A stretch of 64,000 nucleotides of DNA from Phenylobacterium sp. Its GTDB lineage: Bacteria; Pseudomonadota; Alphaproteobacteria; Caulobacterales; Caulobacteraceae. Position 1 is the stretch's first letter. Every line of letters starts with the position of its first letter. The notes under the pieces were generated by a model. It was given only the letters and a program-made list of their open reading frames with translations, ran no database searches and was not told the origin of the DNA. Shown here in pieces: positions 1-64,000 of this stretch. The stretch is from assembly GCF_022402485.1 (NCBI RefSeq), contig NZ_JAKRSA010000010.1:58457-122456 (forward strand). Reading direction: 5' to 3'. The translations under genes and the position numbers were made by a program.

Positions 1-894
1 GCGGCAGAGGTCATCCAGCTGTTCGAGGGTCTTGTAGCTGATCTTCAGTTCGCCGGTGCCGCCCCGGTCGGCGATCTGGACAGACAGGCCCAGCACCTCC
101 GCCAGGTCGTTTTCCAGGGCCAGGGTGTCGGCGTCCTTGGCCTCGCCACCGCTTGGGGCTGTCGCCGTCCGCGTCGCCGGTGCTGCACCTTTTCGGACCA
201 GGGCCTCAGTGTCGCGCACCGACAGCCCCTTGGCCAGGATCTGGCTGGCCAGACCCTCGGGGTCAGGGGCGGTGATCAGGGCGCGGGCATGGCCGGCCGA
301 GAGCTTGCCCTCCACCACCAGGTTCTGAACCGTGCTGGGCAGGGTCAGCAGACGCAGCATGTTGGCCACATGGCTGCGGCTCTTGCCCACCACCTGGGCC
401 ACCAGCTCCTGGGTGCGGCCGAAGCGGGCGATCAGCACCTCATAGCCGCGGGCCTCTTCGATGGCGCTGAGGTCGGCCCGCTGGACGTTCTCGACAATGG
501 CGATCTCCATCACCTGCAGATCGTCCAGCTCCCGGACCACGGCGGGAACCGCATGCAGCCCAACCCGCTGGCTCGCCCGCCAGCGGCGCTCACCCGCAAC
601 GATCTCAAAACGACCATTGGGCAGGGGGCGCACCAGGATCGGCTGCAGCACGCCGCGCTCTCGAATGGAATTGGTCAGCTCCTCCATGTCCTGGTCGTGG
701 AACACAGACCGAGGCTGCGAGGCGTTGGGATCAATCAGGTCAATGGGCAGGTCGCGTAGGGGTGACGCCGTCCGGGCCGCCCCTGTGGCCTCGGCCGCTT
801 CAGCGGCGGCAGCCGCATCGGCGGCGTTCTCGTCCTCGGCTTCTCCGAGCAGGGCGGATAGACCCCGCCCGAGACCCCTGCGGTTTTCCGCCAT
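1..894 (-). CDS. parB: ParB chromosome-partitioning protein (3' end cut by window edge)
   Basis: ParB is the CTP-dependent DNA clamp that loads at parS sites, spreads, and is moved by ParA to segregate newly replicated origins. The first 298 residues are in the window. They begin MAENRRGLGRGLSALLGEA, the usual alphaproteobacterial N-terminus. The segment with QPRSVFHDQDMEELTNSI and GERRWRAS carries the CTPase/ParB-box motifs, and the helix-turn-helix region around VGKSRSHVANMLRLL follows. The gene starts 2 nt after the parA stop codon, so the two are co-transcribed. Three parS sites lie upstream of it in the same window. The C-terminal dimerisation domain appears to run past base 1. Identification is firm. 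Confidence 0.97.
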   Translation of the reverse strand, partial: MAENRRGLGRGLSALLGEAEDENAADAAAAAEAAEATGAARTASPLRDLPIDLIDPNASQPRSVFHDQDMEELTNSIRERGVLQPILVRPLPNGRFEIVAGERRWRASQRVGLHAVPAVVRELDDLQVMEIAIVENVQRADLSAIEEARGYEVLIARFGRTQELVAQVVGKSRSHVANMLRLLTLPSTVQNLVVEGKLSAGHARALITAPDPEGLASQILAKGLSVRDTEALVRKGAAPATRTATAPSGGEAKDADTLALENDLAEVLGLSVQIADRGGTGELKISYKTLEQLDDLCR

Positions 895-896
895 GT

Positions 897-1760
897 TCAG
901 ACGTCCTGCTTGCTGGCGCCCGCCTGGGCGCGGCGCTGTCGCTCGCGGACCACGACTTCCCGGGCGAGTTTGAGATAGGCCTGACTGCCGGCGCACTTCA
1001 GGTCATAGACCAGCACCGGCTTGCCGAAGGACGGGGCTTCGGACACCCGGACATTGCGGGGAATGACCGTCTCATAGACCGTCTTGCCGAAATGGCCGCG
1101 CACATCGCTGGCCACCTGTTCGGACAGGCTGTTGCGCTTGTCATACATGGTCAGCACAACCCCTTGAATTTCCAGGGCCGGATTGAGACTGCCCCGGACC
1201 AGTTCCACCGTTCGCATCAGTTGGGAGAGGCCCTCGAGGGCGAAGAACTCACACTGCAGGGGCACCAGCACCGCGTCGGCCGCCGTCATGGCATTGACCG
1301 TCAACAGGTTCAGGGACGGCGGGCAGTCGATCAGCACATAGGTGAAGTCGCCCTCCCGGCGGATCTGTTCCAGGGCGTCGCGCAGCTTGAACGACCGGCG
1401 CGCCTCGGCCCCCAGCTCGAGCTCGACCCCCGAGAGGTCTGGATCGGCGGGGATCAGGAACAGACCGGGCAGGTCAGTGGCCACCACCGCTTCCACGGCG
1501 GGCTTCTCCCCCATGAGCACGTCATAGAGCGTGGTCTTGCGCCGAGCGCGAGCCACGCCGAGGCCGGTGGAGGCGTTGCCCTGCGGATCAGAATCGATCA
1601 GCAGCACCTTTTCCCCCACAGCCGCCAGGGCAGTGCCGAGATTGATGGCCGTCGTCGTCTTGCCCACGCCACCCTTCTGGTTGGCGATCACCAGGACGCG
1701 GGTGCGGCTCGCCGGAGCGGCGGAACGCTGCAACTCCTGGACCTCAGCTTCGGCGGGCAT
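897..1760 (-). CDS. parA: ParA chromosome-partitioning ATPase
   Basis: ParA is a deviant Walker-A ATPase that binds the nucleoid and pulls ParB-parS complexes toward the new pole. The 287-residue product has the deviant P-loop KGGVGKTT at about residues 29-36, LLIDSDPQGN just after it, and VLIDCPPSLNLLTVNAM for Walker B. This length is normal for chromosomal ParA with a short basic N-terminal extension. The start codon overlaps the end of rsmG by 17 nt, and parB follows after 2 nt, giving the classic rsmG-parA-parB order near bacterial origins. Confidence 0.97.
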   Translation of the reverse strand: MPAEAEVQELQRSAAPASRTRVLVIANQKGGVGKTTTAINLGTALAAVGEKVLLIDSDPQGNASTGLGVARARRKTTLYDVLMGEKPAVEAVVATDLPGLFLIPADPDLSGVELELGAEARRSFKLRDALEQIRREGDFTYVLIDCPPSLNLLTVNAMTAADAVLVPLQCEFFALEGLSQLMRTVELVRGSLNPALEIQGVVLTMYDKRNSLSEQVASDVRGHFGKTVYETVIPRNVRVSEAPSFGKPVLVYDLKCAGSQAYLKLAREVVVRERQRRAQAGASKQDV

Positions 1761-2451
1761 GGATCTTGTTCCTCAGGCGAACGATGCGACCCCGGGGGTC
1801 GCTGGTGCTGGGCAGAAGCTCGGCCTCAAACCGCCAGGACTGCCGGGCGGTCTCGATCTCGGCCGCCACGTCCTGACCTTTCAGAAAAAGCCCCTCGGCG
1901 TGCCCCGTCATCCAGGGCCTGGCATAGCCCAGCAGGCGGGTCATCGGGGCGCAAGCCCGGGCGGTGACGATATCCACATCCCAGGACAGGTTTTCCGCAC
2001 GGTCGTTGTGAACCGTCGCGGGCAGGTCGAGGGTCTCCACCACGGTCTCGAGAAAACGGCAGCGCTTGGCCATGCTCTCCACCAGATGGACTTCGAAGCC
2101 ATCGCGGTCCTTGCCGAGGATGGCCAGGACGATTCCGGGCAGGCCGGCACCGGCGCCCAGATCGGCCCAGGTCAGGGCGTCAGGTGCCAAAGAAATGAGC
2201 TGGGCGGAGTCCCAGGCATGTCTTCCCCAGAAGTCGGGCAAGGTGGCCGGGCCGACCAAATTCATCCTTTGATTCCAGTCGGTTAGAAGCTCCAGATAGG
2301 TCTCCAGAGCTGAAATCTGCGTGGCCGTTGCCCCGCTCAGCCGCACAAACTCAGCGCGGTCGATGTGGGGTACGGCGCTGTGCGCCTCAGGGCCGATTTT
2401 TTCAGGGGGATTTTCGGCCGCCGCCACGCCGTCTGAGGGTGTCGGGCTCAT
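1744..2451 (-). CDS. rsmG: 16S rRNA (guanine-N7) methyltransferase RsmG
   Basis: RsmG (GidB) methylates one guanine (G527 in E. coli numbering) of 16S rRNA using S-adenosylmethionine. The 235-residue product has the SAM-binding loop [10 protein letters not shown] at about residues 97-106. It is preceded by [11 protein letters not shown], typical of the family, and followed by the [14 protein letters not shown] segment. The N-terminus is about 30 residues longer than compact homologues, so a slightly later start is possible. It overlaps mnmG by 4 nt upstream and parA by 17 nt downstream, as expected for a translationally coupled mnmG-rsmG-parA-parB operon. Confidence 0.95.
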
Positions 2452-4337
2452 GCCGCAACCCTGCGCCGCACATGGGCCAGCAGGGCGCTCAAGGCCCCTG
2501 GGGTCACCCCTTCGATCCGAGCTGCCTGGCCCAGGGTCAGGGGGCGGATGGCAGCGAGCTTTTCGCGCACCTCGTTGGAGAGACCGCCGACCAAGGCATA
2601 GTCCAGCTCAGCCGGAAGGCGGAGGTCTTCATCCCGACGGAAGGCGGCCACGTCGGCGGCCTGGCGATCGAGGTAGCCGGCATAGCTGGCGTCGATCTCC
2701 ACCTGTTCCCGGACTTCAGGCGACCACTCTGCAAGCTGCGGCCAGACGGCGCTCAGGTCTTCAAAGGCAATGGTCGGATAGGCCAGCAGGTCGACCACAT
2801 TGCGCACCACCCCATCGGCCTTGACCGGCAGGCCGGCGCGGGCGGCCTGGGCCGGGGTCAGGGTGAGCTGAGCCGCTTCAGCGCGCGCGCTCTGCAAGGC
2901 GGCGGCTTTGCCGGCGAACACCTCGGCCCGGCGGGTGCCCACTACCCCAAGCGCTTCCCCCCGGGGGGTGAGCCTCTGATCGGCATTGTCTGCCCTCAGG
3001 ATCAGGCGGAACTCCGCCCGGCTGGTGAACATCCGATAGGGCTCGGTGACCCCACGGGTGACCAGGTCATCGATCAGGACGCCGATATAGGCCTCGTCCC
3101 GGGCGAACACGTGACCTTCGCCACCGCTGGCCGACCGGGCGGCATTGAGGCCGGCCACCAGGCCTTGGGCACCGGCCTCCTCATAGCCCGTGGTCCCGTT
3201 GATCTGACCGGCAAGATAGAGCCCGGGCAGGCGCTTGACCTCCAGGGTCGGGTAGAGCTCCCGGGGATCCACATAGTCATACTCGATGGCGTAGCCATAC
3301 CGGCGGACCTGCACCTGTTCGAGGCCGGGGATGGTGCGCAGAAACAGGTCCTGGGTCTCCTCGGACACCGAGGTGGAGATGCCATTGGGATAGACGGTGT
3401 CGTCGTCGAGCCCTTCGGGCTCCAGAAAGATCTGGTGGCTGGTCTTGTCGGCGAACCGGACCACCTTGTCCTCGATAGAGGGGCAGTAACGGGGCCCTCG
3501 CCCACTGATCCGGCCCCCATAGACCGCCGACTCTGACAGCCGCTCGGCGATAATCCGATGGGTCGCCTCAGTTGTGTAGGTGATGCCGCAGGCGATCTGA
3601 GGGGTGGTGATGGCCTGGGTCAGAAAAGAAAACGGCACGGGGGTCTCGTCGGCCTGCTGCATCTCCAGGCGGTCCCAGGCGATGGTCTTGCCGTCCAATC
3701 GCGCCGGGGTGCCGGTCTTCAACCGCCCCATGCTGAGGCCGCTGTCATAGAGCCGGTCGGCCAGACCGATGGCCGGTGCCTCCCCGGCCCGCCCGGCCGG
3801 GATGCGCCGATCCCCCAGATGAATCAGACCCTTCAGGAATGTGCCTGTGGTCAGGACTACCCGGCCCGCCGCATAAACCGCCCCACTGGCTCCGACGACC
3901 CCGGTCACCCGGCCAGCCTGCACCACCAAGTCTTCCACCGCCTCCCCCTTGAGGGTGAGGTTGGGGGTCGCGGCCAGTTCCGCCTGCATGGCCTGGCGGT
4001 AGAGCTTACGGTCAATCTGCGCCCGGGGGCCCCGCACGGCAGCACCCTTAGAGCGGTTGAGCAGACGGAACTGAATGCCGGCCTGATCGGCCATGCGCCC
4101 CATGACCCCGTCCAGGGCGTCGATCTCCCGGACCAGATGCCCCTTGCCCAGACCGCCAATGGCCGGGTTGCAGGACATCTCACCGATGGTTTCCAGCTTA
4201 TGGGTCAGCAGCAAGGTGCGGGCGCCGACCCGGGCAGCGGCCGTCGCGGCTTCGCAGCCGGCATGGCCCCCGCCAATGACGATCACGTCCCAGATGCTGG
4301 GTTCAGGCCGGTTGAGGTCAGAAGATGGGGTGGTCAC
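2448..4337 (-). CDS. mnmG: tRNA uridine-5-carboxymethylaminomethyl modification enzyme MnmG
   Basis: MnmG (GidA) is the FAD/NADH-dependent partner of MnmE. Together they install cmnm5 groups on the wobble uridine of certain tRNAs. The 629-residue protein is of full family length. It has the FAD-binding [10 protein letters not shown] at residues 22-31, the conserved [19 protein letters not shown] block, and the second family signature region [13 protein letters not shown]. The C-terminal helical domain that contacts MnmE ends at AHVRRRVAA. The gene follows mnmE on the same strand across a 206 nt spacer that contains two parS sites, and it overlaps rsmG by 4 nt. Confidence 0.97.
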
Positions 4338-4490
4338 GCCTAAGCCTTGAAGCCGATACGCCCCAGGGCCGAGGGCGCGCGGAGATTGATATAGGGGATG
4401 CTGGGGAAAAGGTCGACGGGGCCTGCCGTCGCATTATGCCGCCTGTCGACCCCCTGGCCTGACTTGGCCCTACCTTCCTGGGCTTGGCTC

Positions 4491-4506
4491 TGTTTCACGT
4501 GAAACA
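4491..4506. promoter_or_regulatory. parS: parS site 1 (ParB-binding centromere)
   Basis: The 16 bp perfect palindrome TGTTTCACGTGAAACA matches the bacterial parS consensus exactly. It lies in the mnmE-mnmG spacer. In Caulobacter such sites cluster about 8 kb from the origin and nucleate ParB clamps. The next copy is centred 37 bp away. Confidence 0.96.
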
Positions 4507-4527
4507 CTGGCCCTGTCCCGGTGGGAC

Positions 4528-4543
4528 TGTTTCACGTGAAACA
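4528..4543. promoter_or_regulatory. parS: parS site 2 (ParB-binding centromere)
   Basis: This is a second exact copy of TGTTTCACGTGAAACA. It ends on the base next to the mnmE stop codon (minus strand, bases 4546-4544), so the ParB loading site sits directly at the 3' end of that gene. Confidence 0.96.
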
Positions 4544-5857
4544 TCACTTGCCGATACAGAAGCTGGCGAACACACGGTCGAGGACATCCTCCGAGCCGAT
4601 CCGCCCGGTGATCCGATCCAATGCCCGGGCAGCCAGGCGAACATCCTCGGCCGCGAGCTCAGGCTCCGCCTGCGGGTCAGCTGCGCGCTCCAAATGCCCG
4701 ATCGCCGCCGTCAGAAGGCCCCGGTGGCGCAGCCGTGTGGCCGCCGGGGGTTCCGCGCCCCCCAGGTCCATCGCCACGCGCTCAGCCAGAACCGACTCCA
4801 GCCAGGCCAGGTCCTCGGCCAGTTTGGCGCTGAAAGGCCGTCCGACCGAAGGATCGCCGCCATCACCCAGGTCCCGCTTGGTCACCAGGACGATGTCCGC
4901 CGCCTCAAGCCCCGACACAGTGCCCGCCTCTGGGGCCGCCTTTGGGGCCGCCCCGTCCACCAGCCAGAGCCGCAGATCGGCCTCGGCCCCCCAGGCCTTG
5001 GCCCGACGGACCCCCTCAGCCTCAATCTCGTCGGCCGTCTCCCGCAGACCGGCCGTGTCGGCCAGGATCACCTTGTAGCCCGCCAGCACCAGGGGAACCT
5101 CGATGATGTCCCGGGTGGTCCCGGCCGTGGCAGTGACAATGGCCGCTTCCCGCCGGGCCAGGGCATTGAGCAGGGTACTCTTGCCCGCATTGGGCGGCCC
5201 CATGAGCGCAATCCGATAGCCCGTACGCACCCGCTCCCCCCGTTCGGTCTCCAGGGCGGCGGCCCGGAGCTCTGCGATCAGGGGGCGAAGGATGGGGGCG
5301 GCGCGCATGGCCACGTCGGCGGGGATTTCTTCGTCGGGGAAGTCCACCGCCGCCTCAAACACCGACAGGGCTGCGATCAAGGCCTCCCTCCATCGGGCCT
5401 GGGCACCGCTCAGCCGGCCCCCCAATTGATCCAGGGCCTGCCGCCGCTGGGCGGCTGTCTCAGCCTCGATCAGATCGGCGACCGCTTCAGCCTGGGCCAG
5501 GTCCAGGCGGCCGTTTTCAAAGGCTCTGCGCGTGAATTCCCCCGGCTCGGCCAATCTCAGGCCAAGACCGTCCAGACGCTGCAGGACCCCGGCCAGGACC
5601 GCCGGGCCCCCATGCAGATGCAGCTCAACGCTGTCCTCCCCGGTATAGCTGCCGGGACCGGGAAACCAGAGCACCAGGGCTTCATCCAGCAGAGCTCCCT
5701 CCCCATCCCGTAGCCGCCGGAGCGCCGCTCGACGGGGTGCCGGTAGACGTCCGCCCATGGCGTAAAGCACCCGACCTGCGTCTGGCCCAGACAGGCGCAC
5801 CACCGCCACCGCCGCCCGTCCAGGCGCCGTGGCCGGGGCATAGATGGTGTCGGTCAT
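4544..5857 (-). CDS. mnmE: tRNA modification GTPase MnmE
   Basis: MnmE (TrmE) is the GTPase half of the MnmE-MnmG tRNA wobble-uridine modification complex. The 437-residue protein shows the N-terminal folate-binding domain, then a G domain with P-loop GPPNAGKS (about residues 220-227), switch I TTRD (247-250) and DTAG (267-270). It ends in the obligatory C-terminal CIGK motif (434-437), whose cysteine is needed for modification. The start overlaps the preceding DUF6489 gene by 4 nt (ATGA). Confidence 0.97.
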
Positions 5858-6108
5858 TTTGGTTTGACGCCGCCGCCCATGGCCCCCTCGGCCGCCGCCG
5901 TCATCAGCTTTCGAAACTGCTCCTGGGCCCCCATGCCAAAGGCCGTCCAGGACTTCATGAGCTCATCGGGTGAGGCCATCGCCATATTGGCCTCCATCCG
6001 GGTCTGCATCTCGCTCACCAGCCGGGCGTTCAGCTCTGAGACGTCAGGCAGGCCCAGAAAGGCCCGGGCCTCCGTGGGGGTGCAGTCAATTTCGATGGTC
6101 ATCTTCAT
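5854..6108 (-). CDS. DUF6489-family small protein
   Basis: This encodes an 84-residue soluble protein of unknown function. It begins [20 protein letters not shown] and has a charged helical middle and a short Gly-rich tail. This N-terminus matches what I recall of the alphaproteobacterial DUF6489 family. An ATG 13 codons earlier is also in frame, but the chosen ATG has a strong GGGGAG ribosome-binding site 6 nt upstream. It is translationally coupled to mnmE (4 nt overlap), so it is the first gene of the mnmE operon. A role linked to tRNA modification is only a guess from context. The domain name rests on memory, not a search. Confidence 0.8.
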
Positions 6109-6235
6109 CGGGCTCTCCCCGCCCATGGCCGGGCGTTGTGGCGACATTGTTGCCCAGGCTTGGTAGGCTGGACGTCGAGGTACAGGTCCCCCTTATCCTG
6201 ACCTCTTACACCGATGAAACCAACGGGAGCAGATC

Positions 6236-6934
6236 ATGGCCGGGCAAACCCTTGAGATTCAGACCCCAGACGGCGTCTTCACCGCCTATGTGGCCAGGCC
6301 CGCCCAGACGCCGGCCCCGGCCATTGTGGTTCTGCAGGAGATTTTCGGCGTCAATCAGGTGATGCGCGACATCTGCGACAGCTATGCGGCCCAGGGCTAC
6401 CTTGCCATCTGTCCTGACCTGTTCTGGCGTATCGAGCCGGGGGTCGACATCACTGACAAGTCCGAAGCCGAATGGAAGAAGGCCTTCGAGCTGATGAATG
6501 CCTTTGACCCGGACCAGGGGGTCCGCGACATCCGTGTGGTGATCGAAACTGCCCGGAATCTTCCCGACAGCACCGGAAAGGTGGGGGCCGTGGGCTTCTG
6601 CCTCGGGGGCCTTCTGGCCTTCCTCACAGCCACCCGCACCGACGCCAATGCCAGCGTGTCCTATTACGGGGTCGGGATCGAACAGCGCACAGCCGAAGGC
6701 GAGCGGCTCGCCAGCCCCCTGATGATGCACATCGCCGAGGCCGACCAGTTCGTGCCGCCCGCCGCCCAGGAGCTGATCCTGGCTGCCCTGAAAAATCACC
6801 CGCAGGTGCAGATCCATACCTATCCGGGCCGGGATCACGCCTTCGCCCGTCAGGGGGGGGATCACTATCACCCCGCCGACGCCAAACTGGCCGATGGCCG
6901 CACCGCCGACTTCTTCAAGACCCATCTGTCCTGA
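6236..6934 (+). CDS. Dienelactone hydrolase family protein
   Basis: This is a cytoplasmic alpha/beta hydrolase of the dienelactone hydrolase (carboxymethylenebutenolidase) family, 232 residues. The cysteine nucleophile sits in GFCLGG, the acidic residue in HIAEADQFVP, and the histidine in YPGRDHAF, which together make the Cys-Asp-His triad. The N-terminal VVLQEIFGVN is the usual family block. The true substrate cannot be told from sequence; homologues act on varied esters and lactones. A GGGAG ribosome-binding site precedes the ATG. Its TGA stop overlaps the next ATG by 1 nt, so it is coupled to the quinone oxidoreductase gene. Confidence 0.92.
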   Translation: MAGQTLEIQTPDGVFTAYVARPAQTPAPAIVVLQEIFGVNQVMRDICDSYAAQGYLAICPDLFWRIEPGVDITDKSEAEWKKAFELMNAFDPDQGVRDIRVVIETARNLPDSTGKVGAVGFCLGGLLAFLTATRTDANASVSYYGVGIEQRTAEGERLASPLMMHIAEADQFVPPAAQELILAALKNHPQVQIHTYPGRDHAFARQGGDHYHPADAKLADGRTADFFKTHLS

Positions 6935-7905
6935 TGTGGGCCGTCCAGATCACCCGCACCGGCGGGCCCGAAGTCCTCGACCTGGTGGAGCTTGAAACCC
7001 CGCGTCCAGGTCCTGGTGAGATCCTGGTCCGCAACCAGGCCATCGGCATCAACTTCATCGACACCTATCACCGAACCGGCCTCTATCCAGTCAAGCTGCC
7101 CTCAGGCCTGGGCATGGAGGCCGCCGGCGAGGTGGTCGAGGTGGGGGAAGGCGTCACCCGCTTTGCCACCGGCGACCTGGCAGCCTATGCGTCCGGGCCG
7201 ATCGGAGCCTATGGGGACTATCACGTGGTCAAGGCCGGGCGCGCGGTGAAGCCACCGGCGGGGATCTCCGCGGAGGTCGCCGCGGCAGCCCTCCTGAAGG
7301 GTATGACGGCAGAATTCCTTCTGTGCCGTTGCTTTGTCGTCCAGCGCGGTCAACCCATCCTGGTCCATGCGGCGGCCGGCGGGGTGGGTTCGATCCTGGT
7401 CCAGTGGGCCAAGGCGCTGGGCGCCGTGGTCATCGCCACGGTGGGCTCAAAGGACAAGGCCGAACGGGCCCACAGCCTCGGAGCCGACCACACCATCCTC
7501 TATCGCGAGCAGGACGTGGCCGCCGAGGTCCGCCGCCTCACCGCCGGCGAAGGCGTGCCAGTGGTCTATGACTCTGTAGGGGCGGCGACATTTGAGGCCA
7601 GCCTGGCCAGCCTGGCCCGACGGGGCATGATGGTGTCCTACGGCAATGCCTCGGGCCCAGCCCCGGCCATTCTGCCCGCCCGCCTGTCCCAGCTCGGCTC
7701 GGTGTTCCTCACCCGGCCCACCCTGGGCGACTATGTGGCCACCACCGAGGCCTTGGATGCCAGCGCAGAGGCCCTGTTCCAGATGATCGCCAGCGGTCAG
7801 GTGAGGATCGATATCGGCCAGACCTTCCCCCTGACGGAGGTCCGCCGGGCCCATGAGGCCCTGGAAGGCCGCGAGACCGTTGGCGCGTCGCTGTTGATCC
7901 CGTGA
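6934..7905 (+). CDS. NADPH:quinone oxidoreductase, zeta-crystallin type
   Basis: This is a medium-chain dehydrogenase/reductase of 323 residues without the zinc ligands of alcohol dehydrogenases, as expected for the quinone oxidoreductase branch. The N-terminal GroES-like fold includes NFIDTYHRTGLYP and GMEAAGEVVEVGEGV. The Rossmann domain has the VHAAAGGVGSILVQWAKALG nucleotide-binding motif. It probably reduces quinones or other activated carbonyls with NADPH. It is coupled to the hydrolase upstream by a 1 nt overlap and followed closely by a small membrane protein gene. Confidence 0.93.
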   Translation: MWAVQITRTGGPEVLDLVELETPRPGPGEILVRNQAIGINFIDTYHRTGLYPVKLPSGLGMEAAGEVVEVGEGVTRFATGDLAAYASGPIGAYGDYHVVKAGRAVKPPAGISAEVAAAALLKGMTAEFLLCRCFVVQRGQPILVHAAAGGVGSILVQWAKALGAVVIATVGSKDKAERAHSLGADHTILYREQDVAAEVRRLTAGEGVPVVYDSVGAATFEASLASLARRGMMVSYGNASGPAPAILPARLSQLGSVFLTRPTLGDYVATTEALDASAEALFQMIASGQVRIDIGQTFPLTEVRRAHEALEGRETVGASLLIP

Positions 7906-7944
7906 CCGATCTGCGCCCCTACCCTTCACAAGGAGACCCTTAAG

Positions 7945-8148
7945 ATGGGCAGCTTTTCCCTCTGGCACTGGCTGATCCTGGCCATCTGGCTCTTTCTGGT
8001 GATCTACCCCGTAGGCCGGATCCTTTCCCGGCTGGGCATACCCTGGGCCGTGGCCTTCCTGGCTGTGGTGCCCTTTGCCAATATGGTGCTGCTGTGGGTG
8101 ATCGCCTTCGTCAAATGGCCCCGGGACCACACCGACCGCCAGGCCTGA
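7945..8148 (+). CDS. Small two-helix membrane protein, unknown function
   Basis: The product is 67 residues with two hydrophobic helices (about residues 6-26 and 32-56) and a short charged C-terminus, KWPRDHTDRQA. An AAGGAG ribosome-binding site lies about 10 nt before the ATG. It is probably an inner-membrane protein. I do not recognise a named family with certainty, although short proteins of this layout are common beside oxidoreductase genes. Its TGA stop is immediately followed by a parS-like site. Confidence 0.8.
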   Translation: MGSFSLWHWLILAIWLFLVIYPVGRILSRLGIPWAVAFLAVVPFANMVLLWVIAFVKWPRDHTDRQA

Positions 8149-8164
8149 GGTTTCACGTGAAACA
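8149..8164. promoter_or_regulatory. parS: parS site 3 (one mismatch)
   Basis: The sequence GGTTTCACGTGAAACA matches the 16 bp parS consensus at 15 positions; only the first base differs. It abuts the stop codon of the small membrane protein gene, 3.6 kb from the first two parS sites and about 4.3 kb from the putative oriC. Confidence 0.9.
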
Positions 8165-8168
8165 CAAA

Positions 8169-8200
8169 GGGGGCGGCTGACCCGTTGGCCAGCCGTCCCC
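8169..8200 (-). terminator. Hairpin terminator downstream of rho
   Basis: The arms GGGGGCGGCTG and CAGCCGTCCCC can pair with one bulge. On the minus strand the hairpin is followed by CCTTTGTG, a short T-rich tail. It lies between the convergent small membrane protein gene and rho and could end both transcripts. The U-tract is weak. Confidence 0.5.
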
Positions 8201-8252
8201 AAAGTTCTCTCGATCTGAGGCCCGACCGGCCTCGACCGGACAGACCGCGACC

Positions 8253-9632
8253 TCAGGTGTTCATCGACTGGAAGAAGTCGTCGTTGTTCTTGGCGTTGCG
8301 CAGCTTGTCGAGCAGGAACTCGATGGCGTCCTGCGCCCCCATGGGGTTGAGGATCCGGCGCAGCACATAGGTCTTCTGCAGCTGATCCTTCGGGGTGATG
8401 AGCTCTTCCTTGCGGGTGCCGGACTTCAGCACATCGATGGCCGGGAAGATGCGCTTGTCGGCGACCTTGCGGTCCAGCACGATTTCCGAGTTTCCGGTGC
8501 CCTTGAACTCCTCGAAGATGACTTCGTCCATCCGGCTGCCGGTGTCGATCAGAGCTGTGGCGATGATCGAGAGGGAACCGCCCTCCTCCACATTCCGCGC
8601 CGCACCGAAGAAGCGCTTGGGTCGCTGCAGGGCATTGGCGTCGACGCCGCCGGTCAGCACCTTGCCTGAGGACGGCACCACGGTGTTGTAGGCCCGGCCC
8701 AGACGGGTGACCGAGTCCAGCAAGATCACCACGTCGCGCTTATGCTCCACCAGGCGCTTAGCCTTTTCGATGACCATCTCGGCCACCTGCACGTGGCGGG
8801 TCGCCGGTTCGTCGAAGGTGGACGCAATGACCTCGCCACGCACCGTGCGCTGCATGTCGGTCACTTCTTCCGGCCGCTCATCAATCAGCAGGACGATGAG
8901 ATAGACCTCAGGGTGGTTGGCCTCGATGGACTTGGCGATGTTCTGCAGCATCACCGTCTTACCCACCCGGGGCGGGGCGACGATCAGGCAGCGCTGGCCC
9001 TTGCCCAGGGGGGCGACAATGTCGATGACCCGGCCGGACCGGTCCTTCAGGGTGGGATCATCGATCTCCATCCGCAGACGCTCTTCAGGATAGAGCGGGG
9101 TCAGGTTGTCGAAGTGGACCTTGTGCCGGACGTTTTCCGGGTCTTCGAAATTGATCTGGTCGACCTTGACCAGGGCGAAGTAGCGCTCCCCTTCCCGGGG
9201 GGCACGAATGGCACCCACCACGGAATCGCCGGTGCGCAGACCGAACTTCCGGATCTGTGAGGGGCTCACATAAATGTCGTCGGGGCCGGGCAGATAGTTG
9301 GCCTCGGGGCTGCGCAGGAAGCCAAACCCGTCGGGGAGAACCTCCATGGTGCCCGAGCCTGAGATCTCCACGCCTTCTTCGGCGAGGGTCTTCAGGATCC
9401 CGAACATCATGTCCTGTTTGCGCATCGAGTTAGCGTTCTCGATGTCCATCTGCTCGGCAAAGGCCAGCAGGTCGGAGGAGGATTTCTCCTTCAGCTCCTG
9501 CAGGGACATCTTTGTCAGGCCCATGGAGACGATCGCCTGGGAGGCCAGGGTCGGCTCATCCAGCTCGTTCTCGGCGCCCCCATCCTCGTCGATCTGGTTT
9601 TCGAGGACCTGGGTTTCGGTGTCTTCGCTCAT
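8253..9632 (-). CDS. rho: Transcription termination factor Rho
   Basis: Rho is the hexameric RNA-dependent ATPase that terminates transcription. The chosen ATG gives 459 residues. An acidic N-terminal extension of about 35 residues precedes the usual [10 protein letters not shown] start of the family. The RNA-binding cold-shock-like domain contains [13 protein letters not shown] (about 101-113), and the P-loop APPRVGKT lies at about 219-226. [13 protein letters not shown] is the Walker B/Q-loop region. The reading frame stays open further upstream, but that part looks non-coding. About 260 nt of non-coding leader separate rho from hemJ, which leaves room for autogenous attenuation as in other bacteria (not demonstrated here). 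Confidence 0.96.
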
Positions 9633-9892
9633 GATGGTCTTTTTAGAGTCTCTAATGGAAATGAAGGGCCCCTGGACCAGCCAGACAGAGTCCGGGCGGG
9701 CGGGGACAAGAGATGGGGCACCTGACAAAAGGGGCCGGCAATGATGTCTCGAGAACCGGGCCGTCGGCGTTTAACGCGCGGCGCCGGGAAAAGGCGGGGC
9801 GCGGGATGGCTCCCGCGTCCCTAGGCAAAACCACATGGCGGGGCCCAAGGTCAATAGGCCACGGGGGACCATGACCCAAAAGTACCCAGGGC

Positions 9893-10354
9893 TCAGCGGG
9901 CGCCGAACTCCAGGGTCACGGCCAAAACCGCGACAATGGTGATCAGGAAGGGAATCTCATTGGTCGCTCGCCAGAACCTAGCGGTGCGCGGCCGCTCCCC
10001 CGCGGCGAGCTTCTTCCGCGCGCCCGCCAGCATGCCGTGCCAGCCGGTGAGGAAGATCACCAGGGCGAGCTTCAAAATGATCCAGGGCTGCAGCAGGAAG
10101 TCCCAACCCCGCCCTAAGCCGTAGATATGGTAAAAAATGAGACTAAGGCCCAGAACCCAGGTGATCACCATGGAGGGATTCATGATGATCCTCAGGAGCT
10201 TGGCTTCCCAAACCTGAAAGTGGCCATCGAACTCAGACCCCGGTGGGGCGGTTTCAGTATGATAAGCGTAAAGCCTCGGCAGATACATGATGGCTGCCAT
10301 CCAGGCGATGACAGCGATGATGTGCAGGCCGCGAAGCAGATCATACCAGTTCAT
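9893..10354 (-). CDS. hemJ: Protoporphyrinogen IX oxidase HemJ
   Basis: HemJ is the membrane-embedded enzyme that oxidises protoporphyrinogen IX to protoporphyrin IX in many bacteria lacking HemG and HemY. The 153-residue product has four hydrophobic segments. Near the N-terminus is LRGLHIIAVIAWMAAIMYLPR, with the family-conserved histidine. WIILKLALVIFLTGWHGML holds the conserved lysine and a second histidine region. The gene overlaps hemH by 4 nt, which supports assignment to the penultimate step of haem synthesis. Confidence 0.93.
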   Translation of the reverse strand: MNWYDLLRGLHIIAVIAWMAAIMYLPRLYAYHTETAPPGSEFDGHFQVWEAKLLRIIMNPSMVITWVLGLSLIFYHIYGLGRGWDFLLQPWIILKLALVIFLTGWHGMLAGARKKLAAGERPRTARFWRATNEIPFLITIVAVLAVTLEFGAR

Positions 10355-11391
10355 GCGGCTTTCCCCGTTCTACAGGCGCATTTTCCATAGGTCGCCGGAC
10401 AGCTCCACCCGCCAGCTGATCTGACACCGGGGCCGCTATCAAGGGCGTCGAGCACCATGCCCTTGAGCCCACCGATAAAGCCTGAGTCGATCCCCAAGGC
10501 CGGAACCCGCAGATAGGGGGCGCAATCGATCTCCTCGGCGATCTCGGCATATTCATGGTCGAGCTCCACCAGGGTCTCCACATGTTCGGAGACAAAGGCG
10601 ATGGGGGTCAGAAGGACGCCTACGCCATCGGCCTTGGCCTTGCGGATCGCATCTTCTGTGGATGGGCCAATCCAGGCCAGGGGGCCGACCTTGCTCTGAT
10701 AACAGACCTGCCAGTCCGCAAGCTCGGGCAGCAAGGCTGCGACCGCGGCCGCTGTAGCCTCCACCTGCGCCTGGTAGGGATCACCGTCCTTGATGACCTT
10801 CTCCGGGAGACCGTGAGCCGAAAACAAAAGCCGCACATGGGAGGGCTTGCCGTGGGCCTCCCAGGTGTCTGCGATCTTGCGCGCGTGGGCCGCCACCAGG
10901 CTGGCCTCGGTGGGGTAGCAGCACACCGCCCGCGACACCCCTGTCCCCCGGTAAACCTTATTCCAGTCCTTGAGCGATGATGCCGAGGTGGTGGTGGAAA
11001 ACTGCGGATAGAGCGGCAGGAGCACGATCTCGTCGGGCCCAAACGCGGCGACCTTCTCAGCGGTCTCCTTGGCCCGGGGATGCCAATAGCGCATGGCAAT
11101 GAAAACCCTGGCCTCGAGCTCAGGGACCGCGGTCTCCAAGGCCTGCTCCAGAGCCGTCGCCTGGGCTGTGGTTTCCGGCAGCAGGGGCGAGCCCCCGCCC
11201 ATAATGGCGTAGTTGGCCTGGGCGCTCTTCTTGCGGGTGGTCGAAATCAGCCCGGCCAGAAGATATCGCGCCGGGGCCGGCAGGCCGATAATGGCCGGGT
11301 CGCGGAAAAGGTTGAAGAGGAACGGCTGAACCGAGTCTGGTCCATCCGGGCCGCCCAGATTGAACAGGACGACCGCAAGCTTCTTCTTCAT
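10351..11391 (-). CDS. hemH: Ferrochelatase with probable [2Fe-2S] cluster
   Basis: Ferrochelatase inserts ferrous iron into protoporphyrin IX. The 346-residue protein starts KLAVVLFNLGGPDGPDSV and carries LLFSAHGLPE with the catalytic histidine. FVSEHVETLVELDHEY contains the second conserved acid/histidine region. Cys158, Cys331, Cys338 and Cys340 have the same positions and spacing (7 then 2 residues at the C-terminus) as the cluster ligands I recall for the [2Fe-2S] ferrochelatases of Caulobacter and mycobacteria. The start codon directly follows the hemE stop codon without a gap. Confidence 0.96.
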   Translation of the reverse strand: MKKKLAVVLFNLGGPDGPDSVQPFLFNLFRDPAIIGLPAPARYLLAGLISTTRKKSAQANYAIMGGGSPLLPETTAQATALEQALETAVPELEARVFIAMRYWHPRAKETAEKVAAFGPDEIVLLPLYPQFSTTTSASSLKDWNKVYRGTGVSRAVCCYPTEASLVAAHARKIADTWEAHGKPSHVRLLFSAHGLPEKVIKDGDPYQAQVEATAAAVAALLPELADWQVCYQSKVGPLAWIGPSTEDAIRKAKADGVGVLLTPIAFVSEHVETLVELDHEYAEIAEEIDCAPYLRVPALGIDSGFIGGLKGMVLDALDSGPGVRSAGGWSCPATYGKCACRTGKAA

Positions 11392-12423
11392 CTAGGTCCC
11401 CGTCACGCGGCGCACGGCCCGTTCAATATGTTCGATAGGGGTGTCTGGCAGGACCCCATGGCCGAGATTGAAGATATAGGGACCCTTACCCCATTGTTCG
11501 ATCAGGGCGTCGATCCGGGCATCCATGGCTGAACCCCCGGCCCGGAGCAGCAGATTGTCCAGGGCCCCCTGGATCGCCTTACCACTGGCCTGGATCCTCT
11601 GGCCCTGGACGGCGCTGGCCTGGGTGTCCAGGGCCACGGCCTGTACCGGTACGGCAGCGGCATAGTTGTCCACCAGAGCGCCGGCACCCCGGGGAAAACC
11701 GATAAAGGGGGTATCGACCCCCGCCGCCCGCACCTTCTCGATGATCGCAATATGGGGGCGAATGACGATGCGCTCGAACACGTCCTCCGCCAGTCCCTCG
11801 GCCCAGCTCTCGAACAGTTTCAGGGCCTGAGCGCCCGCCTTGGCCTGCATGACCAGGTAACGAGCGGTGGACTCCACCAGAATGTCCAGCAGGTGATCCA
11901 GGGCCTCAGGATTCTGGTAGGCATAGGTCCGGGCACCCGAGCGGTCTGAGCCGCGCCCCTCGATCATATAGGTGGCCACCGTCCAGGGTGCCCCGGCAAA
12001 CCCGATCAGGGCCCGCTCAGGCTCCAGTTCAGCCCGCACCCGGGTCAGGGTTTCACCAATCTCGGAAAGCCTTCCGGTGGAGGCCTCAATCTCGGCTTCC
12101 ATGACCGATAGCGCCGGCAGCTCCCCAAGCCTCGGGCCTTCTCCGGCCTCAAACCAGACCTTTTGTCCTAGGGCCTTGGGCAGAAGCAGGATGTCGGCAA
12201 ACACAATGGCCGCATCCAGGGGGAACCTGCGCATGGGCTGCAGGGTGGCTTCGGCAGCCATCTGAGGATTATGGCAAAAGGCGATGAAATCCGGGGCCTT
12301 GGTCCTCAGCTCGCGATATTCGGGCAGGGAGCGTCCAGCCTGACGCATGAACCAGACCGGCGGCCGATCGAGGGTCTCGCCAGCCAGGGCGCGGAGAAGT
12401 CGGGGTTTTGCAGCATCGCTCAT
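11392..12423 (-). CDS. hemE: Uroporphyrinogen decarboxylase HemE
   Basis: HemE removes four carboxyl groups from uroporphyrinogen III to give coproporphyrinogen III. The 343-residue product has the signature PPVWFMRQAGRSLPEYR at about residues 21-37. GFAGAPWTVATYMIEG and the C-terminal NLGHGVLPDTPIEHI are also present, with the last holding the active-site histidine. The ATG chosen has TAAGG about 7 nt upstream; an in-frame start 12 codons earlier is less likely. It is the first gene of hemE-hemH-hemJ. In Caulobacter the hemE promoter lies inside the origin of replication, and the same geometry is seen here. Confidence 0.96.
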   Translation of the reverse strand: MSDAAKPRLLRALAGETLDRPPVWFMRQAGRSLPEYRELRTKAPDFIAFCHNPQMAAEATLQPMRRFPLDAAIVFADILLLPKALGQKVWFEAGEGPRLGELPALSVMEAEIEASTGRLSEIGETLTRVRAELEPERALIGFAGAPWTVATYMIEGRGSDRSGARTYAYQNPEALDHLLDILVESTARYLVMQAKAGAQALKLFESWAEGLAEDVFERIVIRPHIAIIEKVRAAGVDTPFIGFPRGAGALVDNYAAAVPVQAVALDTQASAVQGQRIQASGKAIQGALDNLLLRAGGSAMDARIDALIEQWGKGPYIFNLGHGVLPDTPIEHIERAVRRVTGT

Positions 12424-12682
12424 GCCAAGCCTTAAAGCCGCTCTGCAGGCCAGGCTCAAGTCTCAAGGATAGGCCGGGGAAGGGTTATCCCGTTCGCCGG
12501 CCTTTCTTCCTGAAAGAAAGAGATGTTTTGAAAAGAGGTTGCGGTAGGGCTGCTGACACCCGGGGATATCTCCCTCCGCGCCTGGCCATACCCGGCCCAC
12601 CCACAGTCTGCTCACCCTCTCTCAGACTGGGAGCGCGGCCCCTGTGAGTTGCGGGGATGACGGGCCAGCGGCCGTTAAAAGC

Positions 12683-12697
12683 TTAACAAAACCTTAA
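12683..12697. promoter_or_regulatory. CtrA-binding box (perfect TTAA-N7-TTAA)
   Basis: TTAACAAAACCTTAA fits the CtrA consensus TTAA-N7-TTAA exactly. A further TTAA lies 4 nt to its left (12675-12678). In Caulobacter, phosphorylated CtrA bound to such boxes silences the origin in swarmer cells. Confidence 0.85.
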
Positions 12698-12762
12698 GAC
12701 GCTGACGGTGCCGCCTATCCGGAAAGCCTGAGGATGGCGGCCGCCCTTGGACCCCGCCTGTG

Positions 12763-12777
12763 TTTACCTTTCATTAA
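12763..12777. promoter_or_regulatory. CtrA-binding box (one mismatch)
   Basis: TTTACCTTTCATTAA has the form TTTA-N7-TTAA, one base off the CtrA consensus. Its centre is 80 bp from the perfect box, within the putative origin. Confidence 0.65.
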
Positions 12778-12964
12778 GGTTTTCCCCGCCGGGTGATCTT
12801 GTGTGTGAAAACCCCGCCAACTCGCCCCTTATCCCAGGCCGATCTGACAGCCGTGATCTGGCGGGTATAATCCGCCACGTATCCCCAAGCCTGTCGGCCT
12901 CGGTTAAGAGACTTATCGACTCTGTCATCCCCAAGAGCATTCTGTCGCAGGCGCCTGACCCGGT

Positions 12965-13807
12965 ATGACCCACCCGCGTATCGCCACCTATTTCCACTTG
13001 CATCTGGTGTCAGACTCCACGGGGGAGACTCTGAACGCCATGGCGCGGGCGGTTTGCGCCCGGTTCGACGATGTCCTGCCGATCGAGCATATCTATGCCC
13101 TGGTGCGTTCGCGCCGGCAGCTGGACCGGGCCCTGTCCGACATTGAGTCGGCGCCGGGCCTGGTGATCCACACGATTGTTGATGCTGAGCTTCGGGCCGC
13201 TCTCGAGGATGGCTGTCGCCGCCTGGAGATCGCCTGCATCGCGGCCCTCGATCCCCTGGTCTCGGCGGTGTCGCGCTACCTTGGTCTGACCACCTCGACC
13301 CGGGTGGGTGCCCAGCACGCCCTCGACCACGACTATTTCAACCGTATGGACGCCCTGAACTACGCCATCGGCCATGATGATGGTCAGGGCGGCCAGGACC
13401 TGGAACAGGCCGATGTGGTCCTGGTCGGCGTATCTCGGACCTCCAAGACCCCCACCTGCATCTATCTCGCCCATCGGGGGGTGCGGGCGGCCAATGTGCC
13501 CCTGGTGCCTGAGCGCCCGATCCCCGACAAGCTGCTGCAGCTGAAAAACACCCTGGTGGTCGGCCTGACCATCTCCCCGGACCGGCTGATCCAGATCCGG
13601 CGAAACCGTCTGCTCAGCCTCAAGGAAAACCGCACCTCGGCCTATATCGATGTGGACAATGTGCGCGAGGAGATCGTCCAGGCGAGGCGTCTCTATGAAC
13701 GTCAGGGCTGGCCGGTGATCGATGTCACCCGCCGCTCTGTCGAAGAGACGGCCGCTGCGGTGATGAACCTGCTGACCTCTGGCCGACAAGTGGACATACT
13801 CGGATGA
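12965..13807 (+). CDS. ppsR: Pyruvate,water dikinase / PPDK regulatory protein (kinase-pyrophosphorylase)
   Basis: This is a DUF299-family bifunctional regulator. It inactivates PEP synthase or pyruvate phosphate dikinase by ADP-dependent phosphorylation and reactivates it by phosphate-dependent dephosphorylation. The 280-residue protein begins with HLHLVSDSTGETL, the family hallmark, and has the nucleotide-binding GVSRTSKTPT loop at about residues 155-164. It is the first rightward gene after the putative origin, equivalent in position to the Caulobacter gene called RP001. It overlaps maf by 4 nt. Which of the two dikinases it controls is not clear from this window. Confidence 0.93.
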   Translation: MTHPRIATYFHLHLVSDSTGETLNAMARAVCARFDDVLPIEHIYALVRSRRQLDRALSDIESAPGLVIHTIVDAELRAALEDGCRRLEIACIAALDPLVSAVSRYLGLTTSTRVGAQHALDHDYFNRMDALNYAIGHDDGQGGQDLEQADVVLVGVSRTSKTPTCIYLAHRGVRAANVPLVPERPIPDKLLQLKNTLVVGLTISPDRLIQIRRNRLLSLKENRTSAYIDVDNVREEIVQARRLYERQGWPVIDVTRRSVEETAAAVMNLLTSGRQVDILG

Positions 13808-14397
13808 TCCCCATCACCCTGGCTTCCCAGAGTGCCGCCCGCAGCCAGATCCTGGCCGGGGCCGGTGTGGCTTTCGAAAAGGTGGTCTCAGGCGTCGACG
13901 AGGACCTGGTCAAGGCCCGCATCCTGGGGGCCGGCGGCAACCCTAAGTCCTGCGCGCTGGCCCTGGCGGAAATCAAGGCCCTGACCGTTGCAGCCACCAG
14001 GGCTGGCCTGGTGATCGGCGCCGACCAGACCCTCGAGTTCGAGGGCACCCTGCATGACAAGGCCGAAAGCCTTGAGGAGGCGCGAGCCCGGCTGCTGGCC
14101 CTGCAGGGCGCGCCCCACCACTTGCATTCCGCTGTGGTGCTGGCCCAAGGGAATGAGATCCTGTGGTCGGATGTCTCCACCGCCACCCTTACCCTGCGAG
14201 ACTTTACCCCGGACTTTCTGGATCACTATCTGGGCCTGGAGGGGCCAGCGCTTCTGGGATCGGTGGGGTGCTACCGGCTTGAGGGTCCCGGCGCCCAGCT
14301 GTTCTCGTCCATCGAGGGGGACTACTTCGCCATACTGGGCCTGCCCCTGCTGGGGTTGCTGGACCAGCTCCGCAGCCGCGGCGCGCTGATCCCATGA
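13804..14397 (+). CDS. maf: Maf-like nucleotide pyrophosphatase
   Basis: Maf-family enzymes hydrolyse nucleoside triphosphates (often dTTP/UTP or modified nucleotides such as m7GTP) to the monophosphate. This is presumed house-cleaning. The 197-residue protein opens with [18 protein letters not shown], the Maf substrate loop. The catalytic aspartate lies in [11 protein letters not shown] (about residue 74). The looser AARSQIL in place of the classic SPRRRELL suggests the alphaproteobacterial branch, so the exact substrate is uncertain. It overlaps both ppsR and aroE by 4 nt, in a ppsR-maf-aroE-coaE-dnaQ operon. Confidence 0.9.
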
Positions 14398-15260
14398 CCG
14401 CCTCGATTTCAGGTACCGCCCGGGTGGCTGGGGTGGCGGGCTCGCCCATTGCCCACTCCCTCAGCCCCATGATCCACAATGCCTGGCTGAACGCCGCCGG
14501 CCTTGATGGTGCCTATGTGCCCTTCGCCCCCTCCCCTGCAGGATTTGAGGCCTTCATCCAGGGGCTGCGGGGCGGTGTCATAACCGGTCTCAACATCACC
14601 CTACCCTTCAAGGAAGCCGCCCTGGCCCTGGCCGATGCCCCGACCCCGGCGGCCCAGGCCGCGGGGGCGGCAAACCTGCTGCTGTTTGCCCAGGACGGGA
14701 CCATCATCGCCGACAATACCGACGGGATCGGCCTTCTGGCGGCCTTTGGCGAGCAGGCACCCGGTTTTGATCCCACGACCGCCCCGGTGGTCATTCTCGG
14801 GGCCGGCGGCGCAGCGCGGGGGGCAGCCGCAGCCTTTCTAGCCGCCGGCGCGCCGCAGGTTCGGGTCCTCAACCGCACCCTGGCCAGGGCAGAAAGTTTG
14901 GCAGAGGCCCTGGGGTCGAGGGTCTCCCCCCTCCCCCTGTCAGACGCTGCCCGCGCCTTGGACGGGGCCGGGGCGGTGATTAACGCCACCTCGGCCGGGT
15001 TGTCGGACACCGGGGGGTTCGAGGTGCCCCTTGAGGCCACGGGCGCTGACTGCGTCGTCATGGATATGGTCTATAAGCCCCTGGTGACGCCGTTCCTGGC
15101 CACAGCCCAGGCCCTGGACCGTCGCACGGTCGATGGCCTGGCCATGCTGATCGGTCAGGCCCGGCCGGCCTTCGCCGCCTTTTTCGGCCAGCCGCCCCCT
15201 GCGGGGGTGGACGTACGGGCCCTGGCCCTGAAGAGTCTTGGCCAGAACGAGAGGACCTGA
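14394..15260 (+). CDS. aroE: Shikimate dehydrogenase
   Basis: AroE reduces 3-dehydroshikimate to shikimate with NADPH in aromatic amino acid synthesis. The 288-residue product has the substrate-binding [14 protein letters not shown], the catalytic Lys73 in [11 protein letters not shown], Asp110 in DNTDGIG, and the Rossmann loop GAGGAARGA (136-144). It overlaps maf by 4 nt and lies 5 nt before coaE. Length and motifs are all normal. Confidence 0.96.
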
Positions 15261-15265
15261 CGACA

Positions 15266-15910
15266 ATGCTGCTCATCGGCCTCACCGGCTCCATCGGCAT
15301 GGGAAAATCCACCACCGCGGCCATGTTCCGGGACCACGGGGTGCCGGTCTATGACGCCGATGCCGCCGTTCATGATCTCTATGATGTGGGCGGGGCTGCA
15401 GTGGAGCCGGTCGGGCAGGCCTTTCCTGGGGTGGTTCAAGGGGGCGCGGTCGACCGGGAGCTCCTGCGCCAGCAGGTGCTGGGAAATCCTGAGGCCCTGC
15501 AGCGGCTTAATGCCATCGTCCATCCCCTGGTGGGATTGGACCGGCAGGGCTTCTTTGCCACCGCTCAGGCCAAGGGCGCGGAGATGGTCGTTCTGGATGT
15601 CCCGCTGCTGTTTGAGACCGGCGGCGATGGGCGCATGGACGCTGTGGTCGTGGTCACTGCCCCGGCGCATATGCAGCGCGAGCGGGTGCTGGCCCGGCCG
15701 GGCATGACCCCGGAGCGTCTGGACGCCATCCTGGCGCAACAGCTGGCCGATGCCGAAAAACGTGCCCGCGCCCATTATGTGGTAGATACGAGCCAAGGGC
15801 TCGATCATGCCCGGGCCCAGGTCACTGACATCGTGACCGCCTTGCGGGAGAAGGTGGCGCAGGCCAGGGCTGCGGCCGCGGTTGAAGCCCCCGGCAAACC
15901 GGGCCATTGA
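15266..15910 (+). CDS. coaE: Dephospho-CoA kinase
   Basis: CoaE phosphorylates dephospho-CoA in the last step of coenzyme A synthesis. The 214-residue protein has the P-loop GSIGMGKST at residues 8-16, followed by [14 protein letters not shown] (nucleotide/substrate region), and [13 protein letters not shown]-like sequence near residue 110. The lid region [18 protein letters not shown] follows. It is positioned between aroE and dnaQ, the usual order beside alphaproteobacterial origins. Confidence 0.96.
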
Positions 15911-15916
15911 AGCCCC

Positions 15917-16621
15917 ATGGCCCGAGAAATTGTCCTCGACACTGAAACCACCGGGTTTGAGCCTCGGGAAGGCCACCGTTTGGTGGAGCTGGCCTGTCTG
16001 GAGATCGAGGACTTCATCCCCACGGGGCGGTCCTTCCACTGTTATATCGACCCCCTCCGGGACATGCCGCCTGAAGCTGAGAAGGTCCACGGCCTGTCAG
16101 CGGACTTTCTGCGGGGCAAGCCCAGGTTTGAGGCCCCTGAAGTGGTGGAGGCCTTCCTGGATTTTGTCGGCGAGGCCCCCATCGTCGCCCACAATGCGGC
16201 CTTCGACCGGACCTTCATCAATTTCGAACTGGCGCTGTGTAGCCGGGTGGAGATCCCTGAACATCGCTGGGTGGACACCCTTGTCCTGGCCAGGGCCCGC
16301 TTTCCTGGCATGGCCAATTCCCTCGACGCCCTGTGCCGGCGTTTCAAGATTTCCCTCACCGACCGGGAAAAGCACGGGGCGCTGATCGACGCGCGGCTGC
16401 TGGCCGATGTCTATCTGGAGCTGAAGGGCGGCCGGGAACGCCGTCTGGAGCTGGCGCCGACCCTGGTCGCTCAGGCGGCTGGCCCCGCCCGCACGGGGGC
16501 ATATGGCACCCGGCCCCGACCGCTGCCGGCGGCGGTCAGCGAGCAGGAATTGGAGCGCCATGCCGCCTTTGTCCGCGAGGTGGTCAAGTCTGACCTGCTC
16601 TGGAAAAAACACGGCCTGTAG
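15917..16621 (+). CDS. dnaQ: DNA polymerase III epsilon subunit (proofreading exonuclease)
   Basis: DnaQ is the 3'-5' proofreading exonuclease of the replicase core. The 234-residue protein contains the DEDDh motifs: Asp8 and Glu10 in VLDTETTG, HNAAFD at 92-97, and His153/Asp158 in KHGALIDARLLADVYLEL. The C-terminal tail after about residue 175 matches the region that binds the polymerase alpha subunit; it ends SDLLWKKHGL. It is the last gene of the rightward operon from the origin. Confidence 0.96.
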   Translation: MAREIVLDTETTGFEPREGHRLVELACLEIEDFIPTGRSFHCYIDPLRDMPPEAEKVHGLSADFLRGKPRFEAPEVVEAFLDFVGEAPIVAHNAAFDRTFINFELALCSRVEIPEHRWVDTLVLARARFPGMANSLDALCRRFKISLTDREKHGALIDARLLADVYLELKGGRERRLELAPTLVAQAAGPARTGAYGTRPRPLPAAVSEQELERHAAFVREVVKSDLLWKKHGL

Positions 16622-16625
16622 AAAA

Positions 16626-16646
16626 GGCGGCGCCCCGAAAGCCGCC
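16626..16646 (-). terminator. Hairpin terminator for secB
   Basis: GGCGGC and GCCGCC form a stem around a 9 nt loop. On the minus strand the stem runs into TTTTC, so it fits a Rho-independent terminator for secB. It lies just past the dnaQ stop codon. Confidence 0.5.
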
Positions 16647-16700
16647 GCCCCTCATGTTCGTCCTCAGCGCCCCGGCGTGCTGAGGCCTTGGTGTGGCAGA

Positions 16701-17213
16701 TCAGGCGTTGCCGATCTGTCCTTCGCCCATCTGCGACACGTCGCCTTGGGCCTTGCGGGCCGCATAGACCCCGCCGAAATCGATCGGATCCAGCAGGAAG
16801 GGCGGGAAACCGCCGTCAGAGGTCACATCGGCAATGACCCGGCGGGCGAAGGGGAACAGGAAACGGGGGCAGTCCACCAGCAGCACCGATTCCATGTCTT
16901 CGGGTGTAACCCCCGTGATCTGGAAGACCCCGCCATAGAGCAGCTCCACATGAAACACCGGGCCATCCTCGCGGCTCGCCCGGGCCGAGAGCTTCAAATC
17001 CACCTCGAAAAGCCCGTCTTCCCGGCCCCGGGCGTTCATTTCCACGCCCAGGTCGATCTGCGGCTGGGCACCCGTGCCCCGCAGGGCATCTGGGGCGCGG
17101 GGGTTCTCGAAGGAGAGATCTCGGATGAACTGGGCCAGGATCCGAACGCCCGGAACAAAGGCCTCAGCGCCATTGGGCAGGCCGCCAGGGGCGGCGGCGT
17201 CGGTGTCGGTCAT
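16701..17213 (-). CDS. secB: Protein-export chaperone SecB
   Basis: SecB is the tetrameric chaperone that keeps preproteins unfolded and hands them to SecA. The ATG chosen gives 170 residues. Family blocks include [29 protein letters not shown], and [23 protein letters not shown], followed by the C-terminal segment [12 protein letters not shown] that contacts SecA. The frame stays open 31 codons upstream, but that part is Arg-rich and unlike SecB. It is transcribed away from the Tim44-like gene across a 200 nt shared promoter region. Confidence 0.95.
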
Positions 17214-17414
17214 GCGCGTCTGTCCGTTCTGGGATGCCAGCCTTCGCCGGCACCGGCCGCGTTGGAGTGGGAAAACCCGCCCCTTTCTGGCGCGGGCTGC
17301 TAACATGGCCCCCTAGCTGATGCAATGACGGTCCTGACGCCAGCGTTTGCAGCGACTATATAGAACCCAGAGGGCTTCGGCCCATTCGTCCACTGAAGCC
17401 CACGAGAGACCCGC

Positions 17415-18035
17415 TTGCCCTTACTGGAGCTGATCATCTTCGCCGCCCTGGCGGCCATTGTCCTCTACCAGCTCTATTCCGTGCTGGGACGGCGCGTGGG
17501 GCGCCAGCCCGAGGACAAGCCCGCTGGCGAGGGCCCGACCAGCCCGGTGCGCCCGCCCGAGCGGATCAATGAGATGGCCGAGGAAGCCGAAGGCGTCGCC
17601 CTTTCGGGCCTGGCCGCCATCCGCGCCCGCGATCCGGCCTTTGATCTCAGCCACTTCCTGCACGGGGCCAAGTCTGCCTACCAGATGGTGGTCAACGCCT
17701 TCGCCGGCGGTGATCGGGACACCCTGCGCAATCTGCTGTCGGACGAGGTTTACTCAGCCTTTGAATCGGTCATCTCGGCCCGGGAGACCGAAGGCCGCAC
17801 GGAGACCGTGGAATTCCTGAATCCCCCCCGGGCAGACATGGACAAGGCCGAGGTGGTGGGTGATGCGGCCCGGGTGACCGTGCGCTTCCTGGCCGAACTG
17901 CGCAGCCGCATCAAGGACGCCGGCGGCGAGGCGGTCGATGATCGGCGGACTGCCGAGCTTTGGACCTTCGAGCGCAATCTCAAGAGCAAAGATCCCAACT
18001 GGACCCTCGTTCACGTCGACGCCGCGGAGGCCTAG
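17415..18035 (+). CDS. Tim44-like domain protein (TimA type)
   Basis: This is a 206-residue inner-membrane-anchored protein with an N-terminal hydrophobic helix (LLELIIFAALAAIVLYQLYS). A Pro-rich linker and a C-terminal Tim44-like domain follow, including FDLSHFLHGAKSAYQMVVNAFAGGD. Bacterial Tim44-like proteins are related to the mitochondrial import-motor subunit, and their role is poorly known. The start is a TTG with GAGAG about 10 nt upstream; I see no better ATG. It sits next to secB and mltA, as in other Caulobacterales. Confidence 0.88.
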   Translation: MPLLELIIFAALAAIVLYQLYSVLGRRVGRQPEDKPAGEGPTSPVRPPERINEMAEEAEGVALSGLAAIRARDPAFDLSHFLHGAKSAYQMVVNAFAGGDRDTLRNLLSDEVYSAFESVISARETEGRTETVEFLNPPRADMDKAEVVGDAARVTVRFLAELRSRIKDAGGEAVDDRRTAELWTFERNLKSKDPNWTLVHVDAAEA

Positions 18036-18039
18036 GGAC

Positions 18040-19146
18040 TTGCGCCTGCGTTCGGTCGGCGTCCTCGGCGGCGCCCTCCTCCTAACGGCCTGCGCCACCG
18101 GGCGTGGACCAGAAGAGGCTCCATCGCCCGCGCCAAAGGGCCCAAAACCGCCGGCTGCCGCCCCAGCCCCTGGGCCGGCCACGCCGCCAGCACGCCCTAT
18201 GGCGTTCAGCAGCCTGCGGGGCTGGGACCAGGCCGATCATGCTCAGGCCTTTGCCGCCTACCGCGCCACCTGCCGTGTGGCCCGCGCGCCCGCCGAGGCC
18301 GAAATCTGCCGTCGCGCGCGGGCGCAGCCGCGCCTGGAAGCTGAAGCGGCCCGCCAGTTCTTTGAAACCCAGTTCCGCCTTGAGCCTGTCCCCGGCGAAG
18401 GCGTGCTGACCGCCTATTATGCGCCGGAGTATTCCGCCCGCCATGAGCCGGACGCGGAATACAGCGCCCCGGTAAGGCCCAAGCCCGCCAATCACGCCGC
18501 GTTGTCTGGCCGGGCCGATCGGGCGGCGATCGAGGCGATCCCGCCCACCGAGGTCCTGGCCTGGATGCGGCCGGAGGAGCTGTTCTTTCTGCAGATCCAG
18601 GGGTCGGGCGTCCTGACCTATCCTGATGGCGAACGGGTCAAGGTCATGTTCGCCGCCCATAACGACATGCCCTTTTCGGGCATCGCCAACCCCATGCGTC
18701 AGCGGGGCCTTCTGGCGGCCAACAATACCTCTGGGGAGTCCATCCGCGCCTGGTTGGCCGCGCACCGGGGCCCTGAGGCCGACGAGATCATGCGCCTGAA
18801 CCGTCGCTATGTGTGGTTCCGTCTGGAGGCTGATGACGGCCTGCACCCCCTGGGGGCCGCCGGCATTCCCCTGCCGCCCGACCACGCCATCGCTGTGGAC
18901 CTGTCGGTGCATCGGGTGGGTGAGCTGTTCTGGATCGATGCTGAGGCTCCGATCCTGACCGGCGCCTTTCCCACCTATCGCCGCCTGACGGTCGCCCTCG
19001 ATACGGGGGGTGCCATCAAGGGCCAGGTCCGGGCCGATCTCTATCTGGGCTCAGGTCCAGAGGCGGGGGTGGAAGCCGGACGGGTCAGGCATACCCTGCG
19101 CATGATCCGCCTTGCGCCTCGGATAGGCCCTGATCCCACCCCATGA
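18040..19146 (+). CDS. mltA: Membrane-bound lytic murein transglycosylase A
   Basis: MltA cleaves peptidoglycan glycan strands to 1,6-anhydromuropeptides. The 368-residue product opens with a lipoprotein signal, including GGALLLTAC with the lipobox cysteine. A Pro/Ala-rich spacer follows, then the MltA beta-barrel domain (ELFFLQIQGSGVL). The C-terminal 3D domain contains LDTGGAIKG and RADLYLGSG with the catalytic aspartates. I chose a TTG start 4 nt after the Tim44-like stop codon, because it places the signal peptide at the N-terminus; earlier in-frame starts lie inside the upstream gene. It overlaps the Smr gene by 4 nt. Confidence 0.92.
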   Translation: MRLRSVGVLGGALLLTACATGRGPEEAPSPAPKGPKPPAAAPAPGPATPPARPMAFSSLRGWDQADHAQAFAAYRATCRVARAPAEAEICRRARAQPRLEAEAARQFFETQFRLEPVPGEGVLTAYYAPEYSARHEPDAEYSAPVRPKPANHAALSGRADRAAIEAIPPTEVLAWMRPEELFFLQIQGSGVLTYPDGERVKVMFAAHNDMPFSGIANPMRQRGLLAANNTSGESIRAWLAAHRGPEADEIMRLNRRYVWFRLEADDGLHPLGAAGIPLPPDHAIAVDLSVHRVGELFWIDAEAPILTGAFPTYRRLTVALDTGGAIKGQVRADLYLGSGPEAGVEAGRVRHTLRMIRLAPRIGPDPTP

Positions 19147-19721
19147 AACGCCCGCTTCGGCCTGAGGAGCATCGGCTCTGGTCGGTCGTGGCCGCCACCC
19201 TCCACCCCCTGCCCGGGCGGCACACTGCAGTGGCACCCCCTGAGGGAGAGACCGCCGCCCCTGTCGCCCCGCCGCCTGCGAAGGCGCCGGGCCTGAAGCC
19301 CCCGCCGGGCAAGATGCCCCCCAAGACCAAGGCGCCGGGACCCGCCCCCGCGGCCCCCCCGCGCCCTGCGGCGTCCTGGCCCGGCCCGGACCTGATCGAG
19401 CCCAACCGCCATCACCGCATTGTGCGCGAGCGCGACCCCATTGCCGCCCGCCTGGATCTGCACGGCCTGACCTATGACGCGGCCCGGGCGACCCTGGATG
19501 CCTTCCTGCTTCGGGCCTGGGATGAAGGCCATCGCGCGGTCCTGGTGATCACCGGCAAGGGGTCCCGGGGAACCGGCGACGGGGCACTTCGCCGGGCGAC
19601 GCCGGAATGGCTGGCGGCGGCGCATCTGCGGTCGATCGTGGCCGGAGTTTCCGAGGCTCACCGTCGCCACGGGGGCGGCGGGGCGCTCTATGTGGCCCTG
19701 AAGCGTAAGCCCCGAGGATAG
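19143..19721 (+). CDS. Smr/MutS2-type endonuclease domain protein
   Basis: The protein has 192 residues. The N-terminal half is Pro/Ala/Lys-rich and probably disordered. The C-terminal half is an Smr domain with LDLHGLTYDAAR (about 100-111), VLVITGKGSRG, and the segment ending GGGGALYVALKRK. Smr domains nick DNA or cleave RNA, and recent work links them to ribosome rescue, but the role of this stand-alone type is not settled. It is coupled to mltA by a 4 nt overlap. Confidence 0.9.
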   Translation: MKRPLRPEEHRLWSVVAATLHPLPGRHTAVAPPEGETAAPVAPPPAKAPGLKPPPGKMPPKTKAPGPAPAAPPRPAASWPGPDLIEPNRHHRIVRERDPIAARLDLHGLTYDAARATLDAFLLRAWDEGHRAVLVITGKGSRGTGDGALRRATPEWLAAAHLRSIVAGVSEAHRRHGGGGALYVALKRKPRG

Positions 19722-19808
19722 ACCCCGCCAGGATCGATCCACCCTAAGTGGCCCTGTTCAAGACTTGGCGGACAGGCTTTAGTCGTACAAAACCTTGAGA
19801 GGCCCCCC

Positions 19809-20129
19809 ATGAAGCCCATCGTCATCGATATCCCCCACAGCCTCGGCGCCACCGAAGCCCGACAGCGGCTGGAGCAGGGGTTCGACAAGATGCTGGGTCA
19901 GATGGGGGAGAACGCCAAGATTTCCCGGGAATGGGTCGGCGACAGAATGACCTTCTCGGCCGTGGCCATGGGTCAGACCATCAGTGGGCATCTGGAGGTC
20001 GCCGCCGAGGCGGTGCGTCTGGAGATCAATCTGCCCAACGTCCTGGCCATGCTGGCGGGGCAGATCAAGGGCCGGGTCCAGAAGCAGGGCCAACTACTGC
20101 TCGGCGACCGGACCAAGCCCAACCCCTAG
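19809..20129 (+). CDS. Polyhydroxyalkanoic acid system family protein
   Basis: The protein is a 106-residue basic cytoplasmic protein that I recognise as the PHA-granule region family (PF09650). It shows VIDIPHSLGATEARQRLEQG, a central beta-sheet stretch DRMTFSAVAMGQTISGHLEV, and an amphipathic helix MLAGQIKGRVQKQGQLLL. The family is found near polyester granule genes in some bacteria and alone in others. Its molecular role is unclear, and no phaC or phasin gene is seen here. GAGAGG precedes the ATG. Confidence 0.85.
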   Translation: MKPIVIDIPHSLGATEARQRLEQGFDKMLGQMGENAKISREWVGDRMTFSAVAMGQTISGHLEVAAEAVRLEINLPNVLAMLAGQIKGRVQKQGQLLLGDRTKPNP

Positions 20130-20162
20130 ATGCTCGTCTGCCGAGGGGTGAGCCGCCGACCC

Positions 20163-20489
20163 TCAGGCTGGCTTGCGGCGGGCCTTCTCGTCATGGCCCG
20201 AGACCCCTTCGCGGGCCTCCAGCTTGGCCGCCACCGCGTCAAGGGAAACCTCGCTCGCTGCCAGCAGCACCAGCCAGTGATAGAGCAGGTCGGCGCTTTC
20301 AGCGGCCAGGGCGTCGGTGTTCCCGTGGACCGCGGCGATCACCGTTTCCACCGCCTCCTCCCCCAGCTTCTTGGCCGCCAGGTCCGGGTCATGGAGCAGC
20401 CGGGCGGTATAGGAGGTTGCGGGATCGCCGCCCTTTCGCCCTTCGATCACCGTGGCGAGCCGCTGCAGCACCTCTGCCAGCCGGCTCAT
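20163..20489 (-). CDS. hisE: Phosphoribosyl-ATP diphosphatase HisE
   Basis: HisE hydrolyses phosphoribosyl-ATP to phosphoribosyl-AMP in histidine synthesis. The 108-residue protein shows [19 protein letters not shown] and the second acidic helix [14 protein letters not shown], the MazG-like metal-binding pattern. It is the stand-alone form, not fused to HisI. It overlaps hisF by 4 nt and is the last gene of the local his operon. Confidence 0.95.
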
Positions 20490-21286
20490 GAGAAGGCCTC
20501 CGCGGCGTCCCGGCGCATTTCCGCCCCGGTGAGACGGGCGGGCAGGCCGGCGGCGACCATGGCCTGCTTGACCTCGCCGATGGACACCTCGCCGAAGTGG
20601 AAGATGGAGGCGGCCAACACGGCGTCGGCACCCCCTTGTGTGGCGGCTTCGACCATGTGGGCGGCTGAGCCTGCACCCCCTGAGGCGATCACCGGCACGC
20701 TGACCGACCCTGTGATGGCGCGTAGCAACTCGATGTCATAGCCGGTCTTGGCACCGTCCCGGTCCATGGAGGTCAGCAGGATCTCGCCGGCACCCTTTTC
20801 CACGGCCAGGCGGGCATAGTCGACCACGTCCAGGCCGGTGTCCTTGCGCCCCCCATAGATGAACACCCGCCAGGCCGCATCCTCGGCCCGCTTGGCGTCG
20901 ATGGCGCAGACCACGGCCTGGGAGCCAAAGGCGTCGGCGCAGGCGCTGATCAGATCGGGATTTTCCACAGCGGCCGTGTTGACGCTGATCTTATCGGCCC
21001 CGGCCAGCAACAGGCGCCGGGCATCCTCCACCGCCCGGATCCCACCGCCGACGCTGAGCGGCATGAAACAGACATCGGCAGTCCGGGCGATCACATCGAG
21101 GATGGCGCCACGGCCCTCATGGCTGGCGGTGATGTCCAGGAACATCAGCTCGTCAGCGCCGGCGGCGTCATAGGCACTGGCCTGTTCCACCGGATCGCCG
21201 GCGTCACGCAGGGACAGGAACTGCACGCCCTTGACCACGCGGCCGTCCTTGACGTCCAGGCAGGGGATGACGCGCAGGTTCAGCAT
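20486..21286 (-). CDS. hisF: Imidazole glycerol phosphate synthase cyclase subunit HisF
   Basis: HisF uses ammonia from HisH to turn PRFAR into imidazole glycerol phosphate and AICAR. The 266-residue (beta/alpha)8 protein has catalytic Asp11 in [16 protein letters not shown], the second catalytic aspartate in VVCAIDAKR, and phosphate-binding SVGGGIR and ASGGAG loops. An insertion with [18 protein letters not shown] is typical. It overlaps hisE by 4 nt and hisA by 1 nt. Confidence 0.96.
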
Positions 21287-22017
21287 CAGGCCGCGGCCTT
21301 GATGGCTTCGGCGGCCTTGATGGCCCCGGTATAGAGCGCCCGGCCCAGGACCGCGCCGGCGATGGGCCGGCCCTTACGGGCGCGAAGCCGGTGGATGTCT
21401 TCCACGCTGGCCAGACCGCCGGCGGCGATGACAGGGATGTCCACGGCATCGGCCATGGCCCCGAACACGTCCACATTGAAGCCGGTCAGGGCGCCGTCGC
21501 GGTCGATGTCGGTAATGATCAGGGCGCTGACGCCGGCGTCTTCGAAGCGCTTGGCCACAGTGACGGCGTCGAGATCAGAGTCTTCAGTCCAGCCCTGGAC
21601 TGCCACCTTGCCGCCCCGCACATCGACGCTGACAGCAATCTGCTCAGGCCAAAGGCGGGCGGCCTCTACCACCACCTGCGGCTCACGCACCGCCAGGGTT
21701 CCGAGAATCACCCGGCTGACCCCGGCTTCAATCCAGCCCTCGATGTCGGCCAGGCTGCGGATGCCGCCTCCCAGCTGGACGGGGACGGAGACAGATTCCA
21801 GAATGGCACGGACCGCATCGGCATTGACCGCCTGGCCCTGCACGGCCCCGTTCAGGTCCACCACATGGATCCATGGGAAACCGGCATTGGCCCACTGTTG
21901 GGCCTGGTCGGCCGGCGAGGTGTTGAACACGGTGGCTGTGTCGAGGACGCCGTGCAGCACGCGCACGCACTGGCCGTCCTTGAGGTCGATGGCCGGGTAG
22001 AGGATCAAGGTCGCCAC
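21286..22017 (-). CDS. hisA: ProFAR isomerase HisA
   Basis: HisA isomerises the ProFAR aminoaldose to the PRFAR aminoketose. The 243-residue (beta/alpha)8 protein starts [17 protein letters not shown], with the catalytic aspartate of the first strand. QLGGGIRSL and [12 protein letters not shown] are the phosphate-binding loops, and [14 protein letters not shown] carries the second catalytic aspartate. It overlaps hisH by 13 nt and hisF by 1 nt. Confidence 0.96.
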
Positions 22018-22649
22018 TCCAGAAAGCGCGCGAGAAGTGAAAGCCCGGCAGACTGCGATTTCTCCGGGTGGAATTGAACCCCCGCCAGATTGCCCCTCAG
22101 CACGGCGGCAGGGAAACGCCCCCCGTGGTCGGTGAAGGCAGCCACATCGGCCGGATCGGCCGGGTGGAAGGCGAAGGAGTGGGTGAAGTACATGGCGGCG
22201 TCGGGCACGAGGCCCAGGGCCGTTCCTGATGGGCTGATGTCATCCAGGCTGTTCCAGCCCATGTGCGGCACCTTGCACGTCGGGCTGGCCGGCGTCAGAC
22301 GGCGAACCTCACCGGGAATCCAGTCGAGCCCTGGGGTCTCGCCGAACTCCAGGCCGCGACTGGCCAAGAGCTGCATGCCGACGCAGACGCCCAGGAAGGG
22401 CACGCCGCGCCCCTGCACGGCCGCCGTGATCGCTTCTACCAGGCCGGCCCGGCCCATCAGGGCGGCGCGGCAGGCGGCGAACGCCCCGACGCCGGGCAGC
22501 ACCACGCGGTCGGCGGCCGCCACGGTTTCCGGGTCGGCGGTGACACAGATCTTCGCACCCCCGGGCGCGGTGCTGGCGGCCCTTTCCAGGGCGTTCTGCG
22601 CCGAACGGAGATTGCCCGACCCATAGTCGATCAGGGCGACGGTCTGCAT
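22005..22649 (-). CDS. hisH: Imidazole glycerol phosphate synthase glutaminase subunit HisH
   Basis: HisH hydrolyses glutamine and channels ammonia to HisF. The 214-residue class I glutamine amidotransferase has LIDYGSGNLRS at the start and the nucleophilic cysteine in LGVCVGMQLL. The catalytic His/Glu pair lies in GVQFHPEKSQSAG. It is located between hisB and hisA, and its stop overlaps the hisA start by 13 nt. Confidence 0.96.
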   Translation of the reverse strand: MQTVALIDYGSGNLRSAQNALERAASTAPGGAKICVTADPETVAAADRVVLPGVGAFAACRAALMGRAGLVEAITAAVQGRGVPFLGVCVGMQLLASRGLEFGETPGLDWIPGEVRRLTPASPTCKVPHMGWNSLDDISPSGTALGLVPDAAMYFTHSFAFHPADPADVAAFTDHGGRFPAAVLRGNLAGVQFHPEKSQSAGLSLLARFLEWRP

Positions 22650-22679
22650 AGTGGTTCCTTACGACCCCGGGGACGCGCC

Positions 22680-23270
22680 CTAGAGCACGCCCTTGGTGGA
22701 GGGGGCCTGGCCGCCCGTCTTGGGGTCGATCTCAATGGCCTGGCGCAGGGCCCGGGCCAGGGCCTTGAACCCGCTCTCGGCGATATGGTGACTGTTCTCG
22801 CCGTACAGGGTCTCCAGATGCACGCAGGCGCCGCAGTTCATGGCGAAGGCGTGGTGGAACTCCTTGAACAGCTCGGTGTCCATTTCGCCGATCTTCGGGG
22901 TCCGGAAGGCCACCTTCCAGATCAGATAGGGCCGGTTGGACAGGTCGATGGCGCAGCGGGTCAGGGTCTCGTCCATGGGGATATAGGCGTGACCGAACCG
23001 GCGGATTCCCTTGAACCCGTCCAGGGCCTTGTGAATGGCCTGGCCAAGCACGATCCCGGTGTCCTCCACCGTGTGGTGGAAGTCGATGTGCAGGTCGCCC
23101 TTGGTGCGGACCTTCAGGTCGATGCCCCCGTGGCGGGCAAAGGCGTCCAGCATGTGGTCGAAGAAGCCGACGCCGGTCTCGACATCAGACACGCCGGTCC
23201 CGTCCAGATCGACGCTGACGCTGATCTGGGTTTCCTTGGTGTTGCGGACGACCTCGGCTGTGCGCGCCAT
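22680..23270 (-). CDS. hisB: Imidazoleglycerol-phosphate dehydratase HisB (monofunctional)
   Basis: HisB dehydrates imidazole glycerol phosphate to imidazole acetol phosphate. The 196-residue single-domain form has the metal-binding repeats [28 protein letters not shown], and [11 protein letters not shown] near the C-terminus. It lacks the histidinol-phosphatase domain found in E. coli HisB. It lies 5 nt downstream of the PfkB kinase gene and 30 nt upstream of hisH. Confidence 0.96.
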
Positions 23271-23275
23271 GGGGT

Positions 23276-24265
23276 TTAAAGTCCTCTCGAAGCGGCCAGG
23301 TCCTTGAGGGAGACCTGCGGCCGCGGGCCGTAATGGGAGATCACTTCAGCCGCCGCCAGGGCGCCCAGTTCGCCGCAGACCGGCAGGGACCGCTCATGGG
23401 CCAGGCCAAACAGGAAGCCGGCGGCGTACTGGTCGCCGGCCCCGGTGGTGTCCACTACCTTGTCGACCGCCGCGGCCCAGATCTCGTGCCGGGCCTTGCC
23501 GGCGGCTACCACCGAACCCTGGGCCCCACGGGTCACCGCGGCCAAGGGAATGCGAGCCGCCAGGGCGTCGACGGCGGCGTAGAAGTCTGTCGTCTCAAAC
23601 AGGGCGCAGATCTCGGCCTCATTGGCGAACACGATATCCACCTGGGTCTCGATAAACCCCATCAGGGCCTCCCGGTGGCGCTCGACCACAAAGGCGTCGG
23701 ACAGGGTGAGTGCGATCTTGCGGCCATTGGCCCGGGCCAGGCCTGCAGCCTTGGCGAAGGCGCGACGGGCCTCGGAGGGATCAAACAGATAGCCCTCCAG
23801 ATAGACGATCTTCGAGGCTTCGACGATGGCGGGGTCCACATCGTCGGCGGTCAGCTCGGTGGACGCGCCCAGATAGGTGCACATGGTGCGCTGACCATCA
23901 GGGGTCACATTGATCAGGCAACGGGCGGTCGCCGGGCCGGCGGCCAGGGGTGCCACATCGAAGCGCACCCCCTGGGCGCGCATGTCGTGGGCGAAGACCT
24001 CGCCCAGCTGGTCCTTGGCCACCTTGCCCAGATAGGCCGCCTTGCCGCCGAAGCTGGCCACCCCGGCCACCGTGTTGCCCGCCGATCCGCCGGAGGTTTC
24101 CACCCCTGGCGCCATGCGGCTGTAGAGGTCGACGCCCTGGGCCTCGTCGATCAGCATCATCGCCCCCTTGGAGAGGCCCTCGGAAACCAGAAAGGCCTCA
24201 GGCGCCGGGGCGATCACGTCGACGATGGCGTTGCCAATGGCGGCGACGTCGTAAAGCTGTGTCAT
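23276..24265 (-). CDS. PfkB-family kinase, probably adenosine kinase
   Basis: The protein is a 329-residue ribokinase-fold sugar/nucleoside kinase. [12 protein letters not shown] lies at the N-terminus, [22 protein letters not shown] forms the substrate region, and [17 protein letters not shown] is the PfkB signature with the catalytic aspartate. Overall it resembles bacterial adenosine kinases, but the substrate is inferred. The ATG was chosen because homologues begin at this point; the frame stays open another 48 codons upstream. It heads the kinase-hisBHAFE cluster, which could couple AMP/adenosine metabolism to histidine synthesis (speculative). Confidence 0.88.
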
Positions 24266-24436
24266 TCCGGTGGGTTTCTCTTGGGCAGGGGCGTTGATCA
24301 GGGACGGGCGCCGATTACAGGGAAAGCACAGTCGGGGCAATGTGAAGCAGCCCTGGAGGGGGCGCAAACGACCGTCTGCCTCACCTCTGGTCGGCAGGGC
24401 TTGTCCCATCGACCATCATCAGGCCAATCGAGACCC

Positions 24437-24970
24437 ATGCAGCTTTATCACTTCAGCGAGGATCCGGGCATTGCGGTCTTTGAGCCTCGCCCGGTTCGGG
24501 TTCCCTCAGAGCGGGGGCCGGGCCAGGACTGGCTGAACGGACCCCTGGTCTGGGCCATCGAGGACGCCCACCAGGCCTTGTACCTGTTTCCCCGGGACTG
24601 TCCGCGCATCCTGATCTGGCCGACGCCTTCGACCACGGCGGCCGATCACGCGGCCTGGTTTGGCGCGAGCCCGGCCAAGGCCCTGGCCTATGTGGAATGG
24701 GACTGGTGGCGGCGGCTGGGGGCGGAGCGTCTCTATCGTTACGACCTGCCGGTTGAACCCTTTGAGAGCCTTTCGGACGCGGGCATGTGGGTGGCCAGGA
24801 CGGCGGTGACCCCCTTGGCCAAGGAGCTTGTCGCCGACCTGCCCGCCGCCTTGCAGGCGCAGGGGGTAGAGTTGCGGTTCACCGAGACCCTGGCCCATCT
24901 AAGACCGGTCTGGGACACCACCCTGCACGCCAGTGGCGTTCGCCTGCGTCACGCCAGGGACTGGGGCTGA
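24437..24970 (+). CDS. DUF6886-like protein, unknown function
   Basis: The protein is a 177-residue soluble protein beginning MQLYHFSEDPGIAVFEPR, rich in tryptophan, with WPTPSTTAADHAAWFG and YVEWDWWRRLGAERLYRYDLP. The N-terminal HFSEDP pattern recalls the DUF6886 family and some ADP-ribosyltransferase-like RES folds, but I cannot confirm either. It lies convergent to nth with only 7 nt between stop codons. The start is the first ATG that gives the conserved N-terminus. Confidence 0.75.
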   Translation: MQLYHFSEDPGIAVFEPRPVRVPSERGPGQDWLNGPLVWAIEDAHQALYLFPRDCPRILIWPTPSTTAADHAAWFGASPAKALAYVEWDWWRRLGAERLYRYDLPVEPFESLSDAGMWVARTAVTPLAKELVADLPAALQAQGVELRFTETLAHLRPVWDTTLHASGVRLRHARDWG

Positions 24971-24977
24971 GGGGACC

Positions 24978-25682
24978 TTACCTGTCCAGCAGCGACCGGG
25001 AGGGGCAGAGGTCGGCGACGGGGCACTCGGCGCACTTGGGCTTGCGGGCCACGCAGACATAGCGGCCGTGCAGGATCAGCCAGTGGTGGGCGCGGACCAG
25101 ATAGGGCTGCGGGATCACCCCCATGAGCTCGGCCTCCACCTGATCGGGGGTTTTGCCGAAGGCCAGCTTCAGCCGATGGGCGACCCGGAACACATGGGTG
25201 TCCACGGCGATGGCCGGTTCCACCCGCAGTTCGTTCAGCACCACGCTGGCGGTCTTGCGTCCGACCCCGGGCAGGGCCTGGAGGGCGTCCCGATCCAGGG
25301 GCACCTGGCCCCCATGCTGCTCCACCAGGATCCTGGCCGCGGCGATGACGTTCTTGGCCTTGGTGCGAAACAGGCCAATGGACGAGATCAACGGGATCAG
25401 GCCCGCCTCCCCCAGTTCCAGCATCTTTTCCGGAGTGTCGGCCACCGCGAACAGCTTGGCGGTGGCCTTGTTTACCCCCACGTCGGTGGCCTGGGCCGAC
25501 AGGGCCACGGCGGTCACCAGGGTATAGGGGCTGTCATAGTTCAGCTCAGTGCGGGGGTCAGACTCGGCAGCCTCAAAGCGCTCGAACAGGGTGGCGATCC
25601 GGGCCTGTTCAGCCGGCGACAGGCGCCGGCGGCCTGGCTTGGCGGGGCGCTTTGCAGGGGCGGGGGCGGACGACTTGGCCAT
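24978..25682 (-). CDS. nth: Endonuclease III
   Basis: Nth is a base-excision-repair glycosylase/AP lyase acting on oxidised pyrimidines. The 234-residue protein has a Lys/Pro/Ala-rich N-terminus. The helix-hairpin-helix region LQALPGVGRKTASVVLNE holds the catalytic lysine, AVDTHVFRVAHRL the catalytic aspartate. The [4Fe-4S] ligands are arranged C-x6-C-x2-C-x5-C in CVARKPKCAECPVADLC. I chose the ATG with AAGG upstream rather than a TTG 7 codons earlier. It is divergent from the DUF2244 gene. Confidence 0.96.
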   Translation of the reverse strand: MAKSSAPAPAKRPAKPGRRRLSPAEQARIATLFERFEAAESDPRTELNYDSPYTLVTAVALSAQATDVGVNKATAKLFAVADTPEKMLELGEAGLIPLISSIGLFRTKAKNVIAAARILVEQHGGQVPLDRDALQALPGVGRKTASVVLNELRVEPAIAVDTHVFRVAHRLKLAFGKTPDQVEAELMGVIPQPYLVRAHHWLILHGRYVCVARKPKCAECPVADLCPSRSLLDR

Positions 25683-25747
25683 GGGCCTTGATGCCCTGCG
25701 CAAAGCCCCTCGCCAAGATGGCGCAGGCCGCTAATATATTCTTCGAA

Positions 25748-26221
25748 ATGGACAGCCCCTATTTCATGGACGCGGTCATCACCCCCAACCGGTCGCTCTC
25801 CCAGCGCGGCCTGGTGATCCTGATCACGGCCATCACGGTCCTCAATTGCATTTCTGCGGGCATTTTCATGTCCATGGGGGCGACCCTGGTGCCGATCTTC
25901 CTGGCTCTGGACGTGGGTGCCATCGCCCTGGCCTTCCTGGTCAGCAATCACGCCGCCAAGCAGGTGGAGCGGGTGCAGGTCACCGCCCATGAGGTCCGCG
26001 TCCTGCGCCAGACCCCCAACGCCCAGGCTTTGGTCTGGACCTCTCCCACCGCCTTCACCCGGGTGGATGTGGAGGTCGAGGACGACCGGACCGTGGGTGT
26101 TCGGGTGCGGCTGTCGGGCAAGTTTGCGCAGGTGGCCGCGGCCCTGTCGCCGCCTGAACAGGCGGAATTCGCCAAGGCCCTGGAAGACGCCATCTGGAAG
26201 GCGCGCACCGGTCGGGTCTAG
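25748..26221 (+). CDS. DUF2244 integral membrane protein
   Basis: The product is 157 residues with two adjacent transmembrane helices (about 21-42 and 46-66) and a soluble C-terminal domain of about 85 residues. The family is widespread in alphaproteobacteria and often lies near cytochrome oxidase or DNA repair genes. Its function is unknown. The start MDSPYFMDAVITPNRSLS fits the family, and the ATG lies 65 bp from the divergent nth start. Confidence 0.85.
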   Translation: MDSPYFMDAVITPNRSLSQRGLVILITAITVLNCISAGIFMSMGATLVPIFLALDVGAIALAFLVSNHAAKQVERVQVTAHEVRVLRQTPNAQALVWTSPTAFTRVDVEVEDDRTVGVRVRLSGKFAQVAAALSPPEQAEFAKALEDAIWKARTGRV

Positions 26222-26280
26222 GGCGCGGACCGGCCGGTGGGCATCGGCTGTCGGCGCCGAGCGCGCTCAGACATCAGGCT

Positions 26281-26610
26281 CTAGACCCGGATATCCAGCA
26301 GAGAGCCCGGCCGCAGGATTTTCTGCGGGGCCTCGTCGGGCATGCGGACCTGGTGGGGAATGTCCCGCACCGGCGTCGCCCGGACCTGGACTTCGGTGCC
26401 CTGAGCCGTCCGCGCCGCACCCCGGGTCGGGGCCTGGGCCAGCGTCTGGGTCGGGGCCTGGGCCTGAGTTTGGGCCTGAGTTTGGGTCGGTGCGGCCCGC
26501 CCGAGGGCGGCTTCGAAAAACGCCCGCTGCGCCGCATTGCGGACAGACCCCTGCGGTCCCGGGGGCGCTGCCGGCAGAGCGTTCGGGAAGGGCGGACGAA
26601 TCGTGCTCAC
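26281..26610 (-). CDS. Hypothetical protein with Gln/Thr/Ala-rich tract
   Basis: The protein is a 109-residue predicted soluble protein with a GTG start and no clear ribosome-binding site. Residues about 41-62 form a low-complexity tract of TQ/AQ/APT repeats, encoded by short imperfect DNA repeats including a duplicated GGGCCTGAGTTT. The C-terminal RMPDEAPQKILRPGSLLDIRV looks more constrained than the rest. I do not recognise a family. It lies convergent to the DUF2244 gene and divergent from a membrane-protein operon. Confidence 0.6.
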   Translation of the reverse strand: MSTIRPPFPNALPAAPPGPQGSVRNAAQRAFFEAALGRAAPTQTQAQTQAQAPTQTLAQAPTRGAARTAQGTEVQVRATPVRDIPHQVRMPDEAPQKILRPGSLLDIRV

Positions 26611-26745
26611 GGCGAAAACCGGGGTCTAGGGGGGGAAATCAGGCCCAGAATGGGGGTCTGGGGCTGAATTTATGGTTAACCGGATCTGAAGGCCAAGGGG
26701 CGGCACCCCGGCCTCCAATGCGCCGACCCAGACCACCAGAAAGAA

Positions 26746-26793
26746 CTTTGCTTGACAAAGCCAATCGGCTCCCAATAACTTTGCATCACAAAG
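26746..26793 (+). promoter_or_regulatory. Promoter flanked by two matching palindromic operators
   Basis: Two palindromes of the form CTTTG-N5-CAAAG lie at 26746-26760 and 26779-26793, exactly 33 bp apart, about three helical turns. A perfect -35-like TTGACA (26752-26757) sits in the first. A plausible -10 (TAACTT at 26776-26781) touches the second, with an 18 bp spacer. The operon downstream ends with a winged-helix regulator gene, so autoregulation is likely. Confidence 0.7.
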
Positions 26794-26808
26794 CAACGGG
26801 AGACACCC

Positions 26809-27432
26809 ATGACCCAACCCTCGCTCAGTGATGATCTGGCCTATATCCGCGCTGTGGCCGAATCCGGCCGCAACGCCCCCCTGCTCGGCGGCCGCTTTCT
26901 GGCCTGGTGGGGCGGTCTGCTGGGGCCGGCCTATCTGATCCATTATGGCCTGGCCAGCGACCGCCTGCCCCTGGGCGACATGGCCTATCTCTACATGTGG
27001 GGCGGGTTCATGCTGATCGGGACCGCCGGCTTCTTCGCCCTGGTCCGCAAGGTTTCGCCGGAAACCCCTGGCCAGGCCTCCGTAGGCGCCCAAGTGGAAG
27101 CCAGCGTCTGGAAGATCGCCGGCTTTGTGCTCGGTGCCTATTTCGTGACCCTGTTTCTCAAGGCGTTCACCGGCGGCAACGCCATCGCCGGGTTCGAGCA
27201 CTCTCTGGCCCTCGTGTTCAGCGCCTACGCCATCGCGCTCTTCACCTCAGGGGCCGTGGTCGGAAACCGGGTGCTGAAGACCGCCGGCTACGGTGCCTTG
27301 GTGATGATCGCCCTGTCAGCCTGGTTCGCCGGGACGGCTGAGATCTGGGCGGTGGCCGCCCTGGGGGTCTTCCTCACGGTCTTTCTGCCGGGGGTGGTCC
27401 TGATGCTCCGTGAGCCCCGAGGTGCAGCATGA
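26809..27432 (+). CDS. Polytopic membrane protein of unknown function
   Basis: The protein has 207 residues and about six hydrophobic segments (for example LAWWGGLLGPAYLIHYGLA, MWGGFMLIGTAGFFALV and VAALGVFLTVFLPGVVLML). The first 25 residues look cytosolic. I do not recognise a catalytic motif. Its ATG has GGGAG about 9 nt upstream. It overlaps the following winged-helix gene by 4 nt, so the pair is co-translated. Membrane protein/HTH_34 pairs of this layout occur in other proteobacteria and may form a sensing module, but that is inference. Confidence 0.8.
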   Translation: MTQPSLSDDLAYIRAVAESGRNAPLLGGRFLAWWGGLLGPAYLIHYGLASDRLPLGDMAYLYMWGGFMLIGTAGFFALVRKVSPETPGQASVGAQVEASVWKIAGFVLGAYFVTLFLKAFTGGNAIAGFEHSLALVFSAYAIALFTSGAVVGNRVLKTAGYGALVMIALSAWFAGTAEIWAVAALGVFLTVFLPGVVLMLREPRGAA

Positions 27433-27755
27433 CCGGGGGGTCGCCAGCCCCTGACAACCCCTTTGATCATGGGGCCATCGACGAGGTGATCCATGGCCGC
27501 CTGCGCTTGGGGATCATGGCCTATCTCTCCACCGTGAGCCCGGCGGTGTTCAGCGAGCTGAAGGACAAGGTGGGGGCCACCGACGGCAACCTCTCCACCC
27601 ACCTGAAGAAGCTGGAGGAGGCCGGCTATGTCCGCCAGGAAAAGCGCTTCGTCGGCAAGCGCCCCCAGACCCGGGTGTTCCTCACCGAGGCCGGACGCGC
27701 AGCCTGGATCGCCTGGATCGCCCAGATGCAGGGCCTGATGCGCGCCGCCCAGTAG
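27429..27755 (+). CDS. Winged-helix transcriptional regulator (HTH_34/MarR-like)
   Basis: The protein is a 108-residue DNA-binding protein. The winged helix runs from about residue 25 to 90, with FSELKDKVGATDGNLSTHL as the helix-turn-helix and KRFVGKRPQTRVFLTEAGRAAW as the wing. This matches the small HTH_34 group. No ligand-binding domain is present, so the partner membrane protein, with which it overlaps by 4 nt, is the obvious candidate input. The twin palindromes before the operon are its likely targets. Confidence 0.88.
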   Translation: MTGGSPAPDNPFDHGAIDEVIHGRLRLGIMAYLSTVSPAVFSELKDKVGATDGNLSTHLKKLEEAGYVRQEKRFVGKRPQTRVFLTEAGRAAWIAWIAQMQGLMRAAQ

Positions 27756-27788
27756 GGGGGGCCACTAGGGGGCCCGGGGGACTTGTGG

Positions 27789-28304
27789 TTAGCGCCGCTG
27801 CGCCCAGAGCGCGGCGGCGTCCTCGGCGCTTAGGGGGCCGGCGTGTTTGGCGAGGATCGTGCCGTCGGCGGCCACCAGATAGGTCTCGGGCACGCCGGTG
27901 ACGCCAAACTCCACCCCGGCGCGGCCGTCCCGGTCCACCATGTGGATGGTGAAGGGATCGCCGAGGCGGGCCAGGAAGGCCAGGGTGTTGGGCGGGGCGT
28001 CCTTATAGGCCACGCCGATGATCGGCACGCCCTGGGCGGCCAGGTCCACCAGCACCGGATGCTCCACTTCGCAGGGCGGGCACCAGGAGGCGAAGAAGTT
28101 GATCAGGACCGGCTGACCGTTCAGGGCCTCCGCCAGGGGGACGGGGCGGCCGTCCTCCAGATTGGGCAGGGTCAGGGCAGGGACGGGCTTGCCGACGGTG
28201 GCCTGCGGATTGACCTGCGGATCGCGGTTGAGGGAATAGAGCCCAAACAGCAGGGCGAGGCCGATGAGCACCGCCAGGGGCAGATAGGCCAGCCAGCGGC
28301 TCAT
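27789..28304 (-). CDS. ccmG: Cytochrome c biogenesis thiol:disulfide oxidoreductase CcmG/DsbE
   Basis: CcmG is a membrane-anchored periplasmic thioredoxin that keeps apocytochrome c haem-binding cysteines reduced. The 171-residue protein has one N-terminal membrane helix (about 5-24) and the active site WCPPC at residues 74-78. The cis-proline lies in the GVPETYLV region. A CcmG-type acidic residue follows the active site (CEVEHP). The start overlaps ccmD by 4 nt. Confidence 0.95.
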   Translation of the reverse strand: MSRWLAYLPLAVLIGLALLFGLYSLNRDPQVNPQATVGKPVPALTLPNLEDGRPVPLAEALNGQPVLINFFASWCPPCEVEHPVLVDLAAQGVPIIGVAYKDAPPNTLAFLARLGDPFTIHMVDRDGRAGVEFGVTGVPETYLVAADGTILAKHAGPLSAEDAAALWAQRR

Positions 28305-28504
28305 GGGACGTGGGCCTCAGATGGCGGCGCGGGGGGCCGGGCGGCCTCGGCCTGCTCGGCGATCTGCCGCAGGGCTTCTGTGCGGGCCCGCCAATGGCGG
28401 GCGTGGGAGAAGGCTGAAACGATCATGCCGATGAAGACGAGGGCGGTGATGGCGAAGGCCGGCCACACATAGGCCCCATAGGGACTGGCGTCGAAATCCA
28501 GCAT
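28301..28504 (-). CDS. ccmD: Haem exporter subunit CcmD
   Basis: CcmD is a small bitopic membrane protein that helps release holo-CcmE from the CcmABC complex. The product is 67 residues with YGAYVWPAFAITALVFIGM as the membrane helix and a charged cytosolic tail, the usual CcmD pattern. It fits exactly between ccmC (1 nt overlap) and ccmG (4 nt overlap). Confidence 0.92.
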   Translation of the reverse strand: MLDFDASPYGAYVWPAFAITALVFIGMIVSAFSHARHWRARTEALRQIAEQAEAARPPAPPSEAHVP

Positions 28505-29232
28505 CAGGCCCTCGCCGCCCGTTGGGCCAGGGCTTCGGCCCGGCGGCGCCAGACCTCGCCCCGGATGCGCAACAACCACAGGGATCCGAAGGCTGACATA
28601 TAGGCCAGGGCCATCAGGATCAGGGGATAGAGGAACACATCGGCCACGGTAGGGCCGTCGAACCGGAACACCGAGGCACCCTGGTGCAGGCTGTTCCACC
28701 AGTCGACGGAGAACTTGACGATGGGCAGGTTGAGCAGGCCCACCAGGGCCAGGATCGCTGCGGCCCGGGCGGCCTTGGTCTCGTCGTCCAGGGCGGCGCG
28801 GAGCGCCATATAGGCGATGTAAAACAAAAACAGCACCAGCACCGAGGTCATCCGGGCGTCCCAGACCCACCAGGCGCCCCACATGGGCCGACCCCATAGG
28901 GATCCGGTGATCAGGGCCAGGGCTGTAAAGGCCGCCCCTAAGGGGGCTGCGGCCTGGGCGGCGGCATCGGCCAGGGCGTGGCGGAACACCAGGGACAGGA
29001 AGCTCGCCGTGCCTAGGCAGGCATAGACAAACATGCTCATCCAGGCGGCGGGCACATGGATGAACATGATCCGTACGGTGTCGCCCTGCTGGTAGTCCTC
29101 CGGCGCGGTGAAGCCGAGATAGAGCCCGGCCAAGGCCAGGATGACGGCCAGGGCACCGAACATTGGCGCCGCCCAGCGGGAAAACGCCATGAACCGCTCG
29201 GGATTGGACAGGAAGGCCGGCACGGGGATCAT
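28504..29232 (-). CDS. ccmC: Haem exporter permease/handling protein CcmC
   Basis: CcmC binds haem and delivers it to CcmE. The 242-residue product has six membrane helices and the Trp-rich WD motif around GAWWVWDARMTS. The conserved periplasmic histidines lie in IMFIHVPAAWMSMF and after SVDWWNSLHQG. The ATG giving MIPVPAFLSNPERF was chosen because homologues start there; the frame is open 22 codons further upstream. Confidence 0.94.
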   Translation of the reverse strand: MIPVPAFLSNPERFMAFSRWAAPMFGALAVILALAGLYLGFTAPEDYQQGDTVRIMFIHVPAAWMSMFVYACLGTASFLSLVFRHALADAAAQAAAPLGAAFTALALITGSLWGRPMWGAWWVWDARMTSVLVLFLFYIAYMALRAALDDETKAARAAAILALVGLLNLPIVKFSVDWWNSLHQGASVFRFDGPTVADVFLYPLILMALAYMSAFGSLWLLRIRGEVWRRRAEALAQRAARA

Positions 29233-29330
29233 GGCCGGGCAATTAGCCCGTTGCGCCCCCGCCCCGCAAGTCGCCCGGCAAAGCCGGGGGCGCGCCAAGT
29301 CGACCGGGACGGGGGCGCAGGCTGTGCTTG

Positions 29331-29885
29331 CTAGCGGCCCGTGGGGCCCCCGCCACCCATACCGCCACCCATACCGCCGCCCATACCGCCACCATGGCGA
29401 CCGCCCCGACCCTGGCCGTCACCCTGGCCGCGACCGGCCGGGCGCAGGGCGTCAAAGGCCTTCTGCTGGGACGGGGTCAGCTGGGCATAGAAGCGCTTGG
29501 TGGCCTCTGCACGAACGGCGAAGGCCTGCTGGCGCTCGGCCATGCGGGCGGCCATGGCGTCAAGTCGGGCTGGGGTGGACAGGTCGGCCATCGCCTGGCG
29601 CTCGGCCCGGCGGCCGTCCCGGTCGCCGCCCCGGGCCCCGTCCTTGGGCGTCATGGCGCGGACATAGGTGGTAAGGGCGGCTTCCTGCTGGCTGGTGAGC
29701 TGCAGGCTGGTGCGCAGGCGCTCGGTCATGCGGGCGCTCCGCTGCTCTGGGCTGGGCCGCTCGCGGCCCTCCATGGCCGGCCGCTGTCCCTGGCCAGGGG
29801 CGGGGGCCGGTTGGGCGAAGCTGGCGGTGGTGAAGGTCAGGGCGGCCAGGGTGCCGCCGAGCGCGATGGTCTTGATGGTCTTCAT
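29331..29885 (-). CDS. Spy/CpxP-like periplasmic protein (LTxxQ motif)
   Basis: The product is 184 residues with a Sec signal peptide (MKTIKTIALGGTLAAL... ending near ASFAQ). A Gln/Arg-rich helical body contains two LTxxQ motifs (LTSQQ and LTPSQQ), and the C-terminal tail is built from GGGM repeats. LTxxQ proteins are periplasmic chaperone-like or metal-responsive factors (Spy, CpxP, CnrX relatives). GGAG lies about 8 nt before the ATG. The gene is inserted between ccmB and ccmC on the same strand, about 100 nt from each, which is unusual. A link to haem or copper handling is only suggested by position. Confidence 0.85.
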   Translation of the reverse strand: MKTIKTIALGGTLAALTFTTASFAQPAPAPGQGQRPAMEGRERPSPEQRSARMTERLRTSLQLTSQQEAALTTYVRAMTPKDGARGGDRDGRRAERQAMADLSTPARLDAMAARMAERQQAFAVRAEATKRFYAQLTPSQQKAFDALRPAGRGQGDGQGRGGRHGGGMGGGMGGGMGGGGPTGR

Positions 29886-29982
29886 GGGTGGTCTCCAGTT
29901 GGGCCCCTCTGAAGACTTCAACGGCGGCGGACCGCCGTTCCGTCGCAGATTCTTTCTCTCTGCTCAGGTGCCACCGCGGGCT

Positions 29983-30648
29983 TCAGGACAGGGCATTGCG
30001 GCAGGCCGCCGCCATGGCCAGGGGCCCCAGCGCCACAGCGGCTGCGGCATAGGCGCCCAGCAGCACGAACCCGGCGCTCCAGGGCAGGCCGGCGGCGAGA
30101 CTGGCCAGGGCGCCGCCGCCAAAGATCACTGGCGGCACGAACAGGGGCAGGACGATGACGGCCGTCAGCAGGCCCCCCCGCCGGGCACCCAGGCTCAAGG
30201 CCGCCCCAATCCCGCCCATGAAGGCAAAGGCCAGCCCGCCCAGCAGCGCGCAGGCCACCACCAGGCCGCTGAGCATGGGCGAGGCCCCCAGGGCGATGGC
30301 GGCGATGGGGGCGGCGAGGGCCAGGGGAAGTCCGGTGGCCAGCCACTGGGCCAGGCACTTCACCGCACAGATGATCTCCAGGGGCACTGGCGACAGGGTC
30401 AGAAGGTCCAGGGCCCCGTCCTCATAGTCCCGCTCAAACAGCCGATCGAGGGACAGGAGGGCGGCCAGGGCCAAGGCCACCCAGGCCGCGCCAGGGGCGA
30501 TGGCCGCCAGACGTTCGGGCTCTGAGCCTACCGCCAGGGGCAGAAGTGTGGCCACCCCGGCATAGAAGCCGACCGCGACCATGGGTCCCCCGCCCTTGCC
30601 CCAGGCCAGGGCTGTTTCCCGGGCCAGCAGCGTCCCGACCCGGCTCAT
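29983..30648 (-). CDS. ccmB: Haem exporter permease CcmB
   Basis: CcmB is the integral membrane subunit of the CcmABCD transporter that releases haem-loaded CcmE. The 221-residue protein has six hydrophobic helices. It shows the cytosolic [17 protein letters not shown] segment that contacts the ATPase, and [14 protein letters not shown], a family hallmark. It overlaps ccmA by 4 nt. Confidence 0.94.
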
Positions 30649-31244
30649 CGGCTGATCTCCACCGTGCGCGCCGCCAGGGGCAGAGGGTCGTGCACAGCCG
30701 CGAGGATCATGCCGCCACCGCGAAGATGGTCGACCATGATCTCACCAAATCGACCCCGCCACTCGGCATCCAACGGGCTCAGGGGTTCGTCCAGCAGCCA
30801 CAGGGGCCGGGGCGCGGCCAGCAGGCGGGCCAGGGCCAGCCGCCGCCTTTGCCCCGCTGACAGTCTTCGGACCTCCAGGTCCAGGAGGGGGCCAAGATCA
30901 AGCTGTCCCGCGCAGGCCTCCACCGCCCCAGGGGAACCGCCCGAGAAACCTGTCCAGAAGGACAGTTCGTCGCGGGCCGTGCGCGAAGACTTCAGCCCGT
31001 CCAGATGACCGAGCAGATGAATCGCCTCTCGGGCCTCGGCTGGCTCCACGCCGCCAAAGCTGATGTCGCCCTCATCGGGGGTGATCAGACCCGCTATCGC
31101 CCTCAAAAGACTGGTTTTTCCTGATCCATTGCGCCCGATCAGGGCCACAGCTTCCCCCGGCACAATCTTGAGAATAAGTCGCGTAAACAACTGTCGCCCC
31201 CCGCGGGAGAGGGCCAGGGACTGGATCGAAACCTCTGGGATCAT
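30645..31244 (-). CDS. ccmA: Haem exporter ATP-binding protein CcmA
   Basis: CcmA is the ABC ATPase of the cytochrome c maturation system. The 199-residue product has Walker A GRNGSGKT at residues 37-44, the signature [14 protein letters not shown], Walker [13 protein letters not shown] and the switch histidine in AAVHDP. It is the first gene of ccmA-ccmB-(Spy-like)-ccmC-ccmD-ccmG. A 211 nt divergent region separates it from acnA. Confidence 0.95.
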
Positions 31245-31455
31245 GGGCGGTGCCCCAAAAACACTAGAACTGGACCCAAATTGTCCTCACGCCTCGCATG
31301 GACGGCTAACGCCGCCGGGTCTATGACAGCCGCGGCCGTCGCCACCCGAGGGGGCGTACGCGGCGCGGGGACGGACGCTGTGTGTCCATCTCTTTGAGCG
31401 CGCGATCCCGGGGGCGGTAGATGAACGGCCGTGAACAGAGAGAGGATCCTTTAGG

Positions 31456-34146
<2,691 letters not shown>

Positions 34147-34171
34147 GGCGCCGCGTAAGGGTGATGCCAAT

Positions 34172-34210
34172 GGGGGGTCGCGGGTCACTGCGGCCCCCCT
34201 CGCCATTTTT
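34172..34210 (+). terminator. Rho-independent terminator of acnA
   Basis: GGGGGGTCGC pairs with GCGGCCCCCC (one G-T pair) around an 8 nt loop. It is followed by TCGCCATTTTT on the plus strand, 26 nt after the acnA stop codon. Confidence 0.8.
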
Positions 34211-34309
34211 CGAGGGGCTGCTATTTCAGAGACGTCGAACTCCATGTCGGCTTTCGCTCACACCTTGTTGAAACGCGCTGGCGCGACAACTCGGCTTTAT
34301 TGCCCACCC

Positions 34310-35038
34310 ATGATCAGAGCCCTGCTCGCTAGCCTGTGCCTCCTGGCGGTTCCCGCTGCCGCTTCGGCGGCAAAGCCCCCTGTGGTGGTGGAGTTCTACA
34401 CCGCGCAGGGCTGCGCGGCCTGTGCGCAGGCCAATGACTATGTCAACAGCCTGGCCGAGCGTCCTGGCGTCCTGGCCCTGACCTTTGCGGTGGATTACTG
34501 GGACTATCTGGGCTGGGAGGACACCTTCGCCCTGCCGGCCTTTGCCGAGCGGCAAAAGGCCTATCTCACACCCCTGTCCCTGCGTGAGCCCTATACCCCT
34601 CAGCTGGTGATCAACGGGGCCAGCGAAGCCTCGGCCGTGGAGCCTGAAAAGGTCGAGGCCCTGCTGGAGGCTGCGGCTGAGCGCCAGGTGCCGGCCCCGG
34701 ATATTCTGTTCATCGGCCAGCGTCGGGTAGATGTAGGCACGGGCCGTGCGCCGCGCGGCGGGGCCGATGTCTGGCTGATCCGTTATGACCCCCGGCCGGA
34801 GAATGTGGCGGTACGCCGGGGCGAGAACCGGGGCGTGACCCTCGAGCAGCGCAATGTGGTGCGGGAAATCACCCGGCTGGGTGGCTGGCGCGGCCGCCCG
34901 ACGGCCTATAGCGCCCCTGAGCCTAGCCAGGACGGCCTGCAGACCCTGTTGATCGTCCAGGCCCCGAACGGGGGGCGCATCCTGGCGGCCATGCCCCAGA
35001 CGGCTCCGCCGGCCAAGCCCCAGACCGCCGCGCGCTGA
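34310..35038 (+). CDS. DUF1223 thioredoxin-like periplasmic protein
   Basis: The protein has 242 residues and a signal peptide (LLASLCLLAVPAAASAA, cleavage near residue 20). A thioredoxin-like DUF1223 domain follows, beginning VVEFYTAQGCAACAQAND with a CAAC redox-type motif. WDYLGWEDTFA and YTPQLVINGASE are further family blocks. The reaction is unknown; the family is common in alphaproteobacteria and predicted to be periplasmic. The start was set at the ATG that gives the signal peptide; the frame is open upstream into acnA. Confidence 0.88.
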   Translation: MIRALLASLCLLAVPAAASAAKPPVVVEFYTAQGCAACAQANDYVNSLAERPGVLALTFAVDYWDYLGWEDTFALPAFAERQKAYLTPLSLREPYTPQLVINGASEASAVEPEKVEALLEAAAERQVPAPDILFIGQRRVDVGTGRAPRGGADVWLIRYDPRPENVAVRRGENRGVTLEQRNVVREITRLGGWRGRPTAYSAPEPSQDGLQTLLIVQAPNGGRILAAMPQTAPPAKPQTAAR

Positions 35039-35363
35039 GGCCGGAGACTGTCCACCAAAGCGCTGACCCACGAAAAAGGCCCGCGCGGGGGAGGGGGGCT
35101 GCTCCGCACGGGCCTTCTCAGAGGAGGGGCTTATGACGCCGGCTGATCGAGCTCCCGGGTCCCAGGGGGGCTGGGGGGGCTGTTCAGGGTCCGGAACCGC
35201 GAGGTGTCCCGATCAACCGACCCTGCCTTTATCGACGCCCATACAGGCGGGGTCTGGACCGAAATAAGGTCATTTCGAGGCACCCCCGGCACTTGGCCGA
35301 TGGCTCGGCGGCCAGAAGATCGCCGCTCGATTTCGTCGCCATATTGAGTCAGGCTCTCTCTCA
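35039..35363. other. Non-coding stretch with one strong hairpin
   Basis: No convincing gene is seen between DUF1223 and DUF2794. The left part holds a hairpin (35076-35116). A 77-codon open frame on the minus strand starting with TTG has no ribosome-binding site or recognisable composition and was not accepted. The rest may hold the promoter of the DUF2794 gene. Confidence 0.6.
35076..35116 (-). terminator. Hairpin with U-tract on the minus strand
   Basis: AAGGCCCG and CGGGCCTT form a stem around a 25 nt GC-rich loop. On the minus strand the stem leads into TTTTTCG, a good U-tract. On the plus strand only TTCTC follows. It could end the DUF1223 transcript weakly, or an unrecognised minus-strand RNA strongly. 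Confidence 0.55.
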
Positions 35364-35714
35364 ATGGCTACTGACCCGTCCGCTCATGACTCCGCCGCCG
35401 CCGGCCGCCGGGCCGGGCCGGTGTTCTTTCAACGCCAGGAATTCCAGCGCCTGCTGAACCTCTATGGCCGCATGGTGGCGGCCGGCGAGTGGCGGGACTA
35501 CTCCATTGAGCCGGGCCCTGAGGCCTGTGCGTTCTCGGTGTTCCGCCGGGCGGCCGAATCGCCCCTCTACAGGATTGAGAAGCGTCCCGCCCTGGCCAGG
35601 CGCCAGGGTGCCTGGGCGGTGATCGGCCAGGGCGGCATGATCCTGCGCCGGGGCCATGAGCTGGAGCAGGTGCTGAGGGTGTTCGAGAAGGGCCGGTTCA
35701 AGGTCATCGACTGA
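35364..35714 (+). CDS. DUF2794 protein
   Basis: The protein is a 116-residue soluble alphaproteobacterial protein. It has the family blocks VFFQRQEFQRLLNLYGRMVA, GEWRDYSIEPG, LYRIEKRPALARRQGAW and ILRRGHELEQVLRVFEKG. The function is unknown. No Shine-Dalgarno sequence is visible before the ATG (preceded by CTCTCTCTCA), so it may be translated from a short or leaderless transcript. It converges on a DUF465 gene. Confidence 0.88.
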   Translation: MATDPSAHDSAAAGRRAGPVFFQRQEFQRLLNLYGRMVAAGEWRDYSIEPGPEACAFSVFRRAAESPLYRIEKRPALARRQGAWAVIGQGGMILRRGHELEQVLRVFEKGRFKVID

Positions 35715-35740
35715 GGCCCTGCCCGGACAGATCAAGCGCG

Positions 35741-35956
35741 CTAGGCGATGATGTCCGGGGTCAGCTGGTCTTCCAGGGCGGCGATCTCGTCCTTCAGACT
35801 GAGCTTGCGCCGCTTGAAGCGGCCAAGCACCCCCAGGCTCGGGGTGGGCATGGCGCTGATCGCCTGGACCGCGATATCGAGGTCCGCATGCTCCTGGCGG
35901 GCGGCGGCCAGACGCTCGCGGAGCTGTGCCTCCAGATCGGGCCCAAGATCGTTCAT
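35741..35956 (-). CDS. DUF465 (YdcH-like) small protein
   Basis: The protein is a 71-residue helical, probably coiled-coil protein. It shows the DUF465 pattern of an N-terminal heptad-rich helix followed by FKRRKLSLKDEIAALEDQL. The family is widespread in alphaproteobacteria, and its function is unknown. A second, shorter member lies 1.3 kb away on the other strand. Confidence 0.85.
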   Translation of the reverse strand: MNDLGPDLEAQLRERLAAARQEHADLDIAVQAISAMPTPSLGVLGRFKRRKLSLKDEIAALEDQLTPDIIA

Positions 35957-36077
35957 GCCGCCCCCGCCATGGCGTTGTGGTCTTGCCCCCGCATCATCCT
36001 GTTTGCCCAGGAGCGGGTAAAGGCCCGCCTAGAGCAAGTTGCGATCTGACGGAAGTGACTGAAACCGGGTGCCATAT

Positions 36078-36527
36078 TTACTGGACGCCCCGCAGGGTGC
36101 GGGACAGTCTCTCAAGGGCTGCCGGTTCGACCTGACCGCCCCAGGCTGTCGCTGTGGCCGCCAGGGCGACCTCAAGGGCGGCCCCGCCCGATCCCCCCAG
36201 ACTGGCCAGGGCCCCCAGCAGCAGGCGCTCAGCCTCCAGCTCGCTAGCCTTGACCTGGGCGCGAAGGGCCTGTTGCGACGCAGCGTCTGCTCCTGGCAGC
36301 CCGGCCTTCAGCCCCCGCCGTGCGGTGCGCAGGGGCAGGATGGCGGCGGCCTCCCAGGTCCTGGCCAGGCTGACGGCATGGCCGATCAGGTCGGGATCAT
36401 CGGGCCTGGCCCACCCCGCCCAGAGCAGCAGGGGCACGCACTGGCCATGATCGTCCTGCAGGGCCAGGGCGGCGGCGGCCACGTCAGGACGGCCATAGGC
36501 GTGAACGGCCCAGGGCCAGAGCTCCAT
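36078..36527 (-). CDS. TIGR02444 (DUF2390) family protein
   Basis: The protein is a 149-residue helical protein starting MELWPWAVHAYGRPDVAAAA, followed by LQDDHGQCVPLLLWAGW, the conserved block of the TIGR02444 family. Function is unknown. The start codon lies 2 nt after the ubiX stop, and the two genes are co-transcribed, a pairing I recall from other Caulobacterales. A longer frame upstream is rejected because it runs into ubiX. Confidence 0.87.
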   Translation of the reverse strand: MELWPWAVHAYGRPDVAAAALALQDDHGQCVPLLLWAGWARPDDPDLIGHAVSLARTWEAAAILPLRTARRGLKAGLPGADAASQQALRAQVKASELEAERLLLGALASLGGSGGAALEVALAATATAWGGQVEPAALERLSRTLRGVQ

Positions 36528-36529
36528 GT

Positions 36530-37153
36530 TCAGTGATCCGCGGCCGGGGGCATGGCCACGTCCTGGCCCCAGCGCTTGACCTTCGTCCACGACAGGCCAA
36601 ACAGGTCCAGGCTGCGCCCCACCGACTGGTCGACCATCTCCTCGAGGCTGACCGGCTTGGCATAGAAGGCGGGCAGGGGCGGGGCGATCACCGCCCCCAT
36701 TTCCGCCAGCTTCACCATGGTCCGCAGGTGGCCCAGATGCAGGGGCGTCTCGCGCACCATCAGCACCAGGGGGCGCCGCTCCTTTAGGGTGACGTCTGCG
36801 GCCCGGGTCATCAGGGACGAGGTCACCCCGGTGGCGATCTCACTCATGGTGCGCACCGAGCAGGGGGCGATCAGCATGCCAAGGGTCGGAAAGGACCCCG
36901 AGGCAATGGCGGCCCCGACATCGCCCGCGCGATAGGTGACATCCGCCATGGTCTGAACATCGGCCAGCGTCAGGTCGGTTTCCTGGGCCAGGGTCAGGGC
37001 GGCCGCACGGCTCATTACCAGGTGGCTCTCGACCCCCAGCTCCGCACAGGCGGCCAGGGCCCGCAGGCCATAGGCCACACCGCTGGCCCCGGCGATCCCC
37101 ACCACCAGGCGCGGGCGCCCCTGTTCGACACTGGCTGGACCTTCTCGCGACAT
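36530..37153 (-). CDS. ubiX: Flavin prenyltransferase UbiX
   Basis: UbiX prenylates FMN to make the cofactor of the UbiD decarboxylase in ubiquinone synthesis. The 207-residue protein has the FMN/prenyl phosphate-binding region VVGIAGASGVAYGLRAL. LIAPCSVRTMSEIATGVTSSL and LVLMVRETPLHLGHLRTM are the classical UbiX blocks. ubiD is not in the window. It is followed 2 nt later by the TIGR02444 gene. Confidence 0.95.
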   Translation of the reverse strand: MSREGPASVEQGRPRLVVGIAGASGVAYGLRALAACAELGVESHLVMSRAAALTLAQETDLTLADVQTMADVTYRAGDVGAAIASGSFPTLGMLIAPCSVRTMSEIATGVTSSLMTRAADVTLKERRPLVLMVRETPLHLGHLRTMVKLAEMGAVIAPPLPAFYAKPVSLEEMVDQSVGRSLDLFGLSWTKVKRWGQDVAMPPAADH

Positions 37154-37284
37154 TCCGTCTCACCCCCGCCGTAAAGGGCCGGCCCTAATACGACCTCAAC
37201 CCTGCACAATCATATGTGATCTGACACCCCGGCGAAGGGATGTTCATCTGTCTTGTCGAAAAACCCTTGAAGGAGGCGTAACCT

Positions 37285-37458
37285 ATGGCCGTTGCAGCCC
37301 GCATCCGTGAACTTGGATCTCGTCACCAGACCCTGGACAAGGCGATCCAGGACGAAGTGCGAAGCCCCGCGGGAGACGACCTTCGCCTGCAGGAACTCAA
37401 GCGACGAAAGCTGAAGCTCAAGGAAGAGATGGAGAGCCTGCAGCGCCGGGCTCACTGA
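37285..37458 (+). CDS. DUF465 (YdcH-like) small protein
   Basis: The product is a 57-residue helical protein, MAVAARIRELGSRHQTLDKA at the start and ELKRRKLKLKEEMESLQRRAH at the end, a compact DUF465 coiled coil. It has a very strong ribosome-binding site (AAGGAGG) 8 nt before the ATG and a strong terminator 16 nt after the stop. This suggests a well-expressed single gene. Function is unknown. Confidence 0.88.
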   Translation: MAVAARIRELGSRHQTLDKAIQDEVRSPAGDDLRLQELKRRKLKLKEEMESLQRRAH

Positions 37459-37473
37459 TCCCTTAGATTGAAA

Positions 37474-37500
37474 AGAGGCCCGCAGATCCTGCGGGCCTCT
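37474..37500. terminator. Bidirectional Rho-independent terminator
   Basis: A perfect 12 bp stem (AGAGGCCCGCAG / CTGCGGGCCTCT) surrounds a 3 nt loop. On the minus strand it is followed by TTTCAATC. It separates the convergent DUF465 and DUF1013 genes. Confidence 0.8.
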
Positions 37501-37543
37501 TGCGTTTCAGGGCCCCGGAAGACCTTGATCTAAGCCGATCCCG

Positions 37544-38179
37544 TCAGTCCTCGTCGTGCTCGGCCGGGGCGGTCTCAACCGCGCCGGTCTCCGAGGCCGG
37601 GCGCAGGGACGGGCCATCGGGATCAACGATACCGGCCTTGGCGTCGTCCTTGGCCTTCTTGTCGGCGGCCTTGCGCACCACGGCGTCGAGCTCGAGCTGG
37701 GTGGACAGGCCCAGGGTCACCGGGTCGACGGGCTTGATGTTGGCTGAGTTCCAGTGGCTGCGGTTGCGGATCTGGTCGATGGTCGCCTTGGTGGTGCCCA
37801 GCAGGCGGGCGATCTGCGAATCCGGCACTTCGGGATGGTTGCGCAGGAACCAGGCAATGGCGTCCGGGCGGTCCTGGCGACGGGACACCGGGGTATAGCG
37901 CGGTGCCTTCTTGGTGGGCTTGAGCAGCTCGGCGTGCCGGCTCTTCTGAGCCTTCATCCGATAGGCGGGGCTGGCCTGGGCCGCATCGAGCTCTTCCCGC
38001 GACAGCTGACCATTGCCGATGGGATCGGCACCGCGAATGTCGCGGGCCACCTCACCATCGGCGATGCCGCGCACCTCAAGGGGGTGCAGGCCGCAGAAAT
38101 CCGCGATCTGATCAAAGGTGAGCGAGGTGTTGTCGACCAACCAGACGGCGGTCGCCTTGGGCATCAAAATGTCGGTCAT
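37544..38179 (-). CDS. DUF1013 regulator (TrcR-like)
   Basis: The protein has 211 residues and is conserved across alphaproteobacteria as DUF1013. Some databases name it the cell-cycle transcriptional regulator TrcR. It starts MTDILMPKATAVWLVDNTSL. An internal helix-turn-helix-like region is seen at VPDSQIARLLGTTKATIDQI, and the N-terminal part (FDQIADFCGLHPLEVRGIADG) has a second HTH-like segment. The C-terminal tail is acidic and probably disordered. It is likely DNA- or RNA-polymerase-associated, but a direct role is not proved by sequence. Confidence 0.88.
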   Translation of the reverse strand: MTDILMPKATAVWLVDNTSLTFDQIADFCGLHPLEVRGIADGEVARDIRGADPIGNGQLSREELDAAQASPAYRMKAQKSRHAELLKPTKKAPRYTPVSRRQDRPDAIAWFLRNHPEVPDSQIARLLGTTKATIDQIRNRSHWNSANIKPVDPVTLGLSTQLELDAVVRKAADKKAKDDAKAGIVDPDGPSLRPASETGAVETAPAEHDED

Positions 38180-38202
38180 GGCCGTACTCCAGAAACGACG
38201 GC

Positions 38203-38222
38203 GCCCGGCCTTTCGGCCGGGC
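38203..38222. terminator. GC-rich hairpin between thioesterase and DUF1013 genes
   Basis: The 8 bp stem GCCCGGCC / GGCCGGGC encloses a TTTC loop. No U-tract follows on the minus strand, so it may only stall polymerase or stabilise the transcript end of the upstream gene. Confidence 0.4.
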
Positions 38223-38298
38223 GGTTGTTACATTTCGGTATAGGCCGGTTCCGCCGGAAAGGAAATGGCTGGCCACAGCCTTTCGTGAGGGGCCCAGA

Positions 38299-39060
38299 TC
38301 AGGCGTTGGCCGCCGGGGTCAGGGGTGGCCGGGCCGGCGTGCCGGGGGGCAGACCGATCCAGATCTGACCGCTGCGGGCGACGATCTCGCCCTCTGCGTC
38401 ATAGAGGGCGACCCCGGCGAAGAACTTGCGGCCTTCCGATTCCAAGGCCCAGGCCATGACCACATAGGTCTCACCGGCCTTGGGGGCCTTCAGCACTTCG
38501 CCGGACATGGTGCCCAGCAGGCCTACGGGCGATCCGGTCTTGATCCACCAGGCCATGGAGCCTGAACAGTCCAGGGCGCCCCAGGTGATCTCGTCGGGCA
38601 TTTCCCCCTGGGCGTCGGCAAAGTTGGCGTGAGGGACCCAGACTCCGGCGCAGACTCCCGGGTCGGTGCCAGGGAGTTGACCCACATGGACGCCCAGACC
38701 TTCGCCGGCTTCGCGCTCGATGCAGCAGGAGAAGCAGCCCCGGTGCAGGGAGCGGGTGGCGAAGGGCGACGCCGCAGCGGCAGCCCGGGCGGCCTCGACC
38801 CCTGGAAAGGGGGGCGGGGCAGGGATCTGGTCCTGACCGCCGGGCTTGGCGATCCCCAGCACCTTGCCCTCGGCATTGACCGCCGAGACAGACCCGTCTT
38901 CGCCGTCCACCAAGGAGACTGCCGTGTCCAGGGGAACGCCGGCCCGCAGCATGGCGCTGCCTACGCCGCCGACCGCCTTGGTCAGTAGGCCGCAGATATA
39001 GCCGCCATTGGCGGTGACGGGGGGTCCGCGGAATTGCCGCGGAACGAAAATCTCAGTCAT
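38299..39060 (-). CDS. Hotdog-fold thioesterase-like protein
   Basis: The product is 253 residues, apparently a double-hotdog acyl-CoA thioesterase-like protein. FRGPPVTANGGYICGLL near the N-terminus and ITWGALDCSGSMAWW plus SGEVLKAPKAGETYVVMAWAL in the second half resemble this group. The central segment HRGCFSCCIER is Cys-rich and could bind metal, but that is uncertain. It may hydrolyse acyl-CoA. The substrate is unknown. It lies near acyl-CoA ligase and dehydrogenase genes on the same strand. Confidence 0.75.
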   Translation of the reverse strand: MTEIFVPRQFRGPPVTANGGYICGLLTKAVGGVGSAMLRAGVPLDTAVSLVDGEDGSVSAVNAEGKVLGIAKPGGQDQIPAPPPFPGVEAARAAAAASPFATRSLHRGCFSCCIEREAGEGLGVHVGQLPGTDPGVCAGVWVPHANFADAQGEMPDEITWGALDCSGSMAWWIKTGSPVGLLGTMSGEVLKAPKAGETYVVMAWALESEGRKFFAGVALYDAEGEIVARSGQIWIGLPPGTPARPPLTPAANA

Positions 39061-39251
39061 GGGGATGGGGCTCGTAAAAATGGATCAGCTTGAAATGGAC
39101 GGTCCGCAGCACGGCCGCGGGATCAGGGAAGGTCGAGGTCCGCGTGATAATCCACGCCGACGCATCTTAGATTGGCGGAAAACCGGGGGGCTTGGCAATT
39201 CGTCCCGCCGGACTGTGGTCAGCGCGGGCAGATCCCCGGGTGCCTGAGCGA

Positions 39252-40379
39252 TCAGGACAGGGGGCGACGCCCGACGATGCGCAGGCCATAGCCCCCGGAG
39301 CCTGGCAGGACGGTGTCGGAATTGCTGAGCAGCACCAGGTCGCGAACGCCCAGGTCCAGCAGGATCTGGGCGCCGACGCCGTAGTCCCTCAGGACCGTAT
39401 CGGGTGCCGAGGCGGTGCCATCCTGGCCATAGCGCTCCGACAGCCAGGCCGGGTTGGAGTCGCGGATGAAGACGCAAACCCCAGCCCCGTCATGCTCAGC
39501 CAGGGCCTTCAGGGCCTGGGGCACATAGTCCCGCCGGGGGCTGGCGGCGGCCAGCAGGTCGGCGGCGAAATCCACCCGGTGCATCCGCACCAGGGTCGGA
39601 CGGTCCTGGGCAATTCGGCCCCGGGTCAGGACCACATGCTCGGTGTGGTCGAGGATGTTGCGGTAGATCAACATGCGGAAGGCGCCGTGGGCGCTTTCGA
39701 AGGGGGTTTCCAGCACCCGTTCCACCTGCCGCTCGGTGCGGCGACGATAGGCGATCAGGTCGGCGATGGTGCCGATCTTGAGGCCATGACGACGGGCGAA
39801 CTCCACCAGGTCCGGAAGCCTGGCCATGGAGCCGTCATCACGCATGATCTCACAGATCACCCCGGCCGGGTTCAAGCCAGCCAGGCGGGAGATGTCGACG
39901 GCAGCCTCGGTGTGGCCGGCGCGAACCAGCACGCCGCCGGGGCGGGCCACCAGGGGAAAGACGTGTCCGGGCGAGACGATATCGTCGGGGCCCTTGGTGG
40001 GGTCCACGGCTGCGGCGATGGTGTGGGCCCGGTCGTGGGCGGAGATCCCGGTGGTCACGCCCTCCCGCGCCTCGATGGAGACCGTGAAGGCGGTGCCATG
40101 CCCTGACCCGTTGTCCGCGGTCATGGGGGGCAGGCGCAGGACCCGCGCCCGCTCGGCGGTGATGGACAGGCAGATCAGCCCCCGGGCGTGCCGGGCCATG
40201 AAGTTGATCTGGGCCGGGGTGGCGAACTGGGCGGGGATGATCACATCCCCCTCATTCTCCCGGTCCTCGGCGTCCACAAGGATATAGGGGCGGCCGTTGC
40301 GGGCCTCCTCGATGATCTCCTCGATGGGGCTGACAGCCCGCTCGGTGGCGTCAGTTTCAGAGCTAGGCGTCAGGGTCAT
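39252..40379 (-). CDS. ribB: 3,4-dihydroxy-2-butanone 4-phosphate synthase with degenerate GTP cyclohydrolase II-like domain
   Basis: RibB makes dihydroxybutanone phosphate from ribulose 5-phosphate for riboflavin synthesis. Residues 1-212 form the active DHBP synthase domain, with RENEGD (40-45), SGHGTAFTVSIEAR and the conserved GHTEAAVD region. Residues about 225-375 resemble GTP cyclohydrolase II. The zinc-binding cysteine cluster is absent: the aligned stretch RMHRVDFAADLLAA has no cysteine, so that half is probably not a functional cyclohydrolase. No FMN riboswitch is recognisable upstream. Confidence 0.92.
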   Translation of the reverse strand: MTLTPSSETDATERAVSPIEEIIEEARNGRPYILVDAEDRENEGDVIIPAQFATPAQINFMARHARGLICLSITAERARVLRLPPMTADNGSGHGTAFTVSIEAREGVTTGISAHDRAHTIAAAVDPTKGPDDIVSPGHVFPLVARPGGVLVRAGHTEAAVDISRLAGLNPAGVICEIMRDDGSMARLPDLVEFARRHGLKIGTIADLIAYRRRTERQVERVLETPFESAHGAFRMLIYRNILDHTEHVVLTRGRIAQDRPTLVRMHRVDFAADLLAAASPRRDYVPQALKALAEHDGAGVCVFIRDSNPAWLSERYGQDGTASAPDTVLRDYGVGAQILLDLGVRDLVLLSNSDTVLPGSGGYGLRIVGRRPLS

Positions 40380-40494
40380 GAGATGCTCGATCGAAGGGCG
40401 GCCGTCAGCCGGCGCAGGCGGCGAGGGCCGTTATTCAGGGCCGGCGGGCCCGTCTGTGAGGATTTAGGCGCTTCAGCCGCCACGTCCAAGGCAT

Positions 40495-42252
40495 TCAGGC
40501 CTCGGTTTCCACCCGGAAGGCGGTTTTCAGCTCCGGCTTGAGGATCTTGCCATTGGCGTTGCGGGGCAGGGTCTCGGGCCAGAAGGCCACCCGCACTGGA
40601 ACCTTGAAGGCCGCCAGCCGAGCCCGAACGAAGGCGCGCAGCTCATCCTCCGTGGCGGTCCCGCCGGGCTTGAGGTGAACCACGGCGGCCGGCTCTTCAC
40701 CCAGGGTGCGATGGGGCAGGCCGATGAGGGCGGCGTCCATCACGTCGGGATGGTCATAGAGGACGTTCTCTACCTCGACGCAGTAGATGTTTTCGCCGCC
40801 GCGGATCAGCATGTCCTTGGCCCGGTCGACGATGAAGCAGAAGCCCTCCTCGTCCAGACGGGCCAGGTCACCGGTGCGGACCCAGCCGTCCTTGAAGGTC
40901 TCGGCGGTAGCCTCGGGCCGGTTCCAGTAGCCTTTGACGATATTGGGTCCCTTGGCCCAAAGCTCCCCCACCCGGCCCACCGGCAGTTCGGTGACCCCGT
41001 CGGCGGGATCGATGATTTTCAGGGCGCAGGGGGGCGGGGCCACGCCGCAGCTGTCGGGGCGGTGCTCATAGTCGCGGCCGATATTGGTGGTGCAGGTGGC
41101 CGAGGTTTCGGTCATGCCCCAGCCATTGGAGGGGGCCGATCCCGGAAAGGTCTCGACGATCTTGCGCACCAGGTCCGGGGCCGATGGGGCGCCCCCATAG
41201 GCCACGGTCGAGAGGGAGGACAGGTCGAAGTCCTTGCGGGCCGGATGCTCGATCAGCTGCCAGGCGATGGTCGGCACCCCGCCTGTATTGGTCACCCGCT
41301 CGCGCTCAATGAGTCCCATGGCCTCTACAGGCTCCCACTTGCGCATCAGCACGAGCTTGGAGCCGGAATTGATCGCCGGCGAGAGGGTGGCGTTGCAGCC
41401 GGTGACATGGAACATCGGCACCACCAGCAGATAGACCCGCTGCGGCAGCTTGTGGGGATCCTGTTCTGGGATCGGCTCGCCCCGCCGCAGGACGCCGCGG
41501 GCGGCGGCGCAGGCGCTGGCCATGATATTGGCCGTGAGGTTGCGGTGGCTGCCAAGCGCGCCCTTGGGCTTTCCTGTGGTGCCCGAGGTATAAAAGATGG
41601 TGGCCGCATCATCAGGTGCCAGGGCCACATCGGGCAGGGGTTGATCGGCCAGGGTCTTCCAGCTGTTCACCTCGCCAATGACGGTCTCCAGCCGCGCCAG
41701 CCGGGGGTCATCGGGCAGGGTCTCGGCCCGGGTCACATAGACCCGCTTAAGATCAGGACAGGCGTCCAGGTGCTGGACGATCCGCTCCAGCCGCTCCTCA
41801 TCCACCAGGGCGACCTTGGCGCCGGAATCGGCCAGGCCAAACTCCAGCTCAGCCCCGGTCCACCAGGCGTTCAGAGGGGTGACAATGGCGCCGATGATCG
41901 CCCCAGCGAAGAAGGCCACCGGCCACTCCGGCAGGTTACGCATGACCAGGGCCACCCGGTCGCCCGGCGCCACCCCATCGGCCTGCAGCTGGCGGGCCAG
42001 GGTGATCACGGCACGGGTGAAGGCCTCGAAACTGGCCCGCTCATCCTCATGGACCAGGAATTCCCGCTCGCCGAACGCCCGACCGTTCAGCAGCACATCG
42101 CGCAGGGTAGGCGGGGCGTTCTTCCAGACCTTGGTCGGAACCCCCTCGATCACCGCCTCGGCGAGCTCGAAGCGCTCCCCCGGCGCTGTCAGCCGACCAT
42201 GGGCCTCATCGATAGACATGACTGGCCAGGGCTTGGGGGCGGTCTCGGTCAT
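40495..42252 (-). CDS. Acyl-CoA synthetase (AMP-forming)
   Basis: The product is a 585-residue ANL-superfamily ligase. It carries the phosphate-binding loop IFYTSGTTGKPKGALGSH, the acyl-pocket/adenine region SNGWGMTETSATCT, the hinge TGDLARLDEEGFCFIVDRAKD and the C-terminal catalytic lysine in PRNANGKILKPEL. It most likely activates fatty or other carboxylic acids as CoA esters for degradation. The ATG MTETAPKPWPVM was chosen; upstream sequence belongs to a repeat-like non-coding stretch. An acyl-CoA dehydrogenase gene precedes it on the same strand. Confidence 0.93.
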   Translation of the reverse strand: MTETAPKPWPVMSIDEAHGRLTAPGERFELAEAVIEGVPTKVWKNAPPTLRDVLLNGRAFGEREFLVHEDERASFEAFTRAVITLARQLQADGVAPGDRVALVMRNLPEWPVAFFAGAIIGAIVTPLNAWWTGAELEFGLADSGAKVALVDEERLERIVQHLDACPDLKRVYVTRAETLPDDPRLARLETVIGEVNSWKTLADQPLPDVALAPDDAATIFYTSGTTGKPKGALGSHRNLTANIMASACAAARGVLRRGEPIPEQDPHKLPQRVYLLVVPMFHVTGCNATLSPAINSGSKLVLMRKWEPVEAMGLIERERVTNTGGVPTIAWQLIEHPARKDFDLSSLSTVAYGGAPSAPDLVRKIVETFPGSAPSNGWGMTETSATCTTNIGRDYEHRPDSCGVAPPPCALKIIDPADGVTELPVGRVGELWAKGPNIVKGYWNRPEATAETFKDGWVRTGDLARLDEEGFCFIVDRAKDMLIRGGENIYCVEVENVLYDHPDVMDAALIGLPHRTLGEEPAAVVHLKPGGTATEDELRAFVRARLAAFKVPVRVAFWPETLPRNANGKILKPELKTAFRVETEA

Positions 42253-42364
42253 GGGGGATCCTGGTGTCCTCGAAGGTTTGGCGTCTTTGAGCGGCCTTGA
42301 GCCCCAGAAAGCCGAGCCTCGGGCGGGAGGCAAGCGGGCGTCGGCGCGCAGGGCCAGAAAAAGA

Positions 42365-42459
42365 GGGGACACAAAGCCCACCAAGATTCGCGAAGGGCAC
42401 AAAGTGGGCGGCGGCCTCGTCTTCGTGTCCTTCGCGCCCCTTTGTGACCTTCGTGTCCC
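42365..42459. repeat. Imperfect inverted repeat rich in CACGAAGG/CACAAAG units
   Basis: The left arm begins GGGGACACAAAG and includes CGCGAAGGGCACAAAG. The right arm includes CTTCGTGTCCTTCGCG and CTTTGTGACCTTCGTGTCCC. The unit GACACGAAGG and its complement recur. It lies in the 272 nt gap between the ligase and the acyl-CoA dehydrogenase genes. Similar arrays are scattered through many proteobacterial genomes and give spurious His/Glu/Gly-rich frames. Confidence 0.7.
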
Positions 42460-42524
42460 GCCTTAAGAGCGCCTGAGGCGCGCAAGGACCCTCAGGACGC
42501 GCCCGAGGGTCAGGCGATGGCCCG

Positions 42525-43859
42525 TCAGGCCGAGGCGGTTTCCCGTTCGGCCTTCATCCGGGCATAGCCTTCCTTCAGCTCCGCCAGTTCGGTGGCGTAC
42601 TTCTCCTGGGCCGCCTCCCGCAGGCGCGGGATGTGATAGCTGGGGAACAGATCGTTCTCCGGCCGGTAGTCCTTGAGGATCTGCTTGGCCAGGGTGACCT
42701 TGTGCACCTCGGTGGGGCCATCGGCGATACCCATGACCAGGGACGAGGTCACCATGTGCATGAAGGGCATTTCGTTGGAGACCCCCAGGGCCCCGTGCAG
42801 ATGGGCAGCCTTGGTGGCCACGTCGTTATAGACCTTGGGCATGGCCACCTTGATGGCGGCGATGTCCTTGCGGACCTTGTTGTAGTCCTTGTGCTTGTCG
42901 ATCAGCCAGGCGGTGCGCAGGACCAGCAGGCGGAACTGCTCCACGGCGATCCAGGAGTCGGCGATCTGCTCCTGCACCATCTGCAGGTCGGCCAGTCGGC
43001 CGTCCCGGGTGGTGCGCGACACGGCCCGCTTGCACATCAGGTCCAGGGCGTGGCGGCAGGCGCCGACAGTGCGCATGGCGTGGTGCACTCGACCGCCGCC
43101 CAGGCGGAGCTGGGCGATGACGAAGGCTGCGCCTCGGTCGCCGAGCAGGGCGTCAGGCCCCACCCGGACATTGGTGTAGCGCATATAGCCTTCAGAGCCG
43201 CTGCCGATCTCGCCGCCGGCGCCGACAGCCACATTGCGGATGATCTCAACACCGGGGGTATCGGTGGGCACCAGGAAGATCGAGGTGCGCCGATAGGGGT
43301 CCTTGGCGTCCGGATCGGTGATCGCATAGACCACCAGCAGCTTCGAATAGCGGGCGTTGGTGGAGTACCACTTCTCGCCATTGATGATCCAATCCTGGCC
43401 ATCCTGCACCGCACGGGTGGTGAAGGTCAGGGGGTCAGAGCCGCCGGTGGGCTCGGACATGGAGAACGCGGAGCGGATTTCGCCGTTCAACAGCGGCCAC
43501 AGCCAGCGCTCCTTCTGCGCCTCGGTGCCGTAGTGGGCGATGATCTCGGCATTGCCCGTGTCGGGCGCCTGGCAGCCGAAGATGGTCGGCGCGAGGGAAT
43601 TGCGCCCCAGCTTCTCGTTCATCAGGCCAAGCTTGAGCTGGCCAAAGCCCTGGCCGCCGAGCTCAGGGCCCAGGTGACAGGCCCAAAGGCCCTGGTCCTT
43701 CACCTTCTGCTGCAGGGGGCGGATGAACTTCTCGCGGCCAAGCGGGCCATGGGCGGCCATGCCCAGATGGCTAAGGGGCTCGACCTCCTCGCGCATGAAG
43801 TCCTCGATCCAGTCGAGCTTCTTCTGGAATTCCGGGTCGGTTTCAAAGTCCCAGGCCAT
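42525..43859 (-). CDS. Acyl-CoA dehydrogenase family protein
   Basis: The product is a 444-residue flavoenzyme of the acyl-CoA dehydrogenase fold. FAD/substrate loops include AFSMSEPTGGSDPLT and WIINGEKWYSTNARYS. The catalytic-base region near the C-terminus reads GIADGPTEVHKVTLAKQIL. It is probably involved in fatty-acid or related acyl-CoA oxidation with the downstream ligase. GGAGG precedes the ATG by 6 nt, which decides the start over an open frame 30 codons longer. Confidence 0.94.
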   Translation of the reverse strand: MAWDFETDPEFQKKLDWIEDFMREEVEPLSHLGMAAHGPLGREKFIRPLQQKVKDQGLWACHLGPELGGQGFGQLKLGLMNEKLGRNSLAPTIFGCQAPDTGNAEIIAHYGTEAQKERWLWPLLNGEIRSAFSMSEPTGGSDPLTFTTRAVQDGQDWIINGEKWYSTNARYSKLLVVYAITDPDAKDPYRRTSIFLVPTDTPGVEIIRNVAVGAGGEIGSGSEGYMRYTNVRVGPDALLGDRGAAFVIAQLRLGGGRVHHAMRTVGACRHALDLMCKRAVSRTTRDGRLADLQMVQEQIADSWIAVEQFRLLVLRTAWLIDKHKDYNKVRKDIAAIKVAMPKVYNDVATKAAHLHGALGVSNEMPFMHMVTSSLVMGIADGPTEVHKVTLAKQILKDYRPENDLFPSYHIPRLREAAQEKYATELAELKEGYARMKAERETASA

Positions 43860-44078
43860 GTCGTCCTCCTTTGAGCTCCGCCGCGCCAAGGGGCAGAGCG
43901 TTTCGTAGGTGCGGTATGTTTCGGGGTGCCGAGCATACCGTGAATTCAAAAACTGGCGTCCGGCTGCGCCCGCGTCTGAACATTATTGGGCCAGCAGCAG
44001 CGGGACGCAACTGGGCCCACCAAAATCACCTAACCCACTGTAAGCAATAAGATTTGGCTTCCAAAAGCGGCCAGCGCT

Positions 44079-45590
44079 TCAATCTTGGGGCGCGGCAGCG
44101 GCCTTGTCCGGGTTCGCCTGGCCGGCGGCAGCGCGGGGCGGCGGCATGAGTTTGGCCCCACGCCAACCGCCCCAGACATAGTAGGCGCCGGCCAGAATCA
44201 TGGTGGTGAGGCTCCCCAAGGGGAAGCTCCACCAGATGGCGTCGGCCCCAAGCGCTGGGGTCAGCAGGGGTACAAACGGGATCCGCACCACCCAAAGCGA
44301 GATGAACATGGCCAGCAAGGGGGCGATCACCGCCCCGGTGGCGCGCACCACCCCGGCGAAGATGAAGGCCACCCCAAAGGGCACAAACCCCCAAAGCACG
44401 ATGGCGTTGATATGCCGGGCGATGGGCATCGACGCGCTGCCTTCGGGCAGGAAGAAGCCCAGGATCAGGGGCTCGACCAGATAGATCAGGGCAATGGGCA
44501 CAGCGGTCAGGACGACGGCGAAGACCACCCCGGTCCGGGCGACGGTTTCTACCCGGTCCATCCGGCCGGCTCCCACATTCTGGGCGGCCATGGACGACAC
44601 CGCCGCCCCCAGCGCCATGGCCGGCATCTGGACATAGTTCCAGACCTGCATGGCGGCGGCATAGGCTGCTGCGGTCTGGGACCCGTAGCCATTGACGAAG
44701 GTCAGCATCACCACGGCAGCCCCTGAGACCACCAGCATGTGCATGGCCATGGGCAGGCCCTTGAACACCAGGGTTCGCAGGATGGCCGGGTCAGGCCGCA
44801 GCAGCCCCCACTCTCCGGCCCGCAGGACCAGGGGACTGCCCGTTCGATAGAGAAAGACGATCATGCCGGCCAGGGCGGCGGTCTGGCTGAGCAGGGTGGC
44901 GGCGGCAGAGCCGGCAATCCCCATGGCCGGCAGCGGCCCAAGGCCGAGGATCAGGATCGGGTTCAGGACAATGTCCAGACCGACCGCGGCCAGGGAGAAG
45001 TAGAACGGGGTCCGGGAGTCGCCGGTCCCGCGCATGGCCATCATCACGAACGAGAAGAAGTACATAAACGGCAGGGCCGCGAAGATCACCCGCAGATAGA
45101 TGGCCGCGTCGCCCCGGGCGTCCGGCGGCGTCCCCATGGCGGAGAGGATGGCGGGTGTCAGGACTAGGCCTGCCAGGCCCACGGCAAAGGACAGGAGCGC
45201 AAAGAACAGGGTGCTGGCGCCTGCCACCCGTTTGACCTCCGCCGTCGCGCCGGCCCCGACAGCCTGGGCGATCAGCAGGTTGGCGGCCATGGCCAGGCCA
45301 AATGCGGCCCCGAGCAGCAGAAAGAGGATGGTATTGGCGTTGGCCGTCGCTGTCAGAGCCGTAGGGCCCAGCAGGTGGCTGACCCAGGCGGCATTGGCGG
45401 TGCCGTTCAGCGACTGGAGGAGATTGGCCCCCAGCATCGGCAGGGTAAAGATCAGCAGGCTCTTGGCCACGGGGCCGGTGGTCAGGTCCGGGGACCGCTT
45501 TGGGGGCGTCTTGCCCCCAGTTTCGGGGCTCGCAGGCGCAGTGTCTGAGGGTTCCAAGTGGCGCTCCCGCCCGCGCGCCGCGCTGTTCAT
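44079..45590 (-). CDS. MATE family efflux transporter
   Basis: The product is a 503-residue inner-membrane protein with about 12 helices in two related halves. After a Pro-rich cytosolic N-terminus, LTTGPVAKSLLIFTLPMLGANLLQSL is the typical MATE opening. The second half has FKGLPMAMHMLVVSGAAVVML. It likely exports cationic drugs or metabolites by Na+ or H+ antiport; the substrate is not predictable. It is divergent from the rfb genes. Confidence 0.93.
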   Translation of the reverse strand: MNSAARGRERHLEPSDTAPASPETGGKTPPKRSPDLTTGPVAKSLLIFTLPMLGANLLQSLNGTANAAWVSHLLGPTALTATANANTILFLLLGAAFGLAMAANLLIAQAVGAGATAEVKRVAGASTLFFALLSFAVGLAGLVLTPAILSAMGTPPDARGDAAIYLRVIFAALPFMYFFSFVMMAMRGTGDSRTPFYFSLAAVGLDIVLNPILILGLGPLPAMGIAGSAAATLLSQTAALAGMIVFLYRTGSPLVLRAGEWGLLRPDPAILRTLVFKGLPMAMHMLVVSGAAVVMLTFVNGYGSQTAAAYAAAMQVWNYVQMPAMALGAAVSSMAAQNVGAGRMDRVETVARTGVVFAVVLTAVPIALIYLVEPLILGFFLPEGSASMPIARHINAIVLWGFVPFGVAFIFAGVVRATGAVIAPLLAMFISLWVVRIPFVPLLTPALGADAIWWSFPLGSLTTMILAGAYYVWGGWRGAKLMPPPRAAAGQANPDKAAAAPQD

Positions 45591-45734
45591 GGCGATCCTA
45601 AGGGGCGTCTGCGGCGCTCACAACCCGGCCCAGTCCGGCCCCAGCGTCTTGAGCGCGCCGTAATTCGCTGTATGAGGCAGGGCTAACCACTTGAACGGCT
45701 ACGCCCGGGGGCGCGGCTGCAGACAAAGTTCGGC

Positions 45735-46784
45735 ATGAAAATTCTGATCACCGGCGGCGCCGGCTTCATCGGGTCGGCCGTGGTCCGCAGGGCGATCGCC
45801 CAGGGCCATCAGGTCATCAATCTGGATGTCCTCACCTATTCGGCCAATCTGGCCAATGTGGCGGCGGTGGCGGGCTCGAGCCTCTACGCCTTTGAAGAGG
45901 CTGACATCTGCGACGGCCCGCGCATGGCGGAGATCTTCGACCGCCATCAGCCCGATGCGGTGATGCACCTGGCCGCCGAAAGCCATAATGACCGGGCCAT
46001 CGATGGTCCCCTGGACTTTGTGCGGACCAATGTTACCGGCACCGCTGTGCTGCTGGAGGCCGCCCGGGCCTACTGGAACACCCTGGATGGCGCGGCCAAG
46101 GCGACCTTCCGCTTCCACCACGTGTCCACCGATGAGGTGTTCGGGGCGCTGGGCGAGGACGGTGCCTTCACCGAAGACACCCCCTACGATCCCAATTCCC
46201 CCTATTCGGCCAGCAAGGCCGGGGCTGACCATCTGGTGCGGGCCTGGGGCCGGACCTATGGCCTGCCGGTGGTGATCACCAACTGCGCCAACAATTACGG
46301 CCCCTTCCAGTTTCCCGAAAAGCTGATCCCCACCGTCGTGGTCCGGGCCATGGAGGGCAAGACCATCCCCGTCTACGGGGACGGTCGCCAGGTCCGCGAC
46401 TGGCTGCATGTGGACGACCATGCGCAGGCCCTGCTGCTGGTCCTGCAAAAGGGGCGGTTGGGGGAGACCTATTGCATCGGTGGGGACTCCACCCACCGCA
46501 ATCTGGAGGTCATCCAGATGCTCTGCGCCGAGCTTGACCGCCTGGCGCCGGCCAATACGCCGCACGCCGACAAGATCACCTTTGTCGCCGACCGGCCGGG
46601 TCATGATTTCCGCTATTCCATCGATGCGGCCAAGCTGAAGGCCGAGCTCGGCTGGGAGCCCGCCACCCCGCTGAGCGAGGGCCTCGCCCAGACGGTGGCC
46701 TGGTATGTGGAGAACCGTGACTGGTGGCAGGCGATCCGTGACAAGGGCTTCCACTCCGAGCGGCTGGGCCTGGCCAAGGGATGA
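45735..46784 (+). CDS. rfbB: dTDP-glucose 4,6-dehydratase
   Basis: RfbB converts dTDP-glucose to dTDP-4-keto-6-deoxyglucose. The 349-residue short-chain dehydrogenase has the NAD loop GGAGFIGSAVV, the catalytic STDEVFGALG and the YSASK (Tyr-x3-Lys) motif. MHLAAESHNDRAIDGP is the usual sugar-binding block. It is the first gene of rfbB-rfbD-rfbA and overlaps rfbD by 4 nt. It serves dTDP-rhamnose or related 6-deoxysugar synthesis for cell-surface polysaccharide. Confidence 0.96.
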   Translation: MKILITGGAGFIGSAVVRRAIAQGHQVINLDVLTYSANLANVAAVAGSSLYAFEEADICDGPRMAEIFDRHQPDAVMHLAAESHNDRAIDGPLDFVRTNVTGTAVLLEAARAYWNTLDGAAKATFRFHHVSTDEVFGALGEDGAFTEDTPYDPNSPYSASKAGADHLVRAWGRTYGLPVVITNCANNYGPFQFPEKLIPTVVVRAMEGKTIPVYGDGRQVRDWLHVDDHAQALLLVLQKGRLGETYCIGGDSTHRNLEVIQMLCAELDRLAPANTPHADKITFVADRPGHDFRYSIDAAKLKAELGWEPATPLSEGLAQTVAWYVENRDWWQAIRDKGFHSERLGLAKG

Positions 46785-47677
46785 GCCTGAAGATTCTGCA
46801 GTTCGGTGCCACCGGCCAGTTTGCCCGGGAGATGCTGGATCGCGCCGGTCCTGGCGTGGAGATCACCGCGCTCTCCCGCGCCGAGGTTGACCTCACCGAT
46901 CCGGACGCCATTGCCCGGGCCATCGGCGAGGCCGGCGATACCGACCTTGTGGTCAATGCCGCCGCCTATACCGCCGTCGACAAGGCCGAGGCTCAGCCGG
47001 ACCTGGCCTACGCCGTCAACGCCTGGGCCCCGGCCGCCATGGCCAAGGCTTGCCAGGCACGAGGCCTGCCCCTGCTGCATGTCTCCACCGACATGGTGTT
47101 TTCAGGCCACAAGGCCGGCGCCTATCTGGAGACCGACGCCCCGGCCCCCCTGCACATCTACGGCGCCTCCAAGCTGGCGGGCGAGCAAGCGGTGCTGGGC
47201 GCCTGCGACCGGGCCCTGGTGATGCGGGTCTCGTGGCTGTTCTCGGCCTATGGCCAGAATTTCCTGCAGATGATGCTGCGGCTGGCCAAGACCCAGCCGC
47301 TGCTCAAGGTGGTGGACGACCAGCGGGCCTGCCCCACGGCCAGCGGCGACCTGGCGGCCTTCATCCTCAGCCAGGGTGATCGCCTGGCCAAGGCCCCGGC
47401 CGGTGCCCGGGAATGGGGCCTGCTGCATGTGGTCAATGCCGGCGTCGCCAGCCGCTATGACATGGCCCAGGCGATCTTTGCCCAGACACATGCTGAGGCC
47501 CCGCCGGCCATGGAGCCGGTGCCCACCAGCGCCTTCCCGACCCCGGCCCGCCGGGCGCTGAACGCGGTGCTGGACACAGGGCGCATGCAGGATGTCTTCT
47601 CCCTGCAACTGCGCCCGTGGCAAGAGGCGCTGGAAGAGGTTGTGGCCCAGCTGACGGGTCAGAAGGAGCGGGCGTGA
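46781..47677 (+). CDS. rfbD: dTDP-4-dehydrorhamnose reductase
   Basis: RfbD reduces dTDP-4-keto-L-rhamnose to dTDP-L-rhamnose. The 298-residue protein has [13 protein letters not shown] for the nucleotide loop, [12 protein letters not shown], and [14 protein letters not shown] with the Tyr-x3-Lys pair. It overlaps rfbB and rfbA by 4 nt each. It matches the reductase, not the epimerase, by fold and motifs. Confidence 0.95.
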
Positions 47678-48570
47678 GACGCGGCATCATCCTGGCGGGG
47701 GGCTCTGGAACCCGGCTGCATCCGCTCACCCTGGCGGTCTCCAAGCAGCTTCTGCCGATCTACGACAAGCCGATGATCTACTATCCCCTGTCGGTGCTGC
47801 TGCTGGCGGGCGTGCGGGAAATCCTGATCATCACCACGCCGGAGGACCAGGCCGGCTTCAAGCGCCTGCTGGGGGACGGGTCTCAGCTTGGGGTGCGGTT
47901 CGAGTTCATCGTCCAGCCCAAGCCCGAGGGCCTGGCCCAGGCCTATCTGCTGGGTGAGGAGTTCGTGGCCGGGGAGCCCAGCATCATGGTGCTCGGCGAC
48001 AACATCTTCTTTGGCCAGAACTTCTCCCAGATGCTGCGCGCCGCCGATGAGCGGGTCGAGGGCGCTACTGTCTTCGGCTATCCGGTCAACGACCCGGAGC
48101 GCTATGGCGTCGTCGAGCTGGGCGAGGGCGGCAAGGTGCTTGGCATCGAGGAAAAGCCTGCCCAACCGAAGTCCAACTATGCGGTGACCGGGCTCTATTT
48201 CTATGACGGCAAGGCCAGCGAATACGCCAAGACGCTGAAGCCGTCCCACCGGGGCGAGCTGGAGATCACCGCGCTCAACCAGGTCTATCTGGACGCGGGC
48301 GCGCTGAATGTGGAGCTGCTGGGCCGGGGCTTTGCCTGGCTGGACACCGGCACCCATGACAGCCTGATCCAGGCCGGCGAACTGATCCGCACCCTGGAAC
48401 AGCGCCAGGGCCTGCGCATCGGCTGTATCGAAGAGGTGGCCTATTCCAAGGGCTTCATCGACCGCCACCAGCTGGCCGATCTCGGCCGCGCCCAGGCCAA
48501 GGGCGAATACGGCCAGTACCTGATCCGGCTCTCCGAAGGCATGGGGTCAGGTGCCGAACCCGCCGAATAG
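47674..48570 (+). CDS. rfbA: Glucose-1-phosphate thymidylyltransferase
   Basis: RfbA makes dTDP-glucose from glucose 1-phosphate and dTTP. The 298-residue protein opens [18 protein letters not shown], the nucleotidyltransferase signature. It also has [26 protein letters not shown] and [10 protein letters not shown] near the C-terminus. The start is a GTG that overlaps the rfbD stop by 4 nt and has AAGGAG at good spacing. Confidence 0.96.
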
Positions 48571-48583
48571 GCGGGAAAGGGGT

Positions 48584-49219
48584 TTAGTCGACCCAGAGGT
48601 CCTGGGCCTCGCCCTTGCGGTTCAGGGCGCGGACGGCGCGTTTGACCACGGCGATCAGGCGCTCGCGCCGGGCGATCTCGTCATAGGTCATGGCACCCCG
48701 GGCCAGGCCCTCCAGCAGGAAGCGGCCCAGGTCACGGCTGGTCTGGAAGCGCGGGTCGCTGCCGGCCTGGGTCAAGGCCAGGAACCGCTCGCCCACCTGA
48801 TTGCGGTCAAAGGCGCTCTGGGCGTTGGCCAGGCGGGTGCGCAGCATCGGGTCGGTGCGGGCGGCGGCCTCCAGCTCGGCGAAGGCCACGAACGGGGTTT
48901 CGTGCAACAGGGACCAATAGGCGTCGATGGCATGTTCGGCCGCATCAACGCCGGGGGCCGACGGGCTGGAGGCGGCCTGCTCGAACAGGCGGGCCCGCTC
49001 GACCTCGATGTGGCTGACCGCAGCCTCCACCAGCTCTTCGCGGCTTGAGAAGTGGTAGAGCATGGCCCCGCGGGTCAGGTTGGCCGCCTCGGCGATCAGG
49101 GCGTTGGTGGCCGCGTGATATCCCACCTCGGCGAACAGGCGCATGGCCGCGTCCAGAATCCGGGCGCGGGTGCGGCGAGACTTCGGGGTCTCCTTGGCGG
49201 GATAGGTTCTGGCGTCCAT
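48584..49219 (-). CDS. TetR/AcrR family transcriptional regulator
   Basis: The product is a 211-residue regulator. The N-terminal TetR HTH (about 20-65) includes RARILDAAMRLFAEVGYHAAT and LTRGAMLYHFSSREELVEA. The C-terminal ligand-binding domain is all-helical, with unknown ligand. It converges on rfbA and is divergent from the LpxH-like phosphoesterase gene, which may be a target. I chose the ATG two codons after a GTG; both are possible. Confidence 0.92.
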   Translation of the reverse strand: MDARTYPAKETPKSRRTRARILDAAMRLFAEVGYHAATNALIAEAANLTRGAMLYHFSSREELVEAAVSHIEVERARLFEQAASSPSAPGVDAAEHAIDAYWSLLHETPFVAFAELEAAARTDPMLRTRLANAQSAFDRNQVGERFLALTQAGSDPRFQTSRDLGRFLLEGLARGAMTYDEIARRERLIAVVKRAVRALNRKGEAQDLWVD

Positions 49220-49359
49220 TTCCACGGGGCAGACTTCAATCAGAGTGCGGCCGACATATGGCGCACAGGGCTGCAGCGCCAGTGTTGCAGTGCGGTTTCA
49301 TCAAAGCGACATGCAATCAGCCTAGGCGAGCGTCAAATGCTGGCGCTGCGGAGGCGTTC

Positions 49360-50223
49360 GTGACCGATCTGGGAATCCGACGTTATCGGACGGTGTTCGT
49401 TTCCGACGTGCATCTGGGCACGCGGGGCTGTCAGGCTGAGATGCTGCTGGACTTCATCCGGCACATGGAATGCGACACCCTCTATCTGGTCGGCGATATC
49501 GTTGACGGCTGGAAGATGAAATCCGGCTGGTACTGGCCCCAGTCGCACAATGACGTGGTGCAGAAGATCCTGCGCCTGGCCCGCAAGGGGGTGAACGTCG
49601 TCTATATCCCCGGCAATCACGACGACCGGATCCGCGACTTCTGCGGCATTCATTTCGGCGGGGTCGTGGTGGCCCGGGACGCGATCCACGAGGGTGCCGA
49701 CGGCCGGCGGTTTCTCGTCACCCATGGGGACGAGTTCGATGGGGTGGTACAGCACGCCAAGTGGCTGGCCTTCCTGGGGGACTATTCCTACCGGGCGCTT
49801 CTGTCGGCCAATACCCTGTTCAACCGGGTGCGGCGGCGCCTGGGCTTTGGCTACTGGAGCCTGTCGGCCTATCTGAAGACCAAGGTCAAAAACGCCTTGC
49901 ACTTCATCGAGAACTTCGAGGGCGCGGTGGCCGAAGAGGCCCGGCGGCGCGGGGTGGACGGGGTGATCTGCGGCCATATCCACAAGGCCGAGATGCGCCA
50001 GATCGAGGACATCCTCTACATCAATGACGGCGACTGGGTCGAAAGCTGCACGGCGCTTGTGGAGCATATGGACGGGCGCATGGAGATCCTGGAGTGGGCC
50101 AAGCTGCGCAGCTGGTCGGCCGTGCGTGAGGCTCACAGCGCCGGAGAAGCCCCTGAACTCCCACTACTGAGCCCTGAGCCCGTGGCGCAGCCCACACCCG
50201 TCGCGGCGACGGCAGCGGCCTGA
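49360..50223 (+). CDS. LpxH-like UDP-2,3-diacylglucosamine hydrolase family metallophosphoesterase
   Basis: The product is a 287-residue calcineurin-fold phosphoesterase. Metal-binding motifs are SDVHLG, GDIVDGW, GNHDD, THGDEFD and GHIHKAE in order. It is related to LpxH, but many alphaproteobacteria use LpxI for lipid A, so the substrate may be another nucleotide-lipid or sugar phosphate. GGAGG lies 5 nt before the GTG start, which decides it. It is followed 51 nt later by a TetR-HTH/glycosyltransferase fusion, suggesting a shared envelope-lipid function. Confidence 0.9.
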   Translation: MTDLGIRRYRTVFVSDVHLGTRGCQAEMLLDFIRHMECDTLYLVGDIVDGWKMKSGWYWPQSHNDVVQKILRLARKGVNVVYIPGNHDDRIRDFCGIHFGGVVVARDAIHEGADGRRFLVTHGDEFDGVVQHAKWLAFLGDYSYRALLSANTLFNRVRRRLGFGYWSLSAYLKTKVKNALHFIENFEGAVAEEARRRGVDGVICGHIHKAEMRQIEDILYINDGDWVESCTALVEHMDGRMEILEWAKLRSWSAVREAHSAGEAPELPLLSPEPVAQPTPVAATAAA

Positions 50224-50258
50224 GCTGGCGGACGTTGATTGACACCCGCCAAGGCTCG

Positions 50259-50275
50259 TGACAGTGAGACTGTCA
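50259..50275 (+). promoter_or_regulatory. Perfect palindromic operator at the start of the HTH-glycosyltransferase gene
   Basis: TGACAGT-GAG-ACTGTCA is a perfect 7+3+7 inverted repeat. Its last base is the A of the proposed ATG start codon. A TTGACA lies 15 nt upstream (50239-50244). The size suits a TetR-type dimer. Confidence 0.65.
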
Positions 50276-51732
50276 TGAGTGACGAATCCGAACTGCAAGG
50301 CGACGCCCGCGACCGTCAGAAGGCCGCGACCCGAGACCAGATCCTGCGGGTGGTCGGTGGTCGGCTGGAGAGCGGCCCCCTGGACGAACTGTCCTTTGCC
50401 GACATCGCCAAGGACGCCGGGGTCGGCGAGCGCACGGTCTATCGCCACTTCCCCACCCGGGAAGCCTTGTTGGGTGCCTATTTTGCCTGGGCCCAGACCC
50501 AGGCCACCCTGCCCCTGGCCCCGCCTGTCGCCGAGGCTCCGCCGCAACCTAAACCTGCCCCTGCGCCGACAGCCGCCAAGTCCCCGGCCCAGCGGATGTG
50601 GGAGCCCGCCGCGCCTGTGGAGGATGTCCAGCGGCCCATGCGCATCCTGCTGGCCACCGATGCCTGGGAGCCGCAGGTCAATGGGGTGGTGCGCACCCTG
50701 ACCCGGGTGGTGCAGGAACTCACCGCCCTGGGTCACCAGGTCGAAGTGATCAGCCCCGACCAGTTCAAGACCCTGCCCCTGCCCACCTATCCGGAGATCA
50801 AGGTCGCCATCGGCGCCTATGAACCGGTGCAGGAGCGGTTCAAGGCCTTTGAGCCAGAGGCCATCCATATCGCTACCGAAGGGCCCATCGGCCTGGCCGC
50901 CCGGCGGATCTGCGTGGAATGGAAGCTGCCCTTCACCACCAGCTACCACACCCGGTTCCCGGAATATGTCTCGGCCCGCCTGCCGCTGCCCCTGTCGGTG
51001 GGCTACACCTATATGCGCTGGTTCCACCGGCCCTCCGGGCGGTTGATGGTGGCCACGCCGACCATGCGCGATGAGCTGACCCGCCATGGGTTCCGCAACA
51101 TCTCCTCCTGGTCCCGGGGGGTAGACACCGAAATGTTCCATCCCCGGCGGGAGGGTGAGAAGGACATTTTCGCTCACCTGCCCAAGCCGATCTTTCTCTA
51201 TGTGGGCCGGGTGGCGGTGGAGAAGAACATCGAGGCGTTCCTCGGCCTCGACCTGCCAGGCACCAAGGTGGTGGTGGGCGATGGCCCCCAAAAGGACGAG
51301 CTGGCCGAGCGTTATCCGACGGCGGTGTTCACCGGCTCCAAGTTTGGCGATGAGCTCTCGGCCCACTTCGCCTGCGCCGACGTGTTCGTGTTCCCCTCGC
51401 TCACCGACACCTTTGGCCTGGTGATCCTTGAGGCCATGGCCTCGGGCACGCCGGTGGCGGCCTATCCGGCGCCGGGTCCCATCGACATCATTCCAGGCTC
51501 CGGGGCCGGTGCCCTGGCGGCTTCGGCCACCGAGGGTCTGAAGGAGGCTTGTATGGAGGCCCTGGCGCTGGACCGGCGAGCGGTGCGGGCCTTTGCCGAA
51601 ACCTTCTCCTGGACCGCCTGCGCCGAGGATTTCGTGCGCAATCTGCAGCCCTATCCTGAGCCGGAGAAGACCCGGTTCTGGCGCCGGCTCCGCCGTCTGG
51701 CCCGGGTGCGCCGCCGGCCAAAGGCAGCCTGA
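50275..51732 (+). CDS. Fusion of TetR-type DNA-binding domain and GT4 glycosyltransferase
   Basis: The protein has 485 residues in one open frame. Residues about 15-75 form a TetR-type helix-turn-helix (TRDQILRVVGGRLESG, then IAKDAGVGERTVYRHFPTRE). Residues about 78-120 are a Pro/Ala-rich linker in place of the TetR ligand-binding domain. From Met122, MRILLATDAWEPQVNGVV opens a GT-B family 4 glycosyltransferase, ending with FPSLTDTFGLVILEAMASG, similar to SqdX/MgtA-type lipid glycosyltransferases. An internal ATG at 50638 with GGAGG 14 nt upstream could also give the enzyme alone. Sugar and acceptor are unknown. No frameshift is seen. Confidence 0.9.
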   Translation: MSDESELQGDARDRQKAATRDQILRVVGGRLESGPLDELSFADIAKDAGVGERTVYRHFPTREALLGAYFAWAQTQATLPLAPPVAEAPPQPKPAPAPTAAKSPAQRMWEPAAPVEDVQRPMRILLATDAWEPQVNGVVRTLTRVVQELTALGHQVEVISPDQFKTLPLPTYPEIKVAIGAYEPVQERFKAFEPEAIHIATEGPIGLAARRICVEWKLPFTTSYHTRFPEYVSARLPLPLSVGYTYMRWFHRPSGRLMVATPTMRDELTRHGFRNISSWSRGVDTEMFHPRREGEKDIFAHLPKPIFLYVGRVAVEKNIEAFLGLDLPGTKVVVGDGPQKDELAERYPTAVFTGSKFGDELSAHFACADVFVFPSLTDTFGLVILEAMASGTPVAAYPAPGPIDIIPGSGAGALAASATEGLKEACMEALALDRRAVRAFAETFSWTACAEDFVRNLQPYPEPEKTRFWRRLRRLARVRRRPKAA

Positions 51733-51826
51733 GCGCCTCAAGACGAGGGGACTGGCTTGCAGACCCCCTGAGCCTGACAGACAGTGGCCCAGCGCCCGGT
51801 GTCGCGGCGCGACTGGGACGACCTCC

Positions 51827-53611
51827 ATGACCTTCCTGCTCAACCGTCGCATGCTGATGGCCTTCGGCGCCGCCGCAGCCCTGCCGCTTTCCTCGGCCCG
51901 GGCCCAGACCCCGGCGGCGAGCCCGTCGGATGCTGCGTTCGACGATCTCGCGGCGGCATGGCTGGAGACCAGTATCCAGCTCAGCCCGATCACTGCCACG
52001 CTTTGGGGGGACCACCGGTTTGACGACCGGCTGGATGATCTGAGCCCGGCGGGCTGGAGCGCCCGGTTGAGCGCCGCCCAGGCCCTGCTGGCGCGGCTGC
52101 AGGCCATTGATCCTGCGGGCCTCAGCCGCGAGCGCCAGGCCGACGCCGCCATCCTGCGCAACGCTCTGTCGGGTGAGGTCTGGACCCATGCGACCCTGAA
52201 GCCTCACACCTGGGATCCCCTGATCCACCAGTCCCTGGCGGGCTCGGCCCTCTATGGCCTGATCGCCCGGGACTTTGCCCCCCTGCCCGAGCGCCTGAGC
52301 GCGGCCACAGCCCGGATGAACGCCTATCCGCAGCTCCTGGCCGGGGTTCGCGCGGTGCTGGAGCCCCAGCGGACGCCGAAGATTCACGCCCAGACGGTGT
52401 CGGGTCAGAATGCCGGCCTGAACAGTCTTGTGGACCTGCTGCTGGCCGAGGCCGGGGCCCTGGATGCCTCGGGCCAGGCCGATCTGCGGGCCGCCGCCGC
52501 CGTCGCCAAGGCCGCCATTGCCGAGCAGCAGGCCTGGATTGATCAGGTCCTGGTTCCAGGCGCCGCAGGCGACTGGCGGCTCGGGGCTGAGCTCTATGAC
52601 GCCAAGCTGGCCTTTGCCCTCGACAGCCCCTTGAGCCGGGCTGAGATCAAGGCCGCCGCCGAGCAGGCCCTGGCGGAGGTCCGGGCCGAGATGTACGCCA
52701 TCGCCCGTCAGGTTCTGGTGGCCGATACCGCCCCGCCGACCCCGCCGCAGCCGACCCCTGAACAGGAACAGGCCGCCATCGGCGCGGCCCTGGAGCTGGT
52801 CTATGCCGACCGCCCGACGCCAGAGACCCTGATCCCGGTGGCCCAGGCCCAGCTCGACGCCGCCATCGCCTTTGTGGCGGCCCATCCCATCGTCACCCCG
52901 CCCACCGAGCCCGTGCAGCTGGTTCTGACGCCGGAGTTCCAGCGCGGTGTGGCGGTCGCCTATTGTGACCCCCCGGGCCCGCTGGATCGGGACCTGCCGA
53001 CCTTCTACAAGCTCTCGCCCATCCCCGAGCACTGGAGCGCCGAGCAGGCGGACTCGTTCCTCCGGGAGTACAATACCTGGACCCTGGAGGGGCTGACGGT
53101 CCATGAGGCCACCCCAGGCCATTATCTGCAGCTGGCCATCTCCAACCGCCACCCCTCCGTCCTGCGCTCGGTGCTGTGGTCAGGGACCTTCGTCGAGGGC
53201 TGGGCCTGCTATGCCCAGGACGTGATGGTCGAGGCCGGCCATCGGGACGGCCATCCGCTCTACCGGCTGGCGAACCTGAAGTTCCTGCTGCGGGTGATCA
53301 CCAATGCGATCCTCGATATCGGCGTGCATGTGGAGGGCTGGAATGAGGCCCAGGCCATGCATCTGATGACCCATGACGCCTTCCAGCAGGAGCGGGAGGC
53401 AGCCGGCAAGTGGACCCGGGCCCGGGTATCCTCTGCCCAATTGCCCACCTATTTCGTCGGCTGGCGCGAACACTGGGCCCTGCGTCGGGAAGCCGAGGCC
53501 AGGGCCGGTCAGGCCTTTGACATGAAGGCCTATCACGACGCCCTGCTGGGCCATGGCTCGCCCCCGGTGCGGGTGTCGCGGCAGCTGATGTTTGATCTAC
53601 CGGTGGGGTAG
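51827..53611 (+). CDS. DUF885 family metallopeptidase-like protein, exported
   Basis: The protein has 594 residues. A Tat-like signal (NRRMLMAFGAAAALPLSSARA) is followed by a DUF885 domain. A zinc-type motif HEATPGHYLQL occurs with His426, Glu427 and His432, and AMHLMTHDAFQQ lies near the end. DUF885 proteins are related to M32-like metallopeptidases and are mostly uncharacterised. The start gives the signal peptide directly; upstream sequence overlaps the previous gene in another frame. The gene is 94 nt after the glycosyltransferase gene. Confidence 0.9.
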   Translation: MTFLLNRRMLMAFGAAAALPLSSARAQTPAASPSDAAFDDLAAAWLETSIQLSPITATLWGDHRFDDRLDDLSPAGWSARLSAAQALLARLQAIDPAGLSRERQADAAILRNALSGEVWTHATLKPHTWDPLIHQSLAGSALYGLIARDFAPLPERLSAATARMNAYPQLLAGVRAVLEPQRTPKIHAQTVSGQNAGLNSLVDLLLAEAGALDASGQADLRAAAAVAKAAIAEQQAWIDQVLVPGAAGDWRLGAELYDAKLAFALDSPLSRAEIKAAAEQALAEVRAEMYAIARQVLVADTAPPTPPQPTPEQEQAAIGAALELVYADRPTPETLIPVAQAQLDAAIAFVAAHPIVTPPTEPVQLVLTPEFQRGVAVAYCDPPGPLDRDLPTFYKLSPIPEHWSAEQADSFLREYNTWTLEGLTVHEATPGHYLQLAISNRHPSVLRSVLWSGTFVEGWACYAQDVMVEAGHRDGHPLYRLANLKFLLRVITNAILDIGVHVEGWNEAQAMHLMTHDAFQQEREAAGKWTRARVSSAQLPTYFVGWREHWALRREAEARAGQAFDMKAYHDALLGHGSPPVRVSRQLMFDLPVG

Positions 53612-53620
53612 GCCAGGCGA

Positions 53621-54121
53621 TCAGCTGGCCTCGGCCAGGGTGTCTGGTTCCAGCACCATGACGTACTCCTCGACCTCGACGCCCCGGCCTGGGGCGAAGG
53701 CGGCGGTCTGGCCGCGAATGGCGAAGCCGGCGTGTTGCAGGACCCGTAGGGAGGCAATGTTGTCCTTGGCCACCCGGGCTTCCACCGGCCTTACGGCGAT
53801 CATCTCCAGGAAGGCCAGTAGGGCCCGGGTCGCCACCCCCTGACCCCACCAGGGCTTGCCCACCCAATAGGAGACCGAGGGGGCGCCGGCGGTGGTGTGG
53901 TTGAGAATGTGGCCCGCCACATCGCCGGCCACCTCAATGGTGCGGGCGGTAACGGCCGGGTTCTTCAGAAGCCCCTCCCAGCGGGACATGAAGGCCCCCC
54001 GGTCCTCAGGATCGGCGGCGCCGAAGGCGGCCATGCGGTTGGCGGCGGGATCGCGCTGCTGTTCGAAGAAGATCGGCAGGTCGCCGGGAATCACGGGGCG
54101 AAGACGGACAGGGCAGGTCAT
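53621..54121 (-). CDS. GNAT family N-acetyltransferase
   Basis: The product is a 166-residue acetyltransferase of the GNAT fold. The acetyl-CoA loop reads VGKPWWGQGVATRALLAFL, and the C-terminal strand contains ARVAKDNIASLRVLQHAGF. It resembles ribosomal-protein-alanine acetyltransferase relatives, but the substrate is unknown. It overlaps xerC by 4 nt, so it is the last gene of a DUF484-xerC-GNAT operon. Confidence 0.9.
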   Translation of the reverse strand: MTCPVRLRPVIPGDLPIFFEQQRDPAANRMAAFGAADPEDRGAFMSRWEGLLKNPAVTARTIEVAGDVAGHILNHTTAGAPSVSYWVGKPWWGQGVATRALLAFLEMIAVRPVEARVAKDNIASLRVLQHAGFAIRGQTAAFAPGRGVEVEEYVMVLEPDTLAEAS

Positions 54122-55053
54122 GCGTGGGGGTGAGCCTTGGCATAGGCGGACAGCAGCCGCTCGGCGTCCACCTGGGTGTAACGCTGGGTGGTGGACAGCG
54201 AGGCGTGGCCTAGCAGGTCCTGAATTGAACGCAAGTCCGCGCCGGCCCCCAGCAGATGGGTGGCGAAAGAGTGTCGCAGGGCGTGGGGCGTGGCGCTATC
54301 AGGCAGGCCGAGCCTGCCTCGCAGGCCCTGGACGGTGGCCTGGACGTGCCGCGGGCTGAGCGGACCTCCCCGCCTGGCCCGAAACAAGGGGTCGTTCGGC
54401 CCCAGGACAAAGGGCAGGGCGCTGAGATAATCCGCCACCGCCTCGGCCACAGCCGGCAGCACCGGCACGAGCCTAGTCTTGCCCCCCTTGCCAGTGATTC
54501 GAAGGCCCTGCCCCAGGGGGGCGTCGGCTCGCCTAAGGGACAGGGCCTCTGAGATCCGCAGGCCGCAGCCATAGAGCAGGGTGAGCACGGCGGCGTCCCG
54601 ACGGGCTTCCCAGCCCTCCAGGTAAGGGTCGAGCCCCGGCTCGGCGATCAGGCCTCGGGCCTGATCCTCGGTCACGGGTCGGGGAGCGCCTGGCTTGACC
54701 CGGGGTCCGCGCACCAGGCTTACGGCGGCGTTGGCCACGCCCAGGCGTCGGTCGAGATACTTATGGAAGCCCCGCACGGCCGACAGGGCCTGGGACAGGG
54801 AGCGGGGCGACAGGGGCTGCTCTCCCTGGCGGAGGTGGGCCAGCCAGGCACGCAGCTCGGCGGTCTCAATCCCCGCAAGGTCGGCGATGGTGAGGCCGCC
54901 GCCGCGATGCTGCTGCAGAAAGGCCACATACCGCCGACCGGCCGCCCCATAGGACTCCACCGTGCGAGGGGAGGCCCGGCGCTCCTGGGTCAGGTAGGCC
55001 AGCCAGGCCTGAACCGCCTCTGCGGCCGGCGCCTTTGGGCTTAAGGAGATCAA
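54118..55053 (-). CDS. xerC: Tyrosine recombinase XerC
   Basis: XerC with XerD resolves chromosome dimers at dif. The 311-residue protein has the SAM-like N-terminal domain starting near AVQAWLAYLTQERRASPRTV. The catalytic Arg is in YGCGLRISEALSL, HALRHSFATHLL carries the His-x2-Arg box, and GHASLSTTQRYTQV the Tyr nucleophile. The TTG start overlaps the DUF484 stop by 4 nt; no suitable ATG exists nearby. The pairing with DUF484 is the same as in many proteobacteria and argues for a housekeeping XerC, not a phage integrase. Confidence 0.93.
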   Translation of the reverse strand: MISLSPKAPAAEAVQAWLAYLTQERRASPRTVESYGAAGRRYVAFLQQHRGGGLTIADLAGIETAELRAWLAHLRQGEQPLSPRSLSQALSAVRGFHKYLDRRLGVANAAVSLVRGPRVKPGAPRPVTEDQARGLIAEPGLDPYLEGWEARRDAAVLTLLYGCGLRISEALSLRRADAPLGQGLRITGKGGKTRLVPVLPAVAEAVADYLSALPFVLGPNDPLFRARRGGPLSPRHVQATVQGLRGRLGLPDSATPHALRHSFATHLLGAGADLRSIQDLLGHASLSTTQRYTQVDAERLLSAYAKAHPHA

Positions 55054-55739
55054 AGGACCGGCCAACGCTCCGCCGTGCGTTCGATGACCCGGGCCAGGAA
55101 GGCCACAAGCTCGGCCCCCATGTCCTCGGTGAAGCCCTTGGGATCCTCCGAACCGAAGGCCGCCAGACCCTCCCGGGCGGGCTCCCACATGGCCAGGCGC
55201 ACCAGGGCCATGGACTTGATCTTTGCCCCCTGTTCGCCAAACAGGCCAAGCGCCGGTGCCCAGAAGCCCATGCGGGTGAGCTTCTGATGCCCCCCCAGGA
55301 TCATGTCCACCTGACCCTCGACCAGGGGCCGCCATCCGGCTGGCGTCTGCTCAGGCCCCTCCAGGGCAATCACCCCGCAGCGCAGGCCAAACCGCAGTTG
55401 CGCCAGATCATCCACCCGCCGGGCCAGGTCGGCATGATTGCGCGCCTCCAGAAGGTCGATCACCGCACCGTGGGTCTGGGCCTGGGCGGCGAAATTGGCC
55501 CGGGCCGTGGATTCCAGCTGGCGCCGGACCGCCGATTCCTTGCGGTGGGCGGCGTGGACCCTGGCCAGGGCGGCGGGCCCGAAGGCCACCACATTCTCCG
55601 GCAGGGTCTGCAGCCCCAGCAGCCGCAGCAACTCTGGATCGTCCAGCAGGACGGCAGGATTCTCCAGCAGGAACTGGCGCACGGTGGCCTGGGCCTCATG
55701 GGCGCTCATCGCCCCGTCGATCCTGGTTCCGTCCATCAT
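55050..55739 (-). CDS. DUF484 (GAF-like) protein
   Basis: The product is 229 residues. DUF484 is characterised by FLLENPAVLLDDPELLRLLGL at the N-terminus, a helical linker, and a GAF-like domain. The gene is nearly always next to xerC in proteobacteria, as here. Function is unknown. Downstream coupling to xerC is by a 4 nt overlap. Confidence 0.9.
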   Translation of the reverse strand: MMDGTRIDGAMSAHEAQATVRQFLLENPAVLLDDPELLRLLGLQTLPENVVAFGPAALARVHAAHRKESAVRRQLESTARANFAAQAQTHGAVIDLLEARNHADLARRVDDLAQLRFGLRCGVIALEGPEQTPAGWRPLVEGQVDMILGGHQKLTRMGFWAPALGLFGEQGAKIKSMALVRLAMWEPAREGLAAFGSEDPKGFTEDMGAELVAFLARVIERTAERWPVL

Positions 55740-55768
55740 GCCCGCCCCTGCGCCGACCGCGCGCGACC

Positions 55769-56422
55769 TTAAAGGATCGACTGGCCGGTCTTGGCCCAGT
55801 CGCTCATGAACTGATCAAGACCCTTCTCGGTTAACGGGTGCTTGAACAGATCGAGGAAGATGGCCGGCGGAATGGTGGCGCAGTCGGCCCCCATGAGGGC
55901 CGAGGCCGTCACATGAGCGGTTGTGCGGATCGAAGCGGCGAGGATTTCGGTGTCGAAGTCATAGTTGTCGTAGATGGCGCGAATCTCGGCGATCAGGCCC
56001 ATGCCATCGGCGCCGTGATCGTCCAGGCGACCGATAAAGGGCGAGATGTAGGTGGCGCCAGCCTTGGCGGCCATCAGGGCCTGGGCCGCCGAGAAGCACA
56101 GGGTGACGTTGGTCTGGATGCCTTCGCGGGAGAACACACCGGTGGCGGTCAGGCCCGCCCGGGTCAGGGGAACCTTGACCACCACATTGGGAGAGACGCC
56201 GGCCAGCTTGCGGCCCTCGGCCAGCATGCCCTCCACATCAATGGCGGCGACCTCGGCGCTCACGGGCCCCTCGACGAGGTCACAAATCTCAGCGATGACC
56301 TCCAGCATGGGACGGCCCGACTTGGCGATCAGCGACGGATTGGTGGTGACGCCGTCCACCAGGCCTGTGGAGGCCAGGTCCTTCAGGACGGCCGTGTCGG
56401 TGGTGTCGAGAAAGATCTGCAT
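55769..56422 (-). CDS. fsa: Fructose-6-phosphate aldolase / transaldolase
   Basis: The product is a 217-residue class I aldolase of the short transaldolase family. [30 protein letters not shown] and [10 protein letters not shown] with the Schiff-base lysine are diagnostic. Proteins of this length are either fructose-6-phosphate aldolases or transaldolases; sequence alone does not separate them here. AAGGAGG precedes the ATG. The gene is divergent from priA, 93 nt away. Confidence 0.92.
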
Positions 56423-56515
56423 GGCCTGGGCCTCCTTGCGCAGTGGAAGGCGGTGTTTAGCCGCTGCGACCGCGCCTCGCCACCCCGCCGGCGTGACAGG
56501 GTCAGGGGCTCGCCC

Positions 56516-58678
56516 ATGAGCCGCATCGCCCAGGTCCTTCTGCCCCTGCCTGTGCCCGAGGCCTTCGACTATGCCGAGCCCGAGGGCATGGGCCTGCAGG
56601 TTGGCGACCAGGTGGCCGCCCCGCTTGGCCCCCGCACCCTGCGCGGGGTGGTGCTCGCCCTGCGGGAGGCGGCTGGGGGCAACCGGCCCCTGAAGCCCGT
56701 GGAGGCTCGGCTGGACGACCCGCCCCTGCCGCCGGGAACCCTGGAGTTTATCCAGTGGGCGGCCCGCTACGCGGTCGATGCGCCGGGCCAACCCCTGGCC
56801 ATCGCCCTGCGCGGTGCCCGCGCGCCCAAGGCCAGGCCCGCCAAGCAGGTGGTGGCGACGGGCCTTGCCCCTGCCCGCCAGACCCCGGCCCGGGACCGGG
56901 TTATGGCCGCCCTCGACAACTTTGCCGGTGCCCCGGCCGACCTCGCCCGGCGGGCGGAGGTGTCCGCCGGGGTGGTCAAGGGGCTGATCGACGAAGGGGT
57001 GCTGGCGGTCTGCCTCGCCCCGGCACCGGTCGCCTTCCCGACCCCAGACCTGGCCCGACCAAGGCCGCCGCTCAACCCCAGCCAGGCTGCAGCCGTCGCA
57101 GCCCTGAACACCATGATCGGGGAGGGCGGCTTCCAGGTGGCCCTGCTGGACGGGGTGACGGGGTCCGGCAAGACCGAGGTCTATCTGGAGGCCGTCGCCG
57201 CCGTCCTGGCCGCCGACCCCGCCGCCCAGGTCCTGGTCCTGCTGCCGGAGATTGCCCTGACCCAGGCGGTGCTCAGCCGCTTCACCGAACGGTTTGGGGT
57301 CAGCCCCGCCGAATGGCATTCGGGCATCGCCCCCCCCGCCCGGCGCCGGGTCTGGGAGGCGGTGGCCACCGGCACCTGCTCCATTGTTGTGGGCGCCCGC
57401 TCTGCCCTGTTCCTGCCCTTCGTCAATCTCAGGCTCATCGTGGTCGATGAGGAGCATGACACCTCGTTCAAACAGGAGGAGGGCTTCATCTATCAGGCCC
57501 GGGACCTGGCGGTGGCCCGGGGCAAGATGGAGGCCGCCGCGGTGATCCTGGCCTCGGCCACGCCCTCGCTGGAGTCCCTGCGCAACGCCGAGACGGGCCG
57601 CTATCGCTGGCTGCGACTCACCGACCGACATGGGGTTGCGGTTCTGCCCAGTATCGATCTGATCGATCTGCGCGAGACCCCCCTGGAGGCCGGCCGCTGG
57701 CTGTCTGGCCCCCTGGTGAATGCCGTCGGCGAGACCCTGGCCCGCGGGGAGCAGGCGCTGTTGTTCCTCAATCGCCGGGGCTATGCGCCCCTGGTGCTGT
57801 GCCGGGCCTGCGGCGAGCGGCTGACGGCGCCAGACACCGATTCCTGGCTGGTAGAGCATCGCTATACCGGTCGGCTGGTCTGTCACCTGACCGGGTTCTC
57901 CATGCCCAAGCCCAAGGCCTGTCCCCATTGTGGCGCGGCCGACAGCCTGGTGTCGGTCGGTCCGGGGGTGGAGCGGGTGGAGGAGGAGGCCCGGGCCCTG
58001 TTTCCCGACGCCCGGGTGGCGGTGTTCTCCTCTGACACCGTGTTCGACGCCCAGGCGGCAAGGCTTTTGGTGGAGTCGATGGCGGCCGGGGAGATCGACA
58101 TCCTGGTGGCCACCCAGGCCGCCGCCAAGGGCCATAACTTTCCCAATCTGACCCTGGTGGGGGTGGTGGATGCCGATCTGGGTCTGCGGGGGGGCGACCT
58201 GCGTGCCGCCGAGCGGACCTATCAGCTGCTGGCCCAGGCCACGGGCCGGGCGGGGCGCCATGATCGCCCTGGCCGGGCCCTGGTGCAGACCTATGCGCCA
58301 GACCATGCGGTGATGCAGGCCCTGGCGGCCCAGGACCGGGACGCCTTCGTCGCCGCCGAGATGGCCGAACGGGAGCTGGCCGGCCTGCCGCCCTTTGGCC
58401 GGCTAGGGGCGGTCATCGTCTCCAGCGAAAATCCCCAGGCCCTGGAGGCCTTCGTGAGGGACATGGCCGCCGCCGCCCCCAACGCCCCGGGCCTGGAGGT
58501 CTATGGGCCAGCTGACGCGCCCCTGTCCCTGGTGCGCGGTCGCCGGCGAAAGCGGTTTCTGGTCCGGGCGGATCGGACCGTGGACCTGTCGGCCTATCTG
58601 GCCGCCTGGCGGGCGCGGATCAGGCCGCCCGGGTCGGTGCGGGTGGTCATCGACGTGGACCCCTACAGCTTCCTCTAG
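56516..58678 (+). CDS. priA: Primosomal protein N' (PriA helicase)
   Basis: PriA restarts stalled replication forks and loads the replisome. The 720-residue protein has Walker A GVTGSGKT (213-220), DEEH (311-314), [10 protein letters not shown] and the C-terminal helicase motifs including QATGRAGR. The zinc domain is degenerate: CRAC (429-432) and CPHC (469-472) are kept, but the second pair reads APDT (438-441) and the third CHLT (456-459). This leaves 5 of the 8 canonical cysteines. The start ATG fits homologues; the frame is open far upstream in antisense to fsa. Confidence 0.93.
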
Positions 58679-58702
58679 GTCCCGTGGCTGGCGATGGAGG
58701 CC

Positions 58703-60352
58703 TTAAGGGGCGGGATCGACCTCGACCTTAACCGGAACTGGCGGGGGAACCCGGTCCTGCAGGCGAACCCCGGGGATTTTCAGCATCAGCAGGAAGCCAA
58801 ACAGCAGAACGACCAGGCTGAAGATGATCCCGTAGACCACGGCGGTGGAAATGCTCTGGCGAATGATCTGGTCGGCCGCCCGGGTGACGGGATCAGCCGC
58901 CCGGGCCTCGGCCAGACCAGGATCGGCGTCCCGCTCCATGGCCATGCGCTGCAGATCAGACAGCTCCAGGGTCTCCATCTGGGCGGCGGGATTGGCCGCC
59001 GACATCCGGCCAAGCTCGGCGGTCAGGCCCCAGGTCAAGATCGCCCCGAACAGGGCCACCCCCATGGTTGAGCCGATCTGCCGGACGAACTGGCCCGAAC
59101 TGGTGGCAACCCCCAGCTGATGTGGCGGCACAGCGTTCTGCACCGCCAGGCCAAACAGGCTCTGGCCCGGCCCCAGGCCAATACCGACGATCAGCAGGCG
59201 CCACACCAGGTCCAGGGTGCTGGTATCGGGGCCAATGAAGCAGAGGGAGAACAGGCCGAGGATCAGTACCGCCCCGCCGCCGATCATGAACGGCTTATAG
59301 ACCCCGGTCTTGGTGACCAGGCGGCCGCTGACGGTGGAGGCGGCCACCAACCCCACCATGAGGGCCAGCATGGTCAGACCGCTGCGGGTGGCCGGCACAC
59401 CCTGTCCCACCTGCATGTAGAGCGGCAGGAAGGAGGTCACCCCCATGAAGGCCATGGAATAGATGAAGGCCGCGCCATTGGCGGTGTTGAAGGTCAGGTT
59501 CTTGAACAGCTCCAGGGGCAGGATGGGGTCGCGGACCACCCGCTGGACAAAGACAAACCCCGTCAGGGCGGCGACGCCACCCACCAGCAGGCCGAGGATC
59601 AGCGGCGAGCCCCAGGGATAGGTCTGGCCCCCCCAGGTGATGGCCAGGAGCAGACTGGTGAACCCGACCACGATCAGGGCTGCGCCTGCATAGTCGATGC
59701 GCCCCTCCCCCCGGGGCGGCAGGGCCGGCATCTTCAGGGTGATCATCGCCACCGCCGCCAGGGCAAACGGGACGTTGACGTAGAAGACCCAGCGCCAGCC
59801 CTCGACCACATGACCCGCCAGAACCACCGTCCCATGGTCGGTGAAGAAGCCGCCGATCACCGGGCCGAAGATGCTGGCCACCCCAAACACCGAACCGAAC
59901 AGGCCCGAGAACTGCGCCCGCTCCCGGGGGGCGTACAGATCGGCGATGATGGCAAAGGCGATGGTAAAGAGCGCCCCACCGCCGATCCCCTGCAGGGCCC
60001 GGGCGGTGATCAGCTGGGTCATGCCGCCGCCGACCAGGGGCAGGTCGCCGAACTCTCCGGCCAGGCCGCAGAGCCAGGAGCCGGCCAGGAACACCCCGAT
60101 TCCCCACAGCAGCACAGGCTTACGGCCGAAGATGTCGCCGAGCTTGCCCCAAATGGGCACCATGACTGTGGAGGCCAGCAGATAGGCCGTGGTCGCCCAG
60201 GCGTAGAGATGCAGCCCCGAGAGGTCTGAGACGATCCGCGGCATGGCCGTGGCCACTACGGTCTGACTCATGGCGCTGAGCAGAAAAATGATCAGGACGG
60301 AGATCAGCGTGAGGCGGCGATCGGCCTCGTCAATGACTTGGGGCTCTTGCAA
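58703..60352 (-). CDS. MFS transporter, DHA2 (EmrB/QacA) family
   Basis: The product is a 549-residue inner-membrane exporter with 14 predicted helices. It has IVSDLSGLHLYAWATTAYLL, the motif-A-like GKLGDIFGRKPVLLWG, and motif C-like GPVIGGFF. Drug/H+ antiport is expected, but the substrate is unknown. The proposed start is a TTG; the N-terminal MQEPQVIDEADRRLT is soluble and plausible, but the exact start is uncertain. Confidence 0.9.
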   Translation of the reverse strand: MQEPQVIDEADRRLTLISVLIIFLLSAMSQTVVATAMPRIVSDLSGLHLYAWATTAYLLASTVMVPIWGKLGDIFGRKPVLLWGIGVFLAGSWLCGLAGEFGDLPLVGGGMTQLITARALQGIGGGALFTIAFAIIADLYAPRERAQFSGLFGSVFGVASIFGPVIGGFFTDHGTVVLAGHVVEGWRWVFYVNVPFALAAVAMITLKMPALPPRGEGRIDYAGAALIVVGFTSLLLAITWGGQTYPWGSPLILGLLVGGVAALTGFVFVQRVVRDPILPLELFKNLTFNTANGAAFIYSMAFMGVTSFLPLYMQVGQGVPATRSGLTMLALMVGLVAASTVSGRLVTKTGVYKPFMIGGGAVLILGLFSLCFIGPDTSTLDLVWRLLIVGIGLGPGQSLFGLAVQNAVPPHQLGVATSSGQFVRQIGSTMGVALFGAILTWGLTAELGRMSAANPAAQMETLELSDLQRMAMERDADPGLAEARAADPVTRAADQIIRQSISTAVVYGIIFSLVVLLFGFLLMLKIPGVRLQDRVPPPVPVKVEVDPAP

Positions 60353-60580
60353 TCTGACGTTTCCCGGCGACGGTCGAGCGCCGCCAATCTTCAGGGCCTA
60401 CAGGCTGCGAAGTCGCCGGCAGGTCCCGTTTTTCAAATGTCTTGTCCCAGGCCCCGCCGTGGAAGACGGCGCAGGCCCGGCGTTAATCGTCAGACCGTAT
60501 CAGACCCGTCTGACGATAACGAGATGGTGAGGCCTCTGGCGCATGATCGCAGACCACGACGCGCCAGAAAGCCTCGATCC

Positions 60581-61678
60581 ATGACCGACGCCCAGCAGAT
60601 CCACCCCCTGACCTCTCTGCGGTTCTTCGCGGCCTTCTGGGTGGTGCTGTTCCACTATTGGCCGGCCCTGGCCACGACAGGGACACCCCTGCTCGTCGCC
60701 AAGGGCTATCTCGGGGTCGAGGTGTTCTTCATCCTGTCGGGCTTCATCCTCTGCCATGTGTATCGCACAGAGGTCGAGACCGGAGGTTTCGCCTATGGGC
60801 GGTTCCTCTGGGCCCGGTTGGCGCGGGTCTATCCGCTGCATCTGGCGACCCTGATCGGCATGGGCGTTCTGGCAGGCGGGGCCACGGCGGCGGGTTTCGC
60901 CGTCGACCCCAACATCCTGTCCTGGGAGTCCCTGCCGGCCAACCTGTTGCTGGTGCAGGCCTGGGGGCTGGCGCCCACCGCAGCCTGGAACCATCCCTCC
61001 TGGTCGATCTCGGCCGAGTGGTTCGCCTATCTGACCTTCCCGCTGTTTGCCTGGGGCGCCCTGGCCCTGAAGGCGCGGCCCCTGGTGGCGGTCGCCCTGG
61101 CGGCGATCTTCATGGCCGGACTCTATGCCGGGTTCGAGGCCCTGGCTGGCCGGCCCCTAACCCTGGCCACCATTCACTGGGGTGCCCTGCGGATCGTCCC
61201 GTGCTTTGCCCTCGGCTGCGCCCTGCACAGCCTCTGGCGGGGTCGAGCGGGGGGCGGACGGGGCCAGGCCTGGCTCGGTGCCGTAATTTCAGGCGCCGTC
61301 GCCCTCATTGCAGCCGGTTTTGGACTTTCCGACACTGTGATCGTCTTGGCTGCCGGTGGGGTGATCTTCTACCTCGCCCGGCTGGCCGAAACCGGGTCCC
61401 AGGCTCTGTCGTCGCCCGCCCTGACCTACCTGGGTGAGATCAGCTACTCGATCTACATGATCTGCGTGCCCTGGAAGATTGTATTCGTGAATGGCGTCAT
61501 CAGTCTGCTTGAGCTTGAAGGCGAACAGCTTCCGATTGGCCTATGGTTGGTGTTGTTCGTCGGCGTGATTCCATTGGCGGCTCTATCCTACCATCTGATC
61601 GAGAAGCCTGCCCGGGCGCAGATGAAGCTATGGCCCAGCCTGTGGAAAGGCCGCGCCCCAAGCGCGGTGGACGCATAA
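60581..61678 (+). CDS. Acyltransferase 3 (OafA/YrhL-like) membrane protein
   Basis: The product is a 365-residue polytopic membrane acyltransferase. It opens HPLTSLRFFAAFWVVLFHYW with the conserved catalytic histidine. GVEVFFILSGFILCHVY and RLARVYPLHL are further family blocks. Such enzymes acetylate or acylate extracellular glycans. Considering the rfb genes 13 kb away, a polysaccharide target is possible but not shown. The ATG was chosen because the conserved N-terminus follows it. Confidence 0.92.
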   Translation: MTDAQQIHPLTSLRFFAAFWVVLFHYWPALATTGTPLLVAKGYLGVEVFFILSGFILCHVYRTEVETGGFAYGRFLWARLARVYPLHLATLIGMGVLAGGATAAGFAVDPNILSWESLPANLLLVQAWGLAPTAAWNHPSWSISAEWFAYLTFPLFAWGALALKARPLVAVALAAIFMAGLYAGFEALAGRPLTLATIHWGALRIVPCFALGCALHSLWRGRAGGGRGQAWLGAVISGAVALIAAGFGLSDTVIVLAAGGVIFYLARLAETGSQALSSPALTYLGEISYSIYMICVPWKIVFVNGVISLLELEGEQLPIGLWLVLFVGVIPLAALSYHLIEKPARAQMKLWPSLWKGRAPSAVDA

Positions 61679-61746
61679 ACCCTCTTTTCATCGGCGGCGT
61701 GAGAAACTATGCCTAATGCCAGTTCGCGTCGGGAGTTGACCCCAAC

Positions 61747-62436
61747 ATGTTGAAACGGACACGTCTGGCCATTGGTTCCATGACGGTGGCGGCGGTTATG
61801 GCGCTCGCGCCCGTCAGCACCGCCTTTGCCGACACCTATTGGCAGTGCGTTCCGTTCGCCCGGATGATTTCGGGCGTCCAGATTTTCGGTGACGCCTGGA
61901 CCTGGTGGAAACAAGCCGCTGGCCGTTACGATACCGGCAACACCCCTCAGGCGGGCGCTGTGCTCTGCTTCAAGCCCACGGGTTCCATGCGTCTGGGCCA
62001 TGTGGCGGTGGTCAGCCAAGTGCTCACCGATCGGGTCATCCAGATCACCCACGCCAACTGGTCGCGCATCAATGGTGCCCGGGGCCAGATCGAGCGTGAC
62101 GTCACCGTGGTCGATGTCTCTCCCAAGGGCGACTGGAGCCAGGTCAAGGTCTGGTACGATTCTGTCGGTAATCTCGGGACGACCACCTATCCGGTTCACG
62201 GCTTCATCTATCAGGACGCGACGGCGGCCACCCTCGCCAAGACCGGCTTCACCACGGCCCAGAACACGGCGGTGACCGTCGCCCAGTCGGCGGCCAATCA
62301 GATGGTGGCGGCGGTGCGCCCTGGCTCTGGTCCGCTGCAGATGATCACCCAGGCGGCTGACGCCACCGACCGGATCGCCGCCCTTCTTCAGGCCGCCGGC
62401 CATAGCGCCGGGTCTGGCCCTGACGGTCAGGAATAG
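61747..62436 (+). CDS. Secreted CHAP-domain amidase/peptidase
   Basis: The product is 229 residues with a signal peptide ending near Ala28 (STAFA, then DT). The CHAP domain follows: nucleophile Cys34 in WQCVPFARM, His84 in LGHVAVVS and Asn103 in HANWS. CHAP proteins cleave peptidoglycan cross-links or stem peptides. The last 70 residues are helical and of unknown function. It is likely exported to the periplasm and could modify cell wall. Confidence 0.91.
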   Translation: MLKRTRLAIGSMTVAAVMALAPVSTAFADTYWQCVPFARMISGVQIFGDAWTWWKQAAGRYDTGNTPQAGAVLCFKPTGSMRLGHVAVVSQVLTDRVIQITHANWSRINGARGQIERDVTVVDVSPKGDWSQVKVWYDSVGNLGTTTYPVHGFIYQDATAATLAKTGFTTAQNTAVTVAQSAANQMVAAVRPGSGPLQMITQAADATDRIAALLQAAGHSAGSGPDGQE

Positions 62437-62512
62437 TCGCGCGATTTTCGCGGGACGAACGCTTCCTTAAACGACCTGGGATCACCCTGTCGGCCTCACG
62501 AGAAGGTCGTCC

Positions 62513-63706
62513 ATGGCTCGTCCTGCCACCCACCTGAGATCACAATCCGCCCCCGACCTGTTGGCGGTGCTGGCGGCCCATGGCCGATATGTCCAGGGTC
62601 TGGCAGGGGGGCGACGGGCCGATCTGGTGCGGGCCGATCTCGCCGACTGGAATCTTGAGGGTGCCCTGCTGGCTGAGGCTGACCTGACCGGGGCCCGCCT
62701 GAGCGGCGCCATTCTGGCCGGCGCCGATCTCACCCGGGCCAATCTGTTCGGGGCCGACCTGCGAGATGCCGATCTGCGCGGGGCGCGCCTGGCTCAGGCC
62801 GATCTGCGGGGGGTAAGTCTACGGGGCGCAAACCTGTCTGGCGCTGACCTGACCGGCTGTGATCTGCGGGAGGGCTGCATCGCCATGCAGACCCGCAAGG
62901 ACGGTTTTCATATCCTGGAGCTCGAGGCGCGGGCCGGGAATCTGGACTATGCCGTCGCCGAGGGCGCAGACCTCACCGGGGTAATGACCGCCGTGGATGG
63001 TCGCGACGCCAGCTTCGCCGGGGCGATCCTGGTGGGCGCGCGGCTGGCCGGTGCCCGCCTGGACGGAGCCGATCTCACAGGCGCCCAGCTGGATGGTGCC
63101 GACCTGAATGGGGCATCCCTTCGCGGCGCGGTCGTGGCTGGGGCGAACCTGGCCGCAGCGGGCCTGGAGGGTGCCGATCTCAGCGATCTCCTCAAGGCGC
63201 CGGCCAACATCTTCTATGTGGATGATCAGCCCCTGCACCAGCTGATCGCTGACCATGAGGCCTTTTGTGACAGCCAGGGGGCCCGGGGGGCGGCCGCCAA
63301 GCTGGGGGGGGCCGATTTTCGCGGCCTTCGCCAGTTGCGCGCCCGGCGCCTCAGCGGCCTGTCGGCGCCAGGGTCGATCTTCTTCGGCATGGACCTGCGC
63401 AATATCGAGCTCCAGGGTGCCGACCTGTCGGATTGCGATCTACGGAAGGCCGACCTGCGGGGCGCGGACCTGCGGGGCGCCCGGCTGATCGGGGCCAATC
63501 TTATCCGCGCGGACCTCAGGGACGCCCAGCTCGGCCCCCTGGCGATTGGGGAGGGCCGGCTGCTGCGCACCGACCTGAACCGGGCCATCCTGCGTTATGC
63601 CGACCTCAGCGGTGCCCAGGCGACCCGGGCCCGCTTTCTGGAGGCCGATCTGTCCGGCGCCAAGCTCGCCGGGGCCGATCTCAGGGGCGCTGAACTGGTC
63701 CCCTGA
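62513..63706 (+). CDS. Pentapeptide-repeat protein
   Basis: The product is 397 residues built from A(D/N)LxG-type pentapeptides, forming a right-handed beta-helix. Repeats are interrupted by two non-repeat segments, about residues 122-150 (IAMQTRKDGFHILELEAR) and about 230-275 (KAPANIFYVDDQPLHQLIADH). The second suggests a separate functional insertion. No signal peptide is visible, so it is probably cytosolic. Some pentapeptide proteins mimic DNA to protect gyrase, but that is not indicated here. Confidence 0.9.
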   Translation: MARPATHLRSQSAPDLLAVLAAHGRYVQGLAGGRRADLVRADLADWNLEGALLAEADLTGARLSGAILAGADLTRANLFGADLRDADLRGARLAQADLRGVSLRGANLSGADLTGCDLREGCIAMQTRKDGFHILELEARAGNLDYAVAEGADLTGVMTAVDGRDASFAGAILVGARLAGARLDGADLTGAQLDGADLNGASLRGAVVAGANLAAAGLEGADLSDLLKAPANIFYVDDQPLHQLIADHEAFCDSQGARGAAAKLGGADFRGLRQLRARRLSGLSAPGSIFFGMDLRNIELQGADLSDCDLRKADLRGADLRGARLIGANLIRADLRDAQLGPLAIGEGRLLRTDLNRAILRYADLSGAQATRARFLEADLSGAKLAGADLRGAELVP

Positions 63707-63730
63707 GGCCGGTCAGGCCGGGATAGCGGG

Positions 63731-64000
63731 TTACATCCCGTGGCGCAGGGGCTGTAGATCGGGGAAGTCGGCCGGGCGCTTTTCGGCCTTGGCCTTGAAC
63801 GCTTCCCCCATGTGGGAGCCGGCGAACATGCCGGTCTGCCAGATGGCGATATAGTCCAGGCCGTCGGCGATGGTGTGGTCCCGGGCGTAGTTGATCATCA
63901 CCTTCGAGCCCGTCACCGCCAGAGGCGACTTCTCGGCAATTTCCCGGGCCGTGGCCATGACATGGTCCATCAGCGCCTCGTGGGTCGGAAACACCTCATT
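63731..64000 (-). CDS. Enoyl-CoA hydratase/isomerase family protein (5' end outside window)
   Basis: Only the last 89 residues are present. They show MATAREIAEKSPLAVTGSKV, MINYARDHTIADGLDYIAIW and FKAKAEKRPADFPDL, the C-terminal part of the crotonase fold. It is expected to act on acyl-CoA esters. The catalytic region lies outside the window, so the exact reaction cannot be judged. Confidence 0.88.
   Translation of the reverse strand, partial: NEVFPTHEALMDHVMATAREIAEKSPLAVTGSKVMINYARDHTIADGLDYIAIWQTGMFAGSHMGEAFKAKAEKRPADFPDLQPLRHGM

Follow-up and report, generated by a model that had tools for sequence, protein, structure and literature searches.

Organization of the locus

The analysed window, a stretch of 64,000 nucleotides of a Phenylobacterium sp. 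contig, revealed on its forward strand a reading frame running from an ATG at position 50275 to a stop codon ending at 51732. It encodes a protein of 485 aa that joins a TetR-type helix-turn-helix (HTH) domain via a linker to a GT4 glycosyltransferase, an arrangement found in frame at 51 loci. The initial annotation of this DNA, made from the sequence alone, had described the frame as such a fusion, and its coordinates as well as the Pfam matches for both domains agreed with that description. Upstream on the same strand lies a metallophosphoesterase gene (49360–50223, start codon chosen by hand), which had likewise been announced as LpxH-like. Its product stayed far below the LpxH cut-offs (47.3 of 134 and 46.3 of 190 bits), and by its synteny with agt, as described for the pairs in PMC9239053 and PMC4796936, it is probably PlcP. 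A divergent stand-alone TetR gene (48584–49225, reverse strand) is a conserved neighbour in Phenylobacterium and Caulobacter; among the best 80 of 467 named loci, 66 of the 74 fused and all six unfused ones had a match to it. The proximity to rfbBDA also claimed for the fused gene held insofar as RfbA is encoded at 47671–48567, but the other TetR gene and the phosphoesterase gene lie in between. Directly in front of the fused gene, we identified a -35-like box TTGACA (50239–50244, forward strand) and a palindrome, TGACAGTGAGACTGTCA (50259–50275), which ends on the A of the start codon.

Though a plcP-like gene precedes the fused gene in the window, none was found upstream in 23 of the 74 fused loci among the best 80 of 467 named loci, 22 of these revealing no match and L076 a match elsewhere. 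Where plcP was found by pattern (36 of 51 loci), its distance to the fused gene was 40–66 nt. A plcP homolog was found in 23 of 25 genomes searched, in 14 of these apart from the fused gene, while G034 and the outgroup G058 gave none. Since plcP is often located elsewhere, the fused gene has a promoter of its own. The best Pho box at the plcP gene of the window matched 9 of 14 letters and was not significant (0.48 in 200 shuffles). Where plcP lies away from the fused gene (L295–L307), Pho-box-like direct repeats were often seen upstream of it, the best in L296 (12 of 14 letters).

Domain architecture of the fused protein

Based on Pfam, the structure model, and substitution rates, the HTH domain comprises residues 10–76 (50302–50502) with the recognition helix at about residues 52–58; the TetR_N match covers residues 36–68 with 35.9 bits (cut-off 24), which places the protein among TetR-type HTH proteins. 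It is followed by a Pro/Ala-rich linker of residues 77–119 (50503–50631), which is variable and partly disordered according to alignment, dN/dS, and model, and by the glycosyltransferase domain of residues 122–485 (50638–51729), detected as Glyco_transf_4 (78.3 bits) and Glyco_trans_1_4 (69.1 bits), both above their cut-offs, and also indicated by model, Foldseek, and catalytic residues. A first model, for which just close relatives had been aligned, was of low quality (mean pLDDT 65) and was set aside; the model used here, calculated from 51 rows, reached a mean pLDDT of 85. It displayed helices at residues 4–33, 41–48, 52–58, and 62–76 in the HTH part, pLDDT values below 50 at residues 80–100, so that this piece of the linker is predicted to be disordered, a GT-B-like domain thereafter, and a C-terminal helix at 464–478. 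Among solved structures, the top Foldseek hits were GT4-type enzymes, with MshA first. Neither Pfam nor the model revealed a TetR ligand or dimerization domain between HTH and glycosyltransferase, linker and enzyme following the HTH directly, so the ligand domain is missing as had been noted before. The basic C-terminal helix and tail (residues 464–485, 51664–51729), which are alike in fused and unfused members of the family, likely make contact with the membrane. Apart from this locus, three frames of the same genome (421, 528, and 445 aa; contigs C5, C17, and C21) had two TetR_N matches each and are perhaps tandem TetR proteins.

A fusion created by a sequencing error was rejected, as the identical in-frame fusion occurs at 51 loci and at 74 of the best 80 of 467 named loci, two sets that overlap; the fusion is thus natural. 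The further suggestion that an internal ATG preceded by GGAGG might yield the enzyme alone as a second product fared less well: GGAGG is present, but 14 nt separate its end from the ATG of Met122, which is far for a Shine-Dalgarno sequence. Since only 6 of the 51 fused genes carry a Shine-Dalgarno-like core ahead of this position and the ATG is replaced by CTG in L018, the internal ribosome site is not conserved, and the idea of a second product finds no support.

Distribution of the fusion

In a sample of the family, 142 of 149 genomes had a match. The fusion was present in 24 of 24 genomes of the window's own genus (in G035 only after inspection of locus L060) and in 3 of 3 genomes of genus g25, while none of the other 115 matching genomes carried it. 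These were judged by the start of the alignment, which lay at residue 40 or later, and part of them were inspected as loci; the earliest-starting match (G070, read as L177) was unfused. Another scan of the own genus revealed the fusion in 35 of 36 genomes, split over contigs in G002 and cut by a contig end in G008, and no fused gene was found in G019. At the level of the class, 114 of 289 genomes matched, and apart from the window's own, no match began before residue 51. Thus, the reservation that homologs might always start at Met122 applies outside the fused clade, as in these 114 class genomes, but not inside it. A scan of named loci, limited to the best 80 of 467, resulted in 74 fused members, titled Phenylobacterium (most of them), Caulobacteraceae, or broader MAG names, and six unfused ones, all from Caulobacter. 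Taken together, these results confirm the fusion and show it to be conserved. A profile of the fused HTH produced only weak matches of 22–28 bits in the fetched unfused loci, in frames whose size and strand fit the divergent TetR neighbour, as was confirmed for L142–L147. Among the literature matches listed, mainly open-access, no title described a TetR-glycosyltransferase fusion.

Selection on the HTH

In 12 hand-picked close pairs, dN/dS ranged from 0.00 to 0.28 for the HTH and from 0.03 to 0.19 for the glycosyltransferase, and the linker value exceeded that of the HTH in 7 of the 11 pairs in which both could be computed. Pooling 1167 of 1275 pairs (108 with a dS of at least 1.2 were omitted) gave 0.335 for the HTH, 0.691 for the linker, and 0.184 for the glycosyltransferase. 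Residues R53, T54, Y56, R57, P60, and T61 were invariant in the 45 sequences of alignment A1 (45 of 51 fused rows); a further alignment, A2, had forced stand-alone TetRs onto the glycosyltransferase and was discarded. The HTH is therefore under purifying selection.

A palindrome across the start codon

The strongest evidence on the function of the HTH, absent from the initial annotation, is the palindrome TGACAGTnnnACTGTCA across the start codon of the fused gene. Among the best 80 of 467 named loci, its pattern was found in 70 of the 74 fused members and in none of the six unfused ones; of the four fused loci without it, L104 and L120 had 9 and L130 had 10 of 12 letters in place, and L129 could not be placed. 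Within the 51 fused loci, all 12 letters matched in 24, at least 11 in 39, and at least 9 in all 51. As start codons in this set were fixed by the motif TG[TCA]CATG, conservation of the right arm and the ATG is partly given by construction, from which the count of 70 of 74 against 0 of 6 is independent. The left arm had no part in this choice and still matched on average 5.5 of 6 letters compared to 1.5 in shuffles, the letters at -15 (G), -13 (C), and -12 (A) being invariant and most flanking positions having little information. The TTGAC of the -35-like box was found at almost constant spacing from the start codon in 47 of 51 loci. In L017, L021, and L025, a second, imperfect copy of the palindrome lies upstream.

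The 3.08-Mb genome harboring the window contains the exact palindrome once; allowing one mismatch added four sites, compared to one for the reversed control. Exact copies occurred in 33 of 60 genomes of the genus (control 3 of 60), and beyond the genus in 9 of 102 genomes of the family, weaker sites in these whole-genome scans being those among the matches listed. Of 37 exact sites in the genus, 30 loci were inspected, of which 23 belonged to the fused gene, 3 preceded an L,D-transpeptidase gene, and 4 lay elsewhere. Shuffles, conservation, and the control of the genome scan rule out a chance palindrome. As is typical of TetR proteins, a palindromic candidate operator is thus located near the protein's own gene. 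Given the selection on the HTH and the conserved palindrome, this operator-like site makes direct gene regulation by the fused protein likely, first of all of its own gene. That much of the earlier proposal, according to which a DNA-binding envelope-lipid enzyme could sense its sugar donor or product and regulate genes directly, is supported at the level of sequence; the palindrome bears on the regulation and not on the sensing.

Identity of the enzyme

Fused proteins carry the motifs GRVAxEKN and FPSxTDTFG and the His-Asp dyad by which Agt/GTcp enzymes are defined in PMC8231724, in the window as GRVAVEKN (residues 311–318), FPSLTDTFG (373–381), His225, and Asp378 of the glycosyltransferase domain. 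H225, R281, R312, K317, T379–G381, E386, and W446 were fixed in all 51 rows and D378 in 49, L056 and L057 of genus g25 having Glu instead; for GTcp, the same change is described as abolishing more than 90% of activity (PMC8231724). According to that source, GTcp is a dimer in solution, accepts diacylglycerol, and uses UDP-Glc, UDP-Gal, or UDP-GlcA as donor. The plcP-agt pairs are described as serving lipid remodelling under phosphorus limitation (PMC9239053, PMC4796936), and Caulobacter crescentus makes glycoglycerolipids in phosphate starvation (PMC6445935, the main text of which names neither plcP nor agt). Judged by motifs and catalytic residues, the fused enzyme probably adds sugars to membrane lipids and is best read as an Agt-like diacylglycerol glycosyltransferase. 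Like Agt/GTcp as described in these sources (PMC8231724, PMC9239053, PMC4796936), it shares GT4 motifs and catalytic residues and in the window lies beside a plcP-like gene, but it adds an N-terminal HTH and linker, an own promoter, and the operator-like site.

Stand-alone TetRs and origin of the fusion

The closest stand-alone TetRs found were proteins of 207 aa from another family of the order (L204–L211), 48–53% identical to the fused protein over the HTH and carrying the helix GERT[VI]YR[HY]FP. In all eight, two tandem copies of the palindrome, 20 bp apart, end at the own ATG, at least one copy being exact in seven. They resemble the fused gene in HTH and in the palindrome at the start codon, but are whole TetRs with a C-terminal domain of their own and have two sites in place of one; the first of their tandem sites overlaps a TTGACA. 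The more distant TetRs L212, with the same letters ERTVYRHFP, and L190 have variant palindromes (TGTCA..TGACA) at their own start, so that the recognition-helix letters alone do not fix the site and a site across the own start is a general trait of this wider TetR group.

In 8 of 13 unfused loci, plcP was found by pattern, and all eight stop codons overlap the agt start (TGATG); the pattern gave no match in the other five. The HTH and the site thus occur jointly in the space between plcP and agt, which is best explained if a TetR gene that regulated itself arrived there and became fused to agt. An origin of the HTH from the divergent TetR neighbour is unlikely, as with the profile of the fused HTH the TetR frames of unfused loci scored 22–28 bits, compared to 79–82 for the 207-aa proteins. 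The best tree, from which L023 and L042 were omitted as near copies, showed two label changes, corresponding to separate fusions in g25 and Phenylobacterium, and a single origin was compatible with the data as well (p-AU 0.34). To our knowledge, enzymes doubling as gene regulators are few and their origins usually lost; here, the pieces are still visible, as a sister genus has the unfused enzyme, the site recurs at a free regulator, and the fusion carries a drifting linker.

Proposed mechanism and alternatives

Since a matching palindrome spans its own start, the enzyme probably switches its own gene off. On balance, we favour the reading that the fused protein is an autogenous DNA-binding enzyme, i.e., an Agt-type glycosyltransferase repressing its own gene. 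Enzyme and DNA-binding domain are united in one chain (Pfam, model, 51 loci), and the conserved palindrome at the own start suggests repression there; counting against it is the higher pooled dN/dS of the HTH relative to the glycosyltransferase. By analogy, the protein is best read as a trigger enzyme in the style of the trifunctional PutA (PMC5293562), which also carries an N-terminal DNA-binding domain on a metabolic enzyme with probable membrane contact. As described there, PutA combines a ribbon-helix-helix with a proline enzyme and its autogenous repression is established, whereas here a TetR-type HTH is combined with a glycosyltransferase and repression and switching are putative. In the proposed sequence of events, an ancestor would have acquired, between plcP and agt, a TetR gene that brought along its promoter and operator; the ligand domain of this TetR would have been lost and the remainder joined to agt. 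In the resulting protein, a pair of HTHs would occupy TGACAGTnnnACTGTCA, located between -35 box and start codon, and prevent transcription. A glycosyltransferase dimer would supply the two-fold symmetry otherwise given by the lost TetR domain, as the related GTcp is dimeric (PMC8231724).

More tentatively, the glycosyltransferase domain may also have replaced the TetR sensor, a part of the proposal we hold to be possible but rather doubtful. In its most speculative step, diacylglycerol appearing through PlcP under phosphate limitation would draw the enzyme to the membrane and off its operator, much as PutA responds to proline. If true, lipid remodelling would turn up its own enzyme, a possible direct link from the state of membrane lipids to transcription, and the fusion offers a test of whether an enzyme domain can take over the sensor and dimer part of a TetR. 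The lack of an upstream plcP at 23 of the 74 fused named loci weakens a switch tuned to PlcP. A weaker form of the autogenous reading, plain autorepression, is similarly a minority view: the operator would be bound according to the amount of enzyme, keeping a steady level, and the glycosyltransferase would be a dimer scaffold and no sensor. The single exact self-site of the genome and the layout at stand-alone TetRs need no sensing of the enzyme's state, but the genus-wide loss of a sensor domain in favour of a substrate-binding enzyme hints at such sensing, by argument only.

Readings in which the fused HTH does not act at this site appear less probable still. Another TetR, e.g., the divergent neighbour, might bind the palindrome while the fused HTH acts elsewhere; its conservation in most fused loci would fit, but it is also present in all six unfused named loci, each without the palindrome, the palindrome occurs with 12, 10, and 10 of 12 letters in L102, L137, and L141, where the neighbour gave no match, and the same palindrome stands at the stand-alone TetRs nearest to the fused HTH, so that we regard this as unlikely. 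Slightly more improbable is that the HTH is a decaying remnant, a mere N-terminal extension with the site as a relic. Its faster change and the imperfect palindrome in 27 of 51 loci point that way; a dN/dS far under 1, the six invariant residues, the higher value of the linker, and at least 9 of 12 letters at every one of the 51 sites argue against it. Finally, we give very little weight to the element being a Pho box or a promoter feature of a leaderless message, with no TetR operator involved, although the gene follows one of a phosphate pathway and CTGTCAT is presumably a Pho-box half-site. A Pho box is a direct repeat, unlike the inverted halves found here, and the element also stands before unrelated stand-alone TetR genes and is absent from the six unfused loci among the best 80 of 467 named loci.

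A second site at an L,D-transpeptidase gene

In one subclade, in which plcP has moved, a near-identical palindrome was found upstream of an L,D-transpeptidase gene, about 125–145 nt from its aligned start; this gene may be a second target of the fused protein. Among nine close orthologs, at least 11 of 12 letters were present at this site in six, 10 of 12 in one, and none in two; the genome of the window harbors only a distant paralog (43%). In L191, L192, L193, L195, L196, L158, and L227–L233, the palindrome lies between the YkuD L,D-transpeptidase gene and an aminomutase-like gene, the C-terminus of whose product we take to resemble lysine aminomutases.
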